This document shows, piece after piece, positions 1-64,000 of a stretch of 64,000 nucleotides of DNA. The stretch is from Halococcus sediminicola. GTDB lineage: Archaea; Halobacteriota; Halobacteria; Halobacteriales; Halococcaceae. Below the pieces are notes generated by a model. The model was not told the DNA's origin. It ran no database searches and saw only the letters and a program-made list of their open reading frames with translations. The stretch lies in NCBI RefSeq assembly GCF_000755245.1, contig NZ_BBMP01000006.1, positions 1 to 64,000 on the forward strand. The letters run 5' to 3'. The translations under genes were made by a program, and so were the position numbers. Each line of letters opens with the position of its first letter. Within the stretch, counting starts at the first letter, position 1.

Positions 1-48
1 GGGTGGTTAGGCGGTTCGGTTGCACGAACCGCTCGTCCCCTACGGGGG

Positions 49-645
49 CTATTCACTCGCGGCCTGCTGGAGGGCGTCGTACTGGTCTTTGATTTCCGAG
101 GCACACGACGAACAGCAGACCTCGTAGGTACGGTCGCCGAGAGCGACGGATTCGTCGCTGCCCTCGACGGACTTCCCACAGACGACGCACTCGATGGCGA
201 GGGTTTCCTCGTCGAGTCGCGGCTCCCACGTGCGGTCGCTGACCAGCCGCACGCGGTACTCCCTGACCCGTTCGTCGCCGAGCGTCTCCGAGAGCAGTTC
301 CTCGACGTCGCGCTCGTTGGCGTGGGCGACGAACACGACTGCCGCATCGACCGTCCGGATGACGTGTTCGACGGCCGGCGCGTCGGTGAGATCCTCCACA
401 ACCGTTGCCTCGCTGCCCGGTTGGACCGCGAGGTCGACCAGCACCGTGGGACCCTCGACCAGCCGCGACCGGTCGACGTCGAGGGTGAACCGCTCGATGA
501 CGCCCACCTCGGTGAGGCGCTCGACGCGCTCGGAGACCGTCGGCGGTGATCGGCCGACTTCCTCCGCGATGTCGCGATACGAACGCCGTGCGTCGTCCAT
601 CAGCAGTTCCAGGATCCGATAGTCCACGTCGTCGATACCGGTCAT
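49..645 (-). CDS. Lrp/AsnC-family regulator with C-terminal TRASH metal-binding domain
   Basis: 198 aa. Residues 1-60 form an AsnC-type winged helix (DYRILELL...RSPPTVSERVERL) and the middle is an RAM-like domain. The C-terminus carries a TRASH motif with CVVC near residue 153 and VCCSSC near 176. In haloarchaea this architecture is a metal (copper) responsive regulator, usually beside a copper-exporting P-type ATPase; that neighbour would lie left of the window. A Cys-rich candidate metal-binding protein is encoded divergently at 878, which supports a metal role. The family is clear; the metal is inferred. Confidence 0.9.
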   Translation of the reverse strand: MTGIDDVDYRILELLMDDARRSYRDIAEEVGRSPPTVSERVERLTEVGVIERFTLDVDRSRLVEGPTVLVDLAVQPGSEATVVEDLTDAPAVEHVIRTVDAAVVFVAHANERDVEELLSETLGDERVREYRVRLVSDRTWEPRLDEETLAIECVVCGKSVEGSDESVALGDRTYEVCCSSCASEIKDQYDALQQAASE

Positions 646-877
646 AGTAGACGAAGGCGACAGCCCGTCAAACCCCTTTCCCCGTCGGTCGAAAGGCCAC
701 TCGAACCGTTCGTGATGTCATTCACACACCGATTTTCGATTTTCGAGCGCGCTGGGCCGGTCTTTTGATCTCGTTTCGTGGTTCCCCCCGGCGGTTCGTG
801 TTTCGATAGCCGAGATCTGGGCGACTGCTGGTCGAAGGTCGTTACCCGGAACGGCAAAAAACGAGCCACCCATCGAT

Positions 878-1225
878 ATGAGTGCAATGGCAGTCCAACA
901 GATCGGTCTGAGCGACGAGATGGAAGCGTGCGTGGATAGCTGTACCGAGGCCGCCCAGGTCTGTGAGTGGTGTGCCGACGAGTGTGCGGACCACGGCGAG
1001 GATATGGCCGAGTGCATTCGGCTCTGTCGGGACGTCGCCGACCTCGCGTCGCTGTGTGCACGCCTGTGTGTCCGTGATTCGGCGTTCAACTCGCAGATCG
1101 CCGAGGCTTGCGCCGACGCCTGCGAGGCGTGCGCCGAGGAGTGCGAACAGCACGACCACGACCACTGTCAGGCCTGCGCCGAAATCCTGCCTCAGTGTGC
1201 CGAGAGCTGCCGGGCGATGGCCTGA
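878..1225 (+). CDS. DUF326-type four-helix Cys-rich protein
   Basis: 115 aa with about 20 cysteines spaced CxxxC along predicted helices (CVDSC, CEWCADEC, CRLC-like, CEACAEEC, CQAC). This is the pattern of DUF326/Csp-like proteins, which bind many Cu(I) ions in a four-helix bundle. No signal peptide is seen, so it is probably cytosolic. The start at 878 gives MSAMAV and lies just after an A-rich stretch. It is divergent from the Lrp-TRASH regulator, which may control it. Copper storage is inferred from the family. Confidence 0.85.
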   Translation: MSAMAVQQIGLSDEMEACVDSCTEAAQVCEWCADECADHGEDMAECIRLCRDVADLASLCARLCVRDSAFNSQIAEACADACEACAEECEQHDHDHCQACAEILPQCAESCRAMA

Positions 1226-1248
1226 ATCGGTCGAACGAGCCCTCTTTT

Positions 1249-1692
1249 TCAGAGCACAGCGGTTCCGTCGAGAACTCGCTGCATGGCTCGCTCGGCGAGC
1301 AGCGTCGTCGATCCGCTGCCGCAGGTACAGCCGCTGAGGAGCGTCACCGTTCCGGCGGCCGCCACGCCGAACGCCACGGCAACCGGGAGACTCCACCACC
1401 GGCCGGTCAGGCCGACGGCGACGCCCGCGAGACCGAGTACGACACTACCGACCGTGAGATACAGCCGCTCCATCCCGACGCCGAGATAGCCGATCACGAA
1501 CAGTCGATCCGCGCCGGCCACAGCCAGCGCGATCGAGCCGAGCGCCGGTTCCAGCGCGACGACCGGCCCGTGCGTGCCGAGCCACACGAACAGCCCGCCG
1601 GCCGCGAGCGCACCGGCAGTCACCGCCAGCACGGCCACGCCGAACGCCGTTCCCGAGACCCGTCCGCCGAAGTGCGACCGGGCGGATGCCAT
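1249..1692 (-). CDS. small polytopic membrane protein
   Basis: 147 aa with about four hydrophobic segments (near residues 13-37, 50-72, 78-95 and 103-122) and a SGCTCGSG cysteine motif after the last one. I do not recognise the family. It lies tail to tail with the DUF326 gene. The CxC-like motif after the last helix could bind metal or be oxidised, but no function is assigned. Confidence 0.7.
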   Translation of the reverse strand: MASARSHFGGRVSGTAFGVAVLAVTAGALAAGGLFVWLGTHGPVVALEPALGSIALAVAGADRLFVIGYLGVGMERLYLTVGSVVLGLAGVAVGLTGRWWSLPVAVAFGVAAAGTVTLLSGCTCGSGSTTLLAERAMQRVLDGTAVL

Positions 1693-1746
1693 ACCGATCG
1701 AAACGGCTCGTCGGCCTTCTATCCGTCGGCCGCTGGCCGCCGGTAG

Positions 1747-2979
1747 TCACGCCTCGCACAGCTGTTCGGCGAGCATCGGCACGAACGTCCCGATGTCGGT
1801 GACCATGCCGACCGCCTGTGCGCTCCCGCGGTCGAGCAGTTGGGTCACGGTGGCGGGGTTGATGTCGACACAGACGACCCGCGTCGAGGAGGGCAGGCAG
1901 TTGCCGACCGCGACCGAGTGGAGGAGGGTGGAGAACATCAGCACCATGTCCGCCTCGTGGGCCTGCTCGCGGATGGCGTCCTGCGCCTCGACAGAGTCGG
2001 TGATGGTGTCGGGGAGGGGCCCGTCGTCGCGGATCGACCCCGCGAGCACGAACGGGCGGTCGTTGGACACGCACTCGTACATCACACCCGATTCCACGAG
2101 TCCCGCCTCGACCGATTCCTCGATGCCGCCGGCGCGGATGATCTCGCTGATGGTGTAGATGTGGTGTTTGTGGCCCTTGCGTGGGTGGTCGAGCGTCTCG
2201 GTGTTCATCCCGAGGGATGTGCCATACAGATCGCGTTCGAGGTCGTGGACCGCGAAGCCGTTGCCCGCCGACAGCATGTCGATGTACCCCTCTCGGACCA
2301 GTTCGGCGAGCGATTCGCGCGCGCCGGAGTGGACGAGCGCCGGGCCACAGACGGCGAGGACCGACCCGCCCTCGCGTTTGGTCTCGGCGATGGCGTCGGC
2401 GATCTTCGTGATGGTCGACTCGGATGGTCGCTCGGAGGAGACGCCGCCCTGCATGAAGCCGAACGCTCCCTCACGATTTCTGGGGCGTTCGGGCGGACGA
2501 ACCCGAATCCCGGTCTCGCCGGTCACGACCAGTTCACCCTCCTCGATGGCGTTGAGTACCTTCGTGTACGCCCGTGGCTCGTCGTCTTCGCCTTCTTCAA
2601 CCACCACGGCACAGTCCATCTCGATGCGCTCGACGGGCACCCACTCGCCGTCGTAGCGGATGTCGGTAGGGTGGTTCGTCGTCGAGTAGAACTCCGGTGG
2701 AACGACCTGGTCGTCGGGTGCGGGTTCGAGCGTCGCGTCCACAGGGTGGGAAGGGGTCGCGCCGTTCTGGTGGAGTTCGTGAACGATGGATCGGAGTTCG
2801 CCCTCGGTGTCGGCCAGGACGGTGAGGCGGGCGTACGATTCCTCGACCTCGCTCCGGCCGATCCGGAACTCCTCGACCTCGAAGGACCCCCCCAGATCCA
2901 TGATGGCACCGAAACAGGCCTGCATCATCCCCGAGTCGATGATGTGCCCCGAGAGTTCGACCTCGCGCGAGACGGTCAT
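1747..2979 (-). CDS. TIGR00300-family protein, archaeal ornithine cyclodeaminase-like (LOR/SDH)
   Basis: 410 aa, full length for the family. The N-terminal half starts SREVELSGHIIDSGMMQ and the C-terminal half is Rossmann-like, with GSVLAVCGPALVHSG near residue 205 and MVLMFSTLLHSVAVGN near 350. This is the archaeal TIGR00300/LOR-SDH domain protein, one member of which was shown to be an ornithine cyclodeaminase (ornithine to proline plus ammonia, NAD-dependent). The start gives MTVSREVE. It is a single gene with no clear operon. Activity on ornithine is inferred from family knowledge. Confidence 0.85.
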   Translation of the reverse strand: MTVSREVELSGHIIDSGMMQACFGAIMDLGGSFEVEEFRIGRSEVEESYARLTVLADTEGELRSIVHELHQNGATPSHPVDATLEPAPDDQVVPPEFYSTTNHPTDIRYDGEWVPVERIEMDCAVVVEEGEDDEPRAYTKVLNAIEEGELVVTGETGIRVRPPERPRNREGAFGFMQGGVSSERPSESTITKIADAIAETKREGGSVLAVCGPALVHSGARESLAELVREGYIDMLSAGNGFAVHDLERDLYGTSLGMNTETLDHPRKGHKHHIYTISEIIRAGGIEESVEAGLVESGVMYECVSNDRPFVLAGSIRDDGPLPDTITDSVEAQDAIREQAHEADMVLMFSTLLHSVAVGNCLPSSTRVVCVDINPATVTQLLDRGSAQAVGMVTDIGTFVPMLAEQLCEA

Positions 2980-3018
2980 ACTCGGGGATGTCGTGGGGTG
3001 AATAAGTCCGTTGTGGGT

Positions 3019-3399
3019 TCAGGCGTCGGTGGAGGATTCGACGACCCAATCGTGGCCGCTTCGTTCGGCGAGACGGCGATAGAGCGCGCGCAAGCCCTTC
3101 GGAGTGGTCTCTGGCAAGACGTGGAACTCGATGTTCCCATTTCGAACAGACACCCGGAAGACGTCGCCGGTCTCGGTGTCGTGGACGAGATACAGCGCCA
3201 TCGGCAGGTCGAACCAGTCGCCGTAGGTGTAGCTCTCGCCGTCGAGCACACTTCTGAGAAGTTCGTCCAGCGCGGGGTCACCGAGGTCGCTCGTGGGCGA
3301 CAGCGAAAAGACGGTGGTTCCCTCGTATTCGAGGCCCGCATGGCGCGAGTAGCGCCGTTCCGGATGGTGAGGAATGGCGAACGAGGGCTCGTCCGTCAT
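3019..3399 (-). CDS. haloarchaeal hypothetical protein
   Basis: 126 aa, acidic and soluble, with no signal peptide. The sequence (MTDEPSFAIPHHPERRY start, C-terminal LRALYRRLAERSGH helix) suggests a small alpha/beta protein. I do not recognise a domain. It ends about 40 nt before the start of the TIGR00300 gene on the same strand. The high GC and codon use match the chromosome. Confidence 0.7.
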   Translation of the reverse strand: MTDEPSFAIPHHPERRYSRHAGLEYEGTTVFSLSPTSDLGDPALDELLRSVLDGESYTYGDWFDLPMALYLVHDTETGDVFRVSVRNGNIEFHVLPETTPKGLRALYRRLAERSGHDWVVESSTDA

Positions 3400-3449
3400 G
3401 GCTATGCCGAATACGGCGCTCCGATGTTTATACCTACGGGCGCTCTCGA

Positions 3450-4052
3450 TCAGTCGAACTCGACCGGACAGCCGTTGATCTCGCCGCCGCGCATGCCGCG
3501 TGCGAGCCAGAACACCGACAGGACGAGCGCGACGAGCGCGAGCGCCGCGAATTCGAGTCCCTCGAACGGAAGGACGGTGAGCGAGGCCGTCACCCCAAAG
3601 AGCGAGAGCACGCCCGCGAGCACCGCCGAGCCACAGGCCGCACAGCCAGCGCCGACGGTACCCAGAAGGACGCCCGCGGCGCTCGTGGTTCCCTGTGCGG
3701 CCGACAGCGCGTGCTCGCGGAGGTGATAGACGACCATCGCGGCGTTGATTCCGATGAGCAGCGCAGTCACGACGAGCAGCACCCCCTGAAGCGCGCCGTA
3801 GTTCGTCCCGAGGAAGGGGTACTGTTCGGCGAGAATCACGAACCGACTACCGAGCGGGAGCGCATCCGAGAGGAGAAAGCCGGCGAGCGGGAGGTTCTGT
3901 GAGAGCACGAACAGGGTGAGACCGACGAGCGAGGCGACGAGCGCGAGGATCGTGTACAGCGGAATGGTGACGACCAGCCTCACCGTGCGGGCCATCAGTC
4001 GCCAGTCGCGGGCGCGCGTCGGCAGGCGAATCGAGCGCGAGCGGGTGCTCAT
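3450..4052 (-). CDS. membrane protein partner of the DsbA-like lipoprotein
   Basis: 200 aa. The ATG at 4052 overlaps the stop of the upstream gene (ATGA), so the two are translationally coupled. Four to five hydrophobic segments are seen, with a GAGCAACGSA di-cysteine motif near residue 145 at the start of one helix. A longer reading to 4403 exists but would overlap the DsbA-like gene. The coupling with a thioredoxin-fold lipoprotein and the paired cysteines suggest a redox-related membrane partner, by inference. Confidence 0.75.
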   Translation of the reverse strand: MSTRSRSIRLPTRARDWRLMARTVRLVVTIPLYTILALVASLVGLTLFVLSQNLPLAGFLLSDALPLGSRFVILAEQYPFLGTNYGALQGVLLVVTALLIGINAAMVVYHLREHALSAAQGTTSAAGVLLGTVGAGCAACGSAVLAGVLSLFGVTASLTVLPFEGLEFAALALVALVLSVFWLARGMRGGEINGCPVEFD

Positions 4053-4840
4053 TTTCCTCCCAGCGCCTGTGCGAACACCTGATAGCTCTGTGCGCCGCGG
4101 ATCTCGGTCAGGAACTGTCCCTCGCGGAAGAGATAGAACGTCGGTGTGCTCACGACGCCAGCGGCGTCGCCGGCGTCGGCGTCGCGCTGGAAGGCCGTAT
4201 CGAACTTCTTCGCCTCGGCGTCCGCGACGACCGCGGCGGCGTCCACTTCTGTCTCGGCTGCGAGGAACTGTCGGGTGCGGTCGAGGACGTTCTCGTCCGT
4301 GAACTCGTCCTGGGTGGCGAAGTAGTGGTGTTCGAGCGCCCAGAACGGTTGCTCGCCGCGGGTGAAGGTCGCTTCGAGCGCCTGCATCGCGGGCTTGCCC
4401 CATTCGAAGGCGTGTGGGAAGTTCCGATAGACGAAACTCGCCTTGCCGGGGTCGATGAGCTTCGATTCGAGTTCCGGGAACGTGTTCTCGTTGAAGCGTC
4501 GGCAGTTGTGACAGGAGGGGTCCTCGAAGGCGATGATCGTCGCGCCGGCCGTTCCGGGTTGCGGGCCGCGAAACGGCTGGCCGGCGAGGGCCGTGGCTGC
4601 GGGATGGTCGAGGTTCGAAACAGCCGTCCCCGTGGCCGCCCGTGACTCGCTCGATTCGTTTCGAGTGGTCGAATCGGCATCGGTCGTCGAACCTTGTCGG
4701 TTCGATCCGCCCGCATCACCCGTTTCGCTGGCCGCTCCATCCGAGTTGCCGGCCGAACCCGAGCTTCCGCTTCCGAGACAGCCGGCGAACGCACCGGCCG
4801 CCACGGCGCTTGCGAGAAAGGCCCGTCGTCGTAGTTTCAT
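4049..4840 (-). CDS. DsbA/thioredoxin-fold lipoprotein, Tat-exported
   Basis: 263 aa from the ATG at 4840 (MKLRRRAFLA). The twin-arginine signal ends in a lipobox (FAGCLG), followed by a long Ser/Gly/Asp-rich linker typical of haloarchaeal lipoproteins. The DsbA-like domain contains the CHNC active-site motif (PSCHNCRRF) and a cis-Pro loop (GVVSTPTFYLF). It is predicted to face the outside and make or shuffle disulfides. An in-frame ATG further upstream at 4888 would spoil the signal peptide. It is coupled to the downstream membrane gene. Confidence 0.9.
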   Translation of the reverse strand: MKLRRRAFLASAVAAGAFAGCLGSGSSGSAGNSDGAASETGDAGGSNRQGSTTDADSTTRNESSESRAATGTAVSNLDHPAATALAGQPFRGPQPGTAGATIIAFEDPSCHNCRRFNENTFPELESKLIDPGKASFVYRNFPHAFEWGKPAMQALEATFTRGEQPFWALEHHYFATQDEFTDENVLDRTRQFLAAETEVDAAAVVADAEAKKFDTAFQRDADAGDAAGVVSTPTFYLFREGQFLTEIRGAQSYQVFAQALGGK

Positions 4841-4983
4841 GTGCCTACCCAAGGTCTCAGCGGGCATAGCCATCGCCCGAACATGCACGGTCCGCGCACG
4901 AGCGTCGGCCGTCCTGGGACGTGAATGGGATGGTGGATTGGAACGGCCGACGGCGTTATTCCGATCGCACCCTTCTTCGGGCC

Positions 4984-5682
4984 ATGTGTGGACGATACAC
5001 CCTCTTCACGCCGCCGGCCGAGATCGAGGAGCGCTTCGGCGCGACCTTCGAGCAATCGCCGAAGCCGCGATACAACGCCGCACCCCGACAGTCCCTTCCC
5101 GTCATCACGAACGACGCACCCGAGACCATCGACGCGTTCGAATGGGGTCTGATTCCCGGCTGGGCCGACAGCGCGAGCGGGAATCGTCCCATCAACGCCC
5201 GTGCCGAGACCGTCGCCGAGAAGCGCAGTTTCCGCGACGCCTACGAGAACCGGCGCTGTCTCGTGCTCGCCGACGGGTTCTACGAGTGGACCAGTACGAA
5301 CGACGGAAAGCAGCCCTATCGCGTGACGCTCGACAGTCGGGAGCCGTTCGCGCTGGCCGGCCTGTGGGAGCGCTGGCAGCCACCCGAAAAACAAACCGGA
5401 CTGACGGAGTTCGGCGATGGCGAACCCGACCGCGAGGCGGAGGTCGTCGAGACGTTCACCATCATCACGACCGAGCCGAATCGGGTGGTGGGTGAACTCC
5501 ACGACAGGATGGCGGTCGTTCTCTCCGCCGAGGACGAACGGCGCTGGCTCGCGGATGGCGGTGCGGACCTGCTCCAGCCGTACCCCGACAACGAGATGAC
5601 GGCCTACCCGGTCTCGACGGCGGTGAACAACCCCTCGAACGACTCGCCGGAACTCGTCGAGGAGGTCGATGCGGCTGTTTGA
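4984..5682 (+). CDS. SRAP-family (YedK/HMCES) abasic-site processing protein
   Basis: 232 aa starting MCGRYTLF, so the catalytic Cys is residue 2 after Met removal. Further SRAP landmarks are RYNAAP, WGLIPGWA, NARAET (the Asn and Glu contacts), DGFYEW and the LHDRMAV motif that carries the active-site His. The protein crosslinks to abasic sites in single-stranded DNA and shields them. The ATG at 4984 is chosen because Cys2 must be next to Met1. It is divergent from the DsbA-like gene. Confidence 0.95.
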   Translation: MCGRYTLFTPPAEIEERFGATFEQSPKPRYNAAPRQSLPVITNDAPETIDAFEWGLIPGWADSASGNRPINARAETVAEKRSFRDAYENRRCLVLADGFYEWTSTNDGKQPYRVTLDSREPFALAGLWERWQPPEKQTGLTEFGDGEPDREAEVVETFTIITTEPNRVVGELHDRMAVVLSAEDERRWLADGGADLLQPYPDNEMTAYPVSTAVNNPSNDSPELVEEVDAAV

Positions 5683-6146
5683 GGTCGATTTGCAGGCGAT
5701 TTGGAGAGCGGCTCAAGCGACGACCAGCCACGACTGCGGTAGCGGTGCGGTCCTCGGTGTCTCAGCGAACAGAGTCGTTCGAAACGGCGAAGCCGTTTCG
5801 TGATGACGAAAGACGCTTTGCGTCTTTCGAACCATGAGCCGAGGCTCAGGAGAGCGACGCTCTCCTGGTGGATGAAGGGCGAGCGCGACCACCGGAGCAC
5901 GCTTCGCGCGCTCCGAGCACCCGTTCACCTGTGGTTCACGGGAACGCCGGGAGCGCGAGGGCTTCGACGGTGCTGTGCAATCGCGGGATGGTGCTGGGTG
6001 GTTTGCGGAGAGCGGCAGCATCCGCGCGAACGGATTGAGCGCGGTTCGCCGTGAACGAGCGCCGCAGGCGCGAGTGAGCGGGAGTTTTTAGCGTAGCTTT
6101 TTGCAAGCGGGGGGTCGCCGCAGGCGACCCTCCGCAGTAAAAGGTC
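5683..6146. repeat. 464-bp non-coding block of short tight hairpins
   Basis: No convincing gene is present. The block is a chain of short inverted repeats with 3-6 nt loops: GAAACGGC-gaa-GCCGTTTC near 5780, GAAAGACGC-ttt-GCGTCTTTC near 5810, GAGCC-GAGGCTC near 5830, GGAGAGC-ga-cGCTCTCC near 5850, and GGGTCGCC-gca-GGCGACCC near 6113. Similar arrays of tight GC-rich stems occur between genes in some haloarchaeal chromosomes. Their function is unknown; terminators or a repeat family are possible. Confidence 0.7.
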
Positions 6147-6662
6147 CTATTTGAAGAGGTCCTCGTGGCGCTCGGCGAGATCGGTGTAGGCTCCCGAGGA
6201 GTGGGCCTCAAAGATCGCCTCGGGGTCGAGCGTCGTCTCGGAAAGCGGCGTGACGGTTGCGGGGACGCCGCGGACGAACGATTCCGGTGGAATGTCGTAG
6301 CCTTCCGGGACGGTCGTACCGCTCGCGACGACGCTGCCGGCCCCCACAGTGACGTCGGAGTTGACCGTCGCGTTGAAGCCCACGAGCGCGCCGTCGCCGA
6401 CGGTGGCGTCGTTGAGTACCGCGCCGTGACCGATCATCACCCGCTCGCCGACCTCCGAGGCGTGGAGGACGGCGTTGTCGCCGACGTGCGAGTGGGCACC
6501 GATCGAGACTGGGGCGACATCTCCACGAAGCACGACGCCCGGCCAGACGCTGGCGTGCGCCTCGACGGTGACGCTTCCGACGAGCGTCGCGCCGTGACTC
6601 ACCGAGGCGTCGGCATCGACGTCCGGTGTCGTTCCCTCGAAGGCGTACTGGTTGCCCGCCAT
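6147..6662 (-). CDS. gamma-carbonic anhydrase-like hexapeptide-repeat protein
   Basis: 171 aa from the ATG at 6662. The left-handed beta-helix repeats are visible (VWPGVVLRGDVAPVSIGAHS) and the usual zinc-binding His positions are kept: H around NAVLHASE, and GHGAVLND. The RGD-like motif (LRGDVAP) is typical of the family. It probably forms a trimer that hydrates CO2 or acts as a relative of that enzyme. A longer start at 6692 has no support. The gene is divergent from the FAH gene. Confidence 0.9.
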   Translation of the reverse strand: MAGNQYAFEGTTPDVDADASVSHGATLVGSVTVEAHASVWPGVVLRGDVAPVSIGAHSHVGDNAVLHASEVGERVMIGHGAVLNDATVGDGALVGFNATVNSDVTVGAGSVVASGTTVPEGYDIPPESFVRGVPATVTPLSETTLDPEAIFEAHSSGAYTDLAERHEDLFK

Positions 6663-6753
6663 ACAGGATGCACGCAGTCCTCGGATATACATCTATGGGG
6701 GCTGCTGACGGGACAACGCAAGCGATATGCCCGCCCCGCCGGGCGAGTGAGCC

Positions 6754-7470
6754 ATGCAACTGGCGCGCATTCGTACGCCCGACGGCATCGTCACCGGCGA
6801 ACACAGAGATGGCATCGTCCATACCGACCACGGGACACATCGACTCGCCGACGGCGATATCGAACTGCTCGCACCGTGTGCGCCGTCGGCGTGCTACTGT
6901 GTGGGCCGCAACTTCGCGGCGACGCTCGAACAGATGGACTACGAGCGCCCCGAGCGCCCGGATTTCTTTATCAAGCCACCCGTCTCGGTGCTGCCGCCCG
7001 GCCGCGAGATCAGGTATCCGAGTTTCACCGAGGAGTTCACCTACGCGGGCGAACTCGCGGCCGTCATCGACGACTCCTGTACCGACCTCGCACCCGAGGA
7101 AGTGTCCGATGCCGTACGCGGCTACACGATACTGAACGACCTCGACGCGCTCGATCAGGACGGTCGCACGGCCAGAAAGGCCTTCGACGGCTCCGCACCG
7201 CTCGGTCCGTGGCTAGAGACCGACCTCGACCCCCGCGGCATCGACATGAAAACCGAAATCAACGGCGAGGTCCGTCAGGAAGCGAACACCGACCGGATGC
7301 TGTTCGGTCCGCACGACGTGATCTCGTTTCTCTCCGAACGGTTCACGTTCCAGCCCGGCGACGTGATTTCGTTTGGGAGTCCGGCCAACCCAGGACTCAT
7401 CGAGCCGGGCGACGACATCGAGATCACCTACGAAGGTGTCGGCACGCTCAGGAACTCCGTGGTCGACTGA
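6754..7470 (+). CDS. fumarylacetoacetate hydrolase (FAH) family protein
   Basis: 238 aa. The family motifs are present: VGRNFAATLEQ, PDFFIKPPVSV, FTYAGELAAVI with the metal-binding acidic residue, and GYTILNDLDA. The C-terminal LIEPGDDIEITYEGVG block matches the usual end. These enzymes cleave or decarboxylate beta-keto acids or 4-oxocarboxylates with Mg2+. The substrate is unknown. The protein is full length for a single-domain haloarchaeal member. Confidence 0.92.
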   Translation: MQLARIRTPDGIVTGEHRDGIVHTDHGTHRLADGDIELLAPCAPSACYCVGRNFAATLEQMDYERPERPDFFIKPPVSVLPPGREIRYPSFTEEFTYAGELAAVIDDSCTDLAPEEVSDAVRGYTILNDLDALDQDGRTARKAFDGSAPLGPWLETDLDPRGIDMKTEINGEVRQEANTDRMLFGPHDVISFLSERFTFQPGDVISFGSPANPGLIEPGDDIEITYEGVGTLRNSVVD

Positions 7471-7475
7471 GTGGG

Positions 7476-8036
7476 TCAGTCCGGCTTGCCGATGCGATAG
7501 CGCGTCTCGATCGGATAGCGCTCGTGGCGATAGAGGAGGACGTGAACCGCGAGCGCCACGGTCAGCAGGCCGAAGTTCCAGAGCGGCGAGTCGTAGTAGA
7601 TGACGTCGATGATGATCGGTTGGTCGTAGAGCGGCCAGAGCGGCGACAGCGGCGCGGCGATGTCGGGCGCGGAGAGGAGGTCGGCGAAGATATGACTGAG
7701 GCCGCCGGTGAGGAAGCCAGCGGTGGCGAAGACGAACACCGTCTCTGCGGTGATGGTCTCGCTGTGTATCCAACGATTGGCGTTGAACCGCTCGGTGAGC
7801 ACGCGGGCGGCAATGGCTCCGGCGAGAACGCTCACGACCGCGACGAACAGGATCGTGTGGGTGATGCCGTGGTGCTCTACCGGGAGGATGGTCTTGAGCA
7901 CGAGGTCGGTATCGGGTAACATCGCCGTCACAAGCGAGAAGCCGGCGAAGGCGAGCGCGCCGCGGCGGCCCCAGAGCATCCACGCGGGCGCGGCGAACAA
8001 CAATGCCATCGCCAGATGCCCGCTCACGTCGACCAT
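7476..8036 (-). CDS. YdjM/DUF457-type membrane-bound metal-dependent hydrolase
   Basis: 186 aa with about four membrane segments. Conserved His/Asp motifs are VSGHLAMA near the start, LPDTDLVL, EHHGITHTIL and LSHIFADLL, the pattern of membrane-bound DUF457 hydrolases. The substrate is unknown. It ends 5 nt from the stop of the FAH gene on the other strand (convergent). Confidence 0.85.
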   Translation of the reverse strand: MVDVSGHLAMALLFAAPAWMLWGRRGALAFAGFSLVTAMLPDTDLVLKTILPVEHHGITHTILFVAVVSVLAGAIAARVLTERFNANRWIHSETITAETVFVFATAGFLTGGLSHIFADLLSAPDIAAPLSPLWPLYDQPIIIDVIYYDSPLWNFGLLTVALAVHVLLYRHERYPIETRYRIGKPD

Positions 8037-8096
8037 TTCGAAATCGGTCGACGCGCTCGGGCATACGTCTTTGGCTTTCAGAGGTCGGGCGAGCGC

Positions 8097-8489
8097 TCAG
8101 AGACGCTCGACGTCGGCGGTGCGCTCGCTGTCGACGTTGCCGGTGTTTTCCGTCCCGGCGGGTTCGAACAGTAGCACTTCGGTCTCGCCGTCGGCGACGG
8201 GTCTGTGCTCGACGCCGCGCGGAACGACGACGAACTCGCCCGGGTCGAGGGCGACGGTTTCCTCGTCGAGTTCGATGTCGAGGTGCCCGTTGAGCACCAA
8301 AAACAGCTCGTCGGCGTCGTCGTGACGGTGCCGGACGAACTCTCCCTCCAGTTTGGCGAGTTTGACGTGCTGACCGTTCAACTCACCGACGAGCTTCGGC
8401 GACCACTGCTCGTCGAACTGGGCGAACGCTTCGGCAAGACTGACTTTCCCGTGGTTCATCGTGGAAGCGTGTTTGGCCTCGGTACTCAT
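8097..8489 (-). CDS. cupin-domain protein
   Basis: 130 aa with a single cupin domain: metal-ligand motif VRHRHDDADELFLVLNG, then VPRGVEHRPVADGETEVLLFEP. Small monodomain cupins of this kind often bind a metal and have no assigned substrate. This is the last gene with chromosomal base composition; the mobile element begins just beyond its start. A TATA-like box for this gene lies around 8511-8520 on the minus strand. Confidence 0.9.
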   Translation of the reverse strand: MSTEAKHASTMNHGKVSLAEAFAQFDEQWSPKLVGELNGQHVKLAKLEGEFVRHRHDDADELFLVLNGHLDIELDEETVALDPGEFVVVPRGVEHRPVADGETEVLLFEPAGTENTGNVDSERTADVERL

Positions 8490-8564
8490 ACAAGGCCGGG
8501 TCAGTACTAGATATAAAAACGCTGATAGCTATACAATAGTTATGAGCGTAGGAGGTACAGGCAA
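8490..8564. other. junction between chromosome and mobile element, with promoter
   Basis: Base composition changes sharply here, from GC-rich chromosome to moderate-GC element. The stretch holds a two-way TATA-like sequence (gatataaaaac, 8510-8520) and a strong ribosome-binding site (AGGAGGTA, about 8550-8557) for the gene at 8565. The integrase lies 570 bp to the right, so attL is expected hereabouts. There is no tRNA gene and I cannot define the core site because the other end is outside the window. Confidence 0.5.
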
Positions 8565-9059
8565 ATGACCGATAGCGGCAGGTACGCCACACTGCCAGAG
8601 GATACAGCGGTAGTCAAACTATACCCACCAGAGAAAACCGCGCAGGAATGGATGGATGAGGCCGATTACAACGGCTCAAGTCGCTCACGCTACCTTCAGA
8701 ATCTGATACTGGAGGCACGCGCATACCGCTCTGAAGGACTACTCAAAGACGAAGGCGACCAACAACGAATACAGGAACTCGAAGAAAAAGTCGAACAGCT
8801 GGAACGACGACTAGAAGAGAAACAATCTGAGTCAGCCGGTGCGATCAGCTTCGATCCAGCAACGCTGAAACAGGACGTTCTCACCGACAACTACCAGAGC
8901 CTCGAAGACATCCTACGCAAGATCGTTGAGAGCGGCGTACTGGACGAACTACTGCGCCAACCCGTCGAGAACCAACTGTACTTCCTTGCCGCACAGGACG
9001 AAGTACAGTACGAGCGTGGCTGGGGCTGGAAGCTCGCCGAACAGGGAGGTGAGCAGTAA
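8565..9059 (+). CDS. integrase-associated coiled-coil protein (RHH-like N-terminus)
   Basis: 164 aa. The N-terminus (SGRYATLPEDTAVVKLYPP) is followed by a ribbon-helix-helix-like segment (SSRSRYLQNLILEARAY), a coiled coil at about residues 64-88 and a conserved C-terminal block (PVENQLYFLAAQDEVQYERGWGWKL). From memory, close relatives sit immediately upstream of tyrosine integrases in many haloarchaeal proviruses and integrative plasmids. It may bind att DNA or act as a directionality factor, which is inference. It ends 2 nt before the integrase start. Confidence 0.85.
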   Translation: MTDSGRYATLPEDTAVVKLYPPEKTAQEWMDEADYNGSSRSRYLQNLILEARAYRSEGLLKDEGDQQRIQELEEKVEQLERRLEEKQSESAGAISFDPATLKQDVLTDNYQSLEDILRKIVESGVLDELLRQPVENQLYFLAAQDEVQYERGWGWKLAEQGGEQ

Positions 9060-9061
9060 CG

Positions 9062-10084
9062 ATGCCGGAGACGAAATACGAGGTGTTGCTGGATGCCGAT
9101 AGATGGGAGGACAGGGTGTTCAAGAACAAGCACGACTGCATCAACGACTGGCTTCGAAACAAGGACTCAACCAACAAATCAGCCTCACGCCGCACCCTGA
9201 ACTCATACAGTCGGACATCGGTCAAGTTCTTCCACGAGTTCTCTCCCGACGTGCATCCAGCGGATGTGACCGTAGGTGATGTCGAGGAGTACGTCTTGGA
9301 TCTGAATGACCGGGACTCAGCTCAGAATACGAAACGCCGGTACGTTGAGTCATTATCAGCGTTCTATACGTGGGCGATGAAGCGGCCTCGGTTCGAAGAG
9401 ATCACCGGGAACCCGGCAGCCGTCGTTTTGGAAGAGCTGCCGAAAAAGAAGATGCCACGTCCGAACACTGCGACATGGGAGAACGGGAAGCGTATCATCC
9501 AGAAAATCCCTGATCCACGTGACAAGGCCGCTGCTGTATTGATGGCGAAGACAGGTGCGCGTGTGCAGGAAGTTCTCGACTTGACTGAGGAGGACCTGCT
9601 GCTGGAAGGTGGATACATCCGGTTCAGAGATCGGAAAGGCGGGACGACCACCGTGAATCCGGTTGATGATGAGACCGTGCAGGCGCTTCGACGGGTGATG
9701 GCTGTGAGCAGTGATGACTCGGAGTACCTGTTTACCTCACTCCGCGGTGGACGTGTCGATAGAGAGCGTATCCGTCGGCAGGTACGGCGGGCAGCCGTGC
9801 GCGCAGATGTGATGGACGACATAGACGAGCGGCGCTGGCATCACAAGTTCACACCGCACTACTACCGGACGATCTTCACGAGTCTGATGCGGAACAACGG
9901 GATGCCGGATCACTTCACCCGGTATCTGCGTGGTGACGGCGACAAGGAGACGATGGACCTGTACACGAAGATTCCGCAGGAACAGGTGCGGGACGAGTAC
10001 CTTCAGCACATCAAAACCCTGGACCTGTACGGAAATGCAGGAGGTGAGAATCAGGTATTGGCGAGCATGAAATCAACGAAATGA
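9062..10084 (+). CDS. tyrosine recombinase/integrase (XerC/D-like)
   Basis: 340 aa. The N-terminal SAM-like core-binding domain (about 35-120) is followed by the catalytic domain with all key residues: R167 in TGARVQE, K192 in RKGG, H266-x-x-R269 in HYYR and the nucleophile Y301 in MDLYTKI. It should integrate and excise the element. It is complete and in an operon with the small partner upstream and a 35-aa gene downstream (ATGA overlap). Its place at the boundary marks the left end of the element. Confidence 0.95.
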   Translation: MPETKYEVLLDADRWEDRVFKNKHDCINDWLRNKDSTNKSASRRTLNSYSRTSVKFFHEFSPDVHPADVTVGDVEEYVLDLNDRDSAQNTKRRYVESLSAFYTWAMKRPRFEEITGNPAAVVLEELPKKKMPRPNTATWENGKRIIQKIPDPRDKAAAVLMAKTGARVQEVLDLTEEDLLLEGGYIRFRDRKGGTTTVNPVDDETVQALRRVMAVSSDDSEYLFTSLRGGRVDRERIRRQVRRAAVRADVMDDIDERRWHHKFTPHYYRTIFTSLMRNNGMPDHFTRYLRGDGDKETMDLYTKIPQEQVRDEYLQHIKTLDLYGNAGGENQVLASMKSTK

Positions 10085-10188
10085 CAGATAGAAGCGGTGA
10101 ATTGCTGGGAGCTACTGTTCTTTTGCGTCCGGAAGAAGTCGAGGAGCTGCGTTCTAAAGGTGAAATTACCATTGAGATCCACGGATAG
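10081..10188 (+). CDS. 35-aa protein coupled to the integrase
   Basis: 35 aa (MTDRSGELLGATVLLRPEE..., ending in EIHG). The ATG overlaps the integrase stop as ATGA, so it would be translated by coupling. The sequence is acidic and codon-like, with a likely short beta/alpha unit. Function unknown. The overlap and the clean reading frame are the only support. Confidence 0.55.
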   Translation: MTDRSGELLGATVLLRPEEVEELRSKGEITIEIHG

Positions 10189-10232
10189 ATTTAAAATTTG
10201 ATGTTTTATCTGATTTTCAAGGTGGCTCCTGA

Positions 10233-11129
10233 ATCGGTCTCAAAGATACACAGCAACTCTCCTACGTCGGCTACACTGGCCGACACCCCTATACAACGGA
10301 CGCATTCAGCCACGGATTTCTACCGGGATACAGGGAAGATGGCGGATATCAGCTTGATGGCCTACCCAATGTAGATCTGCCTGTCGGTTTTCTCGATAAT
10401 GACTTCCATGACCCGGACATGGACAGGTATCTCGATGCTTTCACTCGGATCGAACCGTCTGTAGCAGCCGTTGGAGACGCCTACACAGAAGAGCAGGCAA
10501 AAGATATGGACGAAGCAGTAGGCCAACTCCGAGACGACTATCCGCATAACACGTTCGTGGTCGTGCCAAAGTGTGAGGAAGCGTTTGAGATTCTTGATAA
10601 CGATATTGTGCTCGGCTATGCGAATGGTTACAGCGACATCCAGGCCGAAGACCTAGGATTAGAGAAGTACAGAGGACGCGAAGTCCATATTCTCGGAAGC
10701 AGCCCCACGCAGCAGTACAAGGCTATTCAGCAGCTTACGCAACCGAACCTACGGGATGATCCACCAGCGAACATCAAGGGTGTCGATTGGAATGGAGCGC
10801 ACAAGGGAGCGTACTTCGGCGAATACTGGTCAAGAAACGGATGGCAGCCAGCAGATCACCTCAGCATCAGGGAGACAGTCGAGGAATCGCTGAAAGAGGT
10901 CAAAGCATACTGGCAGGACAAAGGACTGTGGCCGGAAACAGAGCCCAAAGATATCTACGGCGGACCATACACCGAGCCTGATGACCCAGTGTTTGCAGCT
11001 TCAGGCCGAGACATCGACTCCAAAGAAAAACTTGAGACATCCCATATCGGAGAATACGACGGCAATACGTATGCATTCGAGTCGGCAACAGCAAAGCGAT
11101 TCGTTGAGCACCGCGAAGGACTATTTTGA
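10233..11129 (+). CDS. DUF6610-like protein with a probable AUC start codon
   Basis: 298 aa if started at the ATC at 10233. The coding signal runs well upstream of the first in-frame ATG at 10419: conserved-looking text such as QLSYVGYTGRHPYTTDAFSH and LPVGFLDNDFHDPD precedes it. No ATG, GTG or TTG exists between the in-frame TGA at 10230 and 10419. An AGGTG site at 10220-10224 lies 8 nt before the ATC. The body (VVVPKCEEAF, GYSDIQAEDLG, DWNGAHKGAYFGEYWS) matches my memory of haloarchaeal DUF6610 proteins of unknown function, often on viruses and plasmids. The alternative is an N-terminal frameshift from the ATG at 10201. Confidence 0.75.
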   Translation: MGLKDTQQLSYVGYTGRHPYTTDAFSHGFLPGYREDGGYQLDGLPNVDLPVGFLDNDFHDPDMDRYLDAFTRIEPSVAAVGDAYTEEQAKDMDEAVGQLRDDYPHNTFVVVPKCEEAFEILDNDIVLGYANGYSDIQAEDLGLEKYRGREVHILGSSPTQQYKAIQQLTQPNLRDDPPANIKGVDWNGAHKGAYFGEYWSRNGWQPADHLSIRETVEESLKEVKAYWQDKGLWPETEPKDIYGGPYTEPDDPVFAASGRDIDSKEKLETSHIGEYDGNTYAFESATAKRFVEHREGLF

Positions 11130-11179
11130 AAGCGGAGAAAGCTCATTACGGAGTAGTCATTACATAGACTAGACCGTCG

Positions 11180-11794
11180 ATGCACGGGGACGTCAAACAA
11201 AAAACCTACTCGAAGGGTCAAGCTCGCGCAGAAGAGATAGTCGGATACCATCCTACCAGCAGTGGACACGCTGAAAAGATATTGATCCTGGCACCACACG
11301 CCGGTTCAATCGAACACAACACAGGAAAGCAGGCAGAACACCTACATGACGAGGTTGCCTTCCGCGGCGTTACAACATGGATATTCAGAGCTGACCCGGA
11401 CAACCCAGATGCAGGAAACGAGTTCGGCGTACCGACAAAGGAAATCACAGGCGAGATGCCGCAGTTCGATCTTCTGGAGAAATACGTCGAACATCGGAGC
11501 TTCTACCACGGTATCAGTTTCCACGGATGGTCTGAAGACTATATCCTGATAGGTGGACAGTATAGCAAGGAATGGAAAACTCCCATCGCGGAGGATCTAC
11601 GCGCTGTTCTACCTGGAAACATCAATGTAGAAATAGCAACCGAACCCGGGTACCACACAGCAATGAGTGATGAAAACATTCTGAACCGGCTAACCGATAA
11701 CTCACTCCAGATAACACAGCCCTACAACGCCAGAGAGCGTTACTGGAAAGATATAATCGGGGTTATTGGGATGCACTACACCGAGGATGAATGA
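11180..11794 (+). CDS. poly-gamma-glutamate hydrolase family protein (zinc amidohydrolase fold)
   Basis: 204 aa. The zinc-site motifs of the phage PghP/DUF867 family are visible: ILAPHAGSIEHNT near residue 40 (His and Glu ligands) and YHGISFHGWSED near residue 112 (His). Phage members cleave the gamma-glutamyl capsule of the host. No signal peptide is seen, so release would need lysis or another route. Some haloarchaea make poly-gamma-glutamate, so a role in entry or exit through a polyglutamate layer is plausible but inferred. Confidence 0.8.
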   Translation: MHGDVKQKTYSKGQARAEEIVGYHPTSSGHAEKILILAPHAGSIEHNTGKQAEHLHDEVAFRGVTTWIFRADPDNPDAGNEFGVPTKEITGEMPQFDLLEKYVEHRSFYHGISFHGWSEDYILIGGQYSKEWKTPIAEDLRAVLPGNINVEIATEPGYHTAMSDENILNRLTDNSLQITQPYNARERYWKDIIGVIGMHYTEDE

Positions 11795-11802
11795 TATGGC
11801 AG

Positions 11803-12405
11803 TCAGACTAATTCGTGTTTCTCTTTGAGTTCGTAGAAATCCCAGGAACCTTCGGATGGCTCGATCACGTAGCCCAGCCTCTCCAGGTGGGATAGATCGC
11901 CTATGTATTTGGTTCCGCTATCAGCGATCAACCACGTGTATTCCCCTTCTGGATGCTGCTCGAAACCAACAGTATCTTTGAATGAGCCGGTGCATGATGA
12001 CTCCTTGTAGAAATTCCAGACGGTCTCACAGACATCTTGTGGATGGTACGGAATCTTTATCTCAAGAACTCGGTGCTTGTTACCCTGATCACTTTCCAGC
12101 ACAACAGTACGGATACGGAACCCGCCGATAGTGCTAAGCAGAGATGCGGTTAGAAGCGATTTCTCTTGGCAGTTCCCAGCTTTTACGCGCCACGTTTCCA
12201 GTGGAGACCGCATTTCTCTGGACGGAGAGCTTTTGAACCGTGGCTCGTAGTCCACCTTTTTGTTCACTTCGTAGTGGATTGCAGCTGCATGTTCAACTGG
12301 ACTGTATGGGTTGACTCCGTACTGGCTCGTGATCTTAGACGCGAGTTCGGTGAGATCGCTGTTGAGGTATCCTTGCCAGCGTTGTGTGGATTGCGTTACA
12401 GACAT
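11803..12405 (-). CDS. transglutaminase-like superfamily protein
   Basis: 200 aa. The Cys-His-Asp triad of papain-like transglutaminase domains can be placed: Cys in KAGNCQEKSLL near residue 79, His in NKHRVLEI near residue 110 and Asp in LIADSGTKYIGD near residue 162. Such domains are often cysteine proteases or amidases. It is the last gene of the leftward operon that contains the HerA/VirB4-like ATPase, 2 nt beyond it, so it may process or crosslink proteins of that system. Confidence 0.75.
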   Translation of the reverse strand: MSVTQSTQRWQGYLNSDLTELASKITSQYGVNPYSPVEHAAAIHYEVNKKVDYEPRFKSSPSREMRSPLETWRVKAGNCQEKSLLTASLLSTIGGFRIRTVVLESDQGNKHRVLEIKIPYHPQDVCETVWNFYKESSCTGSFKDTVGFEQHPEGEYTWLIADSGTKYIGDLSHLERLGYVIEPSEGSWDFYELKEKHELV

Positions 12406-12407
12406 TT

Positions 12408-14532
12408 TCAGATCACCTTGTACGCCTCTGTGTCCTGCCCGCCACGGACTACAGCCTCCTTCTCTATCTTTCCATTATGTTCCAGAGTGCCTAGAATCTT
12501 ACGTGTCTTCTGGGTTCCGAAGGGTCCCTCTCTGTGACATTTGCTGTATGTCGGGGTCTGATCTTGCTCACGGATGTAGTTGCTAATGAATTCGAGCAGT
12601 GTTTCCTCTTCCTCGTTCAGATCCGTTTCGGAGCCGGTCTCATCATCGCCTGCATCATCCTCTGTTTCTGCTGTGGTTTCGGAGTGTTCACTGTTCTGCC
12701 TGTCAGAGATCCGATTGAGATCGGGTAATTCGGTGCTGTACTTCGCATCAAGCTCCTCGATCTGTTTGGGGTCGGGCTTTACTGCGAGTGTTAGCGGTTC
12801 TCGGACATCCACGTATGTCTTCGGAAAATCACGGCTGGCGAAGATCGCCTGCCCGGTCCCCAATCCTGTGATTTCATCTCTATCGAGAAAGCTGAATTTG
12901 TCGGCGTAGCTGGTGTACTCACCCTGCATGAACACGGTCGACGTGTTCTCTCGGATGTGCTTCTGGCTGTGGCTGAAATCGGTCGGTGACTGTGAGACGA
13001 GGACGACGTGTCCCGTGTTTCCGTGATTCACGGATGATATCCTGGATGGCTTCGGCAGCCGCCCCACTGTCGAAGTTGTGCGCCTCTTCAAGAAAGATGA
13101 ACAGCGGTCTCTCAAGGTCGTCCATCTCGTAGAGCGCGGAGAATACCCGGTCAACGAACTCTTGTTTCTCGGAGTCTGGCAGGTCTTTCAGCGTGACGAC
13201 GTTGAGTCCGGTGAACAGATCGTTGACGTCGCCGGGCGCTTCCAGCAGTTTGTCGTTGCCTACCCAGTACTGTTCGGCAGTGATTCCCTGTCCATCGTCA
13301 TGGTCGGGATTTGCGAAGGAGACTCCGATGCTCTCCGTGTCACTTGGGGTGATCGAGAGCACGTCATACCCGAGGGAGGCAACGTTCTCAAGCAGCACTC
13401 GTTTGAGGAATGACTTCCCTGAACCCGACTTCCCCGCGATGTACAGGTGCGCCATGCCGTTCGCTGGGTCAGCAGGATCGAACCCGACTGCTTGCTGTGT
13501 GCCGACGACATTGCCAACATATGGGCCGTCGTTCGGTGCATTCGCTCCGGAGGCGACTTTTCCGACCTCAAGCTGCTGAAGCACCGAATTAACTGCCTGT
13601 GCCGGTGTTGCGTTCGAGTATTCGAAGACTCCGGCTTCAGTTTCGAGATCGTAGGCAGCGTAGGATTCGTACTGCTGTATGGACTGTTCGCTGAGTTCGG
13701 ACAATGCGGCTTTGTAATCCGGATGCTTTTCCTGGAGCGCTTCCAGATTATCCGGATTCAACAAACTCGTGTGTTCGAGCCGATTGAACACTCTCGGCTC
13801 TTCCATCTCCTCAAACGCCAACTGGAAATCATCATTCCGATCAAAGATCTGGCCAACACTGTGATAGAACTTCGTCTTAATCCGATCCTGCTGCGCCTCC
13901 AAGACATGCTCAACCTCGTCAGGACTAACGATGGAAGCCTCCGTAGAAACCGTGAACAGGTAGGCGAGCGCAGCACCGTAATTTTCCCATTCCTCCAACT
14001 CAGTGCGCTTCCGATACAGATGCTCCGTCAACGACTCTATCTCCTGATTCACCGCATCCAACTCGGTCGACAGCTGTTCATCACGGCCGGCCAACTGCTC
14101 CTGTAAATGCCCCGAGTTAGCCGTCACAGACTGTTCGATCTGCCTCAACTTCTTCCGAGTGGACTCCAACTGCTCAACCAACTGCTCACGCCGAGCAACC
14201 AGTTCAGACGCCTCCTCACCCAACAACTCAGCGTCATCAGTAATCCCGGTAATCGACCCATTCACCGACCGCGTGTAATCCGCCGAAATACGGAAGCTCG
14301 AAAACGACTCCTGCAGATACGTATTCAACTCAGCCAGCTTCGTATGCCAGCTCTCCCGGCCATCCGGGTCCTGCTTTAGCAGCCTGTAGGTCTTCGACAT
14401 CCGTACCAGGAACCGGTCATCTCCTGACTCCGGCTCCAAAGTCGTGACTTCAACCGTTGCCTGCAACTCATCATCCCAGAAAAACACTGTCTCCGGCTTC
14501 ACAGCCGTCACACCCACAGGCCGTAGCGACAT
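12408..14532 (-). pseudogene. HerA/VirB4-like ATPase split by a one-base frameshift
   Basis: The first part reads from 14532 to about 13015: an N-terminal domain, a coiled coil at about residues 120-180, Walker A (GKSGSGKS, about 380) and Walker B (LFIFLEEAHN, about 490). After RESRKHG the frame turns to nonsense. Removing one base from the CCC run at 13012-13014 (GGG on the coding strand) restores GHVVLVSQSPTDFSHS and the C-terminal part to 12408, which ends in a winged-helix-like segment. The intact protein would be about 700 aa. It is coupled to the upstream gene by TGATG. This may be a sequencing error, a true mutation or a programmed shift. Confidence 0.8.
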
Positions 14533-15806
14533 CAGTTCTTCACCTCGATTATCGGAATGTCCTGCATCTCATCCGACATCTGGGCCAAATCATTCCACGA
14601 CGGCCCCGAGCTACTTCCACCACCAGAAGGTCCACCACCGTTACCACCTGGAGGCTTCTTCGACTTCACACCGTTCTTCGCCTTCCACTCACGGAGCTTC
14701 TGCCGCCGCTTCTTTACCCACGCCTCAACTTCTTGCTTCTCCTTCTTGACTTGAACCTTCTGCTGTTCAATATCGCGCTTCGCGTACTTGTCATCACGCT
14801 CCGTCTCGTGTTTACGCTCATCCAGATCCTGCTCCCGGTGATCCATCTCAACATCGTGCTCAAACTCGTCACGATCTAGCTGATGCTCCTTCCGGAACTT
14901 CTCCTTCTCGAACCTGTGCTCCTTCTCGAACTTGTCCTCCTTGTGCGTCTGCTCACGGTCAAACTTCTTCTCAGTGAACTCCTGCTCACGTTGCTTCAAC
15001 GCCTGCTCCGCAACCTCGATTTCCTTTTGCTTCTGTGTCTCCCACTCATCCAGCGCCTGCTCACGTCGCTCAATCTCTTCATCCAACGCCAGCCGTTTGT
15101 GCTTGCGTTGCTCCTCAAGGAACGTCTGCGCTTTATCCAGCTCGTGCTTATCTCGCTCCAGTTCCCGCTGTCGCTGCCGATCCATGTGCTTTGATTTCGC
15201 CTCGAACGCAGCGATCTCCTGCTTCTTTCGCTCGATTTCCTGCTCAAGACGCAATCCCTGAACAGTCTCCATCATCTCACGCTCGCTCTCACGCAGGTCT
15301 TTCTTCTCTTTGAGCAGCATTTCGCGCCACTGTAGATTCCACTCAGCCTCTTTCTCACGTTCGACATCCCGTCGATGCTTGTCGCACAGCACTTCGCCCA
15401 TTATCCCGTACCCATCCTTGTGGTGTCGGCACAGCTTTTGATCGCAACTAAAACAATCATCACCACAGTTCGGACACGTCGGAGCCTCACAGACCACGCA
15501 GTTCCCGGTCAACGTGATCGAATCCTCTTCCTGCGTCGGGATGTAGGAACAGCTGGGGCACTCCGGACGCTTCTGCACATTCAGAACAATCTGCCGGTCA
15601 TCCAAGATAACCTCTTCTCTGACCTCGCCGACCGGTTCATGTCTGTGAGCGATTACCGGCTTCACAATAGTTGCCTCAGTAAACCGCATACCGTCCTCGG
15701 AAACATCCTCGAATCCGACATCGACATTCTGCTGGCTAAGATCAACGTCGACACCTAATTCATCAAGTTTTCCCTCGATCTCTTCCGGCGGAATGTGTTC
15801 TGTCAT
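14532..15806 (-). CDS. zinc-binding protein with very long coiled coil and Gly/Ser-rich tail
   Basis: 424 aa. Residues 80-150 hold a run of Cys/His pairs (CPSC, CVVC, CPNC, CFSC, CRHH, CDKHRR), resembling a double zinc-ribbon or RING-like module. Residues 150-370 are a nearly unbroken charged coiled coil (EREKEAEWN, KKEKQEVEAWVKKR). The tail is Gly/Ser-rich before QDIPIIEVKN. It sits between a membrane protein and the HerA/VirB4-like ATPase with 1-2 nt gaps. The make-up suggests a scaffold linking the ATPase to the membrane. Function unproven. Confidence 0.75.
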   Translation of the reverse strand: MTEHIPPEEIEGKLDELGVDVDLSQQNVDVGFEDVSEDGMRFTEATIVKPVIAHRHEPVGEVREEVILDDRQIVLNVQKRPECPSCSYIPTQEEDSITLTGNCVVCEAPTCPNCGDDCFSCDQKLCRHHKDGYGIMGEVLCDKHRRDVEREKEAEWNLQWREMLLKEKKDLRESEREMMETVQGLRLEQEIERKKQEIAAFEAKSKHMDRQRQRELERDKHELDKAQTFLEEQRKHKRLALDEEIERREQALDEWETQKQKEIEVAEQALKQREQEFTEKKFDREQTHKEDKFEKEHRFEKEKFRKEHQLDRDEFEHDVEMDHREQDLDERKHETERDDKYAKRDIEQQKVQVKKEKQEVEAWVKKRRQKLREWKAKNGVKSKKPPGGNGGGPSGGGSSSGPSWNDLAQMSDEMQDIPIIEVKN

Positions 15807-15808
15807 TG

Positions 15809-16297
15809 TTAGGTTTCCTCCAAATCTGTGTCGACCGATTCAACTATCTCCGAGATAGCATTCATTTCGGGCGGTGAGGTCCCGTCGGTCTCGGTGCGGC
15901 TGTCCGCATCGTCATGGGTAAACTCGTTTTTCTCCATCTTTTGCTGGTATTGGGACTCGTTAACACCGATATCTACATCATCCCCGATCTCCGGCTCCGG
16001 TTCCGGTTCCACTGGCTCAGGCTCATCTGGCTCGATATTCTTCGCAACATCATCCAACGAACTACTCGTGGTCGTCTGAGGCTTCGGCTCCGGCTTCGGG
16101 CTCTCGTTAAGCCCTAACTCCTCTCGTAGCGCCTGCTTCTCCGCTTTCCGACGAATATTGCTCATCTCCTGCTCGTGTCTGGATGGACTCATGACTTCAA
16201 GCACCCACAGCACAGCCGACACTCCACCCAGTACCAGAAACGCGAAGGTCCACCCGACGACATCCGCCGAGGTCATTTGCAGAACTGTATCCATCAT
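15809..16297 (-). CDS. single-pass membrane protein with acidic tail
   Basis: 162 aa. One membrane segment (about residues 12-33, VGWTFAFLVLGGVSAVLWVL) is followed by a basic stretch and then a long Pro/Glu-rich acidic tail (EPDEPEPVEPEPEPE). Type I or II orientation is not decided. It overlaps the upstream gene by 4 nt (ATGA) and is 2 nt from the next, so it is firmly part of the leftward ATPase operon. Possible membrane anchor of the machine. Confidence 0.7.
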   Translation of the reverse strand: MMDTVLQMTSADVVGWTFAFLVLGGVSAVLWVLEVMSPSRHEQEMSNIRRKAEKQALREELGLNESPKPEPKPQTTTSSSLDDVAKNIEPDEPEPVEPEPEPEIGDDVDIGVNESQYQQKMEKNEFTHDDADSRTETDGTSPPEMNAISEIVESVDTDLEET

Positions 16298-17466
16298 CTG
16301 CCACCACCTCCACTACCGCTGCCACCGGAGCCAAGACCGTTACCAGCACCACCAGAATACCCAACACCGTTGCTCGCACCGCCGCTGCTACCTCCACTGC
16401 TTCCGGAGCTACCAGAGCCAGAGGAGATCGACGTCGATCCCGTACCAGTATCAACCGTTCCGCTCGCAGCACCCGACAGGTCACCACCGTTCACCGCGGA
16501 CGTATACCCGCTGTCACCACCGTCACCATCTCCGTTACCGCTGTTGTTGCCGTCGGGGCCGGATGCCTGATTGATCGCATCCGTCAACTGATCACCCATC
16601 TCGTTGTGGCCGAGACGAGCACCCCACTCCGGACCCAACTCAGACAGCAGGCCGTCGATATCACCGCTGCCATGACCCATACTGAAGTCAGGAAGCTTCG
16701 AGACACCAGCACCGCCCATGATCTCAATCCTGCGTGCGGCCTCCTTCCGACTCGACGCATCCACCAAGCCCGGATTCTTCAGGACGTAGGAGCGAATACG
16801 CTGATCCTTCGCAGCCAGTTCCGCCACAACCTCCGGCGGTGCATCCTTCAGCTGCTTTTTGACCTGCGCCGGCAACTCATCGTTCTCCAGTTCCTGGTCC
16901 ATGATGTTCGAGGGATCGGTCTTGTCATCCCGGTACGGACCACTGTTCCGAGAAGACCGGTTCTCCCCCGGTTTCTTCTGATCCGAGCCCGGCGGCCTGT
17001 TAGCCGGTGGACGCACACCCTGACGCTTCCGCGGGTCAGGATACGGTTCGTGCTTGTGGCCACCTGTCGGGTCTTTCTCTGCCGGTCTACGTGAACTACT
17101 GCGGCCCGGACCTTTCTTCGGAGAACGCTTGCGTGGGCGTGAACCACCACCCATCTGCGGGCGCTCCGACACACCGCGCATAGCCTGCTTCAGCTTCTCG
17201 GAGATCTTCCGCTGATACTTCGACGGCACATCACTCTCCGCAACAACCTGCGCCTTCCGCCTCGACTTGTCACCCGCGATTTTCAGATACTTCCCGCCCT
17301 TCAGCTTGATGTACTCAATCGGCTTCTGCCACAGAACCTTCTTCAGCCAGCTCACCAACTTCTCCGCGATCTTCCCTGCGGTTTTCTTAGCGGCTTGCTT
17401 GCCCGCGTGCTTCGCAAAGTCCCCCGGTGTCTCGCCGCCTCCAGTTCCATCCGAGTTCATACCCAC
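16294..17466 (-). CDS. first gene of the ATPase operon: basic N-half, Gly/Ser-rich C-terminus
   Basis: 390 aa. The N-terminal region is basic (KHAGKQAAKKTAGKIAEKL, RPRKRSPKKGPGRSSSRR), the centre is helical (DELPAQVKKQLKDAPPEVVAEL), and the last 80 residues are almost only Gly, Ser, Asn and Thr. There is no signal peptide. Some short motifs (LVSWLKKVLW) could be amphipathic or membrane-associated. It opens the operon and faces a divergent gene at 17611. The low-complexity tail may mediate assembly; unknown. Confidence 0.7.
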   Translation of the reverse strand: MGMNSDGTGGGETPGDFAKHAGKQAAKKTAGKIAEKLVSWLKKVLWQKPIEYIKLKGGKYLKIAGDKSRRKAQVVAESDVPSKYQRKISEKLKQAMRGVSERPQMGGGSRPRKRSPKKGPGRSSSRRPAEKDPTGGHKHEPYPDPRKRQGVRPPANRPPGSDQKKPGENRSSRNSGPYRDDKTDPSNIMDQELENDELPAQVKKQLKDAPPEVVAELAAKDQRIRSYVLKNPGLVDASSRKEAARRIEIMGGAGVSKLPDFSMGHGSGDIDGLLSELGPEWGARLGHNEMGDQLTDAINQASGPDGNNSGNGDGDGGDSGYTSAVNGGDLSGAASGTVDTGTGSTSISSGSGSSGSSGGSSGGASNGVGYSGGAGNGLGSGGSGSGGGGR

Positions 17467-17610
17467 ACCTACGTACCGAGGGGTAGATAAACATGTAGAA
17501 AATCTAATGTTTGAATCAATGCTAACCCCTACATCCGTTCAAAGATTGGAATCAAGACCGGCAGGGGAATCTTTTTGCCCTATGTGCAACTATACCAAAC
17601 CAGAGAGACG

Positions 17611-18099
17611 ATGGGCAGTCCCTGGGCCATCATACAGAGCGCCAACATCCACGGAAGCGGCAAAAGCAGAAAAATCAGAGTCCCTTCCGAACTCAAAGAC
17701 CGAGTGTTCTACACACACAGAGTGAAATCAAAAGGTGAATGCGTCGAGTGGCACCTAGACGAATACGCGAACGTGGCTGTAGTAGCGCCAGTCGAACTGG
17801 AAAACGACCGGTATATATCATTCGGCGAAACCACGCTTCACGATCACTCGAACTCCATTACACCACCAAAGAAACTGTTAGATAGCATCTGCGAGGTGCT
17901 ACCTGATTTCCGTGGAGCTGACCAACTGTTCCCAAGCGGCGGGACCGCACTCTACATCGCACCGCATCAGATGATCTACGAAGTCCCGTATGCTTCCTAT
18001 GTCTTATCTTCTCGGCGACTGTTCCAGATGATCGACGAAGATTCGACACAAGAATTCTCGTTAAGCCAGTTGATGCAGTCCCTGCCAGAGAAAGCTTGA
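17611..18099 (+). CDS. hypothetical protein
   Basis: 162 aa from the ATG at 17611 (MGSPWAIIQSANIHGSG). An upstream ATG at 17575 gives a less natural start. The N-terminal part (SRKIRVPSELKDRVFY) could be a small beta-rich AbrB-like or SH3-like fold. No firm family. It is divergent from the ATPase operon; the 144 nt between holds AT-rich sequence suitable for two promoters. Confidence 0.6.
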   Translation: MGSPWAIIQSANIHGSGKSRKIRVPSELKDRVFYTHRVKSKGECVEWHLDEYANVAVVAPVELENDRYISFGETTLHDHSNSITPPKKLLDSICEVLPDFRGADQLFPSGGTALYIAPHQMIYEVPYASYVLSSRRLFQMIDEDSTQEFSLSQLMQSLPEKA

Positions 18100-18121
18100 A
18101 CACTCCTGCGAAGACGCCAAC

Positions 18122-18667
18122 TCAAAAGTTCTCAATTAGCTGCTCTCGAAAACCATCCAGTATACTCGTTCCCGCGCGTATAGTCTGGAGCATCTTTTCT
18201 TCATCATATTGGACCGGCACGCCGATCTCCATCACCGTTCCCATCTCCGTATTGATCTTATCTCTTCCGCTGAGATAGGTGTCAGTCTGAACCCCGTAAT
18301 CAGAACCGTCTACACTATCCAGCAATTCCTCCATATCACAACCATCTGACTCAGATACCAGTTTTAGAAGCGGCGGATTAACTTCTAAATGCCCGGCCAC
18401 CAGCCAGTCTTTCGAATACCGGTCCAGGTTGTACTGCATCCAGAAGCTGCCATAGTCCTTGTAGTAGAAAATAAGCTCACCTTCTTCCTCCATCTCTGGC
18501 AGTGAGAATAATTCTTGTATCCCAACGTTGTGATGTGGCTCGAAACAGCCGAGATCCTCGAATATGCTGAAGAAATCTACCAGTCTTTTGTTGTATAGAT
18601 CGAGATCGATGATATCGATGTACGGCTGTTCTCCATATGCGTCTGACTCTGGATCTTGATCGGTCAT
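18122..18667 (-). CDS. hypothetical acidic protein
   Basis: 181 aa from the ATG at 18667 (MTDQDPESDAYGEQ); the next ATG upstream adds MCVAPTS only. Aromatic and acidic (ELIFYYKDYGSFWMQYNLDRY). It lacks membrane segments. Its composition is less strand-biased than its neighbours, which suggests later acquisition. Function unknown. It ends 22 nt from the convergent gene at 18099. Confidence 0.6.
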   Translation of the reverse strand: MTDQDPESDAYGEQPYIDIIDLDLYNKRLVDFFSIFEDLGCFEPHHNVGIQELFSLPEMEEEGELIFYYKDYGSFWMQYNLDRYSKDWLVAGHLEVNPPLLKLVSESDGCDMEELLDSVDGSDYGVQTDTYLSGRDKINTEMGTVMEIGVPVQYDEEKMLQTIRAGTSILDGFREQLIENF

Positions 18668-18824
18668 GCTTGTGGGTGCAACACACACCGCCAGCCGTAT
18701 CTATTCACGGAAATTCAAAGATTTGAACGCCGCCAATCCTACCAGAGGAACTACACAGGCAATTCTGAGATGGATGACTGATAGCACGTAACATGTGGCC
18801 GGCTGAGAATCTCAGTGCGAAACA

Positions 18825-19105
18825 AAAGTGTTCGATTTGGCAGAACATCCGGTAACACACCTCCAAAACACCCTCAGAACACCTGAATCGTCGGCAAACC
18901 CAGAACACCGTTAGAACAGCTGTAGTCGGCACAAAACAGCTTTGAAGGATCGAACACCTTGCCGAAAACACCGCACAACCCCTGGTATAGAAAGAGGTGG
19001 GGATTCAGCAAAACAGCTGCCGAAAAATCGATGTCCAACCGCTCTACGGATCGCGGAGAACATCTTGACCTGAACTATTGAGAGCTTCGTCGGAGAACTA
19101 TCAAG
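18825..19105. repeat. non-coding block with many GAACACC/AAACAGCT-type repeats
   Basis: No gene is seen between 18668 and 19187. Within it about a dozen copies of a short motif recur in one direction: CAGAACATCC 18841, AAAACACC 18865, CAGAACACC 18876 and 18901, TAGAACAGCTG 18912, AAAACAGCTT 18933, CGAACACC 18951, GAAAACACC 18964, AAAACAGCTG 19010 and GAGAACATC 19056. GTCGGCA occurs twice and TGCCGAAAA twice. Spacing is roughly 10-25 bp. This looks like an iteron-type or regulator-binding array. Function unknown. Confidence 0.55.
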
Positions 19106-19187
19106 AACTCGTTCCACCAAATACGTGAGAATAAATCAAGCACAGGATTTCTTGTTGATTGATCTACGACTTGTAGCGCTCAGGTTC

Positions 19188-19445
19188 TTAGAGACTGGCT
19201 TCAGCTAAGTGCCGAATCAAGACAACGCGCTCCGGCTGACTGAGTTCATCGTAGGCGCTCTGGATTCGCTTTTGTGTCGGATAGCTGATCGTGGTTTCGT
19301 CCTTGATCGTGCGCGTGGACGCACCGCGCATTTTCTGGTTGAAGAACGCGGCCAGTTTTTCGAGTTGATCGTGGTCACCGTAGAACGAGAATTTTTTCAA
19401 GACATCATCTAGAAATACCTGTTCTCCGGATTCACCTTCAGACAT
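19188..19445 (-). CDS. small helical DNA-binding-like protein
   Basis: 85 aa from the ATG at 19445 (MSEGESGEQVFLDDVLKKF). The rest is helical, and the part from RTIKDETTISYPTQKRIQSAYDELS could be a helix-turn-helix. It adjoins the repeat array at 18825-19105, so it is a candidate binder of it. The longer reading from 19556 overlaps the next gene and is not used. Unrecognised family. Confidence 0.55.
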   Translation of the reverse strand: MSEGESGEQVFLDDVLKKFSFYGDHDQLEKLAAFFNQKMRGASTRTIKDETTISYPTQKRIQSAYDELSQPERVVLIRHLAEASL

Positions 19446-19494
19446 AAGTCCACACTGTATAGCAATATTTAAAAATATGATGGAGAGTGTGAAT

Positions 19495-19755
19495 CTAAGC
19501 GTATCGGAGATACAGAATTGACGCGACAAAGATCGCAATCGCACCGTTTCCAGCACCTTCCTTCACGTCTCCGAGAAAGGTTTGAAAACTAAATCCGCCA
19601 TCAAATCCATTGATGATACCGAGTACAATAGTGATAGACATCAGGAATAAGGCGGTTTTGACCACTCGCTTTATCGAACCTGTATAGCTTCGTGTGCGTC
19701 CATACCCGCGACCACGCGGATAAGGATAGTAATTTGATAGTGTTCTGTAGGCCAT
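19495..19755 (-). CDS. small membrane protein with two hydrophobic segments
   Basis: 86 aa. An Arg/Tyr-rich cytosolic start (YYPYPRGRGYGRTRSY) precedes two membrane segments (about 34-50 and 66-84). Function unknown. It is divergent from the gene at 19843; the AT-rich gap (about 19775-19815) holds TATA-like sequence (ctatataaaag) for the rightward gene. Confidence 0.6.
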   Translation of the reverse strand: MAYRTLSNYYPYPRGRGYGRTRSYTGSIKRVVKTALFLMSITIVLGIINGFDGGFSFQTFLGDVKEGAGNGAIAIFVASILYLRYA

Positions 19756-19842
19756 TTTCTTCTCTTCTCACCTCACACCTCAACAATGTTGACTTAACTA
19801 TATAAAAGTTAATTGGCAATATCAAGGTAGAGGATTGAAACA

Positions 19843-20229
19843 ATGGCAACACTACCAAACGAACTTCAAAAAGGAGATTTCCTATACACAAATTGGGGAT
19901 ACAACCAAACAAACCGCGAATTTGCCAAAATCATAGAAGTAAGCGACACACGGAAAACAGCCGTATGCAGTCGTGTCAAATCCAGAACGCTCGAAGGCGG
20001 CAACAGACGAGATGAGAAAGTCATGCCCGTAGACGAAGAAATCGGCGAAACATTCCGACTACACGTTAGAGAAAGCAGCATCGGAGACGAACCCCGAGAA
20101 AAATACTACCTAACCGGAACCTACCCAACAGTCGTCAGAGACGGAGAAAACGTCTCAACCCGGAAAGGAAACCTCTATTTCTGGAACAAAACCAGCGTAG
20201 CAAAAACACGACCAGGAATGGGCCACTGA
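19843..20229 (+). CDS. mobile-element small protein of the 'xxSWGYDQTN' type
   Basis: 128 aa. The pattern GDFLYTNWGYNQTNREFAKI followed by a C-terminal LYFWNKTSVA block resembles a family of phage and plasmid proteins I recall with a GD-x-L-x-x-SWGYDQTN signature and unknown function. An upstream TATA-like box (ctatataaaag, about 19799) supports the start. Very strong bias for codons ending in A or C. First gene of a rightward run to 22423. Confidence 0.65.
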   Translation: MATLPNELQKGDFLYTNWGYNQTNREFAKIIEVSDTRKTAVCSRVKSRTLEGGNRRDEKVMPVDEEIGETFRLHVRESSIGDEPREKYYLTGTYPTVVRDGENVSTRKGNLYFWNKTSVAKTRPGMGH

Positions 20230-20264
20230 GCCTCTATTCCTACTAAATCAAGGAGGAACGAACA

Positions 20265-20483
20265 ATGACAGAATACACCATTCTAAGCTACTCAGAAAGC
20301 GCCGGAGCCAACATGACTACCGAAGGAAGAGCAGAAGGCGACACACCGAAAGACGCGGTAATGAACTATCTAAATAATCAAACTGACCGAACCGTTCAGG
20401 TGACAGAAGGTCAGGGAATGAGCGGCTATACAGCCGTACCAAAAAATCACTGGAACACATTCACAACACAAGGTGCTGAATAA
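20265..20483 (+). CDS. 72-aa hypothetical protein
   Basis: 72 aa starting MTEYTILSYSESAG. A good ribosome-binding site (AAGGAGG, about 20249-20255) lies 8-9 nt before the ATG. Its last codons overlap the probable start region of the following methyltransferase gene. It resembles small single-domain alpha/beta proteins of plasmids. Function unknown. Confidence 0.65.
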   Translation: MTEYTILSYSESAGANMTTEGRAEGDTPKDAVMNYLNNQTDRTVQVTEGQGMSGYTAVPKNHWNTFTTQGAE

Positions 20484-21103
20484 TCGAAAAGGCGATTCTA
20501 TCTCTTTACGACCACAGCGGAAACATGGTCAAACCTTGGGCAGAAGCAGGTTACGAATGCATCTGCGTAGATGTACAACACAACGGAGTAACCGAACAGG
20601 AATACGGTGACGGCAAAATAATCTACGTCGAAGCCGACGTCAACGACTATCTCCCACCACTCAGAGATTATGCGATGGTGTTTGCATTCCCACCCTGCAC
20701 CAACCTCGCCGTCTCAGGAGCACGCTGGTTCAAAGACAAAGGACTCGACGGACTAAGCCAGGCAATCCAGAACGTAGAGACAGCACGAAGAATAGCAGAA
20801 TGGGCCGACGCACCTTGGCTGATCGAAAACCCTGTCTCAACCCTCTCAACCTACTGGAGAAAGCCAGACCACACATTCCACCCCTACGAATACGACGGCT
20901 ACACCGGAGACGACGACCGGTACAGCAAGAAAACCTGCCTCTGGACCTCAGACGACTTCGTGATGCCAGAAACCGACGCAGCCGAAGAATACGACGACAG
21001 AATTCATAAGATGGCTCCTAGTGAGGACCGAAGCCGCAAACGATCCCAGACACCGATGGGATTCGCAAAATCAGTTCACAAGTCGATGGAAGACAGGGTA
21101 TAA
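20483..21103 (+). CDS. short DNA cytosine (C5)-methyltransferase-like protein with a probable AUC start
   Basis: 206 aa if started at the ATC at 20483. Before the first ATG (20525) the frame encodes ILSLYDHSGNMVKPWAEAGY, the expected SAM-binding motif I, so the true start must be upstream; only ATA and ATC are available after the TGA at 20477. AGGTG at 20471-20475 is 7 nt before the ATC. Motif IV is FPPCTNLAVSG (Cys about residue 72) and LIENPVS resembles motif VI. It is much shorter than Dcm enzymes (over 300 aa) and lacks an obvious target-recognition domain, as in phage-type relatives. Confidence 0.75.
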   Translation: MEKAILSLYDHSGNMVKPWAEAGYECICVDVQHNGVTEQEYGDGKIIYVEADVNDYLPPLRDYAMVFAFPPCTNLAVSGARWFKDKGLDGLSQAIQNVETARRIAEWADAPWLIENPVSTLSTYWRKPDHTFHPYEYDGYTGDDDRYSKKTCLWTSDDFVMPETDAAEEYDDRIHKMAPSEDRSRKRSQTPMGFAKSVHKSMEDRV

Positions 21104-21135
21104 TCCCTGTTCCATTTTGACGAGGTGCTGAATCA

Positions 21136-21993
21136 ATCGAACGGCTAGAAGAATTACCAGTCAATACAATCCTGCAAGGCGATGTAGAAGACAAACTTTC
21201 TGAACTACCAGCAAACTCAGTAGATCTAGTGATGACCAGTCCGCCCTACTACCAGATGAAGGACTACGGGCACGATGCCCAGATAGGTTTAGAAGAAGAC
21301 CTAGAAGAATACCTCAACGATCTGTGCGACGTATTTGATGAGCTAAAGCGAGTTCTCAAAGAGAACGGTGTGTTCTTCCTGAATATAGACGATACCTACT
21401 ACCGCAAAAGCCTGCAGATGATCCCTGAAAAACTGGCTCTCGAACTGAAGGAGAGAGGATGGACTCTGCGCAACAAGATTATCTGGCATAAGAATGCTTG
21501 TATGCCAGAGTCAGTCAAAGATCGATTTTCTCACAAGTGGGAGTACCTGTTTATGTTCACACCGAACAGACAGTATGAGTTCGATCTTGATACAGTCAGA
21601 GAGGCATACAGCGAAGCCACGAAGAAACGATTGAGCCAGAATAACGGCAATCCTAACTTCAATCCTGAAGACGACAGAGGGCACGCCAACGGAGAGAAGA
21701 ACCAAGTAGAGGTTAACCAGTTCACGCACGAGAAAGGGAAGAACCCTGGTGACGTGTGGACAATACCGACCGCCAAGTACTGTAAAGCACACTTCGCTGT
21801 GTATCCAAAACGGCTCTGCGAGAAGCCAATCAAAGCTGGATGCCCAGAAGACGGCGTAGTTCTAGATCCATTCGCAGGAGCAGGAACTACATGCGTAGTG
21901 GCGCAAAATCTAGGCCGCGAGTATATTGGGATCGAGCTGAATCCGGAGTTCGCAGATCTAGCCAGAGAACGGCTCAGTTGTGGTGAAGTATAG
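21136..21993 (+). CDS. beta-class N4-cytosine/N6-adenine DNA methyltransferase with a probable AUC start
   Basis: 285 aa if started at the ATC at 21136 (IERLEELPVNTILQGD...). Catalytic motif IV TSPPYY is at about 33-38 and SAM motif I DPFAGAGTT at about 244-252, the order of beta-class enzymes; TSPPY suggests N4-cytosine. The conserved LQGDVEDKLSELPANSVDLV precedes the first ATG (21229), and no ATG, GTG or TTG occurs after the TGA at 21118. AGGTG at 21123-21127 is 8 nt before the ATC. No restriction partner is adjacent, so it is probably an orphan protective methylase. Confidence 0.85.
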   Translation: MERLEELPVNTILQGDVEDKLSELPANSVDLVMTSPPYYQMKDYGHDAQIGLEEDLEEYLNDLCDVFDELKRVLKENGVFFLNIDDTYYRKSLQMIPEKLALELKERGWTLRNKIIWHKNACMPESVKDRFSHKWEYLFMFTPNRQYEFDLDTVREAYSEATKKRLSQNNGNPNFNPEDDRGHANGEKNQVEVNQFTHEKGKNPGDVWTIPTAKYCKAHFAVYPKRLCEKPIKAGCPEDGVVLDPFAGAGTTCVVAQNLGREYIGIELNPEFADLARERLSCGEV

Positions 21994-22048
21994 GATGTCT
22001 TTATGTAGATCAGCCCACAGAAAAATCAGTGAAGGTGAAAAACCAGTA

Positions 22049-22423
22049 GTGGCAACAATCTACTACCTAAACTGGGACGAGGAATGGAGACAAGAAGAGA
22101 ACGAGGAAAACCCGGAACTCGGCCCCGCCCGAAAACTCTTCCACAAACTCAACGTCGAATCCGTACTCGAAGAACACGAGAAACCCAGCAACAGCTACAC
22201 CAAAGACGAATTCAACCAACTCTACCGAGAGATCGCCGACATCGACGTAGACGACCCTGAAGACGCATGGGCGCAATGGAACGCCGGCAGCGGCCACGAA
22301 ACACCGGAATTCTACGACGCCGAAGAACGCTCCATGTCCGTCGGCGACGTGATCATGATAAATGATGTCTATTACCAAGCCAAAGCCATCGGCTGGGACG
22401 AAATCGAAGTAACAGAGCCGTGA
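22049..22423 (+). CDS. hypothetical acidic protein
   Basis: 124 aa from the GTG at 22049 (MATIYYLNWDEEWRQEE). A ribosome-binding site (GAAGGTGA, about 22031-22038) precedes it. The C-terminus (MSVGDVIMINDVYYQAKAIGW) looks like the YodL/DUF-type small proteins of plasmids whose end reads 'SxSxGDVIxxxGxxYxxxxxGF'. That likeness is from memory; function unknown. Codon use is strongly C/A-ending. Confidence 0.65.
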   Translation: MATIYYLNWDEEWRQEENEENPELGPARKLFHKLNVESVLEEHEKPSNSYTKDEFNQLYREIADIDVDDPEDAWAQWNAGSGHETPEFYDAEERSMSVGDVIMINDVYYQAKAIGWDEIEVTEP

Positions 22424-22507
22424 AAGCGGACTACAAGAAGAAACGACGTTCCTGAACTGTCCCAGATGTAGATGTTTCTTTACGACCGGCTACGAAGGAA
22501 CCTGATC

Positions 22508-23179
22508 ATGGCGACCAACACTCGAATCCCGCTACTGGAGCGCAGCCAGCAAGTATACGACTGGTGGGGTAAGAACCGTTTTCTCTACCGGATTATCTCC
22601 AAGGTTAACGAGGTTCCACGACAGCGGGCAAGCGCACGCCTTGGACTTACTGGCGGTGAGACTATACTTGAGGTAGGCTGCGGCCCCGGTGTGAACTTCC
22701 CGCTGCTTCGTGATGCAGTGGGTACTGACGGCAAAGTCGTCGGCATCGATATTAGTTCAGGCATGGTCCAGCGGGCTACACAGAGACAGCAAAAACAGGG
22801 ATGGTCTAACGTTCAGCCCATCTGCGGTGATGCCACCCGAATGCCTGTGAAAGAAGACTCGTATGATGCAGCGTTCGCATCACTGGCCCTGAGTGTGATC
22901 CCGGATGTACGAGATGTGATCGAGACTGTGTATGATGTGTTGAAACCCGGCGGTCGGTTTGTAGTGTATGACTCGGCTGGCCGGTATCAGGAAGGGTTTC
23001 CCCGGTTACTGAATCCGCTTCACAGACGGTTTGTCCGCTATATGTTCAATCACCAGCTTGACCAGGATGTTGTCGAAGAACTGCGGACAGTGTTTGAGAT
23101 CGTTGATGTTGTGGAGACGTTCAAATCTGGCTCTGAATATGTTGCTGTCGCCACTAAGTCTCCTACACTCCCTGAGTGA
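22508..23179 (+). CDS. class I SAM-dependent methyltransferase (UbiE/MenG-like)
   Basis: 223 aa from the ATG at 22508, with AAGGA 8 nt upstream. SAM-binding motif I is ILEVGCGPGVNFPLL; post-I is VVGIDISSGMVQRA; motif II DATRMPVKEDSYDAAFASLAL; motif III VLKPGGRFVVYDSAG. The substrate is unknown; quinone or small-molecule methylation would be typical. Codon use is balanced, unlike the skewed genes on either side, which suggests cargo. Confidence 0.85.
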   Translation: MATNTRIPLLERSQQVYDWWGKNRFLYRIISKVNEVPRQRASARLGLTGGETILEVGCGPGVNFPLLRDAVGTDGKVVGIDISSGMVQRATQRQQKQGWSNVQPICGDATRMPVKEDSYDAAFASLALSVIPDVRDVIETVYDVLKPGGRFVVYDSAGRYQEGFPRLLNPLHRRFVRYMFNHQLDQDVVEELRTVFEIVDVVETFKSGSEYVAVATKSPTLPE

Positions 23180-23314
23180 GCCGCGAGGCATACAAAATAC
23201 TCCAATCTTTCAGCATCTCTGCCCAAAAAGCGGGTAACGCTTACCATGCAGGTCCTCATGGGGCTGATATGAACGCCGAAATTCGGACGGTGACCACACT
23301 TGGTTGATAACGAG

Positions 23315-25015
23315 ATGGCTCTCACTTTCTCGGTCCGAAATAATCCCGGTGTCTATGCTCTTCTATTGGGTTCTGGTATATCTACTGAGGCAGGGGTTCC
23401 TACAGGCTGGGGTGTCGTTAAAGATCTAATTCGGAAGCTGGCCGAGATAGAGGGTGAGGAGATTGAAACCGATCCAGAGGAATGGTATCAAGACACCTAC
23501 AATCAAGAACCCGAATACGATGATTTGATTGAGCAGGTTGCACCTTCTAAGCCAGATCGCCAGTCTCTATTAGAGAAGTACTTCGAACCTACTTCCGAAG
23601 AGCGAGAACAGGACATTAAGACTCCATCAGAAGCCCACAGGAGTATTGCATGGTTAATGGATGAAGGGTACATCAGCATAGTTGTCACCACAAACTTTGA
23701 TCAGTTATTGGAACAAGCTCTATCTGAACGCGGGATTACGCCAGTAGTTATCAGTAGCGAATCGGATGCTAAAGGAGCAGCTCCTTTATCTCATCAAGAA
23801 GCAGTTATCCTGAAGGTCAATGGCGACTACAAAGAGACGAATATCAAGAACATACCTGAAGAGTTAGAGAACTACTCTGCACCAATCGAAGAAAAGCTGA
23901 ATAAGATGTTTGATGAATATGGGCTTATCGTCTGTGGTTGGTCTGGAGATTGGGATATCGCATTACGAGAAGCGATGCTTAGGTGTGAAAGAAGGCGGTA
24001 TGCAACATACTGGGCCTACCATGGCAGTTTAGAAGATAGCGCGGATGAACTCATAGCTCACCGAGATGGAACTCCCATTCAGATTACTGGTGCCGGTGAC
24101 TTCTTTTCGGAGTTAAAAGAGAACGTAGAGGCGCTTGAAGGCTCAGAGTCGGGAGCCCCGTTGACTCGAGAAGTGGCCAGAGAAAGGGTCAAGCGATACA
24201 TGACCCGTGAAGAACGGAAAATCGACTTGGCAGATCTGCTTCATGACGAAACTGAAGAGGTCAGAAGTCGGGTTTTCAACGAGGATAAGTTCCCTCTCGA
24301 TATTGATGTGAATGATGATAACTATGACGAGAGACTGTCGATGTATGAAAGCGGTGTCAGAACGTTAGTAGTGGCGACATCTACCTGCGCATACTGGGGT
24401 CCAGAGGTTACCAATTCCGCTTTGCAACCATTGGCTGAGCAGGTGAGACGATTAGGTTCCACAGGTAGTCCCGATGGAACATACAACCATGTCTGGGATT
24501 ACCTGAGGATGTACCCTGCTATGCTTGTACTCTACGGAACAGGGATATCAAGCCTCAAATCCGGGAACTGGGAACTTATGCATGAGCTCCTAATTGAGAC
24601 TGAAATCGATGCACACGACTTCATCGAGCAATCTGCCGGTGGGCTGCTAAATCCGTGGACGGTTGGAAGCGGTATCAATAGAGGGCGGGGAGGCAACCGG
24701 TTTCTCAGGAAGCGTATGGAGAAATATTTCCGTGAACCTCTTCGGGAGTTCTTACCCGATGGCAAGGAATATACCAACTTATTTCATGAATACGAGGCTT
24801 TCGCAGACCTGATTCTACTGGATAGGCTTGGGGACGACTCACTCGATAATGTACAATTGAAAGGAACGCTATACTATGACGCCACCTTGGAGCAGCTCCG
24901 TGATGAACTTGATTCACAGAGCGAAAACTGGGGGCCAATCGATGCCGGGTTTTTTGATGGCTCCGTTGATCGAGCAAACTTCTTACTGGATGAACTGAAA
25001 GACATGGGATGGTAA
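23315..25015 (+). CDS. SIR2-family defence-type protein
   Basis: 566 aa from the ATG at 23315. The SIR2 domain occupies about 1-270: LLLGSGISTEAGVPTGWG (NAD-binding Gly-rich loop), TTNFDQLLE (catalytic Asn127) and LKVNGDYKETNI, where the usual HGD histidine is Asn169. The rest (280-566) is a helical region of unknown type. Similar SIR2 proteins deplete NAD during anti-virus defence. The missing His could mean altered chemistry or a natural subfamily variant. It is followed by a membrane-anchored protein that may act with it. Confidence 0.85.
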   Translation: MALTFSVRNNPGVYALLLGSGISTEAGVPTGWGVVKDLIRKLAEIEGEEIETDPEEWYQDTYNQEPEYDDLIEQVAPSKPDRQSLLEKYFEPTSEEREQDIKTPSEAHRSIAWLMDEGYISIVVTTNFDQLLEQALSERGITPVVISSESDAKGAAPLSHQEAVILKVNGDYKETNIKNIPEELENYSAPIEEKLNKMFDEYGLIVCGWSGDWDIALREAMLRCERRRYATYWAYHGSLEDSADELIAHRDGTPIQITGAGDFFSELKENVEALEGSESGAPLTREVARERVKRYMTREERKIDLADLLHDETEEVRSRVFNEDKFPLDIDVNDDNYDERLSMYESGVRTLVVATSTCAYWGPEVTNSALQPLAEQVRRLGSTGSPDGTYNHVWDYLRMYPAMLVLYGTGISSLKSGNWELMHELLIETEIDAHDFIEQSAGGLLNPWTVGSGINRGRGGNRFLRKRMEKYFREPLREFLPDGKEYTNLFHEYEAFADLILLDRLGDDSLDNVQLKGTLYYDATLEQLRDELDSQSENWGPIDAGFFDGSVDRANFLLDELKDMGW

Positions 25016-25173
25016 CGGATGTTCAAACTCCTTTAACCGAGTAGAGCACGACTCTATGTAGATTATCAACTGTCTTTCTGCGCAGAGATGTGAGAAATTC
25101 AGTGTCTAATCCGCCTTTGATGAAGACGGAGGCCAGAGGTACTTTCTTTGCCAGCGGCTTCTAACGATTAGTA

Positions 25174-26391
25174 ATGCCGGAGGATGAGGACGAGGGTGAT
25201 TCCGAAGAATTTGATCTTAAGGAATGGAAGCGGAAAAACGAGGAGCGACGGAAAGAACGCCTAAAACACGCTTCCTACGGGTGGGCGGAAACAGTACGAG
25301 AAGCAGGTGAACTATACCGAGATCTCGAACAAATCGAAGCAGTCTCTGAGGAACTTGATCTATCCGAGGACACCGCTCAGGAAGCACTTGCCGTCTACGA
25401 CCTGATATTCGATCAACCTACAGACAACATCTCAGCAAGGACCGCAATCGGTGGACGCGCCTACTTCTCTCTGGAAAGAAGCATAGAAGATGCCCTTGGA
25501 GATGAAGATGGAGAAAAATTGGAAGAGGTGGTGCGTGAGTTCGTCGGAGCAGTCTACCTACAACACGACCCTGAGAGCCATACAGTAGACAGCCCACCGA
25601 AAAAGAATACACCTCCCTCAAATGTAGACTTCAGCAAACTCAGGGAGGCTCTTTCTGACAATCTCACCTCCGAAATACAGAGAATGGCGATAGGGTCGGG
25701 TATATCTTCGATTCCGGACAGCGTTTTAGAAAGCCAGACGAGCCGAATGGCGGATATGCTAAATCCAGTTATAAGAGATCATAACAGTCTTGCCAGAGAC
25801 ATGGCCGAGTCGATCAACGCCCAGCACAGAGATATAATGCAGTCCGCTATTGCTGCTGGTCTCCCATCGATCTTAGACCATATCCAGCACCAGCAAAATC
25901 TGATGAACGCCTCGATAGCTAACTCAATCGGGGACATCCAGTTTCCTGAATCGGTTGTTGCCGATCTTGCATCTATTCAGACATCGGTGAACACTACGGC
26001 AACAGCCGAATCAACCCCTGCTACATCAGATACTGAAGACTCTATAAATACGGAGACTCCTACAACCACGGTCGAGACCGACTCTCCAGAGGTTATCACT
26101 ACACCCACTCCGGAAACCGGGCCTGAAGGAGTTACGCTGGACGCCACGCTTCCGGATTCGGATGCCTTCACGACGGAATTGGTCTTCGAGATCCCGGCTA
26201 TGATAGTCGAATCGATTCTGAGTACCGGGCAGGCACGTACCTGGTTCACAAATCTCTCCTACGATTATCAAATTAGTGTTATCAGGATTCTCTTGGCAGC
26301 CATAGCGTTTCAATTGACCGCGAACTTAGGTATGGCTGCGCTTGCTGCTCTTCTTGCTCCCGCTGTTCGAAAGGCGATTATTGAAGAATAG
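25174..26391 (+). CDS. hypothetical protein with C-terminal membrane anchor, next to SIR2
   Basis: 405 aa. The N-terminus is very charged (MPEDEDEGDSEEFDLKEWKR), followed by a helical region, a Thr/Pro-rich linker (about 265-320) and a hydrophobic C-terminus (VIRILLAAIAFQLTANL...MAALAALLAPAV) that should span or enter the membrane. No family is recognised. Its location 158 nt after the SIR2 gene and its mixed codon use suggest the same cargo unit. Confidence 0.65.
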   Translation: MPEDEDEGDSEEFDLKEWKRKNEERRKERLKHASYGWAETVREAGELYRDLEQIEAVSEELDLSEDTAQEALAVYDLIFDQPTDNISARTAIGGRAYFSLERSIEDALGDEDGEKLEEVVREFVGAVYLQHDPESHTVDSPPKKNTPPSNVDFSKLREALSDNLTSEIQRMAIGSGISSIPDSVLESQTSRMADMLNPVIRDHNSLARDMAESINAQHRDIMQSAIAAGLPSILDHIQHQQNLMNASIANSIGDIQFPESVVADLASIQTSVNTTATAESTPATSDTEDSINTETPTTTVETDSPEVITTPTPETGPEGVTLDATLPDSDAFTTELVFEIPAMIVESILSTGQARTWFTNLSYDYQISVIRILLAAIAFQLTANLGMAALAALLAPAVRKAIIEE

Positions 26392-26655
26392 AGGTCAGGT
26401 GTGACGTCACCGCCTCCCTGTATATTCACCACTCCGCCACAGTCACACTTATAAAAGTTGTAGTGTAGACATTTTCTCGACAGCTACCAGTCTCTCAGGA
26501 GTCCTGGTTAATCAAAGACTCCTGTACCACTACTTCTCTAAACACCAGCTTCTCACCACAGCTAACACGCCACAACAGTCGTTCTACACCACATACCCTG
26601 TATAAAAACATCTGGGTCGCTCACCACTACACAAACAACGATAGGTGAACACACA
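26392..26655 (+). promoter_or_regulatory. intergenic region with two TATA boxes and an 8-bp inverted repeat
   Basis: No gene. Two good TATA boxes point right: cttataaaag at about 26449 and tataaaaac at about 26601. Between them lies a perfect 8-bp inverted repeat, CAGGAGTC (26496-26503) and GACTCCTG (26517-26524), with a 13-nt loop. The second box is about 28 nt before the likely mRNA start of the DUF932 gene. The first box plus hairpin could mark a short RNA or a regulated leader. Confidence 0.5.
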
Positions 26656-27633
26656 ATTTCAGACGTACAACGAGAATTCCAGAACTTAGACGAACTACAG
26701 AAAATCGCAGACGACCAAACACAGCCAGAACGCCACGACATACTCGCCAAACACCACGACAAAGACGAATTCAACCAAGTACACTTCAGAGACAGCCTCT
26801 ACGTAGACAACCACTTCGTCGGCGACGTATCCAACAACCGCGACTGGTACAACATCATCGGCTACGACGAAATCCTCGGCGCACTCACAGACAAAATCGA
26901 ACGCGAAGACCTCAACCCACACGGCGACTTCTCACGCCGAGAAAACCACAGCAAAATGAACACCCGGATCTACCTCAACAACCCCGAAACCACCATCGAA
27001 CCACGAGACGGCGACAAAACACAGCTCGGCATCAACCTCTCCGCAGGCCACACCGGATTCACCGGCATCAGCTACGACCTCGGCGGCCTCAGAGAAATCT
27101 GCAGCAACGGCATGAAAGGCTGGGTATCCGACCTCGAACTCTACCAAGACCACACCGAAGAATTCCGGCCAGAACTCGCACACCACGCCGTCGACGCACT
27201 CATCGAAGGCGCAGACAAATACGAACAACGCCTCAAAGACGCCCAAAACCACGAACTCATGAACCTCGACGAAGCACTCATCCTCCTCCAAGAAACCGGG
27301 ATCGGCGAATACTTCGAAAACCCGACAGCCGACCTGCTCAACGCCGCACACACTGAAATCGAAGACCGTGACAACCCAACCATCTACGAAACCTTCCAAA
27401 CCGGTACACGCGCACTCGAACACTACAGCGACGCACCACAACACGCCAAAGAACAGGGCTACGACCAACTCAGCCAGTTGCTCGACCAAGACGGTGAAAT
27501 GCCCGACATACAGGAATACGCAGCCGACGTAGTGAACGACCGGATGAACCAGTACGCAATGGACGAAGAAACCGAACCATACTGGGAGGACGAACGAGAC
27601 GCACTCCACGAACTCGCCGAACTACGAGCATAG
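26656..27633 (+). CDS. DUF932-type plasmid/phage protein with a probable AUU start
   Basis: 325 aa if started at the ATT at 26656 (codons read ISDVQREFQNLDELQKI). The first in-frame ATG is only at 26956, yet 100 codons of the same strong C/A-ending usage precede it. AGGTG at 26643-26647 is exactly 8 nt before the ATT. The core QLGINLSAGHTGFTGI...LGGLREICSNGM matches the DUF932 pattern (ordered strand, then ICSNGM). Such proteins are common on plasmids and phages, with no known activity. A TATA box lies at 26601. Confidence 0.75.
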   Translation: MSDVQREFQNLDELQKIADDQTQPERHDILAKHHDKDEFNQVHFRDSLYVDNHFVGDVSNNRDWYNIIGYDEILGALTDKIEREDLNPHGDFSRRENHSKMNTRIYLNNPETTIEPRDGDKTQLGINLSAGHTGFTGISYDLGGLREICSNGMKGWVSDLELYQDHTEEFRPELAHHAVDALIEGADKYEQRLKDAQNHELMNLDEALILLQETGIGEYFENPTADLLNAAHTEIEDRDNPTIYETFQTGTRALEHYSDAPQHAKEQGYDQLSQLLDQDGEMPDIQEYAADVVNDRMNQYAMDEETEPYWEDERDALHELAELRA

Positions 27634-27646
27634 AGGCGGTCAAACG

Positions 27647-27892
27647 ATGGAGAAATGCTACTGGAACGGAAAACAAGGCGTCCTCTACCATACCGATCTA
27701 TCCAACGGCGAACTCGATGTGGTGGACCCGTTTTTCGACTCAGTAGAGGCAGCAGAAAGCTACCTCGAACGGGAAGCCAGCGGACGGCAGAGCCTCTACG
27801 AGGACATGGTTCTCTACGACTCAGATGGGAACAAGATCGAGGAAGCGGTGGAGGTGCTGACCGACCAAGCCGGATTCAGCGACTATCTCTAA
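27647..27892 (+). CDS. 81-aa hypothetical protein
   Basis: 81 aa (MEKCYWNGKQGVLYHTD...). An AGGCG site sits 8 nt before the ATG and the gene follows the DUF932 gene by 13 nt, so it is probably co-transcribed. Small, acidic and soluble. Function unknown. Confidence 0.65.
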   Translation: MEKCYWNGKQGVLYHTDLSNGELDVVDPFFDSVEAAESYLEREASGRQSLYEDMVLYDSDGNKIEEAVEVLTDQAGFSDYL

Positions 27893-27929
27893 CCCTTCTC
27901 TCCCCTTTTCTTGATCCTGCGGGATCAAC

Positions 27930-27959
27930 CCTATAAATGTCATTCCTGCACTCTATTAC
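27930..27959 (+). promoter_or_regulatory. TATA promoter for a leaderless mRNA
   Basis: The sequence cctataaatg at about 27930 lies 28 nt before the ATG at 27960, the spacing of haloarchaeal leaderless promoters. The region just before it (27905-27925) contains a short inverted repeat, GATCCTGCGGGATC, that could end the upstream transcript or be an operator. Confidence 0.6.
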
Positions 27960-29396
27960 ATGGATTCCAGTATACCAGACAACGGATTCACCCTCACAAT
28001 CAAAAGCCGAGACACAGCAAACCAGATCACTGTCCAGAACGGCGAAGACCTGCAAACCGCACGCCAACTACTCAACTACCACGCACGGAAAACACTCGAT
28101 CAAACACTCTCCAGCGACAACACAGAGCCCACAGAGATCGACATCCATCCACACCTAGAACTCGACTCAGCAACCACAGAACAGCTCAAAACCACCATCC
28201 AACAACTACAGACACAGGTCGAAAACACAATCCCAGCAGACGAAATCAACAGCTTCCAAGACGCCTTCTCCCAAGAACTCGAAAAACTCCGCAACAGAAT
28301 CAGCCAACTCGAAACCAACGAACCCGACAACGAGAAGAAATGGGGCTTAGACAAGGTAGACACACCAGAATCCGACGAAGAACCCGAAAAAGGCGAGCAG
28401 AACCACCATACCCCGCTCGAACAATTCCGAGAAAACCACACCACCAGCGAACGCTACGACAAAATCTACGAAACTATCAAAGAACATGGACCCATCACAC
28501 GCTCAGAGATCGGTCAAGAACTATTCGGCAAAGAAATCGCCAGCGACGACCGTGAATACGGAGAAATATCCAGCTACTGGCCGAATACACGAGTCGAAGT
28601 AGCCGACACAGACGGACGGAAAAAATACTATCAAGCCAAAACCAGCGAAGAAGACGACAGCACAAACGAACCGGAACACACCTCAAAATGCAAAGAATGC
28701 GGCGAACAATTCCACGGCGACATAGACGAAGTAGATGAGAAGCTCGACCAGCACTACGAAGACGAACACCAGGAAGACGACGAGGAATGCGACTGCCCGA
28801 CAAACGAACATGGCGGGAAGACACACAACGAATCCTGTCCGAAAGTACAGGCATTAGCCGAAAACAACGGAAACGAGAACGAAGCAGAAGAGGAAGAAGA
28901 CGAACTCGACTACCCAGAACTCGAAACCACCGACTACACGAAAACCGAGTTCAACGATCTCACAGTCAACCAGCGCAGCGAAGTCATCATACGAACACTT
29001 CTCCAACACCAACCCTGCACACTCAACACCGTCTGCAACCAGATCTTCACATCCGGTACCGAACCACCGGAGGACAAGATCCGACACTTCTTAGAGAACT
29101 ACTGGAAGGAAATCATAGTACACGAGGTCGGCGAAGACGGTGAATACAGCGTCGTTTCCGGTGTCAACCACGACCCAGACACAGCATCGCTCAGCGCACT
29201 CGCAAACGTCTGGCGGACAGGGCAGTATTGGAGCTGCCTCGACTGCGACGAAACCTACGAAGCCCGCAGCGACGCCAAAACCCACCGACAGAACCACGGA
29301 CACCTCAACTGGGGATTCACAACCGGCGGCCAACTCGTAGAACAATACAGGGAAAACAACAGAAAACAGCAGAAAGCAGGCGGTCAAAGTGCTTAG
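27960..29396 (+). CDS. coiled-coil protein with wHTH-like middle and C2H2-like zinc fingers
   Basis: 478 aa. The N-terminal third is beta then coiled coil (about 75-125). A winged-helix-like segment follows (RYDKIYETIKEHGPITRSEI). Two zinc-finger-like units are CKECGEQF...HYEDEH near 242 and CLDCDETY...THRQNH near 425. A second helix-turn-helix-like stretch is at about 335-400. It looks like a DNA- or RNA-binding architectural or regulatory protein. Family unknown. Leaderless start. Confidence 0.7.
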   Translation: MDSSIPDNGFTLTIKSRDTANQITVQNGEDLQTARQLLNYHARKTLDQTLSSDNTEPTEIDIHPHLELDSATTEQLKTTIQQLQTQVENTIPADEINSFQDAFSQELEKLRNRISQLETNEPDNEKKWGLDKVDTPESDEEPEKGEQNHHTPLEQFRENHTTSERYDKIYETIKEHGPITRSEIGQELFGKEIASDDREYGEISSYWPNTRVEVADTDGRKKYYQAKTSEEDDSTNEPEHTSKCKECGEQFHGDIDEVDEKLDQHYEDEHQEDDEECDCPTNEHGGKTHNESCPKVQALAENNGNENEAEEEEDELDYPELETTDYTKTEFNDLTVNQRSEVIIRTLLQHQPCTLNTVCNQIFTSGTEPPEDKIRHFLENYWKEIIVHEVGEDGEYSVVSGVNHDPDTASLSALANVWRTGQYWSCLDCDETYEARSDAKTHRQNHGHLNWGFTTGGQLVEQYRENNRKQQKAGGQSA

Positions 29397-29715
29397 AGCA
29401 CAGACATGCCTCCTAATCGCTATCTGCACATTCCTTCTCGGAGCCGGTATAGGCACCGTCTACACAGGGGGTAACTACACAAACCAATCCGCGCAGACGA
29501 ACAACATCACCAACCGCTCCAACAGCCTCCAAATTGATTCAGCAGCTCAAATCAGGCTCGACACATCCACGCAGTACGAACACACATGGGAGTTCTCACA
29601 GGACAGGAGCAGCTACTACTGCCACCTACAAGACGCCAACCTAACCGACAACAGCGGAACCTTCCAATGCCACAGCAAAGAAGCAGCAGAAAAATTCCTC
29701 AACAATACCGAGTAG
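29389..29715 (+). CDS. small secreted or membrane-anchored protein
   Basis: 108 aa from a GTG at 29389 that overlaps the end of the previous gene. An N-terminal hydrophobic segment (CLLIAICTFLLGAGIGTVY) is followed by an Asn/Ser/Thr-rich exported part with several N-glycosylation sequons (NYTNQS, NLTDNS) and two cysteines. Probably exposed on the surface. Function unknown. Confidence 0.6.
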   Translation: MLRAQTCLLIAICTFLLGAGIGTVYTGGNYTNQSAQTNNITNRSNSLQIDSAAQIRLDTSTQYEHTWEFSQDRSSYYCHLQDANLTDNSGTFQCHSKEAAEKFLNNTE

Positions 29716-30069
29716 AGAGCCAGAGAACCCGGAAAACCACCTATTCTACATCTCCTATCTTCTTCCCATTTTCAAAACCCGGCACACAGCGCTTCTACAC
29801 CAACAAAACCAGCACCGGTCACAGACTCTCGGACAATCCCACCCAGTTAGGCTAGACCAAGTACCGACCAACATACCGGCTCCGAGACACGGACGATTAG
29901 AGAGACACACCGCAGGTCAACCATCGCCGAACTTTCGAATCAGACCAACTCACCGAACATCCGGAAACTCTGAGACGGCGAGTAAACCAACCACTCTGAA
30001 GAAGTGCAGCCACCGAGTGCCAAGCTTTCACATACACTCTACTCGACATCCGAAAAAGAGCACACAAAG
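29716..30069. other. 354-bp stretch without a supported gene
   Basis: The + strand is A/C-rich, as in the flanking genes, and several stop codons break every frame. No TATA box with good spacing to the gene at 30070 is obvious, and no clear repeat or stem is seen. Confidence 0.5.
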
Positions 30070-31119
30070 ATGAGCGAAGATATCACTGTCATGACCTGGA
30101 ACCTCAACGGCGAAGGCGGCACCTCCAAAAACACAAGCAAAGCACAGATCAACTTCCTTGACAACCACCACGAAGACACCGACATATTCCTATTCCAAGC
30201 CGTCGACTACGCACAAGACCACAGCGAAGAACCCAGCCACTTCCAGAGACTCGAACATTACTTCCACCAACGCGGGTACAAAATAGCCCACAACCGCGAC
30301 TGGAACCGGCAGCTCCACAACACCAATATCCAGCCATTCCAGAACATCGGGCCTCCACTCAAACGCTGCAAAATCACCGCCAGCAAATGGGACATCGGCA
30401 GAAACCCATTGGATCTGAGAGAAATGAAAGACCGAAATCCAGACAAACTCAACTACTTCTACGCCAACTTCCCTACCTGCATCCTCATAGCCGACATCGA
30501 CCATCCATCTACCGACATCACCGGCAACGAAGGCCTCCAAGCATGGAACGCAGGCGTCATCTATGGACGCGGCTGGAAAGAGGAGAAGGCCAATGTTCTC
30601 GAAACCATCTACGCACAGGTCTACCTACAGAACGACCAGACCAACAAGAAGGTACTCCTCGGCGGCGACTTCAACGCACCCAAAGAAGAGCATAGAGACT
30701 CCGAAGGGCGAATCCAGATTGACCCACATAAAGCCAACGGCAGAGAATATACCGATGAGCCATTCTACGGCGATCCCTACCGCTACAAACCCGAAGAAGA
30801 AACAGAGTCAACAGAACTCACCTATACACAGCGATACCGGAACGCAGAACGCTACATATTCGACCCGAAACTCACCAAATGGGACATGAGAGACGTCTAC
30901 TGGCACGCCGACAACAGCCTCGAACAGAGTAGTGCCAACGATTACACCCACGAGTTCCACCAAAACGGCGTAGACCACAAACGGTTAGACCACATCCTCG
31001 CAGACGACCATTTCGACATCAAGAGCTGCGAAATACAGAACGGACTCAACGGAACTGCAAACGGACTCGGACCAAGCGACCACGCACCAGTCAAAACCAC
31101 ACTGGAAATCAAGAATTGA
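30070..31119 (+). CDS. endonuclease/exonuclease/phosphatase (EEP) family protein
   Basis: 349 aa from the ATG at 30070 (MSEDITVMTWNLNGEG). EEP motifs are present: TWNLNG at the start, a LFQAVDY segment in place of the usual catalytic Glu motif (LQE), LLGGDFNAPKEE, RLDHILADD and SDHAPVKT. These enzymes cleave phosphodiesters with Mg2+ (DNase I/exonuclease III fold). The Glu of the LQE motif appears replaced by Ala or Val in FQAVDY, so activity is uncertain. It is placed before the replication module. Confidence 0.8.
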   Translation: MSEDITVMTWNLNGEGGTSKNTSKAQINFLDNHHEDTDIFLFQAVDYAQDHSEEPSHFQRLEHYFHQRGYKIAHNRDWNRQLHNTNIQPFQNIGPPLKRCKITASKWDIGRNPLDLREMKDRNPDKLNYFYANFPTCILIADIDHPSTDITGNEGLQAWNAGVIYGRGWKEEKANVLETIYAQVYLQNDQTNKKVLLGGDFNAPKEEHRDSEGRIQIDPHKANGREYTDEPFYGDPYRYKPEEETESTELTYTQRYRNAERYIFDPKLTKWDMRDVYWHADNSLEQSSANDYTHEFHQNGVDHKRLDHILADDHFDIKSCEIQNGLNGTANGLGPSDHAPVKTTLEIKN

Positions 31120-31245
31120 AGAAAGAGAGGGGGATAAGGGGGAAAACAATGGTAGGACGCGGCCGCGATTTACACGACCTGCGCCGCAAAAATGTGGAGA
31201 GATCGTCCCACCAAACCAGTTAGATCCAGTGAGACACGATAGTTC

Positions 31246-31569
31246 TCAGCCCTGATCCGGAGTCTCAACACGGACCTGATCAAAATCATCAGCAGCCTTC
31301 TCCATCAAACGAGCCGCCTTCCGCAGATCCTGCGGCCGCAGCGAATCAGTGTACTTCCAGGTATCACCATCATCAGGCGTGTACGCACGCTGAATCTGGC
31401 AATTATGGAACGTATTATCATCCACCTTACGCTTGAACACGGTCAAGGTCAACGGATTCGCCTTGTACCGAGCAGCAACCTCCGAATCAGAACCAGACTG
31501 GGACTGGCCGCCCTGAGGCGTTTGATTTTGAGCGTTGGCAGAGCCATCGAATACAGTATCTTCTGTCAT
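31246..31569 (-). CDS. small mobile-element protein, possible ssDNA-binding type
   Basis: 107 aa from the ATG at 31569. A Gln/Ser-rich start precedes a beta-rich core (TLTVFKRKVDDNTFHNCQIQ, then WKYTDSLRPQDLRKAARLME). This core resembles a short family on bacterial plasmids and phages whose consensus runs 'SIQRSYKDKDGEWKxTxSFRxxDLPxxxxL'. That likeness is from memory. Position next to the candidate origin and the primase would suit a replication accessory role, by inference. Confidence 0.6.
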   Translation of the reverse strand: MTEDTVFDGSANAQNQTPQGGQSQSGSDSEVAARYKANPLTLTVFKRKVDDNTFHNCQIQRAYTPDDGDTWKYTDSLRPQDLRKAARLMEKAADDFDQVRVETPDQG

Positions 31570-32185
31570 CGTTAGAGAGCAGCGTCCAGCAGTCAGCCGG
31601 ACAGCTGCAAGTCTACCACGGAAACACAGACCGGTTCTACAGAGAGGGAAGGATCTGAGCCTGTGGAATCCGTGGAAAGATGGAACACCGACTGGTGCTC
31701 CACTCATACCAAAAATACAGGTAGGAATATTTATAAAACAGACGGTGGCGGTCAAATCCGGGGTAGTCAGAAGCTCTCAATACCCCCAAATTTCGATCTC
31801 GTGACACCCTATAGACGCCTTCTACATAGGGATAAAAGCACAGAGCAGAAGCTACTTATAAAGAAATTGATTTTTTCGCCACCTACAGGTACTAAACGGG
31901 ATTTTGGAGGTAGAGACTCTAACGATGGGCAATACACAATACCGGTGACGGATGTGACAGATGTGACGGCCTCTAGTTCTTATGGAGTTTGCTTTTGTGG
32001 AGGGTGTTTACTCCACCCCCTCCCAACAAGAGATGATTCCATAAGAGTAATCGTCGGTACCAAACGTCACAAATGTCACTTTTTTATATAGCCTGTTACC
32101 TTCGGGTAGCGAAAATCCCGAATATAACGGCGTTATATGCAACTATGAAGAAGTAGCTACAGAAAATGGTACTATGAGACAGTGA
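31570..32185. other. candidate replication origin region (non-coding, repeat-bearing)
   Basis: 616 bp between two leftward genes without a convincing coding frame. Contents: TATA-like stretches (31725, 31855, 32080), related motifs GATGTGACAGATGTGACGG (31951-31969) and the inverted form CGTCACAAATGTCAC (about 32064-32078), an imperfect stem GGAGGGTG...CACCCCCTCC (31998-32022), and an AT-rich segment. Strand composition flips across it, from C/A-rich on the left to G/T-rich on the right, independent of gene direction. The primase lies just to the right. Together these support an origin. Confidence 0.5.
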
Positions 32186-35100
32186 TCAATTCGAAGCGAA
32201 CATATCTGGCTTCGCTTCCCTGATACTCCCTTCCGATAACAACTCTGTGATTGCATCATCCAACATTTTTTCTTTCGACTTGCTCCACCGACTTCCGAAT
32301 TTCCGTCCGAAGTATATCTTCAGATCCTTTCGCGGGATCAGATTCCCGTCGTAGTTCTCAGCGTTGTCCTCGATCATATCTCTGACACCGGTTCTGGATA
32401 GGTTATACTCGCCTTTGATCGCGTAGCCATTGTCCTCAGAGCTGTCTTCTTCAGATCGACCGTCGCTACCATCACTATCACCACGACCTGTGTCTCCAGT
32501 CGACTGTCCGCCGATCTCCAGCTCAAGGAAGTTGTTGAATCGGTCGGGGTTCCTGACGCGAACCATGAAGTCTTCTCCGCTTCGTCGGACCTCGACACCG
32601 AACTTCTGCTCCAGTTCGATCCGCTTCTTGTGGATATTATCAGCCATGTTCTGCTTGACACGGCTCCACTTGTAGTACCGACTGCTTTCAGTGACATCCT
32701 CATCAGGTAGATCGTCCCTAAGTCCGGAGTATACCGACCTCAGTTGGTCGAAAGCATGGTAATTACCGACTTTAGCTGAATCTTTTTCTTGGTAGAATCT
32801 GACAAGCGTTTTGATGAACAGACGTGTATACTTCGGCTCTTGACTGTCGAGCTTGGCTCTGCTCCTGCTCACCGCTGTCTCATTGTCCGTGGCAGCAGTC
32901 ATGTTCTCCAAAGAATCGAGGTTGACTTCTTTCACGGTCTGCCACTGTGCTTCAGCCTCTTCTCTGAGATCCTCGAATGTGTAGTCGTCTTTGAGTATTC
33001 CGCCTATATTCTGGTAGACAGCCATTCGGAGGGCTTGACCACGTGCGTGCCTGTAGCTCTCTAAGTGGTTTTTCCAGAATTTCTGGACGATATCGTTGTG
33101 GATCTCGTCTCTGTGTTCCATGACGGTTTCCCGGTATTCGTCCTCGTATGGTTGTTCCAGCCAGTCTTCGAGCTCTTCTTCGATTTCGCTGTATTTCGGA
33201 GCGACCTGTTTGATCACCCACTGTGTGAAGGTCTCCAGCTTCCGTTTTCGCTGGCGTGACAGGCTTATTTTGTCGTCTTTGGTGGCTTTCTCCATGTCTT
33301 CATCGAAGACGATGACGCCGAAACGCGAGGCCATCGCCTGGATGTTCATTCCAAGGAACTGGATTAGTTCTTCAAACTGGCTTACAAGCTCGAAGCTGGT
33401 TTTCCCTGTTTCTCTGTAATCTTCGAACTCATCATCATCATCTGGGTATTGTTGTCCGTCCTTTGGGTTCGCTAAGTAGGACAATGGGCCGTAGAACCGG
33501 GTTTTGATGCTGTGCCCGGCTTTTGTTTGTTCGTGTATTCCTCGTTCCATCAGGTTGAGCAGTTGGTCGTTGAGCTGTCTGCTGCTGGCTCCGAAGTTGA
33601 ATTCGTCGACGAAAACGGTGCTTGTTAGGCCGTCGAGTATTCCGTTCTGTTTGCCGTCGCTGTCCGCGTAGCCGACTAATCCGGCTGGTGTAGCATCATC
33701 GAGTTTTCGACCGACTCGATCTCCTGTGTATGATTTTCCGACTTTGGTGTTGGTCCACATCTGGGTGTGTGGTTGATAGGGTGCTACTTCGTTCGGATCG
33801 ACTTTTCTCCTGCTGTGCCGGATTATCTTTGGATACATCACTGTCCGCAGCTTGGGATCGGTGTTGTATCCGCTGATAAGGTATTCTTCGATGAGTGAGA
33901 GGATCTGGTCGTTGGAGAGATCCATCACCAAGTCTTTGCTCGGGCCGTCGATTTCTTCGGCTAATTCCAAGTAGTCGGTTCCTTCGATGCTTCTCAGCCA
34001 CTCGCTGTATGATTTGCTGAAGTCGTCGGACTTCCGTTTCAGCTCTCTGTATTGTTCTTTGAAGTATTTGCTTTCTCGGTAGCAGGGTTTCGAGAGGTCT
34101 GCAACTTTTATCGGTAGGAAGTTTTCTCCGAGGCTGATTTGCTGGTATGGATCGGTTATGAGCTTGTAGGTGTTTTCGTCCTCGCCTTCGCCGAACTGGA
34201 TTTCGTAGACTTTGAATTTTGTGTCGGTGTCGACGCTGCCGTGTCCGTTTACCTTGGTCTCTGCTGCGGTTATCTCCAGACGGTTGACGTAGGTGTCGGG
34301 AGTTGGGTTGATGTTGAGCGTCTTTCCGTTGCGTAGACGAAGGTTTTCCGTAATATCTGCTTCTGCATCGTCGGTATCTTCGGAGTTTGGCGTTGTTTCT
34401 GTCTTTTTCTGTGCCTCCCTCTTTTTCTGCTGCTCTTGATACTCGTCCAACCATTTTTTGAACTGTTTTCTGTTATCTGCCTTGCTACCAGGCATTTCTT
34501 TGAATACAGTGGTTTTCTGCTCTTCATCCCATGCTCTGATAGCACTCCATACTTTCCGCTTCTTTTCGCTTATCGTCCTTCTATCAGCTTCTTCCACTTC
34601 GTCAAATAGGATGTCGAGGTAGAGATCCGCGTCATCCAATAGCGAATCTATTTCGTAGCCGTTCTCGGTGGTCCAGTCATCAAGATCTATTTCTCTGTCG
34701 AACCGTACAAGCTGGGCTTCAACACCGTTTTCTGCGAGTATCTGCGCTGTTTTCTTCGCTCCTTTCCAGCCTTCGCTGTCCCCATCCATTACGATGTAGA
34801 CGTTCTTGAAGTCGCTTACCCGGTTGCAGACTTTCTTGATATCTCTGTCGCTGTATTGTGTAGTGACCGGACTTGAGACATTGTATCCTGCTCTGTGAGC
34901 TGAGATGGCGTCTGTGACGCCTTCGGTGATGACTACCGTGTTCTGGTTTTCGCGGTCTTGGTGCCATTCGTAGATTATGTGCCGGTTGAGGGTATCGTTC
35001 TCGATCAGTTTCTTGTATTTTGCGTTGCTGTCGGAGAGGATCTGCCTGTATTTTTCAGGGCCGCTGTAGTCGCTTGGTTTCCGTCCGATCATGTACCAGG

Positions 35101-35692
35101 TCTGTTCTCCTCTGGTGTAAGGGAAGACTATGCGGCGGTACATTTGGCAGATGAGGTCGCTGTCTTTTTCGTAGAAGAGTCCGGAATCGGTCAGCGCTTG
35201 CTTATCGAACCGTTGTTTCAGGGTATCTATGGTATCAATGCTCATGAACCCGATTTTTGTTTCGTCTATGAGATCGTCGTCAAAGTTCCGTGTTTCTTTG
35301 ATGTGTTCGTGGAGCGGTGAATGCTCTTTTTTGAGGGCTTGATGGCTCCATTCGGTTGCTTTGTTGAGGACTTCTCTGCTCGCTTTCCGTCTGTCAAGCG
35401 TTTCCTGATCTATGTCTTCCCAGTCTTTCTCAGGGAAATGTTCTCTCAGCCATTCTACGGCACGTTCAACGGAGTTGTACTGTTTGATGTGCATTACGAG
35501 GCTGAGTGCGCCGCCTCCGCTTTTGTTGGCGGAGCTGTAGCAGACGAAGTCGTTGCTGTATACGCAGAGGTCGGGAGTATTGCCGTCGTGGACCTCGCAG
35601 TAGTATTCTGTGTAGTTTCCCTTTCGTTTCCCTTTCCGTAATCCGAGTTCGGTTACGACTTCTCGGATGTCGACGGTCGGCAGCTCACTCAA
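32186..35692 (-). CDS. large primase-NTPase: zinc finger, TOPRIM, P-loop and winged helix
   Basis: 1168 aa. A DnaG/CHC2-like N-terminus has C32, H35 and C51, with the fourth ligand not obvious. The TOPRIM domain has Glu257 (VVITEGVTDA) and Asp303/Asp305 (VMDGDSEGWK). A P-loop-like NTKVGKSY (648-655) and Walker B VFVDEF (693-698) imply a fused helicase/translocase domain, and the C-terminus is winged-helix-like. It should start and unwind replication of the element. The start is a TTG at 35692 with AAGTG 7 nt upstream. It overlaps the nuclease-like gene by 8 nt. Confidence 0.85.
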   Translation of the reverse strand: MSELPTVDIREVVTELGLRKGKRKGNYTEYYCEVHDGNTPDLCVYSNDFVCYSSANKSGGGALSLVMHIKQYNSVERAVEWLREHFPEKDWEDIDQETLDRRKASREVLNKATEWSHQALKKEHSPLHEHIKETRNFDDDLIDETKIGFMSIDTIDTLKQRFDKQALTDSGLFYEKDSDLICQMYRRIVFPYTRGEQTWYMIGRKPSDYSGPEKYRQILSDSNAKYKKLIENDTLNRHIIYEWHQDRENQNTVVITEGVTDAISAHRAGYNVSSPVTTQYSDRDIKKVCNRVSDFKNVYIVMDGDSEGWKGAKKTAQILAENGVEAQLVRFDREIDLDDWTTENGYEIDSLLDDADLYLDILFDEVEEADRRTISEKKRKVWSAIRAWDEEQKTTVFKEMPGSKADNRKQFKKWLDEYQEQQKKREAQKKTETTPNSEDTDDAEADITENLRLRNGKTLNINPTPDTYVNRLEITAAETKVNGHGSVDTDTKFKVYEIQFGEGEDENTYKLITDPYQQISLGENFLPIKVADLSKPCYRESKYFKEQYRELKRKSDDFSKSYSEWLRSIEGTDYLELAEEIDGPSKDLVMDLSNDQILSLIEEYLISGYNTDPKLRTVMYPKIIRHSRRKVDPNEVAPYQPHTQMWTNTKVGKSYTGDRVGRKLDDATPAGLVGYADSDGKQNGILDGLTSTVFVDEFNFGASSRQLNDQLLNLMERGIHEQTKAGHSIKTRFYGPLSYLANPKDGQQYPDDDDEFEDYRETGKTSFELVSQFEELIQFLGMNIQAMASRFGVIVFDEDMEKATKDDKISLSRQRKRKLETFTQWVIKQVAPKYSEIEEELEDWLEQPYEDEYRETVMEHRDEIHNDIVQKFWKNHLESYRHARGQALRMAVYQNIGGILKDDYTFEDLREEAEAQWQTVKEVNLDSLENMTAATDNETAVSRSRAKLDSQEPKYTRLFIKTLVRFYQEKDSAKVGNYHAFDQLRSVYSGLRDDLPDEDVTESSRYYKWSRVKQNMADNIHKKRIELEQKFGVEVRRSGEDFMVRVRNPDRFNNFLELEIGGQSTGDTGRGDSDGSDGRSEEDSSEDNGYAIKGEYNLSRTGVRDMIEDNAENYDGNLIPRKDLKIYFGRKFGSRWSKSKEKMLDDAITELLSEGSIREAKPDMFASN

Positions 35693-36248
35693 TTGTTATC
35701 ACTTCCTGTTCATTGAATGCGATCTTGTAAGCTCCCTGTCGGTCTTGATAACAGATGCCGAGGCCGAGTTTCCAGAGTGTTCGGATGAGCTGCGGTAGGT
35801 TGATGTAATCTTCTTCGAAATCTCTGACTTGTTGCTTTTCTTTGAGTAGAAGCGGTGTTGTGACAGCTACGTGTCTGTCGCCGTATTTTTCGAGATCCTT
35901 GACCCTGTGTGAGTCGTCATCGTAGTTATATTTGAGAATCTGGATGAGATTGTCGTGGATCTGTTTCAACGATGAAAGGCCGTTCCCATTTTTTCGGTAT
36001 TCGTTCCCGAGCTTACATTCGATGTAGAATGGGTTGCTGAGCTCGCGCCACTTCATCTCGATCTGTTCGTCTTGATGAAGGATGATGTCCGGTCTCCTTT
36101 TTCTACCTCGTTTTGTATCGTGCTGTGTCTGTACAGTTGTGCTGTCTCCACTGGTGTTGATTATTCTTCTTCCGTGGAGATTGGTAGAAAGCTCTTTTGA
36201 GAATTGAAGTTCATTCTCGAATGCGTAACTGAGTTTGAGATCGCCGAT
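35685..36248 (-). CDS. PD-(D/E)xK nuclease-fold-like protein with a probable AUC start
   Basis: 187 aa if started at the ATC (complement of 36246-36248). The first in-frame ATG (36056) would cut into the fold: upstream sequence in frame reads KRGRKRRPDIILH, the Asp of a PD motif, and YIECKLG supplies ExK downstream. The remainder is helical and ends in a hydrophobic IAFNEQEVITIE. No ATG, GTG or TTG lies between the in-frame TGA and 36056; CAGTG is 7 nt before the ATC, the same layout as the next gene (primase). Probably a replication or restriction-type nuclease. Confidence 0.6.
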   Translation of the reverse strand: MGDLKLSYAFENELQFSKELSTNLHGRRIINTSGDSTTVQTQHDTKRGRKRRPDIILHQDEQIEMKWRELSNPFYIECKLGNEYRKNGNGLSSLKQIHDNLIQILKYNYDDDSHRVKDLEKYGDRHVAVTTPLLLKEKQQVRDFEEDYINLPQLIRTLWKLGLGICYQDRQGAYKIAFNEQEVITIE

Positions 36249-36313
36249 TTTGCATCACTGTACGATTTTACCTGTCTGGAGTTGGTTTTGAGCTGGCTGC
36301 ACTGTTTTACCAC

Positions 36314-36457
36314 CTACCGAGTTGCCCAATAACGCTCGATCCAATCTTTCAAGACATCTTCTACGTCAACGGCGACATCTGGGCGAGCTTTGCTTTCTTC
36401 AATAGCAACTGCACGTAGATCGGCGACCGTCTCATCAGAGACATTTAGATCTCTCAC
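36314..36457 (-). CDS. 47-aa partner of the AbrB-like protein
   Basis: 47 aa from a GTG at 36457 that overlaps the AbrB-like stop (GTGA). Sequence is acidic and helical (VRDLNVSDETVADLRAVA, ending WIERYWATR). The pair layout resembles an antitoxin-like operon, but no toxin is recognised. Function unknown. Confidence 0.55.
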   Translation of the reverse strand: MRDLNVSDETVADLRAVAIEESKARPDVAVDVEDVLKDWIERYWATR

Positions 36458-36693
36458 GGAGTTTCACCTATTAGTTCGGCTAATGCATCTTCGTCAATGT
36501 TCTCGATGTTTGGTTGGTGGTCGCGGTTGACTGCGATAAGATGAAGGATGTCGTCTGCCTTGACAACCCCCATTTTGATTGGGTCGCCTGGCTCCATGTT
36601 CAGGAGTTTGGGCCAGTCGCCTTTGATGCTGATACGGCTGGTACCGTTGTTTTCGAGTATTTCCGCGTCTTTCTTTTGTAGAATTTCAACCAT
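36454..36693 (-). CDS. SpoVT-AbrB-like DNA-binding protein
   Basis: 79 aa. The swapped-hairpin pattern is visible: NGTSRISIKGDWPKLLNMEP then GDPIKMGVVKADDILHLIAV. Such proteins are transcription regulators or antitoxins. An AT-rich promoter (ctatataatctgctatataatttaatta, in parts) lies just upstream at 36700-36732. It is likely to regulate this cluster. Confidence 0.75.
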   Translation of the reverse strand: MVEILQKKDAEILENNGTSRISIKGDWPKLLNMEPGDPIKMGVVKADDILHLIAVNRDHQPNIENIDEDALAELIGETP

Positions 36694-36794
36694 TGTGATC
36701 GACTATATAATCTGCTATATAATTTAATTAATAAACCCTGCCATGTTCAGGCGACAGTTCACAGCCACCAGCAGGTGGCAACAAGATAGGACGC

Positions 36795-38141
36795 CTAATC
36801 CGATACGACGCTTTTCTTCAGCTCGCTCCATTCGCCACCCATCTCTGCTGGGATGTTGACCTCTTCTCCCTCGCTGGGCTTGACCAGAGGTATGTCAACA
36901 GGTGCGAGTCCGGTAGCACGGTTGTAGACAAGTGCCGTCCCCGTCTCTAACTGGTTCCGACACCATTCCTTTTGCTCTGTGTCCAGCCCGATGCTGCGTG
37001 ACATGCTTTCGAATTGTTGTTCGTCAGTGGATGGGAGCAGGATCTTCGTGGCGGTGTTGGCCTTCAGAGATTCCATCAGCTTGGTGGCCTCCTGGTCAGC
37101 GGCGAGTATGCCGTTCCCTCGCTTTCGGGTCCGCTTCAGGATGACGTTAATTCTTGGCTGCCCCTTCTTGTTGTCTTCTTTCTCTTCGGGGAACATGTCG
37201 TATGCTTCGTCGATAATGGTAACGTGCCGTAGCTGGCTTGTCACTGGTTGCTGATGCCGGTACAGGTGGAGCTTGTAGAGCAGTGTTTCCATTACGAGTC
37301 GTTGTGCGTCATCCAACAGCCCGTCGAACTGGAAGACGACGTTACGGTTCACCAGCTCTCGGATGGGTATTCCGCGTCGGCAATCGAATAGCGGGCCGGT
37401 GGCCTCGTTGATCGTCTCTAAGCGGTCGCGTACTCGTGAGCGGTATCCGCGTTCAACGTGATCGCGCGGGCTGTACTCGCGTATTTGCTGTTCCAGTATT
37501 TCGAGGTCCGGTACTTTCTGTGGATCTGGATTCATGCGTTGAGCGCTATAACAGTCGGAGAGAACGCGGTAGACGAGGTTTCGTGAGGAGATGAGTGCCT
37601 GGCTTTCGCCGAAGAGGTCCGCGAACTCTTGAATCCAACGGCTGGGTCGAATGCCCTCTGGCGGGTATAGCGGATTGATTTTGAGGTGTCGCCAAGGTAT
37701 GACCAGCACGTCTTCGAAACGGTCGTCAGCGAGTAGCGAGTGGTATTCAGGATCAACGTCGAACACCCAGAACGGGATGCCTTGTTGATTCAGCTGCTGT
37801 AGAATCAGGTAGTTGAGATTCGTTTTTCCTGCTCCAGTCTCCCCTACCGTCAGAGAGTGCTTCGTCAATTGATCGAGCGGTATACGATACGGTTCTCCGT
37901 TCTCTGTTTGTCCGAGTTCGATGCTGTTGTCCGCACCTTGAATGTTGATCGGTTGAAACGGATGCTGTAGATATTCGAGCTTCTGGCGTTGGAGTTTCGT
38001 GAGTTGTTCTTGGAGTTTCTCTGCTTCTACGGAGCCGTCTTCGAGTTCCTGGAGTCGGTCGTGTAGCTGTATTTGGTCGCGTAAGTTCTGTTCGAGTAGT
38101 CGGCCCTGCTTGAGACTGCGGAGATTAAAATAATCGCTCAA
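36795..38141 (-). CDS. HerA/FtsK-type DUF87 ATPase
   Basis: 448 aa. An N-terminal coiled coil (about 10-55) precedes the RecA-like ATPase with Walker A GETGAGKTN (about 98-106), Walker B VTIIDEAYDMF (about 305-315) and a downstream ILAADQEATKL sensor/arginine-finger region. It pumps DNA or protein in related systems. It is the second of three such ATPases in the element. It reads leftward, and the wHTH gene lies about 100 nt upstream on the same strand. Confidence 0.85.
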   Translation of the reverse strand: MSDYFNLRSLKQGRLLEQNLRDQIQLHDRLQELEDGSVEAEKLQEQLTKLQRQKLEYLQHPFQPINIQGADNSIELGQTENGEPYRIPLDQLTKHSLTVGETGAGKTNLNYLILQQLNQQGIPFWVFDVDPEYHSLLADDRFEDVLVIPWRHLKINPLYPPEGIRPSRWIQEFADLFGESQALISSRNLVYRVLSDCYSAQRMNPDPQKVPDLEILEQQIREYSPRDHVERGYRSRVRDRLETINEATGPLFDCRRGIPIRELVNRNVVFQFDGLLDDAQRLVMETLLYKLHLYRHQQPVTSQLRHVTIIDEAYDMFPEEKEDNKKGQPRINVILKRTRKRGNGILAADQEATKLMESLKANTATKILLPSTDEQQFESMSRSIGLDTEQKEWCRNQLETGTALVYNRATGLAPVDIPLVKPSEGEEVNIPAEMGGEWSELKKSVVSD

Positions 38142-38245
38142 CGGTAGAATGGGATTCCGAGGCTGAGCTTTGTATTAGGGTTCGATAGTACGCTGCTAGC
38201 GGTGCAGCGCTACTGTTGGGCTAAAAAGGGGGAAACTAATATTCT

Positions 38246-38608
38246 TTATATGACGGAGGATTCGGCTTCTACGAGTGGGTCATCGTACTGTACTGGTTCT
38301 CGGTTCTGTGTTTTGGCGAGGAGCTGTTCTGCGGCGTCGGCGAGTTCTTGCCCGTCTTCCGTTAGTTCGTAGATCTTCTTTCTTCCATCAGTATCGGACT
38401 CGACTACGTCGTGCTCTTCGAACCGTTTCAGCAGCTTCAGCGTATGGCTATACGTCGAGTTGATCTTATACGCGATGGCTTGGCCGTAGTTGTCCTTACT
38501 GGGTTCGCGTAGCGTCCTTAGGATTTTAGCTGGTTTTTCATTGAGCAGTAGATCCATTATTGCGTCATCTGCTGCTTGTTGGTCTGGTCTGGAATCATAT
38601 TCGGACAT
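38246..38608 (-). CDS. winged-helix repressor (MarR/PadR-like)
   Basis: 120 aa. A wHTH fold is seen from about 17 to 95: MDLLLNEKPAKILRTLRE, HTLKLLKRFEEHDVVESD (recognition helix) and KKIYELTEDGQELA (wing). Small proteins of this kind control promoters of haloarchaeal viruses and plasmids. It is divergent from the restriction-modification gene; an operator-like palindrome sits between them and could let it control both. Confidence 0.8.
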   Translation of the reverse strand: MSEYDSRPDQQAADDAIMDLLLNEKPAKILRTLREPSKDNYGQAIAYKINSTYSHTLKLLKRFEEHDVVESDTDGRKKIYELTEDGQELADAAEQLLAKTQNREPVQYDDPLVEAESSVI

Positions 38609-38631
38609 ATTGGTTGTATGACCCTTAACTC

Positions 38632-38659
38632 TTTTAAAAGGTCACCACTGACCGGTGAC
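38632..38659. promoter_or_regulatory. TATA box with adjacent palindromic operator
   Basis: ttttaaaa at 38632-38639 is followed by the inverted repeat GTCACC (38641-38646) and GGTGAC (38654-38659). It lies 24-50 nt from the wHTH start and 80 nt before the restriction-modification start. The arrangement suggests autoregulation by the wHTH protein. Confidence 0.55.
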
Positions 38660-38737
38660 AAACCACTGGTAGTTGGGCGCATCATTGCACTCGGGACCAT
38701 CAAAGGAACTATGCCGCCGCTGTTGGTGGATGTGGCT

Positions 38738-41700
38738 ATGTCCGGATTGAGTTCGCTGGATCTCTCTGATGCCGAGCAAGACTTCATCCAGAACACTCTG
38801 AATGAGTACGCTGCGATCTACCGCGAAATCGACTTCGAGGATAGAGCGGAATCAGATGTTGTACCGCGGCTCATCAACCACCTATTCATCGACGTACTCG
38901 GTCACAGCGAGAGCGACTACGAGCAGGAAAACGACTGGAACGACATCATCATTAGAGATGACGATGGGAATGCGGTGATCGTGGTTGAGGCAAAGCGCCG
39001 CTCCGTCGACGTAGAAAACGGGATTGACCAAGGATTCGAGTATGCTGGTGACAGAGGCTATGTGGAGTATTTCGTCTCAACTAATATTGATGAGTTCCTT
39101 TTGTACAAGACCTGTAGCGAAGATCATCCTGATGCGAAGAGTCACGATGGTTACACCGCTCGGAAGATAGCGGAGGTCAACTTCGAAGGAATGGTTAACG
39201 CTGATAGTGGGCGTGCCCTTCTCAGCGCGGTCGATATCGAGGGGTACCAGGATCTATTGGAGTTGAATAAGTTGAGGCGTGAGGAGGTCGCTAAGCTCAG
39301 TAAGTTCAACGAGTTTGATATTCCGTCTACTCAGATCCAGAGTGTGGGTTCGGATGAGGGATTCAACAATCTGCTGGATGCTCTTCAGAAGTGTATCAAC
39401 GAGTATTTCATGGTCTATACGTTGAAGCGGTTCGACGAATATCAGCGCCTGTATTCTGAGGTTAAGAAAGAAAGAGATCAACTACAGTCGGAGCTTGTGA
39501 CGGTACGGGATAGTGGTGGTGAGGATACGGAGGAGGAGGCGGAGATCCGTCGGCAGCTTTCCGAGGTTGAGGAAAGGTTGGAGCCGTACCGGCGGTTTCA
39601 CGATGATTACGAGGTCTGGAAGCAGCTGTCGAATCGGGTGGGCGAGAACGAAGATGAGAATAAGCGTGTCTTCTGCCGTGAGTCGGTCTATACACAGATC
39701 AATAAGATTCTGTTTATCCGGATAGCTGAGGATAAGGGGTTGTTGAATCAGATGGTGAGTGACGGCGGTGTGAGGGAGTTCTTCGATTTCTGGGAGAATT
39801 ACGCCAAGTATACTGGTTCGGCGAAGGATTATCGGGACTTGTTCGATGCGGCGTGTGATGAGATGATGGAGCTGTATGAGCACCTGTATTCTGGCAGTAT
39901 CTTTGATTGGGAGCTACGGGATGGTTCCGCGCTCAATGAGATCTTCCAGAAGACGTTCTGGCATCTGAATCATTACGATTTCTCAGGTGTTGACCGGGAT
40001 GTTCTCGGTCATCTGTATGAACGGCATTTGCCGAAGGAGGAGCGTCAGCGACTGGGTGAGTTCTATACGCCGACAGAAGTGGTCAACTTCATTCTGGACC
40101 GCTTAGAGTACACTCCGGATCAGCCGATTGAGCATAAAGATATTCTTGATCCGGCGACTGGTTCAGGGACGTTTCTGGTTCAGGCTGCTAATCGGTTGGT
40201 TGAGCGGCTTGATCGGAAGGGTGTGCCGCCGAAGCGTGCTTTAGAGATCGTTCAGGACCGGCTTCATGGCCTTGATTTGAATCCGTTCGCTGTCAATATC
40301 GCGCAGATCAACCTTGTCTTCCAGATTATCGATCTGTACCGAGAGGTGAAGGAGCAAGATCCGGATTACACGATTCAGAATTTCAAGATCTATCAGACGG
40401 ATTCGTTGAAGCGAGGTGTTGATTCGAAGCTGTCCGGGTTTTACTCGGATACGATTGCGAGGAAGTACCAGGAGGATAAGGAGAAGGCGGATGCGATCAA
40501 AAACGGTGAATATGATATTGTCGTCGGAAACCCTCCGTACGTCTATTACAATGACATTCCGAAGGGTCAGCGCGACTCTTATAACGATGCTTTCCCGAAT
40601 GCAGCTCACCGTCAGTATGACATCTTGATCTTGTTCATCGATAGTGTTCGAGACTGGTTGAAACCCGGTGGTAAGGTCAGTTATATTACTTCTAACAAAT
40701 TCACAGGTGCTCAGTATGGTGAGAAGCTTCGGAAGACCATGCCTCGCTATGTATTTGTTGACGAATTCGTTGATTTCGCGGATGCTGGAGTGTTCGAGGA
40801 CGCGGTTAATTATCCATGTGTGTTTGTGATGCAGAGGAAAACTGACGAGGAAGAGAGGAATACAGAGGAATATAGTTTCCCGTTTGTGGAAGTCAAGGAG
40901 GGAATGGATGATGTTTCTGACCTTCTTTCACACATCAAGTCAAATATCGGGGAGGAGCATGAAGATGAGTTTGTTAATGCTTTCCCTGTCTCTTCAAATA
41001 GTCTGGATGAACAATCTTGGAAATTCATCCCAGATGACGATAGTAGGATACTAGAACAGATCAATAGCGACGTTTCGCATAATCGTACGTTTGATGACGT
41101 TTGTAAGCGTATTGAAACCGGGTTGCAACCAGGATACAATCCTGCCTATCTTGTGACTGATGAAGAAGTCAAGGAAAAGGATCTGGAGGAAGAGATTATC
41201 TATCCAGTGCTTGAGGGAGAAGAGATTAGACGCTGGAGAGACCCTATTCATTCTAAGAAGGTTATATACGCTCACAACGATTTGGACATAGATAGATTTC
41301 CGAACATCAAGGAGCATCTTAGTGAGTACAGAGAGGATTTAGAGAAACGAACTACAATTGATTCCTGGTGGGAACTTCGGCGTGCCCGTCCGGGAGCTAT
41401 AACGGATGAGCGGAAAATCATCACTCCGGATATCGCCTACTACAGCAATTTTACATTTGTCAGTGGTAGGACTCATCTTCTGAACACGATTTATTATGCC
41501 GTGCCTGATGAAATGGATGATTACTCGTTCTTAGTTGGCATTGGGAACAGCATTGTAATGCAGTTCTATATGCGAATGGAAGCACCGACATACCGCGGTT
41601 CTTATCTCCGATATTATGGCAATGTGTGGGGTTCGCTTCCACTTCCAAGAGACTCCGAGCTAGAGGAATCAATATCATCGAAAACAGAGGAGATTGTCAA

Positions 41701-42211
41701 CTTTATTGAGGATTTGAAAGATAGCGATCAGATACTCCAGAATCCAGCTCATATCTATGAGGAGTTCAGTGTAGATTCCTTTCAATTGCCTGAACATCCT
41801 GCTGTTGAGTCTTATGATTTGAAGAATGTAGAGGTTGAGGACGCGGTTGTTGATGGAAATCGCGTTACTTTTCAGAATCTTTCCTCGGAAATCAGGTTCT
41901 TTGATGAGAATGAGGATTATCAAGCCCTTCTAATGGAGATTCTAGAGATGAAAAATCTGGAATTGGCTGACGAGATCAAGAAAATACGTCTACCTTCGGA
42001 TAAGTCGATGGTTCCAGAATTGCTTGATAGACTTCGTACGGTGCGAGACGAGTTGGAGGAGGCTGGTGAGGAGATGCAGGAGCTTCAGGATGAATTGGAC
42101 GAGTTGGTGCTGGACCTGTACGGGTTTGAGGATGAGGAGAGGGAGTTGATTCGTGAGCGTACGGATACGCCGAGTAATCCGTTGGATACTCGGATGGTGA
42201 TTACGGAGTAG
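38738..42211 (+). CDS. type IIG-like restriction-modification protein (nuclease plus N6-adenine methylase)
   Basis: 1157 aa from the ATG at 38738 (MSGLSSLDLSDAEQDF). Domains: an N-terminal PD-(D/E)xK nuclease (NDIIIRDDDGNAVIVVEAKR, about 66-85); a helical spacer with coiled coil (about 240-285); a methylase core with SAM motif DPATGSGTFL (about 470) and catalytic NPPY (about 597); and a C-terminal specificity region ending in a coiled coil. The enzyme would cut and methylate DNA in one chain. Starts further upstream at 38576 or 38711 are possible but less natural. Defence cargo. Confidence 0.88.
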   Translation: MSGLSSLDLSDAEQDFIQNTLNEYAAIYREIDFEDRAESDVVPRLINHLFIDVLGHSESDYEQENDWNDIIIRDDDGNAVIVVEAKRRSVDVENGIDQGFEYAGDRGYVEYFVSTNIDEFLLYKTCSEDHPDAKSHDGYTARKIAEVNFEGMVNADSGRALLSAVDIEGYQDLLELNKLRREEVAKLSKFNEFDIPSTQIQSVGSDEGFNNLLDALQKCINEYFMVYTLKRFDEYQRLYSEVKKERDQLQSELVTVRDSGGEDTEEEAEIRRQLSEVEERLEPYRRFHDDYEVWKQLSNRVGENEDENKRVFCRESVYTQINKILFIRIAEDKGLLNQMVSDGGVREFFDFWENYAKYTGSAKDYRDLFDAACDEMMELYEHLYSGSIFDWELRDGSALNEIFQKTFWHLNHYDFSGVDRDVLGHLYERHLPKEERQRLGEFYTPTEVVNFILDRLEYTPDQPIEHKDILDPATGSGTFLVQAANRLVERLDRKGVPPKRALEIVQDRLHGLDLNPFAVNIAQINLVFQIIDLYREVKEQDPDYTIQNFKIYQTDSLKRGVDSKLSGFYSDTIARKYQEDKEKADAIKNGEYDIVVGNPPYVYYNDIPKGQRDSYNDAFPNAAHRQYDILILFIDSVRDWLKPGGKVSYITSNKFTGAQYGEKLRKTMPRYVFVDEFVDFADAGVFEDAVNYPCVFVMQRKTDEEERNTEEYSFPFVEVKEGMDDVSDLLSHIKSNIGEEHEDEFVNAFPVSSNSLDEQSWKFIPDDDSRILEQINSDVSHNRTFDDVCKRIETGLQPGYNPAYLVTDEEVKEKDLEEEIIYPVLEGEEIRRWRDPIHSKKVIYAHNDLDIDRFPNIKEHLSEYREDLEKRTTIDSWWELRRARPGAITDERKIITPDIAYYSNFTFVSGRTHLLNTIYYAVPDEMDDYSFLVGIGNSIVMQFYMRMEAPTYRGSYLRYYGNVWGSLPLPRDSELEESISSKTEEIVNFIEDLKDSDQILQNPAHIYEEFSVDSFQLPEHPAVESYDLKNVEVEDAVVDGNRVTFQNLSSEIRFFDENEDYQALLMEILEMKNLELADEIKKIRLPSDKSMVPELLDRLRTVRDELEEAGEEMQELQDELDELVLDLYGFEDEERELIRERTDTPSNPLDTRMVITE

Positions 42212-42289
42212 TGATTTGTGTGGTGGAGTTGCTGACCCGCTTGGAGAATGAGATGTAGAGCAGATTTCGACATCGATGTAGTCGAACCA

Positions 42290-42379
42290 TAGTAATATAC
42301 ATTGTCATTTTCGGGAGTTAACCATACTTTGAGCAATAACACTGAATTTTTGACGGCTACTGGCCGCAGAATGGTGAAC
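42290..42379 (+). pseudogene. remnant 5' end of a second histone gene
   Basis: From a TTG at 42329 the frame reads SNNTEFLTATGRRMVN, close to TNDTEFSTARGRKLLK at the start of the intact histone gene at 44012. The promoter region also matches (tgtcattttcg before both). Similarity stops where the TnpB element begins. The rest of the copy is not found on the far side. It is a truncated duplicate. Confidence 0.7.
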
Positions 42380-42442
42380 TACCCGCTACCTTGTCTCTTC
42401 GAGATGAGGAAGGGGCTTCAACGAAGTAGTGAATTAGGCAGG

Positions 42443-43732
<1,290 letters not shown>

Positions 43733-44011
43733 AATCTAATATATGCAATTATATTTTTATATCTAGGGGTGATTCATTCCCTATCTTATTCACTTCGACA
43801 ACGAAGGAATGAACTTCTCACCACAAATTTGATAAGATAAATGGCTGATGTCTTCTCCGGCCTAAAGACCGGGCCTCTTTGCGCGATATTGGTGAAATGC
43901 CGATGTTGTACAGGAATTCATCGAATCCAGTTTTGCTTCTTAGAGCTGGGATGGATCTCAACTATTCTCTCCAATACCAATATAAATGTCATTTTCGCAT
44001 TGTTTCTCATA

Positions 44012-44230
44012 ATGACTAATGACACTGAATTCTCTACGGCTCGCGGCCGCAAACTGCTAAAATCAGAGACGAACAAGCGGGTGACTGAGGAAGCCGCTGA
44101 CAAGAACGCTAAGTTGATGCAGGAGTATGGCACTGAGATCGCGGAACGGGCTATTGAGATTGCGGAGCATGCTGGTCGGAAGACGGTTCGCGGCGGCGAT
44201 GTAAAGGAAGCTGTCCGGCAGCTACGCTAA
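44012..44230 (+). CDS. single-fold archaeal histone-like protein
   Basis: 72 aa from the ATG at 44012, with a TATA box (aatataaatg, about 43977) at leaderless spacing. After a 20-residue N-terminal tail the histone fold follows: VTEEAADKNAKLMQEYGTEI, ERAIEIAEHAGRKTVRGGDV and KEAVRQLR. Asp and Arg-Thr pairs of the L1/L2 loops are present. Haloarchaeal chromosomal histones are usually two fused folds of about 140 aa, so a single fold is unusual and suggests an element-borne protein that packs or disguises its DNA. Confidence 0.8.
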   Translation: MTNDTEFSTARGRKLLKSETNKRVTEEAADKNAKLMQEYGTEIAERAIEIAEHAGRKTVRGGDVKEAVRQLR

Positions 44231-44485
44231 GTCTGTTGGCGATACTGCATCAGTCGGAGCTCGTCATTGTAACTGTCCCACGCAGGAGCTTTGATTGTAC
44301 CTCGTTCTTCGGCTGGTGCGGCGTCAAATTGGCCCTGGACACTGGCCTAAAACTGTCCGTTTCGCCGGATATGGTGATGGGATATGCGAAAGTCGGCCCA
44401 TCTATGAGCCTACGTCCGGTGACGTGAGGTCTTCAAGGGTGATCTCTACGCCCGTCCTCGGCTATGACGTGAAACTGGCCGGTTT
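44231..44485. other. non-coding leader of the tRNA-like cluster
   Basis: No coding frame is convincing. It holds a copy of a direct repeat, GCCTACGTCCGGTGACGT at 44408-44425, repeated with two changes at 44704-44721 between the first two tRNA-like units. A local stem GGCC-ctggacact-GGCC (about 44332-44347) is seen. The region may be transcribed with the tRNA-like sequences. Confidence 0.4.
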
Positions 44486-44637
44486 GCGCTGTTGGTCCAG
44501 CGGTCAACGATACTGGGTGCTAACCGAGCATGTGGCAATACAGGTGTAACTCCTGAGCCCGCAAGTCCAGAAATGGAGCAGTAGGTGGCTATAGCTGCAA
44601 AGACCCGGTGACCCGCGTTCGAATCGCGGACGGCGCA
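44486..44637 (+). tRNA. interrupted tRNA-like sequence 1
   Basis: An acceptor stem GCGCTGT (44486-44492) pairs with ACGGCGC (44630-44636), one G-U pair. A canonical T arm, CCGCG-TTCGAAT-CGCGG, precedes the 3' strand. The D-arm-like GTCCAGCGGTCAAC follows T8-G9. CTGGG (44513-44517) can pair with CCCGG near 44604, so an intervening sequence of about 75 nt may sit in the anticodon loop. A standard anticodon with U33 is not evident. It may be an intron-bearing, remodelled or decayed tRNA. Amino acid not assigned. Confidence 0.5.
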
Positions 44638-44793
44638 TTAGCTGGATATGGTTTCCTGTTCAGGAAATCGATCAGGTGGGCTTTGTACCGGCCTTCTGAC
44701 GTGGCCTACGTCCGGCGACATGCCCTATCAGGCATCTATATCTCTGTGAGTTTTGGAGGCTGGTAGCTCACTCCAAGAAAAAACCGGCCTTTT

Positions 44794-44937
44794 GCGGCCT
44801 TAGTTTAGCACTCGTGTAGGTCAGGAGTAGCCAGCTAATTACTGGTGAAGGCTGATAGAGAAGGCGATACTAACGTGGTGTTGCTGTGAGCGTATAACGC
44901 CCTAAGAGTAACCTCGGTTCGAATCCGAGAGGCCGCT
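44794..44937 (+). tRNA. interrupted tRNA-like sequence 2
   Basis: Acceptor stem GCGGCCT (44794-44800) pairs perfectly with AGGCCGC (44930-44936). The T arm CTCGG-TTCGAAT-CCGAG is canonical. T8-A9 and a D-arm-like GTTTAGC follow the acceptor strand, but the D and anticodon arms are not normal and about 68 nt more than a usual tRNA lie inside. Intron, insertion or decay cannot be told apart by eye. Confidence 0.5.
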
Positions 44938-45032
44938 GTTTCCAGCCAGTTAATGGTTCAGCAGCTGCGGTGGGGAAACCCGTAAACTCCGCGGAGATCC
45001 CGTTAGCGTCGTTCCCTCTGTCTGGCTGGTTT

Positions 45033-45211
45033 GCCCTGTTAGCTCAATGGGAGAGCGCACGCGGAAAGTCCGCGACATGACGTCAATCTGGAGCCGGAGG
45101 ACACGTGTAATTGCGTGATAAACGGTCTGCAAGGATCAATGCGGTGCAGTCGTGTGATGCGTGGAGCGGTTTGTAGCCGTACTATGCTGGGTTCGAGTCC
45201 CAGACAGGGCT
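45033..45211 (+). tRNA. interrupted tRNA-like sequence 3
   Basis: Acceptor stem GCCCTGT (45033-45039) pairs perfectly with ACAGGGC (45204-45210). The D arm GCTC-AATGGGA-GAGC and the T arm CTGGG-TTCGAGT-CCCAG are textbook. CACGC after the D arm can pair with GCGTG at 45113 or 45159, leaving a large insertion; a perfect stem GCGGA-aag-TCCGC (about 45061-45073) lies inside it. About 100 nt exceed a normal tRNA. The identity is not clear. Confidence 0.55.
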
Positions 45212-45220
45212 CTCGATACG

Positions 45221-45376
45221 ATGAAGAATGGACACGAGTTTGACGTCGGCGTAGTCGCGTTCTGCAGCGAAACCGACAAAGAAGAGGCTGAATCTAAAAT
45301 CAAGGAGGCACTGGAGGATCTGAGCGATCCGGATGTAGAAGTCATGACTGCCGAGATCGTTGAGCACCGAGGCTGA
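45221..45376 (+). CDS. 51-aa hypothetical protein
   Basis: 51 aa from the ATG at 45221 (MKNGHEFDVGVVAFCSETDK). Alpha/beta pattern with a helical centre (EEAESKIKEALEDL). It begins 10 nt after the third tRNA-like unit and starts the long rightward cluster of small genes. Function unknown. Confidence 0.55.
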   Translation: MKNGHEFDVGVVAFCSETDKEEAESKIKEALEDLSDPDVEVMTAEIVEHRG

Positions 45377-45382
45377 TGCTGG

Positions 45383-45811
45383 ATGAGCCATCAGTGTCCA
45401 AGCTGCGAAGAGTACGCACTGCTGCACGATGAGGATGAGAAGTACCGTTGCCATGAGTGCGGTGAGATAGTCCAGACCCCAGCAGCCCAGAAGTCGAAGT
45501 ACGTCTCTATTCTTCAGGTTCCGTCCCGAGACCACGAGATCACTGTGGTGTTAGGCTATCAGGTTGAGGCGCGTCAGAAGTTCCGTGATGACCGGTTTGA
45601 GGGTAAGCCTGGTGACTTCGAGGACTATCCCGTGCATGTCCGCGAGACTGTGATTGAGTTGCCGGAAGTGATGGATGGCGATGAGCTGCGTGAGTGGGCT
45701 TGGGTTGACGGCGAAGAACGTGAGAAGCTTGCTGAGCCGGTCCGTGAGGTCGCAGAGAAGTACGGTGTTGAGCCTGGGTTGAAGAATAACTCGGAGGCCG
45801 ATACCCAGTGA
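45383..45811 (+). CDS. zinc-ribbon protein
   Basis: 142 aa. An N-terminal CPSC...CHECG zinc ribbon (residues 5-26) is followed by a beta-rich region and a helical end. Likely a nucleic-acid or protein-binding adaptor. It overlaps the next start by 4 nt (GTGA). Function unknown. Confidence 0.7.
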   Translation: MSHQCPSCEEYALLHDEDEKYRCHECGEIVQTPAAQKSKYVSILQVPSRDHEITVVLGYQVEARQKFRDDRFEGKPGDFEDYPVHVRETVIELPEVMDGDELREWAWVDGEEREKLAEPVREVAEKYGVEPGLKNNSEADTQ

Positions 45812-46020
45812 GGCGTTGTGAGGAGTGTGGCGGCTTCATTGAGAGTGGGAAGGAGGCTGTCCGGATCACGTATGGGAAGAAGCGGAACGCGCTGTTCGGG
45901 GATTTCGATGGGTCTCTAACTGCGTGGTTCCATTTGCAGTGCTTGGTGGATATTGAGCGTATTGAGGTTGGTGAGGATGATCCGGGGAAGCGTTTCAAGC
46001 GGATCTTGGAGGAGGCCTGA
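45808..46020 (+). CDS. small zinc-finger-like protein
   Basis: 70 aa from a GTG overlapping the preceding stop. CEECGGFI near residue 4 and WFHLQCLVDI near residue 47 give a treble-clef-like zinc site. Many copies of such short proteins occur on haloarchaeal plasmids. Function unknown. Confidence 0.65.
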   Translation: MRRCEECGGFIESGKEAVRITYGKKRNALFGDFDGSLTAWFHLQCLVDIERIEVGEDDPGKRFKRILEEA

Positions 46021-46026
46021 TACTCA

Positions 46027-46374
46027 GTGAAGGAGAATCTGGTTTTAGCTGGTTTACTCATTGCTGTTGTTGCGGTCTCTGGCTGCACTTCAACCACCTA
46101 TACGATTGATGAAAGTGATCTGGAAAATAGTATACGTGAGATCAATGGCACGGATTTTGATAAGACCTGTTTTAAGCAGGGTTACAATACAGCTTATCGT
46201 CTTAGATGCACGGATTCTGCGTACTTCCAAGAGAGGGAGTACACCTGGATTCGCTGTAGTGAAGGTGAGATGGTTCAGTGGCCGGAAGCTGTCGATCAAA
46301 TTTGCTCAGTATCTGAGTATGACGGTGATCTTCCCATGAAGCAGAAGGGTGGTGATTCGGATCGATCTGGATGA
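46027..46374 (+). CDS. predicted lipoprotein
   Basis: 115 aa from a GTG at 46027. A Sec-type signal peptide ends in a lipobox (VAVSGCTST), followed by a short exported domain with three to four cysteines (CFKQGYN, LRCTDSA, WIRCSEGE). A second lipoprotein of the same build is encoded at 51984. The C-terminus overlaps the next gene. Function unknown. Confidence 0.75.
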   Translation: MKENLVLAGLLIAVVAVSGCTSTTYTIDESDLENSIREINGTDFDKTCFKQGYNTAYRLRCTDSAYFQEREYTWIRCSEGEMVQWPEAVDQICSVSEYDGDLPMKQKGGDSDRSG

Positions 46375-46636
46375 GCTGATAGTCAAATCCCTGGCTACAC
46401 TGGTTGGATTGGCAGTTTTAGGAACTCTATCGCTGCTGTCTGTGGTTATGACTGATATCGTAGTTACCCCGGAGATAGTCAACGTACTGTTTGTGTATGG
46501 GTTTCTCGCGGCATTGGCAGGTGTGTTTGTGTACTCCTGCTATCGGGTTGGCATGGTTGTGCTCTATATTGTGCTTGTAGCAGCCAAAGATAATGAAGAG
46601 AATGAAGCAGCAGGAGGTGATTCCGTATCGAATTGA
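46349..46636 (+). CDS. small membrane protein with two helices
   Basis: 95 aa starting with a GTG at 46349, overlapping the lipoprotein gene by 26 nt. Two to three hydrophobic segments (about 12-36 and 43-75). It is coupled on both sides. Function unknown. Confidence 0.65.
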   Translation: MVIRIDLDELIVKSLATLVGLAVLGTLSLLSVVMTDIVVTPEIVNVLFVYGFLAALAGVFVYSCYRVGMVVLYIVLVAAKDNEENEAAGGDSVSN

Positions 46637-47001
46637 GGACTGATCGGGTTCTGGGCGATATCTTGATCGTTTCTCTGGTGTTGGTGGTGCTGTCGATCCC
46701 GTTCCTGTACGGGTTCCACACTGCCGATATCGAGATGTATCCGATGTACAACGACACAGACGGCGATGACGAGTATGATACGATTGTCGGGCTGTCTCCT
46801 GCTGATTGTTTTGAGCAGTATGACCGGTTTGAGAACCCTGAGCTGCTTTGTCCGAAGCAGGAGAGGTTTCAGCGGATTGATCACGGCGTATTTATGGCAG
46901 CTATTGGCGGCGGTATCGCTGTAGCTGTGTTTGGGTTCGGAATGGTGCTGGCCGGTTTGTTCACCCGCTATCTAATACCAGAGGAGGCGGATGAGCAGTG
47001 A
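46633..47001 (+). CDS. membrane protein with exported middle domain
   Basis: 122 aa from a TTG at 46633, preceded by GGAGGTGA. One helix near the N-terminus (about 9-30) and one near the C-terminus (about 82-108) flank an acidic, Tyr/Asn-rich exported loop. It overlaps its neighbours by 4 nt. Function unknown. Confidence 0.65.
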   Translation: MRTDRVLGDILIVSLVLVVLSIPFLYGFHTADIEMYPMYNDTDGDDEYDTIVGLSPADCFEQYDRFENPELLCPKQERFQRIDHGVFMAAIGGGIAVAVFGFGMVLAGLFTRYLIPEEADEQ

Positions 47002-47333
47002 ATCATGGTTTCAGGTTTGTCCTGGTTCTGCTGCTAATATTCGCTGTTGCTGGTGAGCCGTGGCTGTATCCGACAGAGGTCACGCACTGGGAGCAGCGGG
47101 AGACACCACTGAGGTTTCATGACTCGCTCCAAGAGGACGATAGGTTGCTCTGCACCGATGATGTGCTTCATATGAAGACGCCGAGGTATGTTGAGACGGA
47201 GTATTCAGGAATCACTCGATACGGTTATAATCACCATCTCATTTCTGCGAACGGTTCCGGTACGTGTTTCGTTAAAATCCGTAGTACGAGGACTCAGCTC
47301 CGGTGGTACAACCACATGGTGTTGAGTTGGTAG
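46998..47333 (+). CDS. small exported protein with signal-anchor
   Basis: 111 aa from a GTG at 46998. The N-terminal hydrophobic stretch (FRFVLVLLLIFAVAGEPW) may be a signal peptide or anchor. Two cysteines (LLCTDD, GTCFVK) could form a disulfide. Same run of overlapping membrane genes. Function unknown. Confidence 0.6.
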   Translation: MNHGFRFVLVLLLIFAVAGEPWLYPTEVTHWEQRETPLRFHDSLQEDDRLLCTDDVLHMKTPRYVETEYSGITRYGYNHHLISANGSGTCFVKIRSTRTQLRWYNHMVLSW

Positions 47334-47345
47334 AGGCGTCTTCTG

Positions 47346-47777
47346 ATGTTTGACGACGGGGAGACGAATCTGGATGATGTCATCAGCCATGCGCTTGATC
47401 AGGGTTACACAGTTGAGATCGAGAAGGCGGAGGATCACGGCTATCGCGTTGTTGTGGACGGCGTAGCGATAACGAGGAGTGAGCGATCAAGCCGTGACAC
47501 TGGATTGCCGCACGAGATCTTCTCTGAGCGTATACGTGAGTCCGTTCCTGACGAGGTTCGGGATCTGATTACGCGGTTGAAGCGGCAGTTTGTGGCGGAG
47601 TACAGTGAGGAGATCGTGGAGTCGGAGAGCAGTCCGTGGTTTGTCCGTGAGCTGAGCCGCCAAGGATTGTTGAGCTACGAGCTCCGTGACTGGGTTGATT
47701 TCGATGATCCGAAGGCTGTGAAGGCTGCACTGGTGAAAGCTGATTTAGATGACCAGATGGAGGCGGGTTTTGGTTGA
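47346..47777 (+). CDS. hypothetical soluble protein
   Basis: 143 aa (MFDDGETNLDDVISHALDQG). Highly charged alpha/beta sequence with no membrane segment or known motif. An AGGCG site lies 11 nt before the ATG. Its stop overlaps the next start. Confidence 0.65.
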   Translation: MFDDGETNLDDVISHALDQGYTVEIEKAEDHGYRVVVDGVAITRSERSSRDTGLPHEIFSERIRESVPDEVRDLITRLKRQFVAEYSEEIVESESSPWFVRELSRQGLLSYELRDWVDFDDPKAVKAALVKADLDDQMEAGFG

Positions 47778-47938
47778 CTCGTATTCCTGAGTCCGGTACG
47801 TATGAGTTGGTGAAGGAGAGGCAGGAGTCTCGGTTTTGGGAGCTGCCGGAGGGTGCGATTGTCTTGAAGGCGTCTCTCGGGTATAGCGGGAGTTCTGCGC
47901 TCGTGTATCTGAAGCCGGTCGGGGGTGAGGATCAGTGA
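47774..47938 (+). CDS. 54-aa hypothetical protein
   Basis: 54 aa from a TTG at 47774 (MTRIPESGTYELVKERQ...), overlapping the preceding stop by 4 nt. Contains a likely beta hairpin. The tight overlaps on both sides are the main support. Confidence 0.55.
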   Translation: MTRIPESGTYELVKERQESRFWELPEGAIVLKASLGYSGSSALVYLKPVGGEDQ

Positions 47939-48060
47939 TTTCTGGTGTTGAGGTGTTGATCGTGTTGTGGTTGCTTCAGGCGGTTGCCTTGGGGGCTCTA
48001 ACGTACAGCCATCATCGGCATGTGTCGGATGAGCGCCGGCATCGCAGTACTGAACCCTAA
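47935..48060 (+). CDS. 41-aa single-pass membrane peptide
   Basis: 41 aa from a GTG at 47935. A hydrophobic segment (GVEVLIVLWLLQAVALGALT) and a His/Arg-rich tail. Overlap with the previous stop (GTGA) supports it. Function unknown. Confidence 0.55.
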   Translation: MISGVEVLIVLWLLQAVALGALTYSHHRHVSDERRHRSTEP

Positions 48061-48110
48061 TTTTCGGTGCAGCGAAGACCTATTAGGGTAGAAAGGAATT
48101 AACAGCACCA

Positions 48111-48617
48111 ATGCTGGCTCATATTCTGCAGGCGGGCTCTAATCCGAGCGAAGGCGTTGTATTAGGTATACTTCAAGCTATTCTTACTAGCATCCCTTTT
48201 TGGATCGGAGCTGCTGAATTACTCCCAAGAGATAGAAATTTACCCTGGTATTTTTACATGGTTTTCTACTCGTCTTACCTGCTTCTTATATTCGCTTTCG
48301 CGTTCACCGTACAGGAGCTGTGGAACATCACCTCTATAGGGTCCTCGCTGCAACTCAGTTTCCTAATTCTCAATATTATCCTATGTGTCGTAGGCCTCGT
48401 CATTGGTTTAATACTAGCAAAAGGGCTGAAACGAGGACGCATGCAAGAGTTCGCTCCTTGGGGCCTACTTTCAGTAACTTCATTCACTCTTGCAATCACT
48501 ACTCATATCACCTTCTCTGGAAGCTTTCCATCTTGGGCATACAGTATCGGTAGTGGAGTCGTGTCAGTTCTATTTTTTGTACTTCCTATAATTGGAGCTC
48601 TGGTGCGGAAAAACTGA
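48111..48617 (+). CDS. polytopic membrane protein
   Basis: 168 aa with about five membrane segments spread along the chain and a short basic loop (KGLKRGRMQEF). A/T-rich and less strand-skewed codon use than neighbours. No recognised family. It converges on the gene at 48619 with no gap, so the two may belong together as cargo. Confidence 0.65.
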   Translation: MLAHILQAGSNPSEGVVLGILQAILTSIPFWIGAAELLPRDRNLPWYFYMVFYSSYLLLIFAFAFTVQELWNITSIGSSLQLSFLILNIILCVVGLVIGLILAKGLKRGRMQEFAPWGLLSVTSFTLAITTHITFSGSFPSWAYSIGSGVVSVLFFVLPIIGALVRKN

Positions 48618-48618
48618 G

Positions 48619-49188
48619 CTAATCATCGTCTGAATCAATAACTTGTTCTCTGATCGTCCTCTCGCCGGTGATTCTTTCAGCCCGTTCTACTGTCCCTTCG
48701 AGATCGTCAATTTGCTGTCTGACAACTTCTTCATCTACCTCCTCGTCCACTAACCAATCATACAGATATCCTGAAATTATTGTTGCTGCTGTTATTAGTC
48801 CAAATCCGGCGAGGAGCATCAGTCCAGTGGGACTGTTCTTCGATATCCGTTTTATTGTCAGCGGCTCTTGATGACTTCGTCTTATGGTATAGTAGTTTCT
48901 TTTCAGCATTATCTCGCGTAGAAACCCTGTTTTAGCCATTGTCGAGATTATTGAGTCTATGTCCTCTCCGGTCACTTCTTCATTAAGTAGGCCATTTTCA
49001 AACTCTTGTACTTCTTCAATTAAAATTTCTTGATCGACCCCAACTATGAAGCCATTCTGAGCACTCTGAAGCGCGTGATAGACGATTTGTAGGTTTTGTG
49101 AATAACGATTGAACAGATCGAAAGAATCAGATTCGTCCTTAATCTGGATTTCTACTACTACATTTTCTGATGGATCGTCAATCGACAT
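48619..49188 (-). CDS. single-pass membrane protein with wHTH-like cytosolic part
   Basis: 189 aa. The first 100 residues are helical with a possible winged-helix (FLREIMLKRNYYTIRRSHQ). One membrane helix (TGLMLLAGFGLITAATIISGY, about 125-144) is followed by a charged C-terminal coiled coil. Codon use resembles the convergent membrane gene. Function unknown; membrane-linked sensor is possible. Confidence 0.65.
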   Translation of the reverse strand: MSIDDPSENVVVEIQIKDESDSFDLFNRYSQNLQIVYHALQSAQNGFIVGVDQEILIEEVQEFENGLLNEEVTGEDIDSIISTMAKTGFLREIMLKRNYYTIRRSHQEPLTIKRISKNSPTGLMLLAGFGLITAATIISGYLYDWLVDEEVDEEVVRQQIDDLEGTVERAERITGERTIREQVIDSDDD

Positions 49189-49305
49189 GATCTACAAGTC
49201 TCTTTCCACGAATGATAGCATTTTGGGTCGGTTATAAGACTGAGAAACAGAGGCACTGCAGAACATCGGTTACGGGTTTAAAGCTGGTTTCCCGGCTGGT
49301 TTTCC

Positions 49306-49635
49306 ATGGTACGTGTCTGTGAGCACAAGTTCGAGTACGAGGACCCAAACCACGAGGGCTACAGCATGACGGAGGTTGACTTGTTCCCGGCTGTCGGCGG
49401 CAGAGGTGAGGCGTACAGTCTACGCCGTAACCTGGAGTTCGATGAGGTATACGAGATCTTCGATTACCTGCATGAGGAGCCGTACAGCAACGAGGCAGTT
49501 GCGTGGTGGGGGAACATGGATGGTATCATCGAGAAGGCGAACGAGCTGGAGGAGGCGGCGACAGGTAGCGGCAGTTTCGAGTACAGCCATTCTCCGGGAT
49601 TGTATGAGGGCTGTCCGGACGGATGGGAGTACTGA
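49306..49635 (+). CDS. hypothetical acidic protein
   Basis: 109 aa (MVRVCEHKFEYEDPNHEGYS). Acidic and aromatic, single domain. A TATA-like gtttaaagc lies 27 nt upstream, fitting a leaderless transcript. Function unknown. Confidence 0.6.
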   Translation: MVRVCEHKFEYEDPNHEGYSMTEVDLFPAVGGRGEAYSLRRNLEFDEVYEIFDYLHEEPYSNEAVAWWGNMDGIIEKANELEEAATGSGSFEYSHSPGLYEGCPDGWEY

Positions 49636-49689
49636 AGTATCGGGTAACTGTAGAAAATTTTTTGCTGTTATAGTTTGTGAGTTGTTAAC

Positions 49690-50748
49690 ATGGCGAAGCG
49701 CGAGACGCCATCCGAAGGTATTGGCGCGGAAATACCGGAGCCGCCGGAACGTGATGAACCGCTGAATGAGGCTGATTTTGAGGAGGCGGAGCGTCCGGAG
49801 AAGGCCGGTGATGTACTGGATTTCGGTGACGGTGATGTTTTGATGGCTAAGGATTTTGTGCCGCGGTTCTTCCGTTCTGATCCGCTGTATATGCAGCTGG
49901 AGGCGATTAACGCCTTGTTCGAGCAGAAAGAGTTTGAGGGTGTGCTGTACTACGATACTTTTGATGGTCCGTCTTTGATTGATGCGGATACCGAGTTTCC
50001 TGAGGATTGGTGTGCAGCTCTGTGGTTCGAGGATGGTATGGAGGATGTAGATGAGAGCTCGGAGTTGGTGGGTGAGGACTGGGAGTTGGATGAGCTGCAT
50101 ACTTTGCCGCACGTGGATCTGTTTGCTTTGGGTTTTACTGAGGAGGGGATGCGTGAGGCCGGTGAGCTGTTGATGGAGTTTGAGAATTTCACGTTGAAGA
50201 TTTTGGTGCCGCATCGTGAGTCTACTGTTGCGGATCGTCCGGAGGAGAAGCAGCTGAGTTCGCAGGACAACATGGATGAGGTGTTGGAGCGTTTCCCTGA
50301 GAAACAGGAGCAGCTGGATTTTGAGGTTGAGTTCTGGACGGATTTGTTGTCGAGCGGCCAGTTTAACAAGGAGCTACGTGCTTTGAATACTATTCTGCGT
50401 TGGGAGGATCGAAAGATGGAGGCGCATGTACGCGGTGATTTTGTGAGATCAGATATGTTGGAGGGTGTAGAGCCTGATTTTGTGGTTCTGGATTTTGATG
50501 TTAAGGGTGAAGATCCGCAGGAAGTGTTTGACCGGAGGCCGTTTTCACGGTTTGAGATTGGTAGTGGGGTCTTGTATCAGATCCCGGAGTTCCATCGGGT
50601 GGAGCTAGATGCCGGTGATTCTTCGGAGCGGTCGGAGCCGTTGGAAGAGGTTGAGATAGATGTTGGGTTAAGTCATTTGGACCTGTTTTATCCGGTTGTT
50701 GACCAGTTTTTGGAGCGTGAGGAACGAGGTTTGGGAACGAGGGAGTGA
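49690..50748 (+). CDS. hypothetical acidic protein
   Basis: 352 aa, rich in Glu and Asp with no membrane segment. Repeated use of codons ending G or T marks it as native to the right-hand replichore of the element. No family recognised. It is followed 4 nt later by another acidic protein, so the pair is probably an operon. Confidence 0.65.
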   Translation: MAKRETPSEGIGAEIPEPPERDEPLNEADFEEAERPEKAGDVLDFGDGDVLMAKDFVPRFFRSDPLYMQLEAINALFEQKEFEGVLYYDTFDGPSLIDADTEFPEDWCAALWFEDGMEDVDESSELVGEDWELDELHTLPHVDLFALGFTEEGMREAGELLMEFENFTLKILVPHRESTVADRPEEKQLSSQDNMDEVLERFPEKQEQLDFEVEFWTDLLSSGQFNKELRALNTILRWEDRKMEAHVRGDFVRSDMLEGVEPDFVVLDFDVKGEDPQEVFDRRPFSRFEIGSGVLYQIPEFHRVELDAGDSSERSEPLEEVEIDVGLSHLDLFYPVVDQFLEREERGLGTRE

Positions 50749-50751
50749 TCC

Positions 50752-51195
50752 ATGGGGATGAGTTATTTTGACGATCTGGACCCGGACGATACGGATTTCG
50801 CTGATTTTGATAGAACCAAGTACTGTTTGAACTCTGAAGATGTGCCATATCCTGCGAGTGTCGACGGGTTCTTCGAAGATATGGATCGGATGGTTAAGGT
50901 TCAGTTGGCGGAAGAGTCGATTATAGACTTCCATTTTGATGGCCATGTTGACGAAGACGAGCAACTGGTGTTTTATGCAGATGTAGGGGCTATCGAGGTG
51001 GCGCAGGAGATCGGGGAGTACAGTGCTGGAAATGCGCGGTCGGGGTACTACTGGCTTGACGATGGTACTGCTCTAAAGTTTGATAAGCAGTACAGCGAGT
51101 CGTTACCTGCCAGTTTTGAGGATTGTGATGAGTTGAAGAACATTGATCTGGAGATCCCGCCTTTCGAGGCGGTGAAAGAAGATATTCTTCCTTGA
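50752..51195 (+). CDS. hypothetical acidic protein
   Basis: 147 aa (MGMSYFDDLDPDDTDFADFD). An alternative start two codons later (MSYFDD) is possible. Soluble, acidic. Function unknown. Between it and 51329 there are only 17-20 codon frames with no support. Confidence 0.6.
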   Translation: MGMSYFDDLDPDDTDFADFDRTKYCLNSEDVPYPASVDGFFEDMDRMVKVQLAEESIIDFHFDGHVDEDEQLVFYADVGAIEVAQEIGEYSAGNARSGYYWLDDGTALKFDKQYSESLPASFEDCDELKNIDLEIPPFEAVKEDILP

Positions 51196-51328
51196 AGATC
51201 GGTGGTGTGACAATGTATCATGATTCTCTGTGGTACCCTGCCCGAATTGAAGGAGTCCTTGCTTGATGGGAAAGGAGATACCGACATTCCTGCTTGAGAA
51301 TTATCCAGATCAGAGTGCTGAGTCCTGA

Positions 51329-51709
51329 TCAGATGGGTTCTATGTCTTTGAACCCGATCATGTTTATCGTGTATTCCCCGTCTCCGGGTACTCCTTTGAA
51401 GTATTCTCGGGCTTCTATGGGTGCGTAGCTGTTGTCGCCGACCATTGGTCGTTCGGTTTTGATTACGTATTCTCCGTGTGTGTCGTCGTGGTCTGGTACT
51501 TTTAGGAATATCTCTTTTTTCGTCACGATGCCGTCTACGTCGTGTCCTTTCTGATGATCGAGCCGACGCTTGGTTACCAATCTCACCGTGGTTTGGAGCG
51601 GGGATTGGTGTGCTACACCGTTCACATCAACAGCGTTTTCGGAAAAGTGTATCTTAACTTGATCGCCCATTTCGAGATCATCGAGCTTGTCGAAGGTATC
51701 ATCGGCCAT
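51329..51709 (-). CDS. hypothetical beta-rich protein
   Basis: 126 aa from the ATG at 51709 (MADDTFDKLDDLEMGDQVKI). Strand-rich pattern with a DQVKIHFSENAV start, possibly an OB- or SH3-like barrel. The longer frame to 51811 crosses the shared promoter and is not used. Divergent from the gene at 51773. Confidence 0.6.
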   Translation of the reverse strand: MADDTFDKLDDLEMGDQVKIHFSENAVDVNGVAHQSPLQTTVRLVTKRRLDHQKGHDVDGIVTKKEIFLKVPDHDDTHGEYVIKTERPMVGDNSYAPIEAREYFKGVPGDGEYTINMIGFKDIEPI

Positions 51710-51742
51710 GTTTGCTTGTAGCGGGGTTGAGAGGCGATTAGC

Positions 51743-51750
51743 TTTATAAA
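51743..51750. promoter_or_regulatory. palindromic TATA box shared by divergent genes
   Basis: TTTATAAA is its own reverse complement. It lies 33 nt from the leftward ATG (51709) and 22 nt from the rightward ATG (51773), so one element may drive both leaderless genes. Confidence 0.55.
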
Positions 51751-51772
51751 TTGTTGTGAGATATTGTAAGTT

Positions 51773-51910
51773 ATGAGTGACGATAGTTGGACAACAATAG
51801 GCGTACCTCAATCAGTGAAGGAGCGGGTTGATGAGTTGAAGCCGAAGGGGTTGCCGCCGTATTATTTCCTTGAAAATCTGATGGATGAGTATGAGGCGGG
51901 TAGTCAGTGA
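51773..51910 (+). CDS. 45-aa RHH-like protein
   Basis: 45 aa (MSDDSWTTIGVPQSVKERVD...). The pattern beta-strand TTIGVPQSVKERV then helix-turn-helix YYFLENLMDEYEAG resembles a short ribbon-helix-helix protein. Leaderless from the palindromic TATA box. A likely local regulator. Confidence 0.6.
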   Translation: MSDDSWTTIGVPQSVKERVDELKPKGLPPYYFLENLMDEYEAGSQ

Positions 51911-51987
51911 GTCAGGCGCACGCAGAGGCGTATGGCGAATCCTTTGAGGAGTTCGTTGAACGTCAGCTCGACGGTGATAGTCTGTGA
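51907..51987 (+). CDS. 26-aa peptide, translationally coupled
   Basis: 26 aa from a GTG overlapping the previous stop and with its own stop overlapping the next start (both GTGA). Sequence MSQAHAEAYGESFEEF... is acidic and helical. The double overlap is the only support. Confidence 0.35.
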   Translation: MSQAHAEAYGESFEEFVERQLDGDSL

Positions 51988-52286
51988 AAAGGATGGTATT
52001 GATGCTTCTTGCTGCGGTTGTCGCGGTCTCTGGATGTACTGGAGGCAGTAGCGTCGATGCCCCGGCGGAGAAGCGGGTTGTGGAGGTCAATGGTTCGACA
52101 CAGTGCTGGAGTTATATTGAGTCGACCGGCTTTCTGTTCACTGATGATGTGAACAAGACGGTGTGTTTCACGCCTGAGCAGGTGGTTATTGTGGATTATT
52201 CGTCCGGGCCGACCACTCTGGGTCAGGGTAGTTTCCAGGTTCTCGGCACTACTTCGGTTCGTCAAAACAGCGGTGATAGCCAATGA
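51984..52286 (+). CDS. predicted lipoprotein
   Basis: 100 aa from a GTG at 51984. Signal peptide with lipobox VAVSGCTGG, then a small exported domain with VNGSTQCWSYI and KTVCFTPEQV. Same build as the lipoprotein at 46027 and perhaps a distant paralogue. Coupled to the next gene. Confidence 0.75.
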   Translation: MKRMVLMLLAAVVAVSGCTGGSSVDAPAEKRVVEVNGSTQCWSYIESTGFLFTDDVNKTVCFTPEQVVIVDYSSGPTTLGQGSFQVLGTTSVRQNSGDSQ

Positions 52287-52555
52287 GCGAGAAGATTGAG
52301 GGCGAGATGAAGGACCAGTTGATTGCTCATCTACAGCAGCATACAATCGAGAGAGATCGCGTTGCGCAGCTCTATGCGAACCTTGCGGTTGAGAATACGA
52401 TGCATCCCGGCTCTGGAGCGACTATTGTCTGCCACAAGTGTGGAGGCCAATATCTGCCAGATAGACACGAACTCGTTGAGGCGTTCGGCTATATTTACCA
52501 CGAACGCTGTGTTCCAACTGAGAATAACAACAACGAGACTGAGGATGATAGCTGA
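52283..52555 (+). CDS. zinc-finger-like small protein
   Basis: 90 aa. CHKCGGQY near residue 51 and YHERCV near 74 form a possible treble-clef zinc site; the N-terminal half is a helix. Overlaps both neighbours. It resembles the protein at 45808. Function unknown. Confidence 0.65.
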   Translation: MSEKIEGEMKDQLIAHLQQHTIERDRVAQLYANLAVENTMHPGSGATIVCHKCGGQYLPDRHELVEAFGYIYHERCVPTENNNNETEDDS

Positions 52556-52785
52556 TGGGAGCTTACGATATACCTGAAGACGTTGAGATAGATACCGATA
52601 CAACTGTAAGCGGAGAGATAGAGGACGGTATCGGCTATGTCTGCACAATCTGCAACACATTCCTCTATGCTCCGAGCGAGAGAAAAATCCAAGAGCAATT
52701 TATTCGACACTGGCGACAAGATCACAGAGGCGGATTAGACTACAAATCTGCTTATGTTGAAAATGGCGAGGTAAAGAAGCTGTAG
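52555..52785 (+). CDS. C2H2-type zinc-finger protein
   Basis: 76 aa. CTICNTFLYA...FIRHWRQDH (residues 30-57) is a C2H2 finger. The start overlaps the preceding stop (TGATG). It precedes the HerA ATPase by 17 nt and may regulate or accompany it. Confidence 0.7.
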   Translation: MGAYDIPEDVEIDTDTTVSGEIEDGIGYVCTICNTFLYAPSERKIQEQFIRHWRQDHRGGLDYKSAYVENGEVKKL

Positions 52786-52802
52786 AGGCGGAAACTGATA
52801 TT

Positions 52803-54530
52803 ATGACAGATGATGAGAAGACGATTCAAATAACAGAAGACGATTTACAAATTCCATTAGTCAAAATCTTGACTGGCAGAGGGTTCATCACAGGAAAATC
52901 TGGCAGCGGAAAGAGTAACACTGCAGGGAAGATCTGTGAAGAAATCCTTGACGAAGGCTACCCATTGCTGGTGATCGACACCGAAGGCGAGTACTACGGC
53001 CTCAAAGAGGAATACGAAGTACTGCACGTCGGAGCCGACGACGAATGTGATCTGCAGGTCGGACCTGAACACGCAGAGAAGATAGCCTACCTCGCACTTG
53101 ATCAGAAGGTTCCGATCATCCTCGATGTGTCTGGCTACGTCAAAAGTGGTGAAGTCGACCAGCTGGTTCACGATACGGTGAAAGCTCTGTTTGACAAGGA
53201 AAAGAAGCTGAAGATGCCTTTCCCTGTCTTGGTGGAGGAGGCTCACGAGTGGATTCCACAGCAAGGAAGCCGTGGCGACGATGGTGAAGTTACAGAGATG
53301 CTGATCCGAGTAGGGAAGAGAGGTCGAAAACGAGGGCTCGGACTATGTGCTCTGTCCCAGAGACCGCAGAGCGTTGATAAGGACTACATTACGCAATGTG
53401 ACTACCGTATCTGGCACAAATTAGACTGGGAGACGGAGCTGAATGTCGTGAAAAGAGTTCTCGGCTCGGAATACACTACAGGAGTCAGCAACCTGGTACC
53501 AGGACAGGCGTTTATCGAAGCCGATTTCATTGAATTCGACCACGAAAATGAGAAGGCAAAGAAGGTCAATTTCCTGCGGAAGAAGACGTTCGATGCCGGT
53601 GCTACACCTGACCTCGAAGATTTCGAGCGACCAGAACTAAAATCGGTATCTTCGGATCTTGTCGATGAGCTCCAAGAGATTAGCGAGCAGAAACAACGTG
53701 AACAGGATAGGATTGCCCATCTCGAACAGCAACTCGAAGACAAGGAAGAAGAGATCACCGATCTGGAAGAGGACCTTGACCGGGCTCAGGACATGAGCGA
53801 TATGGCCCAGCAATTCACTCAAGCAATGGCATCCGGTGGCAGTCCAGAGGTGCAGGAGAAAGTTGATGAGATCCGTGAGGAGAAGAACGAACGTATCCGA
53901 GAACTTGAATCCGAGAGAGACGACTTAGAGAGCGAGTTGTCGAATGTCCGTGAGAGCCGCCAGGAACTCCAGCAGCGTGTTGAGAACTTGGAGGAATATG
54001 AGCAGGCGGTTCAGCACATGGATGAGCTAAGAGAAGGTGTGAGACGGATGTCTGAGGCTCTTGGTCTGGATGCTGCAGGTAGCGATGATCAGCTCAAGAA
54101 GAAGCTCCAAGGTAAGAACGACCGTATCAGTGAATTAGAGTCTAAGATATCTCAGCTTGAGAAGCAAGGCTACAGTCTTGATGAAGAGTTTGAGGGTAAG
54201 ATGGATTTCCTGAAACATGAAGCAGTCCGTGACGAGATCTCGAAGGCTTCTGGGAAGATGCAGACTAATGAGGAGCATACTTGGGATGTTCTCTCTGTAT
54301 TGGTTGATCAGGATAAGGTAGAGCTCGACGATATTACGCCGTTTACTGATGTTTCTCGAAGCAGTGTGTCGAAGATTCTGTCGAAGCTACAGAACCACAG
54401 TATCGTGAAGAAGAACAGAGAGAGCAGAGACACCTATTTCTCACTGAATACGGATGGCATGAAGGATATTGTTCAAACCCGGAAGAAGCGTTCAGAGATG
54501 AACGAACTCAAAAACCAGGTAAAGTCGTAG
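52803..54530 (+). CDS. HerA/DUF87 ATPase with coiled coil and C-terminal winged helix
   Basis: 575 aa. Walker A GKSGSGKSNTAGK (about 33-45), a DTEGEYYGL motif, Walker B PVLVEEAHEWIP (about 142-153) and LSQRPQSVDK (about 183). A coiled coil runs from about 295 to 460 and the end is a winged helix (FTDVSRSSVSKILSKLQ). The ATPase belongs to the HerA-type DNA translocase group. It is the third ATPase of this class in the element and is surrounded by tiny zinc-finger genes. Confidence 0.88.
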   Translation: MTDDEKTIQITEDDLQIPLVKILTGRGFITGKSGSGKSNTAGKICEEILDEGYPLLVIDTEGEYYGLKEEYEVLHVGADDECDLQVGPEHAEKIAYLALDQKVPIILDVSGYVKSGEVDQLVHDTVKALFDKEKKLKMPFPVLVEEAHEWIPQQGSRGDDGEVTEMLIRVGKRGRKRGLGLCALSQRPQSVDKDYITQCDYRIWHKLDWETELNVVKRVLGSEYTTGVSNLVPGQAFIEADFIEFDHENEKAKKVNFLRKKTFDAGATPDLEDFERPELKSVSSDLVDELQEISEQKQREQDRIAHLEQQLEDKEEEITDLEEDLDRAQDMSDMAQQFTQAMASGGSPEVQEKVDEIREEKNERIRELESERDDLESELSNVRESRQELQQRVENLEEYEQAVQHMDELREGVRRMSEALGLDAAGSDDQLKKKLQGKNDRISELESKISQLEKQGYSLDEEFEGKMDFLKHEAVRDEISKASGKMQTNEEHTWDVLSVLVDQDKVELDDITPFTDVSRSSVSKILSKLQNHSIVKKNRESRDTYFSLNTDGMKDIVQTRKKRSEMNELKNQVKS

Positions 54531-54543
54531 AGGTGCTGAAATA

Positions 54544-54765
54544 GTGACGGAGAAGGCGATGCATATCTGCAGCAGCAGTCATACTCCTGACGCGGAGGAA
54601 AAGTCGTGTGTGGACTGCGGTCGGACAATTTACTCTACGAATTCTGGTTTCGATACTGGGAATGGTGAGTGGAGTGCTGATCTGAGTGAGGCGGCTGATG
54701 AACGGATCTTTGTCTGTCCTAAGTGCGGGATGAGAAGAGCGCAGAGTAGAGGTGTTGCAGGGTGA
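54544..54765 (+). CDS. small protein with paired zinc knuckles
   Basis: 73 aa from a GTG at 54544 with AGGTG exactly 8 nt upstream. CVDCGRTIY near residue 21 and CPKCGMRRAQ near 59 give a two-knuckle zinc ribbon. Overlaps the next gene. Function unknown. Confidence 0.65.
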   Translation: MTEKAMHICSSSHTPDAEEKSCVDCGRTIYSTNSGFDTGNGEWSADLSEAADERIFVCPKCGMRRAQSRGVAG

Positions 54766-55112
54766 CCGATTCAACTACTAATTCGGTAGATAATGGTAGT
54801 AATTCCGTAGGTCTGGAGCCAGCGGCCTATATTGCGAGATTCAATCATAAAACGGACTCTGCCCACACTCAGAAACCTCACTGGGTTTCTGATAGTAGAG
54901 TAGAACCGTGTTTTGCGGCCAGCGGTATCGAGGGCTGGTTCGAAGATCTGCTTTTGGCGGTTGAGAAAGCAGTCAATGAGGCTGAGGTTGAGGATCATGC
55001 GTGGGCGTTCAAGGTGGCGATGGTTGAGTTGAGACGCAGGGATTTCGAGGATCTTCAAAATCCGGTGGAAGCCGCAGAAGAGGTTGTTCAAAGCTTGGAG
55101 GTCGATGACTGA
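54762..55112 (+). CDS. hypothetical protein
   Basis: 116 aa from a GTG at 54762 with AGGTG 7 nt upstream. Helical C-terminal half (LLLAVEKAVNEAEVEDHAW). No domain recognised. It directly precedes the next start. Confidence 0.6.
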   Translation: MTDSTTNSVDNGSNSVGLEPAAYIARFNHKTDSAHTQKPHWVSDSRVEPCFAASGIEGWFEDLLLAVEKAVNEAEVEDHAWAFKVAMVELRRRDFEDLQNPVEAAEEVVQSLEVDD

Positions 55113-55439
55113 ATGACTGAATATGTGAGAGTCCGTTTTTGCGGCAGCTACCCTGGGATTGTAGGAACAGACTCAGTGAAATATGGTCCTTTCGAGGATG
55201 GCGATACAGCTGAAATGCCTGAGGACAGTGCCGAGGTTTTGATAGCCAGAGGCAACGCAGAAAAAGTCGAGGAAACAAGTGATGACAATTTCGACTTTAG
55301 AAGTGCGACAGGGATCGCGCCGGACGTGGAAGTTGTGGAATGGGTAGAAGACACTGACCCAAAGCAGCCGAAGAAAATCCGGTTGTATCACAACGGTACT
55401 GATTACGGGGTTTTCGTAAAGGAGAGTGATGAGCGCTGA
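55113..55439 (+). CDS. hypothetical beta-rich protein
   Basis: 108 aa (MTEYVRVRFCGSYPGIVGTD). Segment KYGPFEDGDTAEMPEDSAEVLIARGNAEKV resembles the 'GPFxxGDxxxLPxxxAxxLIxxGxAExV' motif of small phage and archaeal proteins, recalled from memory. Function unknown. Confidence 0.65.
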   Translation: MTEYVRVRFCGSYPGIVGTDSVKYGPFEDGDTAEMPEDSAEVLIARGNAEKVEETSDDNFDFRSATGIAPDVEVVEWVEDTDPKQPKKIRLYHNGTDYGVFVKESDER

Positions 55440-55474
55440 CGCATCTCAGGAGAAGTAATCACCCGGAACCAGAT

Positions 55475-55633
55475 ATGATAGCAGGATTCACACTGGGATT
55501 CGCTCCAGCACACTATTTCATAAGTACGGAAGTAGCTGTTGCGCTCGGTATTGCAGGACTGTTCGCAGCCCTAAGTCTACACGGTTACATTTATACAGGC
55601 GAGAACGAGAAAGCTGATGACGAATCTACATAG
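55475..55633 (+). CDS. 52-aa membrane protein
   Basis: 52 aa from the ATG at 55475 (MIAGFTLGFAPAHYF). Two short hydrophobic segments. The end of the rightward gene cluster. Function unknown. Confidence 0.5.
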   Translation: MIAGFTLGFAPAHYFISTEVAVALGIAGLFAALSLHGYIYTGENEKADDEST

Positions 55634-55792
55634 TGATGGAATCGGTTTGACACCCTTCTCTTCCGGTGGTTTTAATGCTGTTTTGTCCTCGTACTGAATC
55701 ACAGGATGGCGCATCATTCTATCTGACGTGACGTCCTGTGAGGTGGCGAAGTCTCACACGCTCCTTCGCCATTTCTGACGGTTGTTCGACGG

Positions 55793-55954
55793 TTAGCCTC
55801 GGCTCAGTATGTTCGTGCTATTGCATTCTGGGCATTGAGTCATTGTGCCGAGTGGTGGTGCGTCGACCTTGTTCCATTCGTCGCTACCGGCGGGTGCTTC
55901 GAATCCGCATTTCAGGCAGCGTGATGGCAGCTCTGTGGAGCTAGTTCGGGACAC
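55793..55954 (-). CDS. small zinc-ribbon protein
   Basis: 53 aa from a GTG at 55954. CLKCGFEA (13-20) and QCPECNST (40-47) form a zinc ribbon. A TTG at 56017 in the same frame would lengthen it. It overlaps a 32-aa frame upstream, and translation coupling is likely. Function unknown. Confidence 0.55.
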   Translation of the reverse strand: MSRTSSTELPSRCLKCGFEAPAGSDEWNKVDAPPLGTMTQCPECNSTNILSRG

Positions 55955-56039
55955 AGCGATTCCCTGGTTTCGGGAGATCTCCCAGTGCTTCGGTTTCGGA
56001 CTCTGGATCGTCGTCAATCAGGAGAGTTCCTTGCGCCAT
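55941..56039 (-). CDS. 32-aa acidic peptide upstream of the zinc ribbon
   Basis: 32 aa from the ATG at 56039 (MAQGTLLIDDDPESETEALG...). Its stop overlaps the zinc-ribbon frame. Alternatively the two frames are one gene with a shift. Weak support. Confidence 0.3.
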   Translation of the reverse strand: MAQGTLLIDDDPESETEALGDLPKPGNRCVPN

Positions 56040-56171
56040 AGTAGCACACAACATTCGGTGGTGATGTAAAGATTTCTCCTGTTTCAGGTCCAGGAGATGG
56101 AGAGGAACACAACCTGTTTTATAAGCGTTGTTCTGGATGAGTTATAAAAAAGTTGTTGTATCTGTCTATAC

Positions 56172-56543
56172 ATGGCGTCTCCCACAGACAGCCCTGACTA
56201 CGACCTCGAACACCTCAAAGAGCAGGGACTGGCCCAGAAAGTCAAGAACGTCGACACCGGCGAACAATACTACCGGCTGCGCCCAGACGCCATCCAGAAA
56301 CACAAGCACCTGATCCAGCACGACGACCAGGTAGCGATGGCAATCTTCGGCCTCTACCTCAACACCGCTAAACAGGAAACAGAGAAGGAGATTCCGGAGA
56401 TACTGCACGAGGCCGGATTGATCTACCGGGATACCTGTAGCCGGAACCTGTTCCGACTGATCGATGACTCGGAGATCAACCAAAGCTGGGATAAGATTGT
56501 TGACCAGCTTAGCGAAGAATACATCGCCCAGTACGACCCCTGA
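56172..56543 (+). CDS. winged-helix DNA-binding protein
   Basis: 123 aa (MASPTDSPDYDLEHLKEQGL). The first 50 residues read as the second half of a wHTH (LKEQGLAQKVKNVDTGEQYYRL wing), the rest is helical. A TATA box (gttataaaaaag, about 56139) lies about 27 nt upstream, so it is leaderless. Probable local regulator. Confidence 0.6.
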   Translation: MASPTDSPDYDLEHLKEQGLAQKVKNVDTGEQYYRLRPDAIQKHKHLIQHDDQVAMAIFGLYLNTAKQETEKEIPEILHEAGLIYRDTCSRNLFRLIDDSEINQSWDKIVDQLSEEYIAQYDP

Positions 56544-56613
56544 TGTAGCTCAATCTATCAGACCTCGTTGAAACAAACCCATCGCTTATACGCTAATATC
56601 TTGACTCATAACT

Positions 56614-58590
56614 ATGGCACGGAAACGTCATTGGACGAACCGCACTGAGTCAGACCATCTTGCTGACTTCGCTAATCTCTGGCTTGAGATCTATGATGAG
56701 AATGAGCTCTACAACAATGAACGCCTTCAGATGTTGTCCCTTCTTTCGAAGCTGCAGTACCAGATAGGAGAGGATGATCTTGAGGGGATTTCATCGGCAT
56801 TCACCACACTCAATTCATCTGTTTCCGATATTGAGTCCAGTGTTTTAGAAGATGTACTGGAACCAGTTAAAGAACTCAATATCAACTCTGATGAATTCGA
56901 TTCACAAAGAGATGAGACTATAGATAAGCTGAAGGAGTTTACAGAGGATCGTTCAACGATAGAAAAAGTATTTGAAGAAAAGGATATCGACGCGAATCCG
57001 CACTCATTTAGTCAACGGCTTGAATCTGCTGTCAAACGCACAGCACTAGAAGATGCGGAATCGAAATTGGATATAGATGGTGTTGAGACGCTGATTAACG
57101 ACTTGCAGAGACAATTGACCTCTACTTCGGTCAAGACAGAGTACCGTAATGAACTCATAGATAATTTAGAAAAACATCTTCTTGAGGAAGATATACTGTC
57201 CCAGAATAGTCTGAGAACCAATATTCAGTTTCTATTCACAGAACTTGGGGAGAGGGGATGGCCGAGAGACTGTATAGAAATGGTGATAAAGGCATTTTGG
57301 ATTGGAGAATATGATTCTGCAGAAGATCGCATCGCTGTTTATACTAATAGAGTTCGGGATATCGATACAGAAACGACAGTTTATATCCCATTACTAGACT
57401 TTCCGAGCGAGTTGTCAGGGATTAGTTTTGCTGATGTATTAATAGAGGAACGAAATGCTGACCCGATCAAGTTTGACGAGCGGTTTAATCCAGACTTTGA
57501 GAGACTTGAGGAAGATATTAAAGATGTAGACATGTTCGCAAAAACGACGGTGACAGGGGACCTCAATCAATTAGCTCGTTTACGAGCAACTGAAAATCTT
57601 GAGAATGTGTTTGATGCATTAAACTTTGGCGAGAAGTATCCTCTTCAAACACCAGTCAAAAACGAGATAATGCGGTTCTACGCCGAAGATGACGACACTA
57701 CTATTCACTTACTACATGGAAAGGCAGACCTTGGCTTCCTCGATATAGCGTCGCCCGAACAAGCTTTCGAGAAACTTGACCGTTTTGAAGACTTATTCGA
57801 CCGAAATAGAGATTCGGAGTTGGAGAGAGCGATAAAAAATGCTATGCGTTGGCACAGATATGCAATTGAAAGCAACTACCCCTCAGACAAGTTTCTAAAG
57901 TTTGTAGTGGCGCTAGAATCAGTTTTGGTACCGGAAGAAGGACCAGGTAAAACGCCGAGCATAAAGGAAAGGGGTGTAAAATTGCTGGGAGTTCTAGGAC
58001 CGTACCAAGACGAATACAGACAATTTTTTGATGAGATGTATTCAGTACGAAGTGAAATAGCTCATAGTGCAGAGTACCGGTTATCGAAAGTTGATTTAGA
58101 TTTAGAAAAGATAAGGAATTACAGTGCCCGTATCCTCGGTGCAGTTAGCGAGTATATTGACTCCTGTGACAATATTGAGGAAGTACTTGGTGAGTTGGAG
58201 TTAGATAATCAAGAACTTCGGGATGAACGCATCTCGGATGCTCCTGTTGATCTTGGTGAGTCATTCACTGTAGATGCAGATCTCAGACAGTATGATCCAG
58301 ACAAAGATAAGACAGTGTCAGTTGGAGAGGTACAGCTGCAGGGTATTTTCAAGGACGATGGCTATTTCGTTTACTACAACGCCGATGCTCTGGATTTCGA
58401 GAGGGAAACTGAGGACGATATCATCATGAATACGGTACATGATTTAGTATTTGAATACGACGGTGAGATATTTGAGGCGAAGGATATCTCGTTTGTCGAT
58501 GGTTTTGTCAGTGATTTGGATTGGGCGACTGAGGAGAGTCCTGTTAGCATTCGGTTTTATGATTTGGATGTGATTTCAGGAGGTGAGTAG
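56614..58590 (+). CDS. ApeA-like HEPN-domain protein
   Basis: 658 aa. A long helical N-terminus is followed by a C-terminal HEPN domain: RWHRYAIESNYPSDKFLKFV (about 410-430) and EMYSVRSEIAHSAEYRLS with the Rx4H motif (R-SEIA-H, about 477-482). Such HEPN proteins are often RNases in defence systems. The last 100 residues form an extra beta-rich domain. Codon use is A/T-rich and unlike the neighbours, suggesting cargo. Target unknown. Confidence 0.75.
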   Translation: MARKRHWTNRTESDHLADFANLWLEIYDENELYNNERLQMLSLLSKLQYQIGEDDLEGISSAFTTLNSSVSDIESSVLEDVLEPVKELNINSDEFDSQRDETIDKLKEFTEDRSTIEKVFEEKDIDANPHSFSQRLESAVKRTALEDAESKLDIDGVETLINDLQRQLTSTSVKTEYRNELIDNLEKHLLEEDILSQNSLRTNIQFLFTELGERGWPRDCIEMVIKAFWIGEYDSAEDRIAVYTNRVRDIDTETTVYIPLLDFPSELSGISFADVLIEERNADPIKFDERFNPDFERLEEDIKDVDMFAKTTVTGDLNQLARLRATENLENVFDALNFGEKYPLQTPVKNEIMRFYAEDDDTTIHLLHGKADLGFLDIASPEQAFEKLDRFEDLFDRNRDSELERAIKNAMRWHRYAIESNYPSDKFLKFVVALESVLVPEEGPGKTPSIKERGVKLLGVLGPYQDEYRQFFDEMYSVRSEIAHSAEYRLSKVDLDLEKIRNYSARILGAVSEYIDSCDNIEEVLGELELDNQELRDERISDAPVDLGESFTVDADLRQYDPDKDKTVSVGEVQLQGIFKDDGYFVYYNADALDFERETEDDIIMNTVHDLVFEYDGEIFEAKDISFVDGFVSDLDWATEESPVSIRFYDLDVISGGE

Positions 58591-58752
58591 TGAGCATGTA
58601 GACAGGATGGATGTGGAATCCTGTTAGTTCCACTGGAAGCGGAGGGGTTGCCGTGAAAATCGCTGTACAGCTTTGGACTTCAGGTTTTAGCCGAAATAAT
58701 CTGTTTTTCCTCCTTGTTTTAAATGTGCTCTAGCACAAGTATTCCTCAACCA

Positions 58753-59205
58753 ATGACATCAATACGACAAAAGATGTCCAAGCGGTTGGATGGCGCAGGA
58801 ATGCCGTCGACAAACTATCTGATTACGTCGATTGCAGGGTTTTTCTTCCTTGCGTCCACTCTCAGCATGCTTGGACAGGCAAATCTAAGCGCATTAGGCG
58901 TATCTTTATCTGAATTTTTAGGTTCAACCTGGTTTTCGTTGGGACCGCTCCCGATCATGTGGGGATCAGCTGTTTCGATCTTTGCACTGGCGGCGGTCTA
59001 CATCGGCAGTGACCAGGACTTCAAGGATTACACCAGTCACCAGAGCGTGGCCGGTATCGGCACGTTGCTGATTGTACTTGCACTGACGATCAGCCCTGAT
59101 CTGGTTACTTACCTTGGTAACAGTGCAGCACGTTCAGGGCTTGTTGTGCTCCTCCTCGCTGTAGGATGGGCTTCAGCGGTCCAGTACGGAGGTGGCAATC
59201 AGTGA
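58753..59205 (+). CDS. four-helix membrane protein of the envelope-type module
   Basis: 150 aa from the ATG at 58753 (MTSIRQKMSKRL). Four membrane segments, about 24-42, 58-82, 96-115 and 125-145. Its stop overlaps the GTG of the exported protein that follows, so it is in the same operon as two secreted proteins. Function unknown; possible envelope or export component. Confidence 0.7.
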   Translation: MTSIRQKMSKRLDGAGMPSTNYLITSIAGFFFLASTLSMLGQANLSALGVSLSEFLGSTWFSLGPLPIMWGSAVSIFALAAVYIGSDQDFKDYTSHQSVAGIGTLLIVLALTISPDLVTYLGNSAARSGLVVLLLAVGWASAVQYGGGNQ

Positions 59206-60452
59206 GAGCGACAAAGGCTCTCACCGCCTCTTTTCTTTTAGCAGCTTTGCTGGTGGCAGCGACAGGAACAGCAGCCGCCGCGGAGACACAGCAAGTTGAG
59301 GACTTCGAAGATGGAGCAGGCATATTCTCAGGGATAGGAGCAGACACCACCTCGAACTACAGCTATGCAGGGACGTACTCCTACTACCTCGGGAACAACA
59401 ATGTTTCCAACGTCTATGGGAACCACTACTACAGTGACACGCTCAATCTAGAGAGCGGGCAGATGGTTTCTGGCTGGTTCAAGCCGTCGAACATCGGTGC
59501 AACACTTGAATACGGTCTTCATCTTAGAAATAGCTCTTACAGCAGCCAGCTCTATGCGGAGATCGCCTCAGATAACGGCAATCTCACGTTCAACGTAGAA
59601 ACACCGCAGACAGGATCGGAGCAGTACGTCTGTGATCTGGCGGATAACTCAAACTGGCGTAAGATCGAGCTCAGGAAACAGAACTCTACACACTATGAAA
59701 CACGGGTAACGGATAGCTCTGGAAGCATCCAGTGTCACCCGAGTTTCAACGTAGAGGAGACGTTTGACGAACTGAGAGTCAGCGCCAGTAACGCTGAATC
59801 ATACACTGCTTACATCGACAACGTAGCTTACAATTACGAGAGTACGACCAGCGACAACACAACCAGTGACAACAGCACGGACAACACTACGGACGACACG
59901 ACTGAGTACAATATCACCAAGCTTCGTGACGTCCCCGGTGAGCAGAGCTTCACATACCTGAACAGCGGTGACTCAGCGAATATCAGTATCGAGAACGACA
60001 CAGTAACCGCAGACAGTGACAACGCCGCATTTCTGACACGGCAGATTCGAGCGGACAAGTACGACCGGATCGAACTCGACACATCCGGCTCGGTCACAGT
60101 CGAAGTGCTTGACGCCCAGAACGACTCTGAGAATGAGTCCGTGTTGAAGACTGAGACGGTCTCCGGAATGGCCACAGTCAACATTTCAGATGTGAACACG
60201 ACCGGTATCCAGGTCCGGATGACACTGGATAACGGCACCGAGATCACTGATTTCAAGCTGTACGGCGACACATTCAGCGGTGGCTTGTTCGGCGGAGGGA
60301 ACCTGATCACAGGCAACTTCTTCGGCAACATCCCGGTTGTCGGCAACTTCCTGTCCGGACTGACAGCAGGTGTCAACAACGTCATCTCCGGCATCCTCAA
60401 CATCCCTATGCAGATGTTTGAGGGGATCATGGAGGTGATACCGTCTCTATGA
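59202..60452 (+). CDS. exported surface protein with LamG-like domain and hydrophobic C-terminus
   Basis: 416 aa from a GTG at 59202, 7 nt after AGGTG. A signal peptide (LTASFLLAALLVAATGTAAA) is cleaved near residue 27. The N-terminal half is jelly-roll-like (YAGTYSYYLGNNN, WRKIELRKQNSTH, YTAYIDNVAYNYE). A Thr/Asp/Asn linker with many N-glycosylation sequons leads to a second beta domain. The C-terminus (LITGNFFGNIPVVGNFLSGL, then FEGIMEVIPSL) is hydrophobic and may insert in a membrane. Likely displayed on the cell or particle surface. Confidence 0.75.
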   Translation: MRATKALTASFLLAALLVAATGTAAAAETQQVEDFEDGAGIFSGIGADTTSNYSYAGTYSYYLGNNNVSNVYGNHYYSDTLNLESGQMVSGWFKPSNIGATLEYGLHLRNSSYSSQLYAEIASDNGNLTFNVETPQTGSEQYVCDLADNSNWRKIELRKQNSTHYETRVTDSSGSIQCHPSFNVEETFDELRVSASNAESYTAYIDNVAYNYESTTSDNTTSDNSTDNTTDDTTEYNITKLRDVPGEQSFTYLNSGDSANISIENDTVTADSDNAAFLTRQIRADKYDRIELDTSGSVTVEVLDAQNDSENESVLKTETVSGMATVNISDVNTTGIQVRMTLDNGTEITDFKLYGDTFSGGLFGGGNLITGNFFGNIPVVGNFLSGLTAGVNNVISGILNIPMQMFEGIMEVIPSL

Positions 60453-61924
60453 GAAGTAGAGGGGCGAAAGCCCTCTCAGTCCTTCTTATTCTTGGTTTGA
60501 CGATGGGATTCGCTGGTTCTGCCGCAGCGTTCAGCTGGGAGAGTTTTGGAGACGAACTCTGTAAATACCAGTTTACTATAGCACTTGCACCCTACTGTGC
60601 TCAGGAACTTGAATCAGAGATAAGCAGCACGCAGCCCAACGAGGTCCAGTTCGACATTTACACGAACTGGGTGGTGAACCACGACCTCCGAGAACAGGAC
60701 GTGAAAGAGCAGAGAAGCTACCTGAATCAGAGCCTGCCAATGGCGATGGCCAAAGCTAAATTGACGATAATTGAGGCCCGGAACAACGGTACTATACAGG
60801 GAGACGCGCAGAAAATGGCTTTAGACGAGATTGACCAGTTCTACACTGCACAGCAGATTTCCACGCTTGCACCACAGCAACGAGAAGTAGTAGCTATCAA
60901 TAAGACGCTTAATACGATCAATACGACGGATGGGCTATCTACAGCTGACGTATTCCAGAACTATAATTCAGGCTCGTGTAGCGGTATCGGTCTGGAAGGC
61001 GGTGCAACCTTTGAGAAAGTGAATTACACGCTCTACAACGGCACCACCCGGCAATACACAGAGATGAGAGCCAACGATTATGGCTGTGGTTCAGGCAATC
61101 CTGTGGTTGCTAGTCCGTACACAGACAGACAACCGGTTTATATCGACCGTGTGAAGATTGTAAGCGGGTCAGGCGACAGTGTGAAGGCTATGAATCCGTC
61201 TGACTATAGAGATACGCTTAAGAAAATCGATAGCAGCCGTACAATCGCCCGGAACAACGTCATCAACATCACCGACCACTACTACAACAACTACCAAGAA
61301 GGCGAGATCAACGTCCCTGATGAGCTTGGGCCGTTGGAGACAGCGATTGCAGCTTCCACGAACTACGAGACGACCGGAGCCTATCAGTACTTGGCATTGA
61401 CCAAGGTCCAATCTGGGTACGCACACAACTCCTCGTATGCGTTCCAGGTCCAGTGGAACAATCAGACGGCTTGGGGGCAGCTGTTTGTTACCAGAGGAAC
61501 CTTCAACAACACTCTGGAGGTCAACAAGACCTACAACGCATCTGGTGAAACGGTGATCTTCGTTCACAACATGGAGAACGGGAAAGCTGAGGAAACCCAG
61601 TTAGAAGGCGAGTTCACGATCCTGAATATGCGGAACACGCAGACAGGTGACTCGATCAACTCGACCAGTTTGCAGGTCACTGAGTTCTACACGGACGGTG
61701 TGCAGGACATGCTGAAGCAGATAGAGAATGCACGGAATGTGCATCAGAAGGCCACCGAGTGTTCAAGCTGTGGCGGTATCGTCGGGCCGACCGGCAGCTG
61801 GCTCGCCGACTTCTTCAACAGCATATTCCCAGACTTACCAGAGATCTCCGGGAAGGTAGCAGGGACAATCGGTGTAGTCGGAGCATTGCTGCTGATCGTT
61901 ATGGGAGCGGTGATCTTCGGATGA
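60449..61924 (+). CDS. envelope-type exported protein with C-terminal membrane anchor
   Basis: 491 aa. Signal peptide (ALSVLLILGLTMGFAGSAAA), a helical N-terminal domain (VQFDIYTNWVVNHDLREQD, MAMAKAKLTIIEARNNGT), a beta-rich glycosylatable middle (NYTLYNGT, NKTYNAS), a CSSCGG motif and a C-terminal helix (GTIGVVGALLLIVMGAVIFG). The N-terminal pattern matches my memory of haloarchaeal 'envelope protein N-terminal domain' proteins from plasmid-vesicle (pR1SE-like) and related elements. It overlaps the preceding gene by 4 nt. Confidence 0.75.
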   Translation: MRSRGAKALSVLLILGLTMGFAGSAAAFSWESFGDELCKYQFTIALAPYCAQELESEISSTQPNEVQFDIYTNWVVNHDLREQDVKEQRSYLNQSLPMAMAKAKLTIIEARNNGTIQGDAQKMALDEIDQFYTAQQISTLAPQQREVVAINKTLNTINTTDGLSTADVFQNYNSGSCSGIGLEGGATFEKVNYTLYNGTTRQYTEMRANDYGCGSGNPVVASPYTDRQPVYIDRVKIVSGSGDSVKAMNPSDYRDTLKKIDSSRTIARNNVINITDHYYNNYQEGEINVPDELGPLETAIAASTNYETTGAYQYLALTKVQSGYAHNSSYAFQVQWNNQTAWGQLFVTRGTFNNTLEVNKTYNASGETVIFVHNMENGKAEETQLEGEFTILNMRNTQTGDSINSTSLQVTEFYTDGVQDMLKQIENARNVHQKATECSSCGGIVGPTGSWLADFFNSIFPDLPEISGKVAGTIGVVGALLLIVMGAVIFG

Positions 61925-61937
61925 AGGTGATGCAGAA

Positions 61938-62000
61938 GTGAGGGTGAAGAGGCCGACATTCCTCTTCCTCTACTTCATCCCACTCATCTCCGCCGGGTGA
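61938..62000 (+). CDS. 20-aa hydrophobic peptide
   Basis: 20 aa from a GTG at 61938, with AGGTG exactly 8 nt upstream. It starts VRVKRPTFLFLYF, a basic start followed by a short membrane stretch. The ribbon-binding-site spacing supports it; nothing else does. Confidence 0.35.
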   Translation: MRVKRPTFLFLYFIPLISAG

Positions 62001-62065
62001 AACACCCAACTTTTCTTTTTCTATTTCCAAAGATTTCTTTGTCCGCAGAACGTAGCTCTGACACA

Positions 62066-62323
62066 ATGAGAAAAGATGAATCCCTCCAGATTCACGCATT
62101 GCTCCGTGCCCTGAAACAGCACGTAGAGCACGAGCACGGGATCAGTGAGGAAGCATTCGACGAGTACGAAGAACTGGATGTGAAGCCGGAGCACGTCTAC
62201 AAGAACAAAGGCAAGCACCAGGAGGCAGTTATGCTGCTATCCAAGAAGATCGCTGACGAGCTCGCCAAGGAAGGCAGCTACAGCCCAGACGAAGAAGAGG
62301 AACGGGAACCAATTCCAGCGTAG
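62066..62323 (+). CDS. UPF0058-family protein
   Basis: 85 aa from the ATG at 62066 (MRKDESLQIHALLRALKQHV). The pattern with DEYEELDVKPEHVYKNKGKH and KKIADELA fits the short haloarchaeal UPF0058 family, a helical protein with a conserved His-Lys motif. Chromosomal relatives are common. Function unknown. Confidence 0.8.
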   Translation: MRKDESLQIHALLRALKQHVEHEHGISEEAFDEYEELDVKPEHVYKNKGKHQEAVMLLSKKIADELAKEGSYSPDEEEEREPIPA

Positions 62324-62326
62324 TGA

Positions 62327-63208
62327 TCAGGGATTACTATCTTCGTCAAACGCATCCGGTAGAACGTAGTCGTTAAAGATCGTGTAGAGTTCCAGTAACG
62401 AACTTCTGAGGATATGGATGTCTTGGTCCAGTGATTTTCCGCGATGAGCTATGTTATTGCGGACCTGGTAGTAATAGTGAATTGCCTGCTCTGGGTCGAT
62501 AGTCGACAGTTCTTTGGTTTCTTCGGGTTTGTGTGTTTTCCGGATGATAGCACCGTCTCGATGTTCTAAGACGTCTTCAAGTCCTTCTCTGAAACCATCT
62601 TCCTCTATAGCCATCCTTTTTCGTTCATGATAGCTATTGGCTCCAAACCCGTACCTAAGTGTCACATACCGTTCTATTACAGTCCAAAGAAGAAGGTACG
62701 CCATCTGTAACTCGAAATATGAGCTGAAGTCGTTGTCTTCAGCCCGTGTGTGCTGCTTTATTTTCTCCTCGACCACATCGAGTGCTTCGTTGAAGAATGG
62801 GTCGTTCTTTTCGCCATCCCAGTCTTGTATGGGACTTCCGGAGTGGTCTTCCAGTTTGTGGCCGCCGTTCTTAGGGTTGATACCGACTAAGATGTTCGCG
62901 TTGTACTCAGTGTCATCTGCCGTAGCAGTGGTTTGCGTACATCTGTACTGGTTGCCTGGTTCTATCTGCGTGATTTTCATGTACGCTCTTTCGGCGTCCT
63001 CTGGGTTGAACCAGAGTAATACTCCGTTGGTTCGTCCGTCTTTCTCTGTGTTCAGTAGAGGTATGCCATCTCTTTCGTAGAGTGGGTGGTCTACGCTGGC
63101 TGTTTTGGTGTCGTCAATGAAGTCCTCTAGTCTGAAATGGGCGATCTGGCCGGGTTTGAAGATGCCGTAGGTGAAGAAGGGGCGTTGGAGATTAGAGGGT
63201 CGATCCAT
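62327..63208 (-). CDS. GGCT-like plus HEPN-domain protein
   Basis: 293 aa. The N-terminus (FFTYGIFKPGQIAHFRLEDF) resembles a gamma-glutamyl cyclotransferase (AIG2/GGCT) fold, whose hallmark is 'YGxLxxG'. The C-terminal half is helical with a HEPN Rx4H motif (YYYQVRNNIAHRGKSL, about 245-260). The catalytic Glu of GGCT is not obvious. Likely a defence or stress protein. It is inserted against the direction of the surrounding envelope genes. Confidence 0.65.
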   Translation of the reverse strand: MDRPSNLQRPFFTYGIFKPGQIAHFRLEDFIDDTKTASVDHPLYERDGIPLLNTEKDGRTNGVLLWFNPEDAERAYMKITQIEPGNQYRCTQTTATADDTEYNANILVGINPKNGGHKLEDHSGSPIQDWDGEKNDPFFNEALDVVEEKIKQHTRAEDNDFSSYFELQMAYLLLWTVIERYVTLRYGFGANSYHERKRMAIEEDGFREGLEDVLEHRDGAIIRKTHKPEETKELSTIDPEQAIHYYYQVRNNIAHRGKSLDQDIHILRSSLLELYTIFNDYVLPDAFDEDSNP

Positions 63209-63437
63209 TGTACCGATCTCATAACGGTGGATGGATGTCTAAAGCTTTGCTCCGGTTCGATTGAAACCGCTGGTGCGTCTTCTGTTCAGCTGGACTGGCA
63301 GTAGAGCCGTTCATTGTATTCGACCACATGTATTTTAAGACAGCTAATCAAACTATTCTTCATGTTGTCAACTAGTTTTAGATCGGTTAGAAGCGGCGTT
63401 GAAAACCCGGATTTGAGGGATGGAGGTGTGGCATGAG
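63209..63437 (+). promoter_or_regulatory. 229-bp gap upstream of the last exported gene
   Basis: It holds a TATA-like tattttaag at about 63330 and a small 24-aa frame at 63362-63436 (MLSTSFRSVRSG...) that overlaps the ribosome-binding site of the exported gene. The small frame may be a coupled leader; support is weak. Confidence 0.35.
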
Positions 63438-64000
63438 GTGCGAGCCAAACGTTTTGCAGCAGCTTTCCTTGTCCTCGGTTTGGTAGCGGCCTTCACCGGA
63501 ACAGCACTTGCTTCAGAAACATATACGTACAATAACGTAACCGACCAGCAGGAAAGCACCCATCAAATATCACAGGGCTATCCAGAGGGGCAGGTCATTC
63601 AGATGAACTCTGATGCTATCTTAAAATCGGTCGATCTTTTTGACGCATCTGAGAATGGCTACAATATTCGAGTTCACAGTTACAATGACAACAATGACAC
63701 TCTCGGCTCCAAATTAGCAGAAACTACTGCAGGGTCAGATAAAGCATACTTCGATGTGCTTCTGAAATCTGGCAAAAAATATGCGATAACTCAGAACGGT
63801 GGCGGCATGGGAGAAGCAAGCGGCTCATTCCCTCTAAGCTACGACTTAGTATCCATACAAAAGCCCTACAGCTATTCCGGATCTCATAGTGACAGCTACA
63901 TTGCGTTCCATGCGCTGACGTTTGAACTTCCTAACACAAAACCCTCGATTATAGATACCGACTATGAGCCTCAGAACCCGCAGCAAAGCGACACAGTATA
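63438..64000 (+). CDS. exported protein, cut off by the window end
   Basis: Partial, at least 187 aa from a GTG at 63438, one nt after a short upstream frame (63362-63436). A signal peptide (AAAFLVLGLVAAFTGTALA) precedes a beta-rich exported part with several sequons (NNVTDQ, NDNNDT), resembling cell-surface lectin-like or LamG proteins. AGGTG lies 9 nt upstream. Continues the envelope-type module. The end is outside the window. Confidence 0.7.
   Translation, partial: MRAKRFAAAFLVLGLVAAFTGTALASETYTYNNVTDQQESTHQISQGYPEGQVIQMNSDAILKSVDLFDASENGYNIRVHSYNDNNDTLGSKLAETTAGSDKAYFDVLLKSGKKYAITQNGGGMGEASGSFPLSYDLVSIQKPYSYSGSHSDSYIAFHALTFELPNTKPSIIDTDYEPQNPQQSDTV

Follow-up and report, generated by a model that had tools for sequence, protein, structure and literature searches.

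What kind of RNA is encoded by a gene that keeps the ends of a tRNA and fills its middle with a large insertion? Three such units, U1, U2 and U3, lie side by side on the plus strand between positions 44486 and 45211 of the window (the whole 64,000-nucleotide stretch of haloarchaeal DNA analysed here). An earlier note, made from the letters alone, had described them as interrupted tRNAs on an element, with 7-bp acceptor stems, textbook T arms and a size excess of about 76, 68 and 103 nt. The coordinates and anatomy it gave hold, and we find an excess of about 70–107 nt. On the evidence below, we slightly favor reading the locus as a small set of noncoding RNA genes with a tRNA shape, a family in which a structured domain replaces the anticodon-loop region.

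Three tRNA-like units and their setting

U1 (44486–44637) comprises 151 nt (44486–44636) followed by A73 at 44637, U2 (44794–44937) comprises 143 nt (44794–44936) plus U73, and U3 (45033–45211) comprises 178 nt (45033–45210) plus U73. Each unit has a 7-bp acceptor stem (GCGCTGT/ACGGCGC in U1, 44486–44492/44630–44636; GCGGCCT/AGGCCGC in U2; GCCCTGT/ACAGGGC in U3) and a T arm (44613–44629, 44913–44929 and 45187–45203, respectively) with a 5-bp stem and the loop TTCGAAT or TTCGAGT, and retains T8, R9, G10, Y11–13, A14, R15 and one discriminator base. A search for this signature on both strands retrieved exactly U1–U3 in the window, and nothing in 40 randomised windows.

U3 has a perfect D arm (45042–45056), a 5-bp stem at the anticodon-stem position (CACGC/GCGTG, 45058–45062/45159–45163), an insertion hairpin (45093–45126; GCCG [GAGGA] CACG (TGTAATTG) CGTG [ATAAA] CGGT) and, directly 5' of the T arm, an extra arm GCGG-TTTGTAG-CCGT (45166–45180) with U33, UGU and A37. 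U1 has a 5-bp anticodon-stem-like helix (CTGGG/CCCGG, 44513–44517/44604–44608) and a GAAA-capped hairpin within its insertion (44566–44577). The tRNA core is weakest in U2, where the D loop lacks GG; its insertion, with a hairpin CCAG-CTAATTA-CTGG (44831–44845) enclosed by TCAG/CTGA, is weakly similar to that of U3 (shuffle P about 0.02–0.04). No normal tRNA is nested inside a unit, down to 66 nt. Default ARAGORN makes no tRNA call for the units, and the Rfam tRNA model at its gathering threshold recognises none of them, including the related unit V1 described below (15 bits, against a cut-off of 29). If the family is real, the failure of default tRNA tools on U1–U3 would be a warning that such genes entirely escape default annotation.

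Near 8.5 kb of the window GC content, at 65% before that point, drops to about 50%. Two direct copies of the 17-bp sequence TGGCCTCGGTACTCATA, one at 8474 and the other at contig position 72671, delimit about 64.2 kb; the copy at 8474 adjoins a tyrosine integrase gene (9062–10084, plus strand). Because this fall in GC coincides with a direct repeat beside an integrase, the units lie within an integrated mobile element of about 64 kb. The repeat is likely its att repeat, which is located away from the units and is unrelated to them, and the earlier suggestion that they shield integration sites is thereby left unsupported. Other genes of the element encode HerA-type ATPases, a Toprim primase-like protein and DNA methylases; possible defence cargo includes an Eco57I-like restriction-methylase (38576–42211), a TnpB gene (42443–43732) and a SIR2-domain protein (23300–25015). 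A DNA-level search around the units retrieved no similar phage or plasmid record.

Directly upstream of the units is an archaeal single-histone-fold gene (44012–44230, plus strand; 72 aa; PF00808, E 2e-11), preceded by a TATAAA-like box at 43981, which is a possible source of read-through transcription into them. In the noncoding stretch of about 1 kb from the histone gene to the next gene (44231–45211, plus strand), the ORFs contained on both strands stay at or below 84 aa, and a 117-aa minus-strand ORF overlaps only the final 30 bases of the stretch; this stretch is probably a precursor transcript, the extent of which we infer. Its spacers hold plus-strand hairpins before U1 (SE1, 44362–44422; TCGCCGGA-UAUGG ... 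CCUACG-UCCGGUGA, resembling an 11-nt tetraloop receptor) and before U2 (SE2, 44641–44716; GCTGGA-UAUGG ... CCUACG-UCCGGC).

Related units in a second element

A covariance model of the acceptor and T arm (R1), built from U1–U3 alone, was used to search 392 genomes of the order. Its best non-self match (E 2e-6) is a minus-strand unit in genome G372, V1 (G372:C7:2579202–2579387, equivalent to L121:9202–9387; 185 nt plus U73), which adjoins a further unit, V2 (159 nt plus C73). Between an integrase-like gene and V1 lie about 670 nt of noncoding DNA (L121:9388–10053), which has a TTTAAA box close to its beginning. The element that carries V1 and V2 also encodes the closest relative (68%) of the window element's HerA, about 33 kb from these units, as well as three further proteins common to both elements (34–43% identity); neither HerA nor the other three shared genes adjoin the units. 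The G372 element, found in another genus, is distantly related to that of the window, and the two differ in unit number and order.

The R1 E-value alone proves nothing: some ordinary tRNAs score similarly, with tRNA-Gly genes that have truncated copies ahead of them reaching 4e-6. In many Halobacteriales genomes, one or more modules of about 53–67 nt stand in tandem before ordinary tRNA-Gly or tRNA-Glu genes; each module repeats the 5' acceptor strand of the tRNA at its start and apparently folds into an acceptor-like stem plus a hairpin (L095:1442–1631, L096, L097:1377–1631, L099:1501–1637, L101, L102, L107, L112 and L117). By appearance, these modules are widespread and conserved in layout.

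It is the sequence of the G372 units, not the R1 score, that convinces us. The match between U3 and V1 runs along their length, including the insertion (GGAGCCGGA...AAACGG) and GTGGAGCGGTTTGTAGCCG before the T arm, and the similarity of the insertions is far above chance (none of 500 shuffles was as good). When the two are aligned, each of the 32 pairs in the model can form in U3 and in V1 alike, compared with 30–45% for slid-partner controls. Six of the 32 differ at both of their bases. Three of these six belong to the acceptor; the other three lie in helices of the inserted region, with one in the stem at the anticodon-stem position and two in the insertion hairpin (helix 5), whose inner stem is CACG/CGTG in U3 and CTGG/CCAG in V1. 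As there are only two elements, this covariation comes from one pair of sequences, and as the scored structure was partly drawn from those same two sequences, it constitutes support rather than a blind test. Judged by this alignment, U3 and V1 are homologous and share an insertion with covarying helices, and the modelled pairing indicates that the insertion itself is under structural constraint. Homology of the U1 and V2 insertions to the other insertions is not demonstrable.

Taken together, U1–U3 and V1/V2 look like a conserved RNA family. The acceptor and T-arm signature (7-bp acceptor, TTCRANY loop, U8, A14) is present in all five units. As expected if the tRNA core forms, four of the five have GG in the D loop, and the 15–48 pair is Levitt-compatible in four (chance 0.016). 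The D arm is kept in three, being degraded in U1 and U2. The stem at the anticodon-stem position, which encloses the insertion, has 5 bp in U1, U3 and V1, and 3–4 bp in V2. A normally spaced anticodon arm (7-nt loop with U33) is absent from U1, U2 and V2 (the last read by eye), and only U3 and V1 have a plausible, displaced one. The earlier claim that anticodon loops with U33 are lacking is therefore right for U1 and U2, and overlooked the extra arm of U3. In U3 and V1 this arm, which follows the anticodon-position stem, is either a long variable arm or a displaced Thr anticodon arm. The fold energies of single units are no more than slightly low, with z between –0.9 and –2.2.

The spacers offer further common features. 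A hairpin GCYGGA-UAYGG...CCUACG-UCCGGY is common to the spacers before U1, U2 and V2; with at least five further closing pairs and adjoining units, it occurs at these two loci only (392 genomes searched by pattern, and IMG/VR). Its CCUACG/UAYGG element, present in all three spacers, compares with CCUAAG/UAUGG in the 11-nt GAAA-tetraloop receptor, of which a UACGG form (a U-to-C change) has been studied (PMC11381326). GNRA-capped hairpins (GAAA, GUAA and GUGA loops) occur in U1, V2 and spacer 3, and the combination of receptor-like motif and GNRA loops is suggestive of tertiary contacts.

No third case emerged from R1 on the 392 genomes of the order, or from a second model, R2, applied to the G372 family (170 genomes) and to the class (212 genomes). 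The weak matches inspected elsewhere proved to be ordinary or intron-bearing tRNAs; many have truncated tRNA 5' ends in tandem or lie close to another tRNA. Likewise, neither the first 50 kb of the halovirus HGTV-1 nor 57 viral and genomic loci with HerA relatives match the units, and DNA or protein homology searches of phages, plasmids and IMG/VR yielded no homologs carrying them.

Introns, ornate RNAs or tRNA-shaped RNAs

The earlier note had compared the insertions to the haloarchaeal tRNA introns at position 37/38. We scored every contiguous single excision of the units for both tRNA quality and a bulge-helix-bulge (BHB) motif, and scanned for the motif alone. Three controls (an eMet tRNA from haloarchaea, an insertion-bearing Glu tRNA, and the tRNA-Ala of HGTV-1, whose annotation includes an intron) gave textbook hBHBh' motifs with 11, 10 and 9 flanking pairs. 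The five units gave 0–6 flanking pairs, not above shuffles, and no hBHBh', the strict form of which is reportedly required by the Haloferax endonuclease (PMC7714728). No one excision yields both a good tRNA and splice sites. Motifs formed between units, or with spacers, are weak candidates only. ARAGORN proved too permissive on excised sequences, and its intron mode was discarded because it assigned unrelated isotypes (Ser, His, Leu, Leu) to homologous units. U1–U3 are not ordinary interrupted tRNAs; what stands of the earlier proposal is real tRNA-like units with unusual insertions, on a mobile element, and conserved in that U3 and V1 share the insertion and covarying helices. A relative of the host does carry a tRNA-Glu(TTC) with a short anticodon-loop insertion flanked by a perfect hBHBh' (L091:1501–1608).

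Given the Thr-UGU-like arm of U3 and a U73 that fits Thr, the main rival for U3 and V1 is a tRNA-Thr processed by a non-BHB route: the units would be real tRNA genes with introns removed in a non-standard way, U3 and V1 being tRNA-Thr(UGU) genes whose D arm and anticodon arm are separated by an insertion of about 107–112 nt. The arm GCGG-TTTGTAG-CCGY, with its U33, UGU and A37, is among the best-conserved parts of U3 and V1 and, with A43 assigned to the stem, leaves a V loop of 5 nt; U73, G1–C72 and C2–G71 match the Thr tRNAs of the host. However, no hBHBh' occurs at consistent positions or exceeds chance in any unit, the best aligned splice candidate has no inner helix and would yield a product about 8 bases too long, and position 27–43 is still mismatched; moreover, U1, U2 and V2 have no comparable anticodon arm, and the U3/V1 insertion is structurally constrained. 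We consider this explanation unlikely.

Alternatively, the units may together make up a single large ornate RNA, each unit forming one domain and tetraloop/receptor contacts joining them; such an RNA would be the archaeal equivalent of GOLLD and ROOL from phages. Both elements have about 1 kb of noncoding sequence, the receptor-like spacer motif is conserved and GNRA loops accompany it, and GOLLD and ROOL adjoin tRNA islands, with tRNAs possibly sitting in GOLLD linkers (PMC12286853). Yet known RNA families gave no match and, for large RNAs of this kind, Rfam covariance models give none even at E 10, the number and order of units are not kept between the elements, and there is no global excess of fold stability, making this reading distinctly improbable. 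That the units are decaying pseudogenes of an ancestral viral tRNA array, as the degraded D arms of U1 and U2 and the missing anticodons of U1, U2 and V2 might suggest, is already disfavored and highly improbable, as every one of the five units has intact acceptor and T stems around a middle that is not intact, and U3 and V1 differ by double compensatory changes.

We therefore return to a family of tRNA-shaped noncoding RNAs. Each would keep the parts read by end-processing enzymes (acceptor stem, T arm, usually the D arm, and a single discriminator base), and would have exchanged the anticodon-loop region for a structured domain of roughly 75–115 nt. The units would probably be transcribed jointly, as a precursor of about 1 kb whose spacers before U1 and U2, like that before V2, hold the tetraloop-receptor-like hairpins; host RNase P and tRNase Z would cut the tRNA ends, CCA would be added, and the products would be stable RNAs unable to decode normally. 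As to function, our first guess from the sequence, itself a doubtful one, is that they act as decoys or mimics of tRNA, with tRNA-binding host or defence proteins as targets; a scaffold RNA would be the next guess. The fuller proposal – an archaeal mobile-element RNA class in which tandem tRNA bodies with a conserved, structured effector domain in place of the anticodon loop, arising from a roughly 1-kb precursor that tetraloop-receptor hairpins organise, are used against such proteins – is tentative, and we hold it somewhat short of even.

Comparison with known systems

In total length and tRNA ends, the units resemble BHB-intron tRNAs (haloarchaeal tRNA-Trp, eMet and Gln, and HGTV-1 tRNA-Ala, which is also located on a mobile element), but these have a clear anticodon loop and a strict hBHBh', and the units have neither. 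The HGTV-1 tRNA array is likewise a cluster of tRNA genes on haloarchaeal mobile DNA, there a virus; in the 50 kb read, its tRNAs are 71–87 nt long, with one ordinary intron tRNA of 103 nt. With the GOLLD and ROOL phage RNAs the units share the character of a large structured noncoding RNA, a mobile element, an association with tRNA genes and candidate tertiary-contact motifs, but there is no match in sequence or structure, and in the units it is the tRNA-like bodies that carry the insertion. Like tmRNA, they have tRNA-like ends with other sequence in place of the anticodon arm, whereas ARAGORN finds no tmRNA and the D arm is kept in three of five. By analogy, the nearest known kind would be GOLLD/ROOL in setting and tmRNA in design, though tests of membership failed for both.

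Viral tRNA-like RNAs are known mainly from plants and, to our knowledge, large ornate phage RNAs only from bacteria. If our reading is correct, the units would represent a new class of RNA in tractable archaeal hosts – conserved, tandem, non-decoding, tRNA-shaped and borne by mobile elements – and would allow a clear-cut test of tRNA mimicry as a means of counter-defence in archaea.
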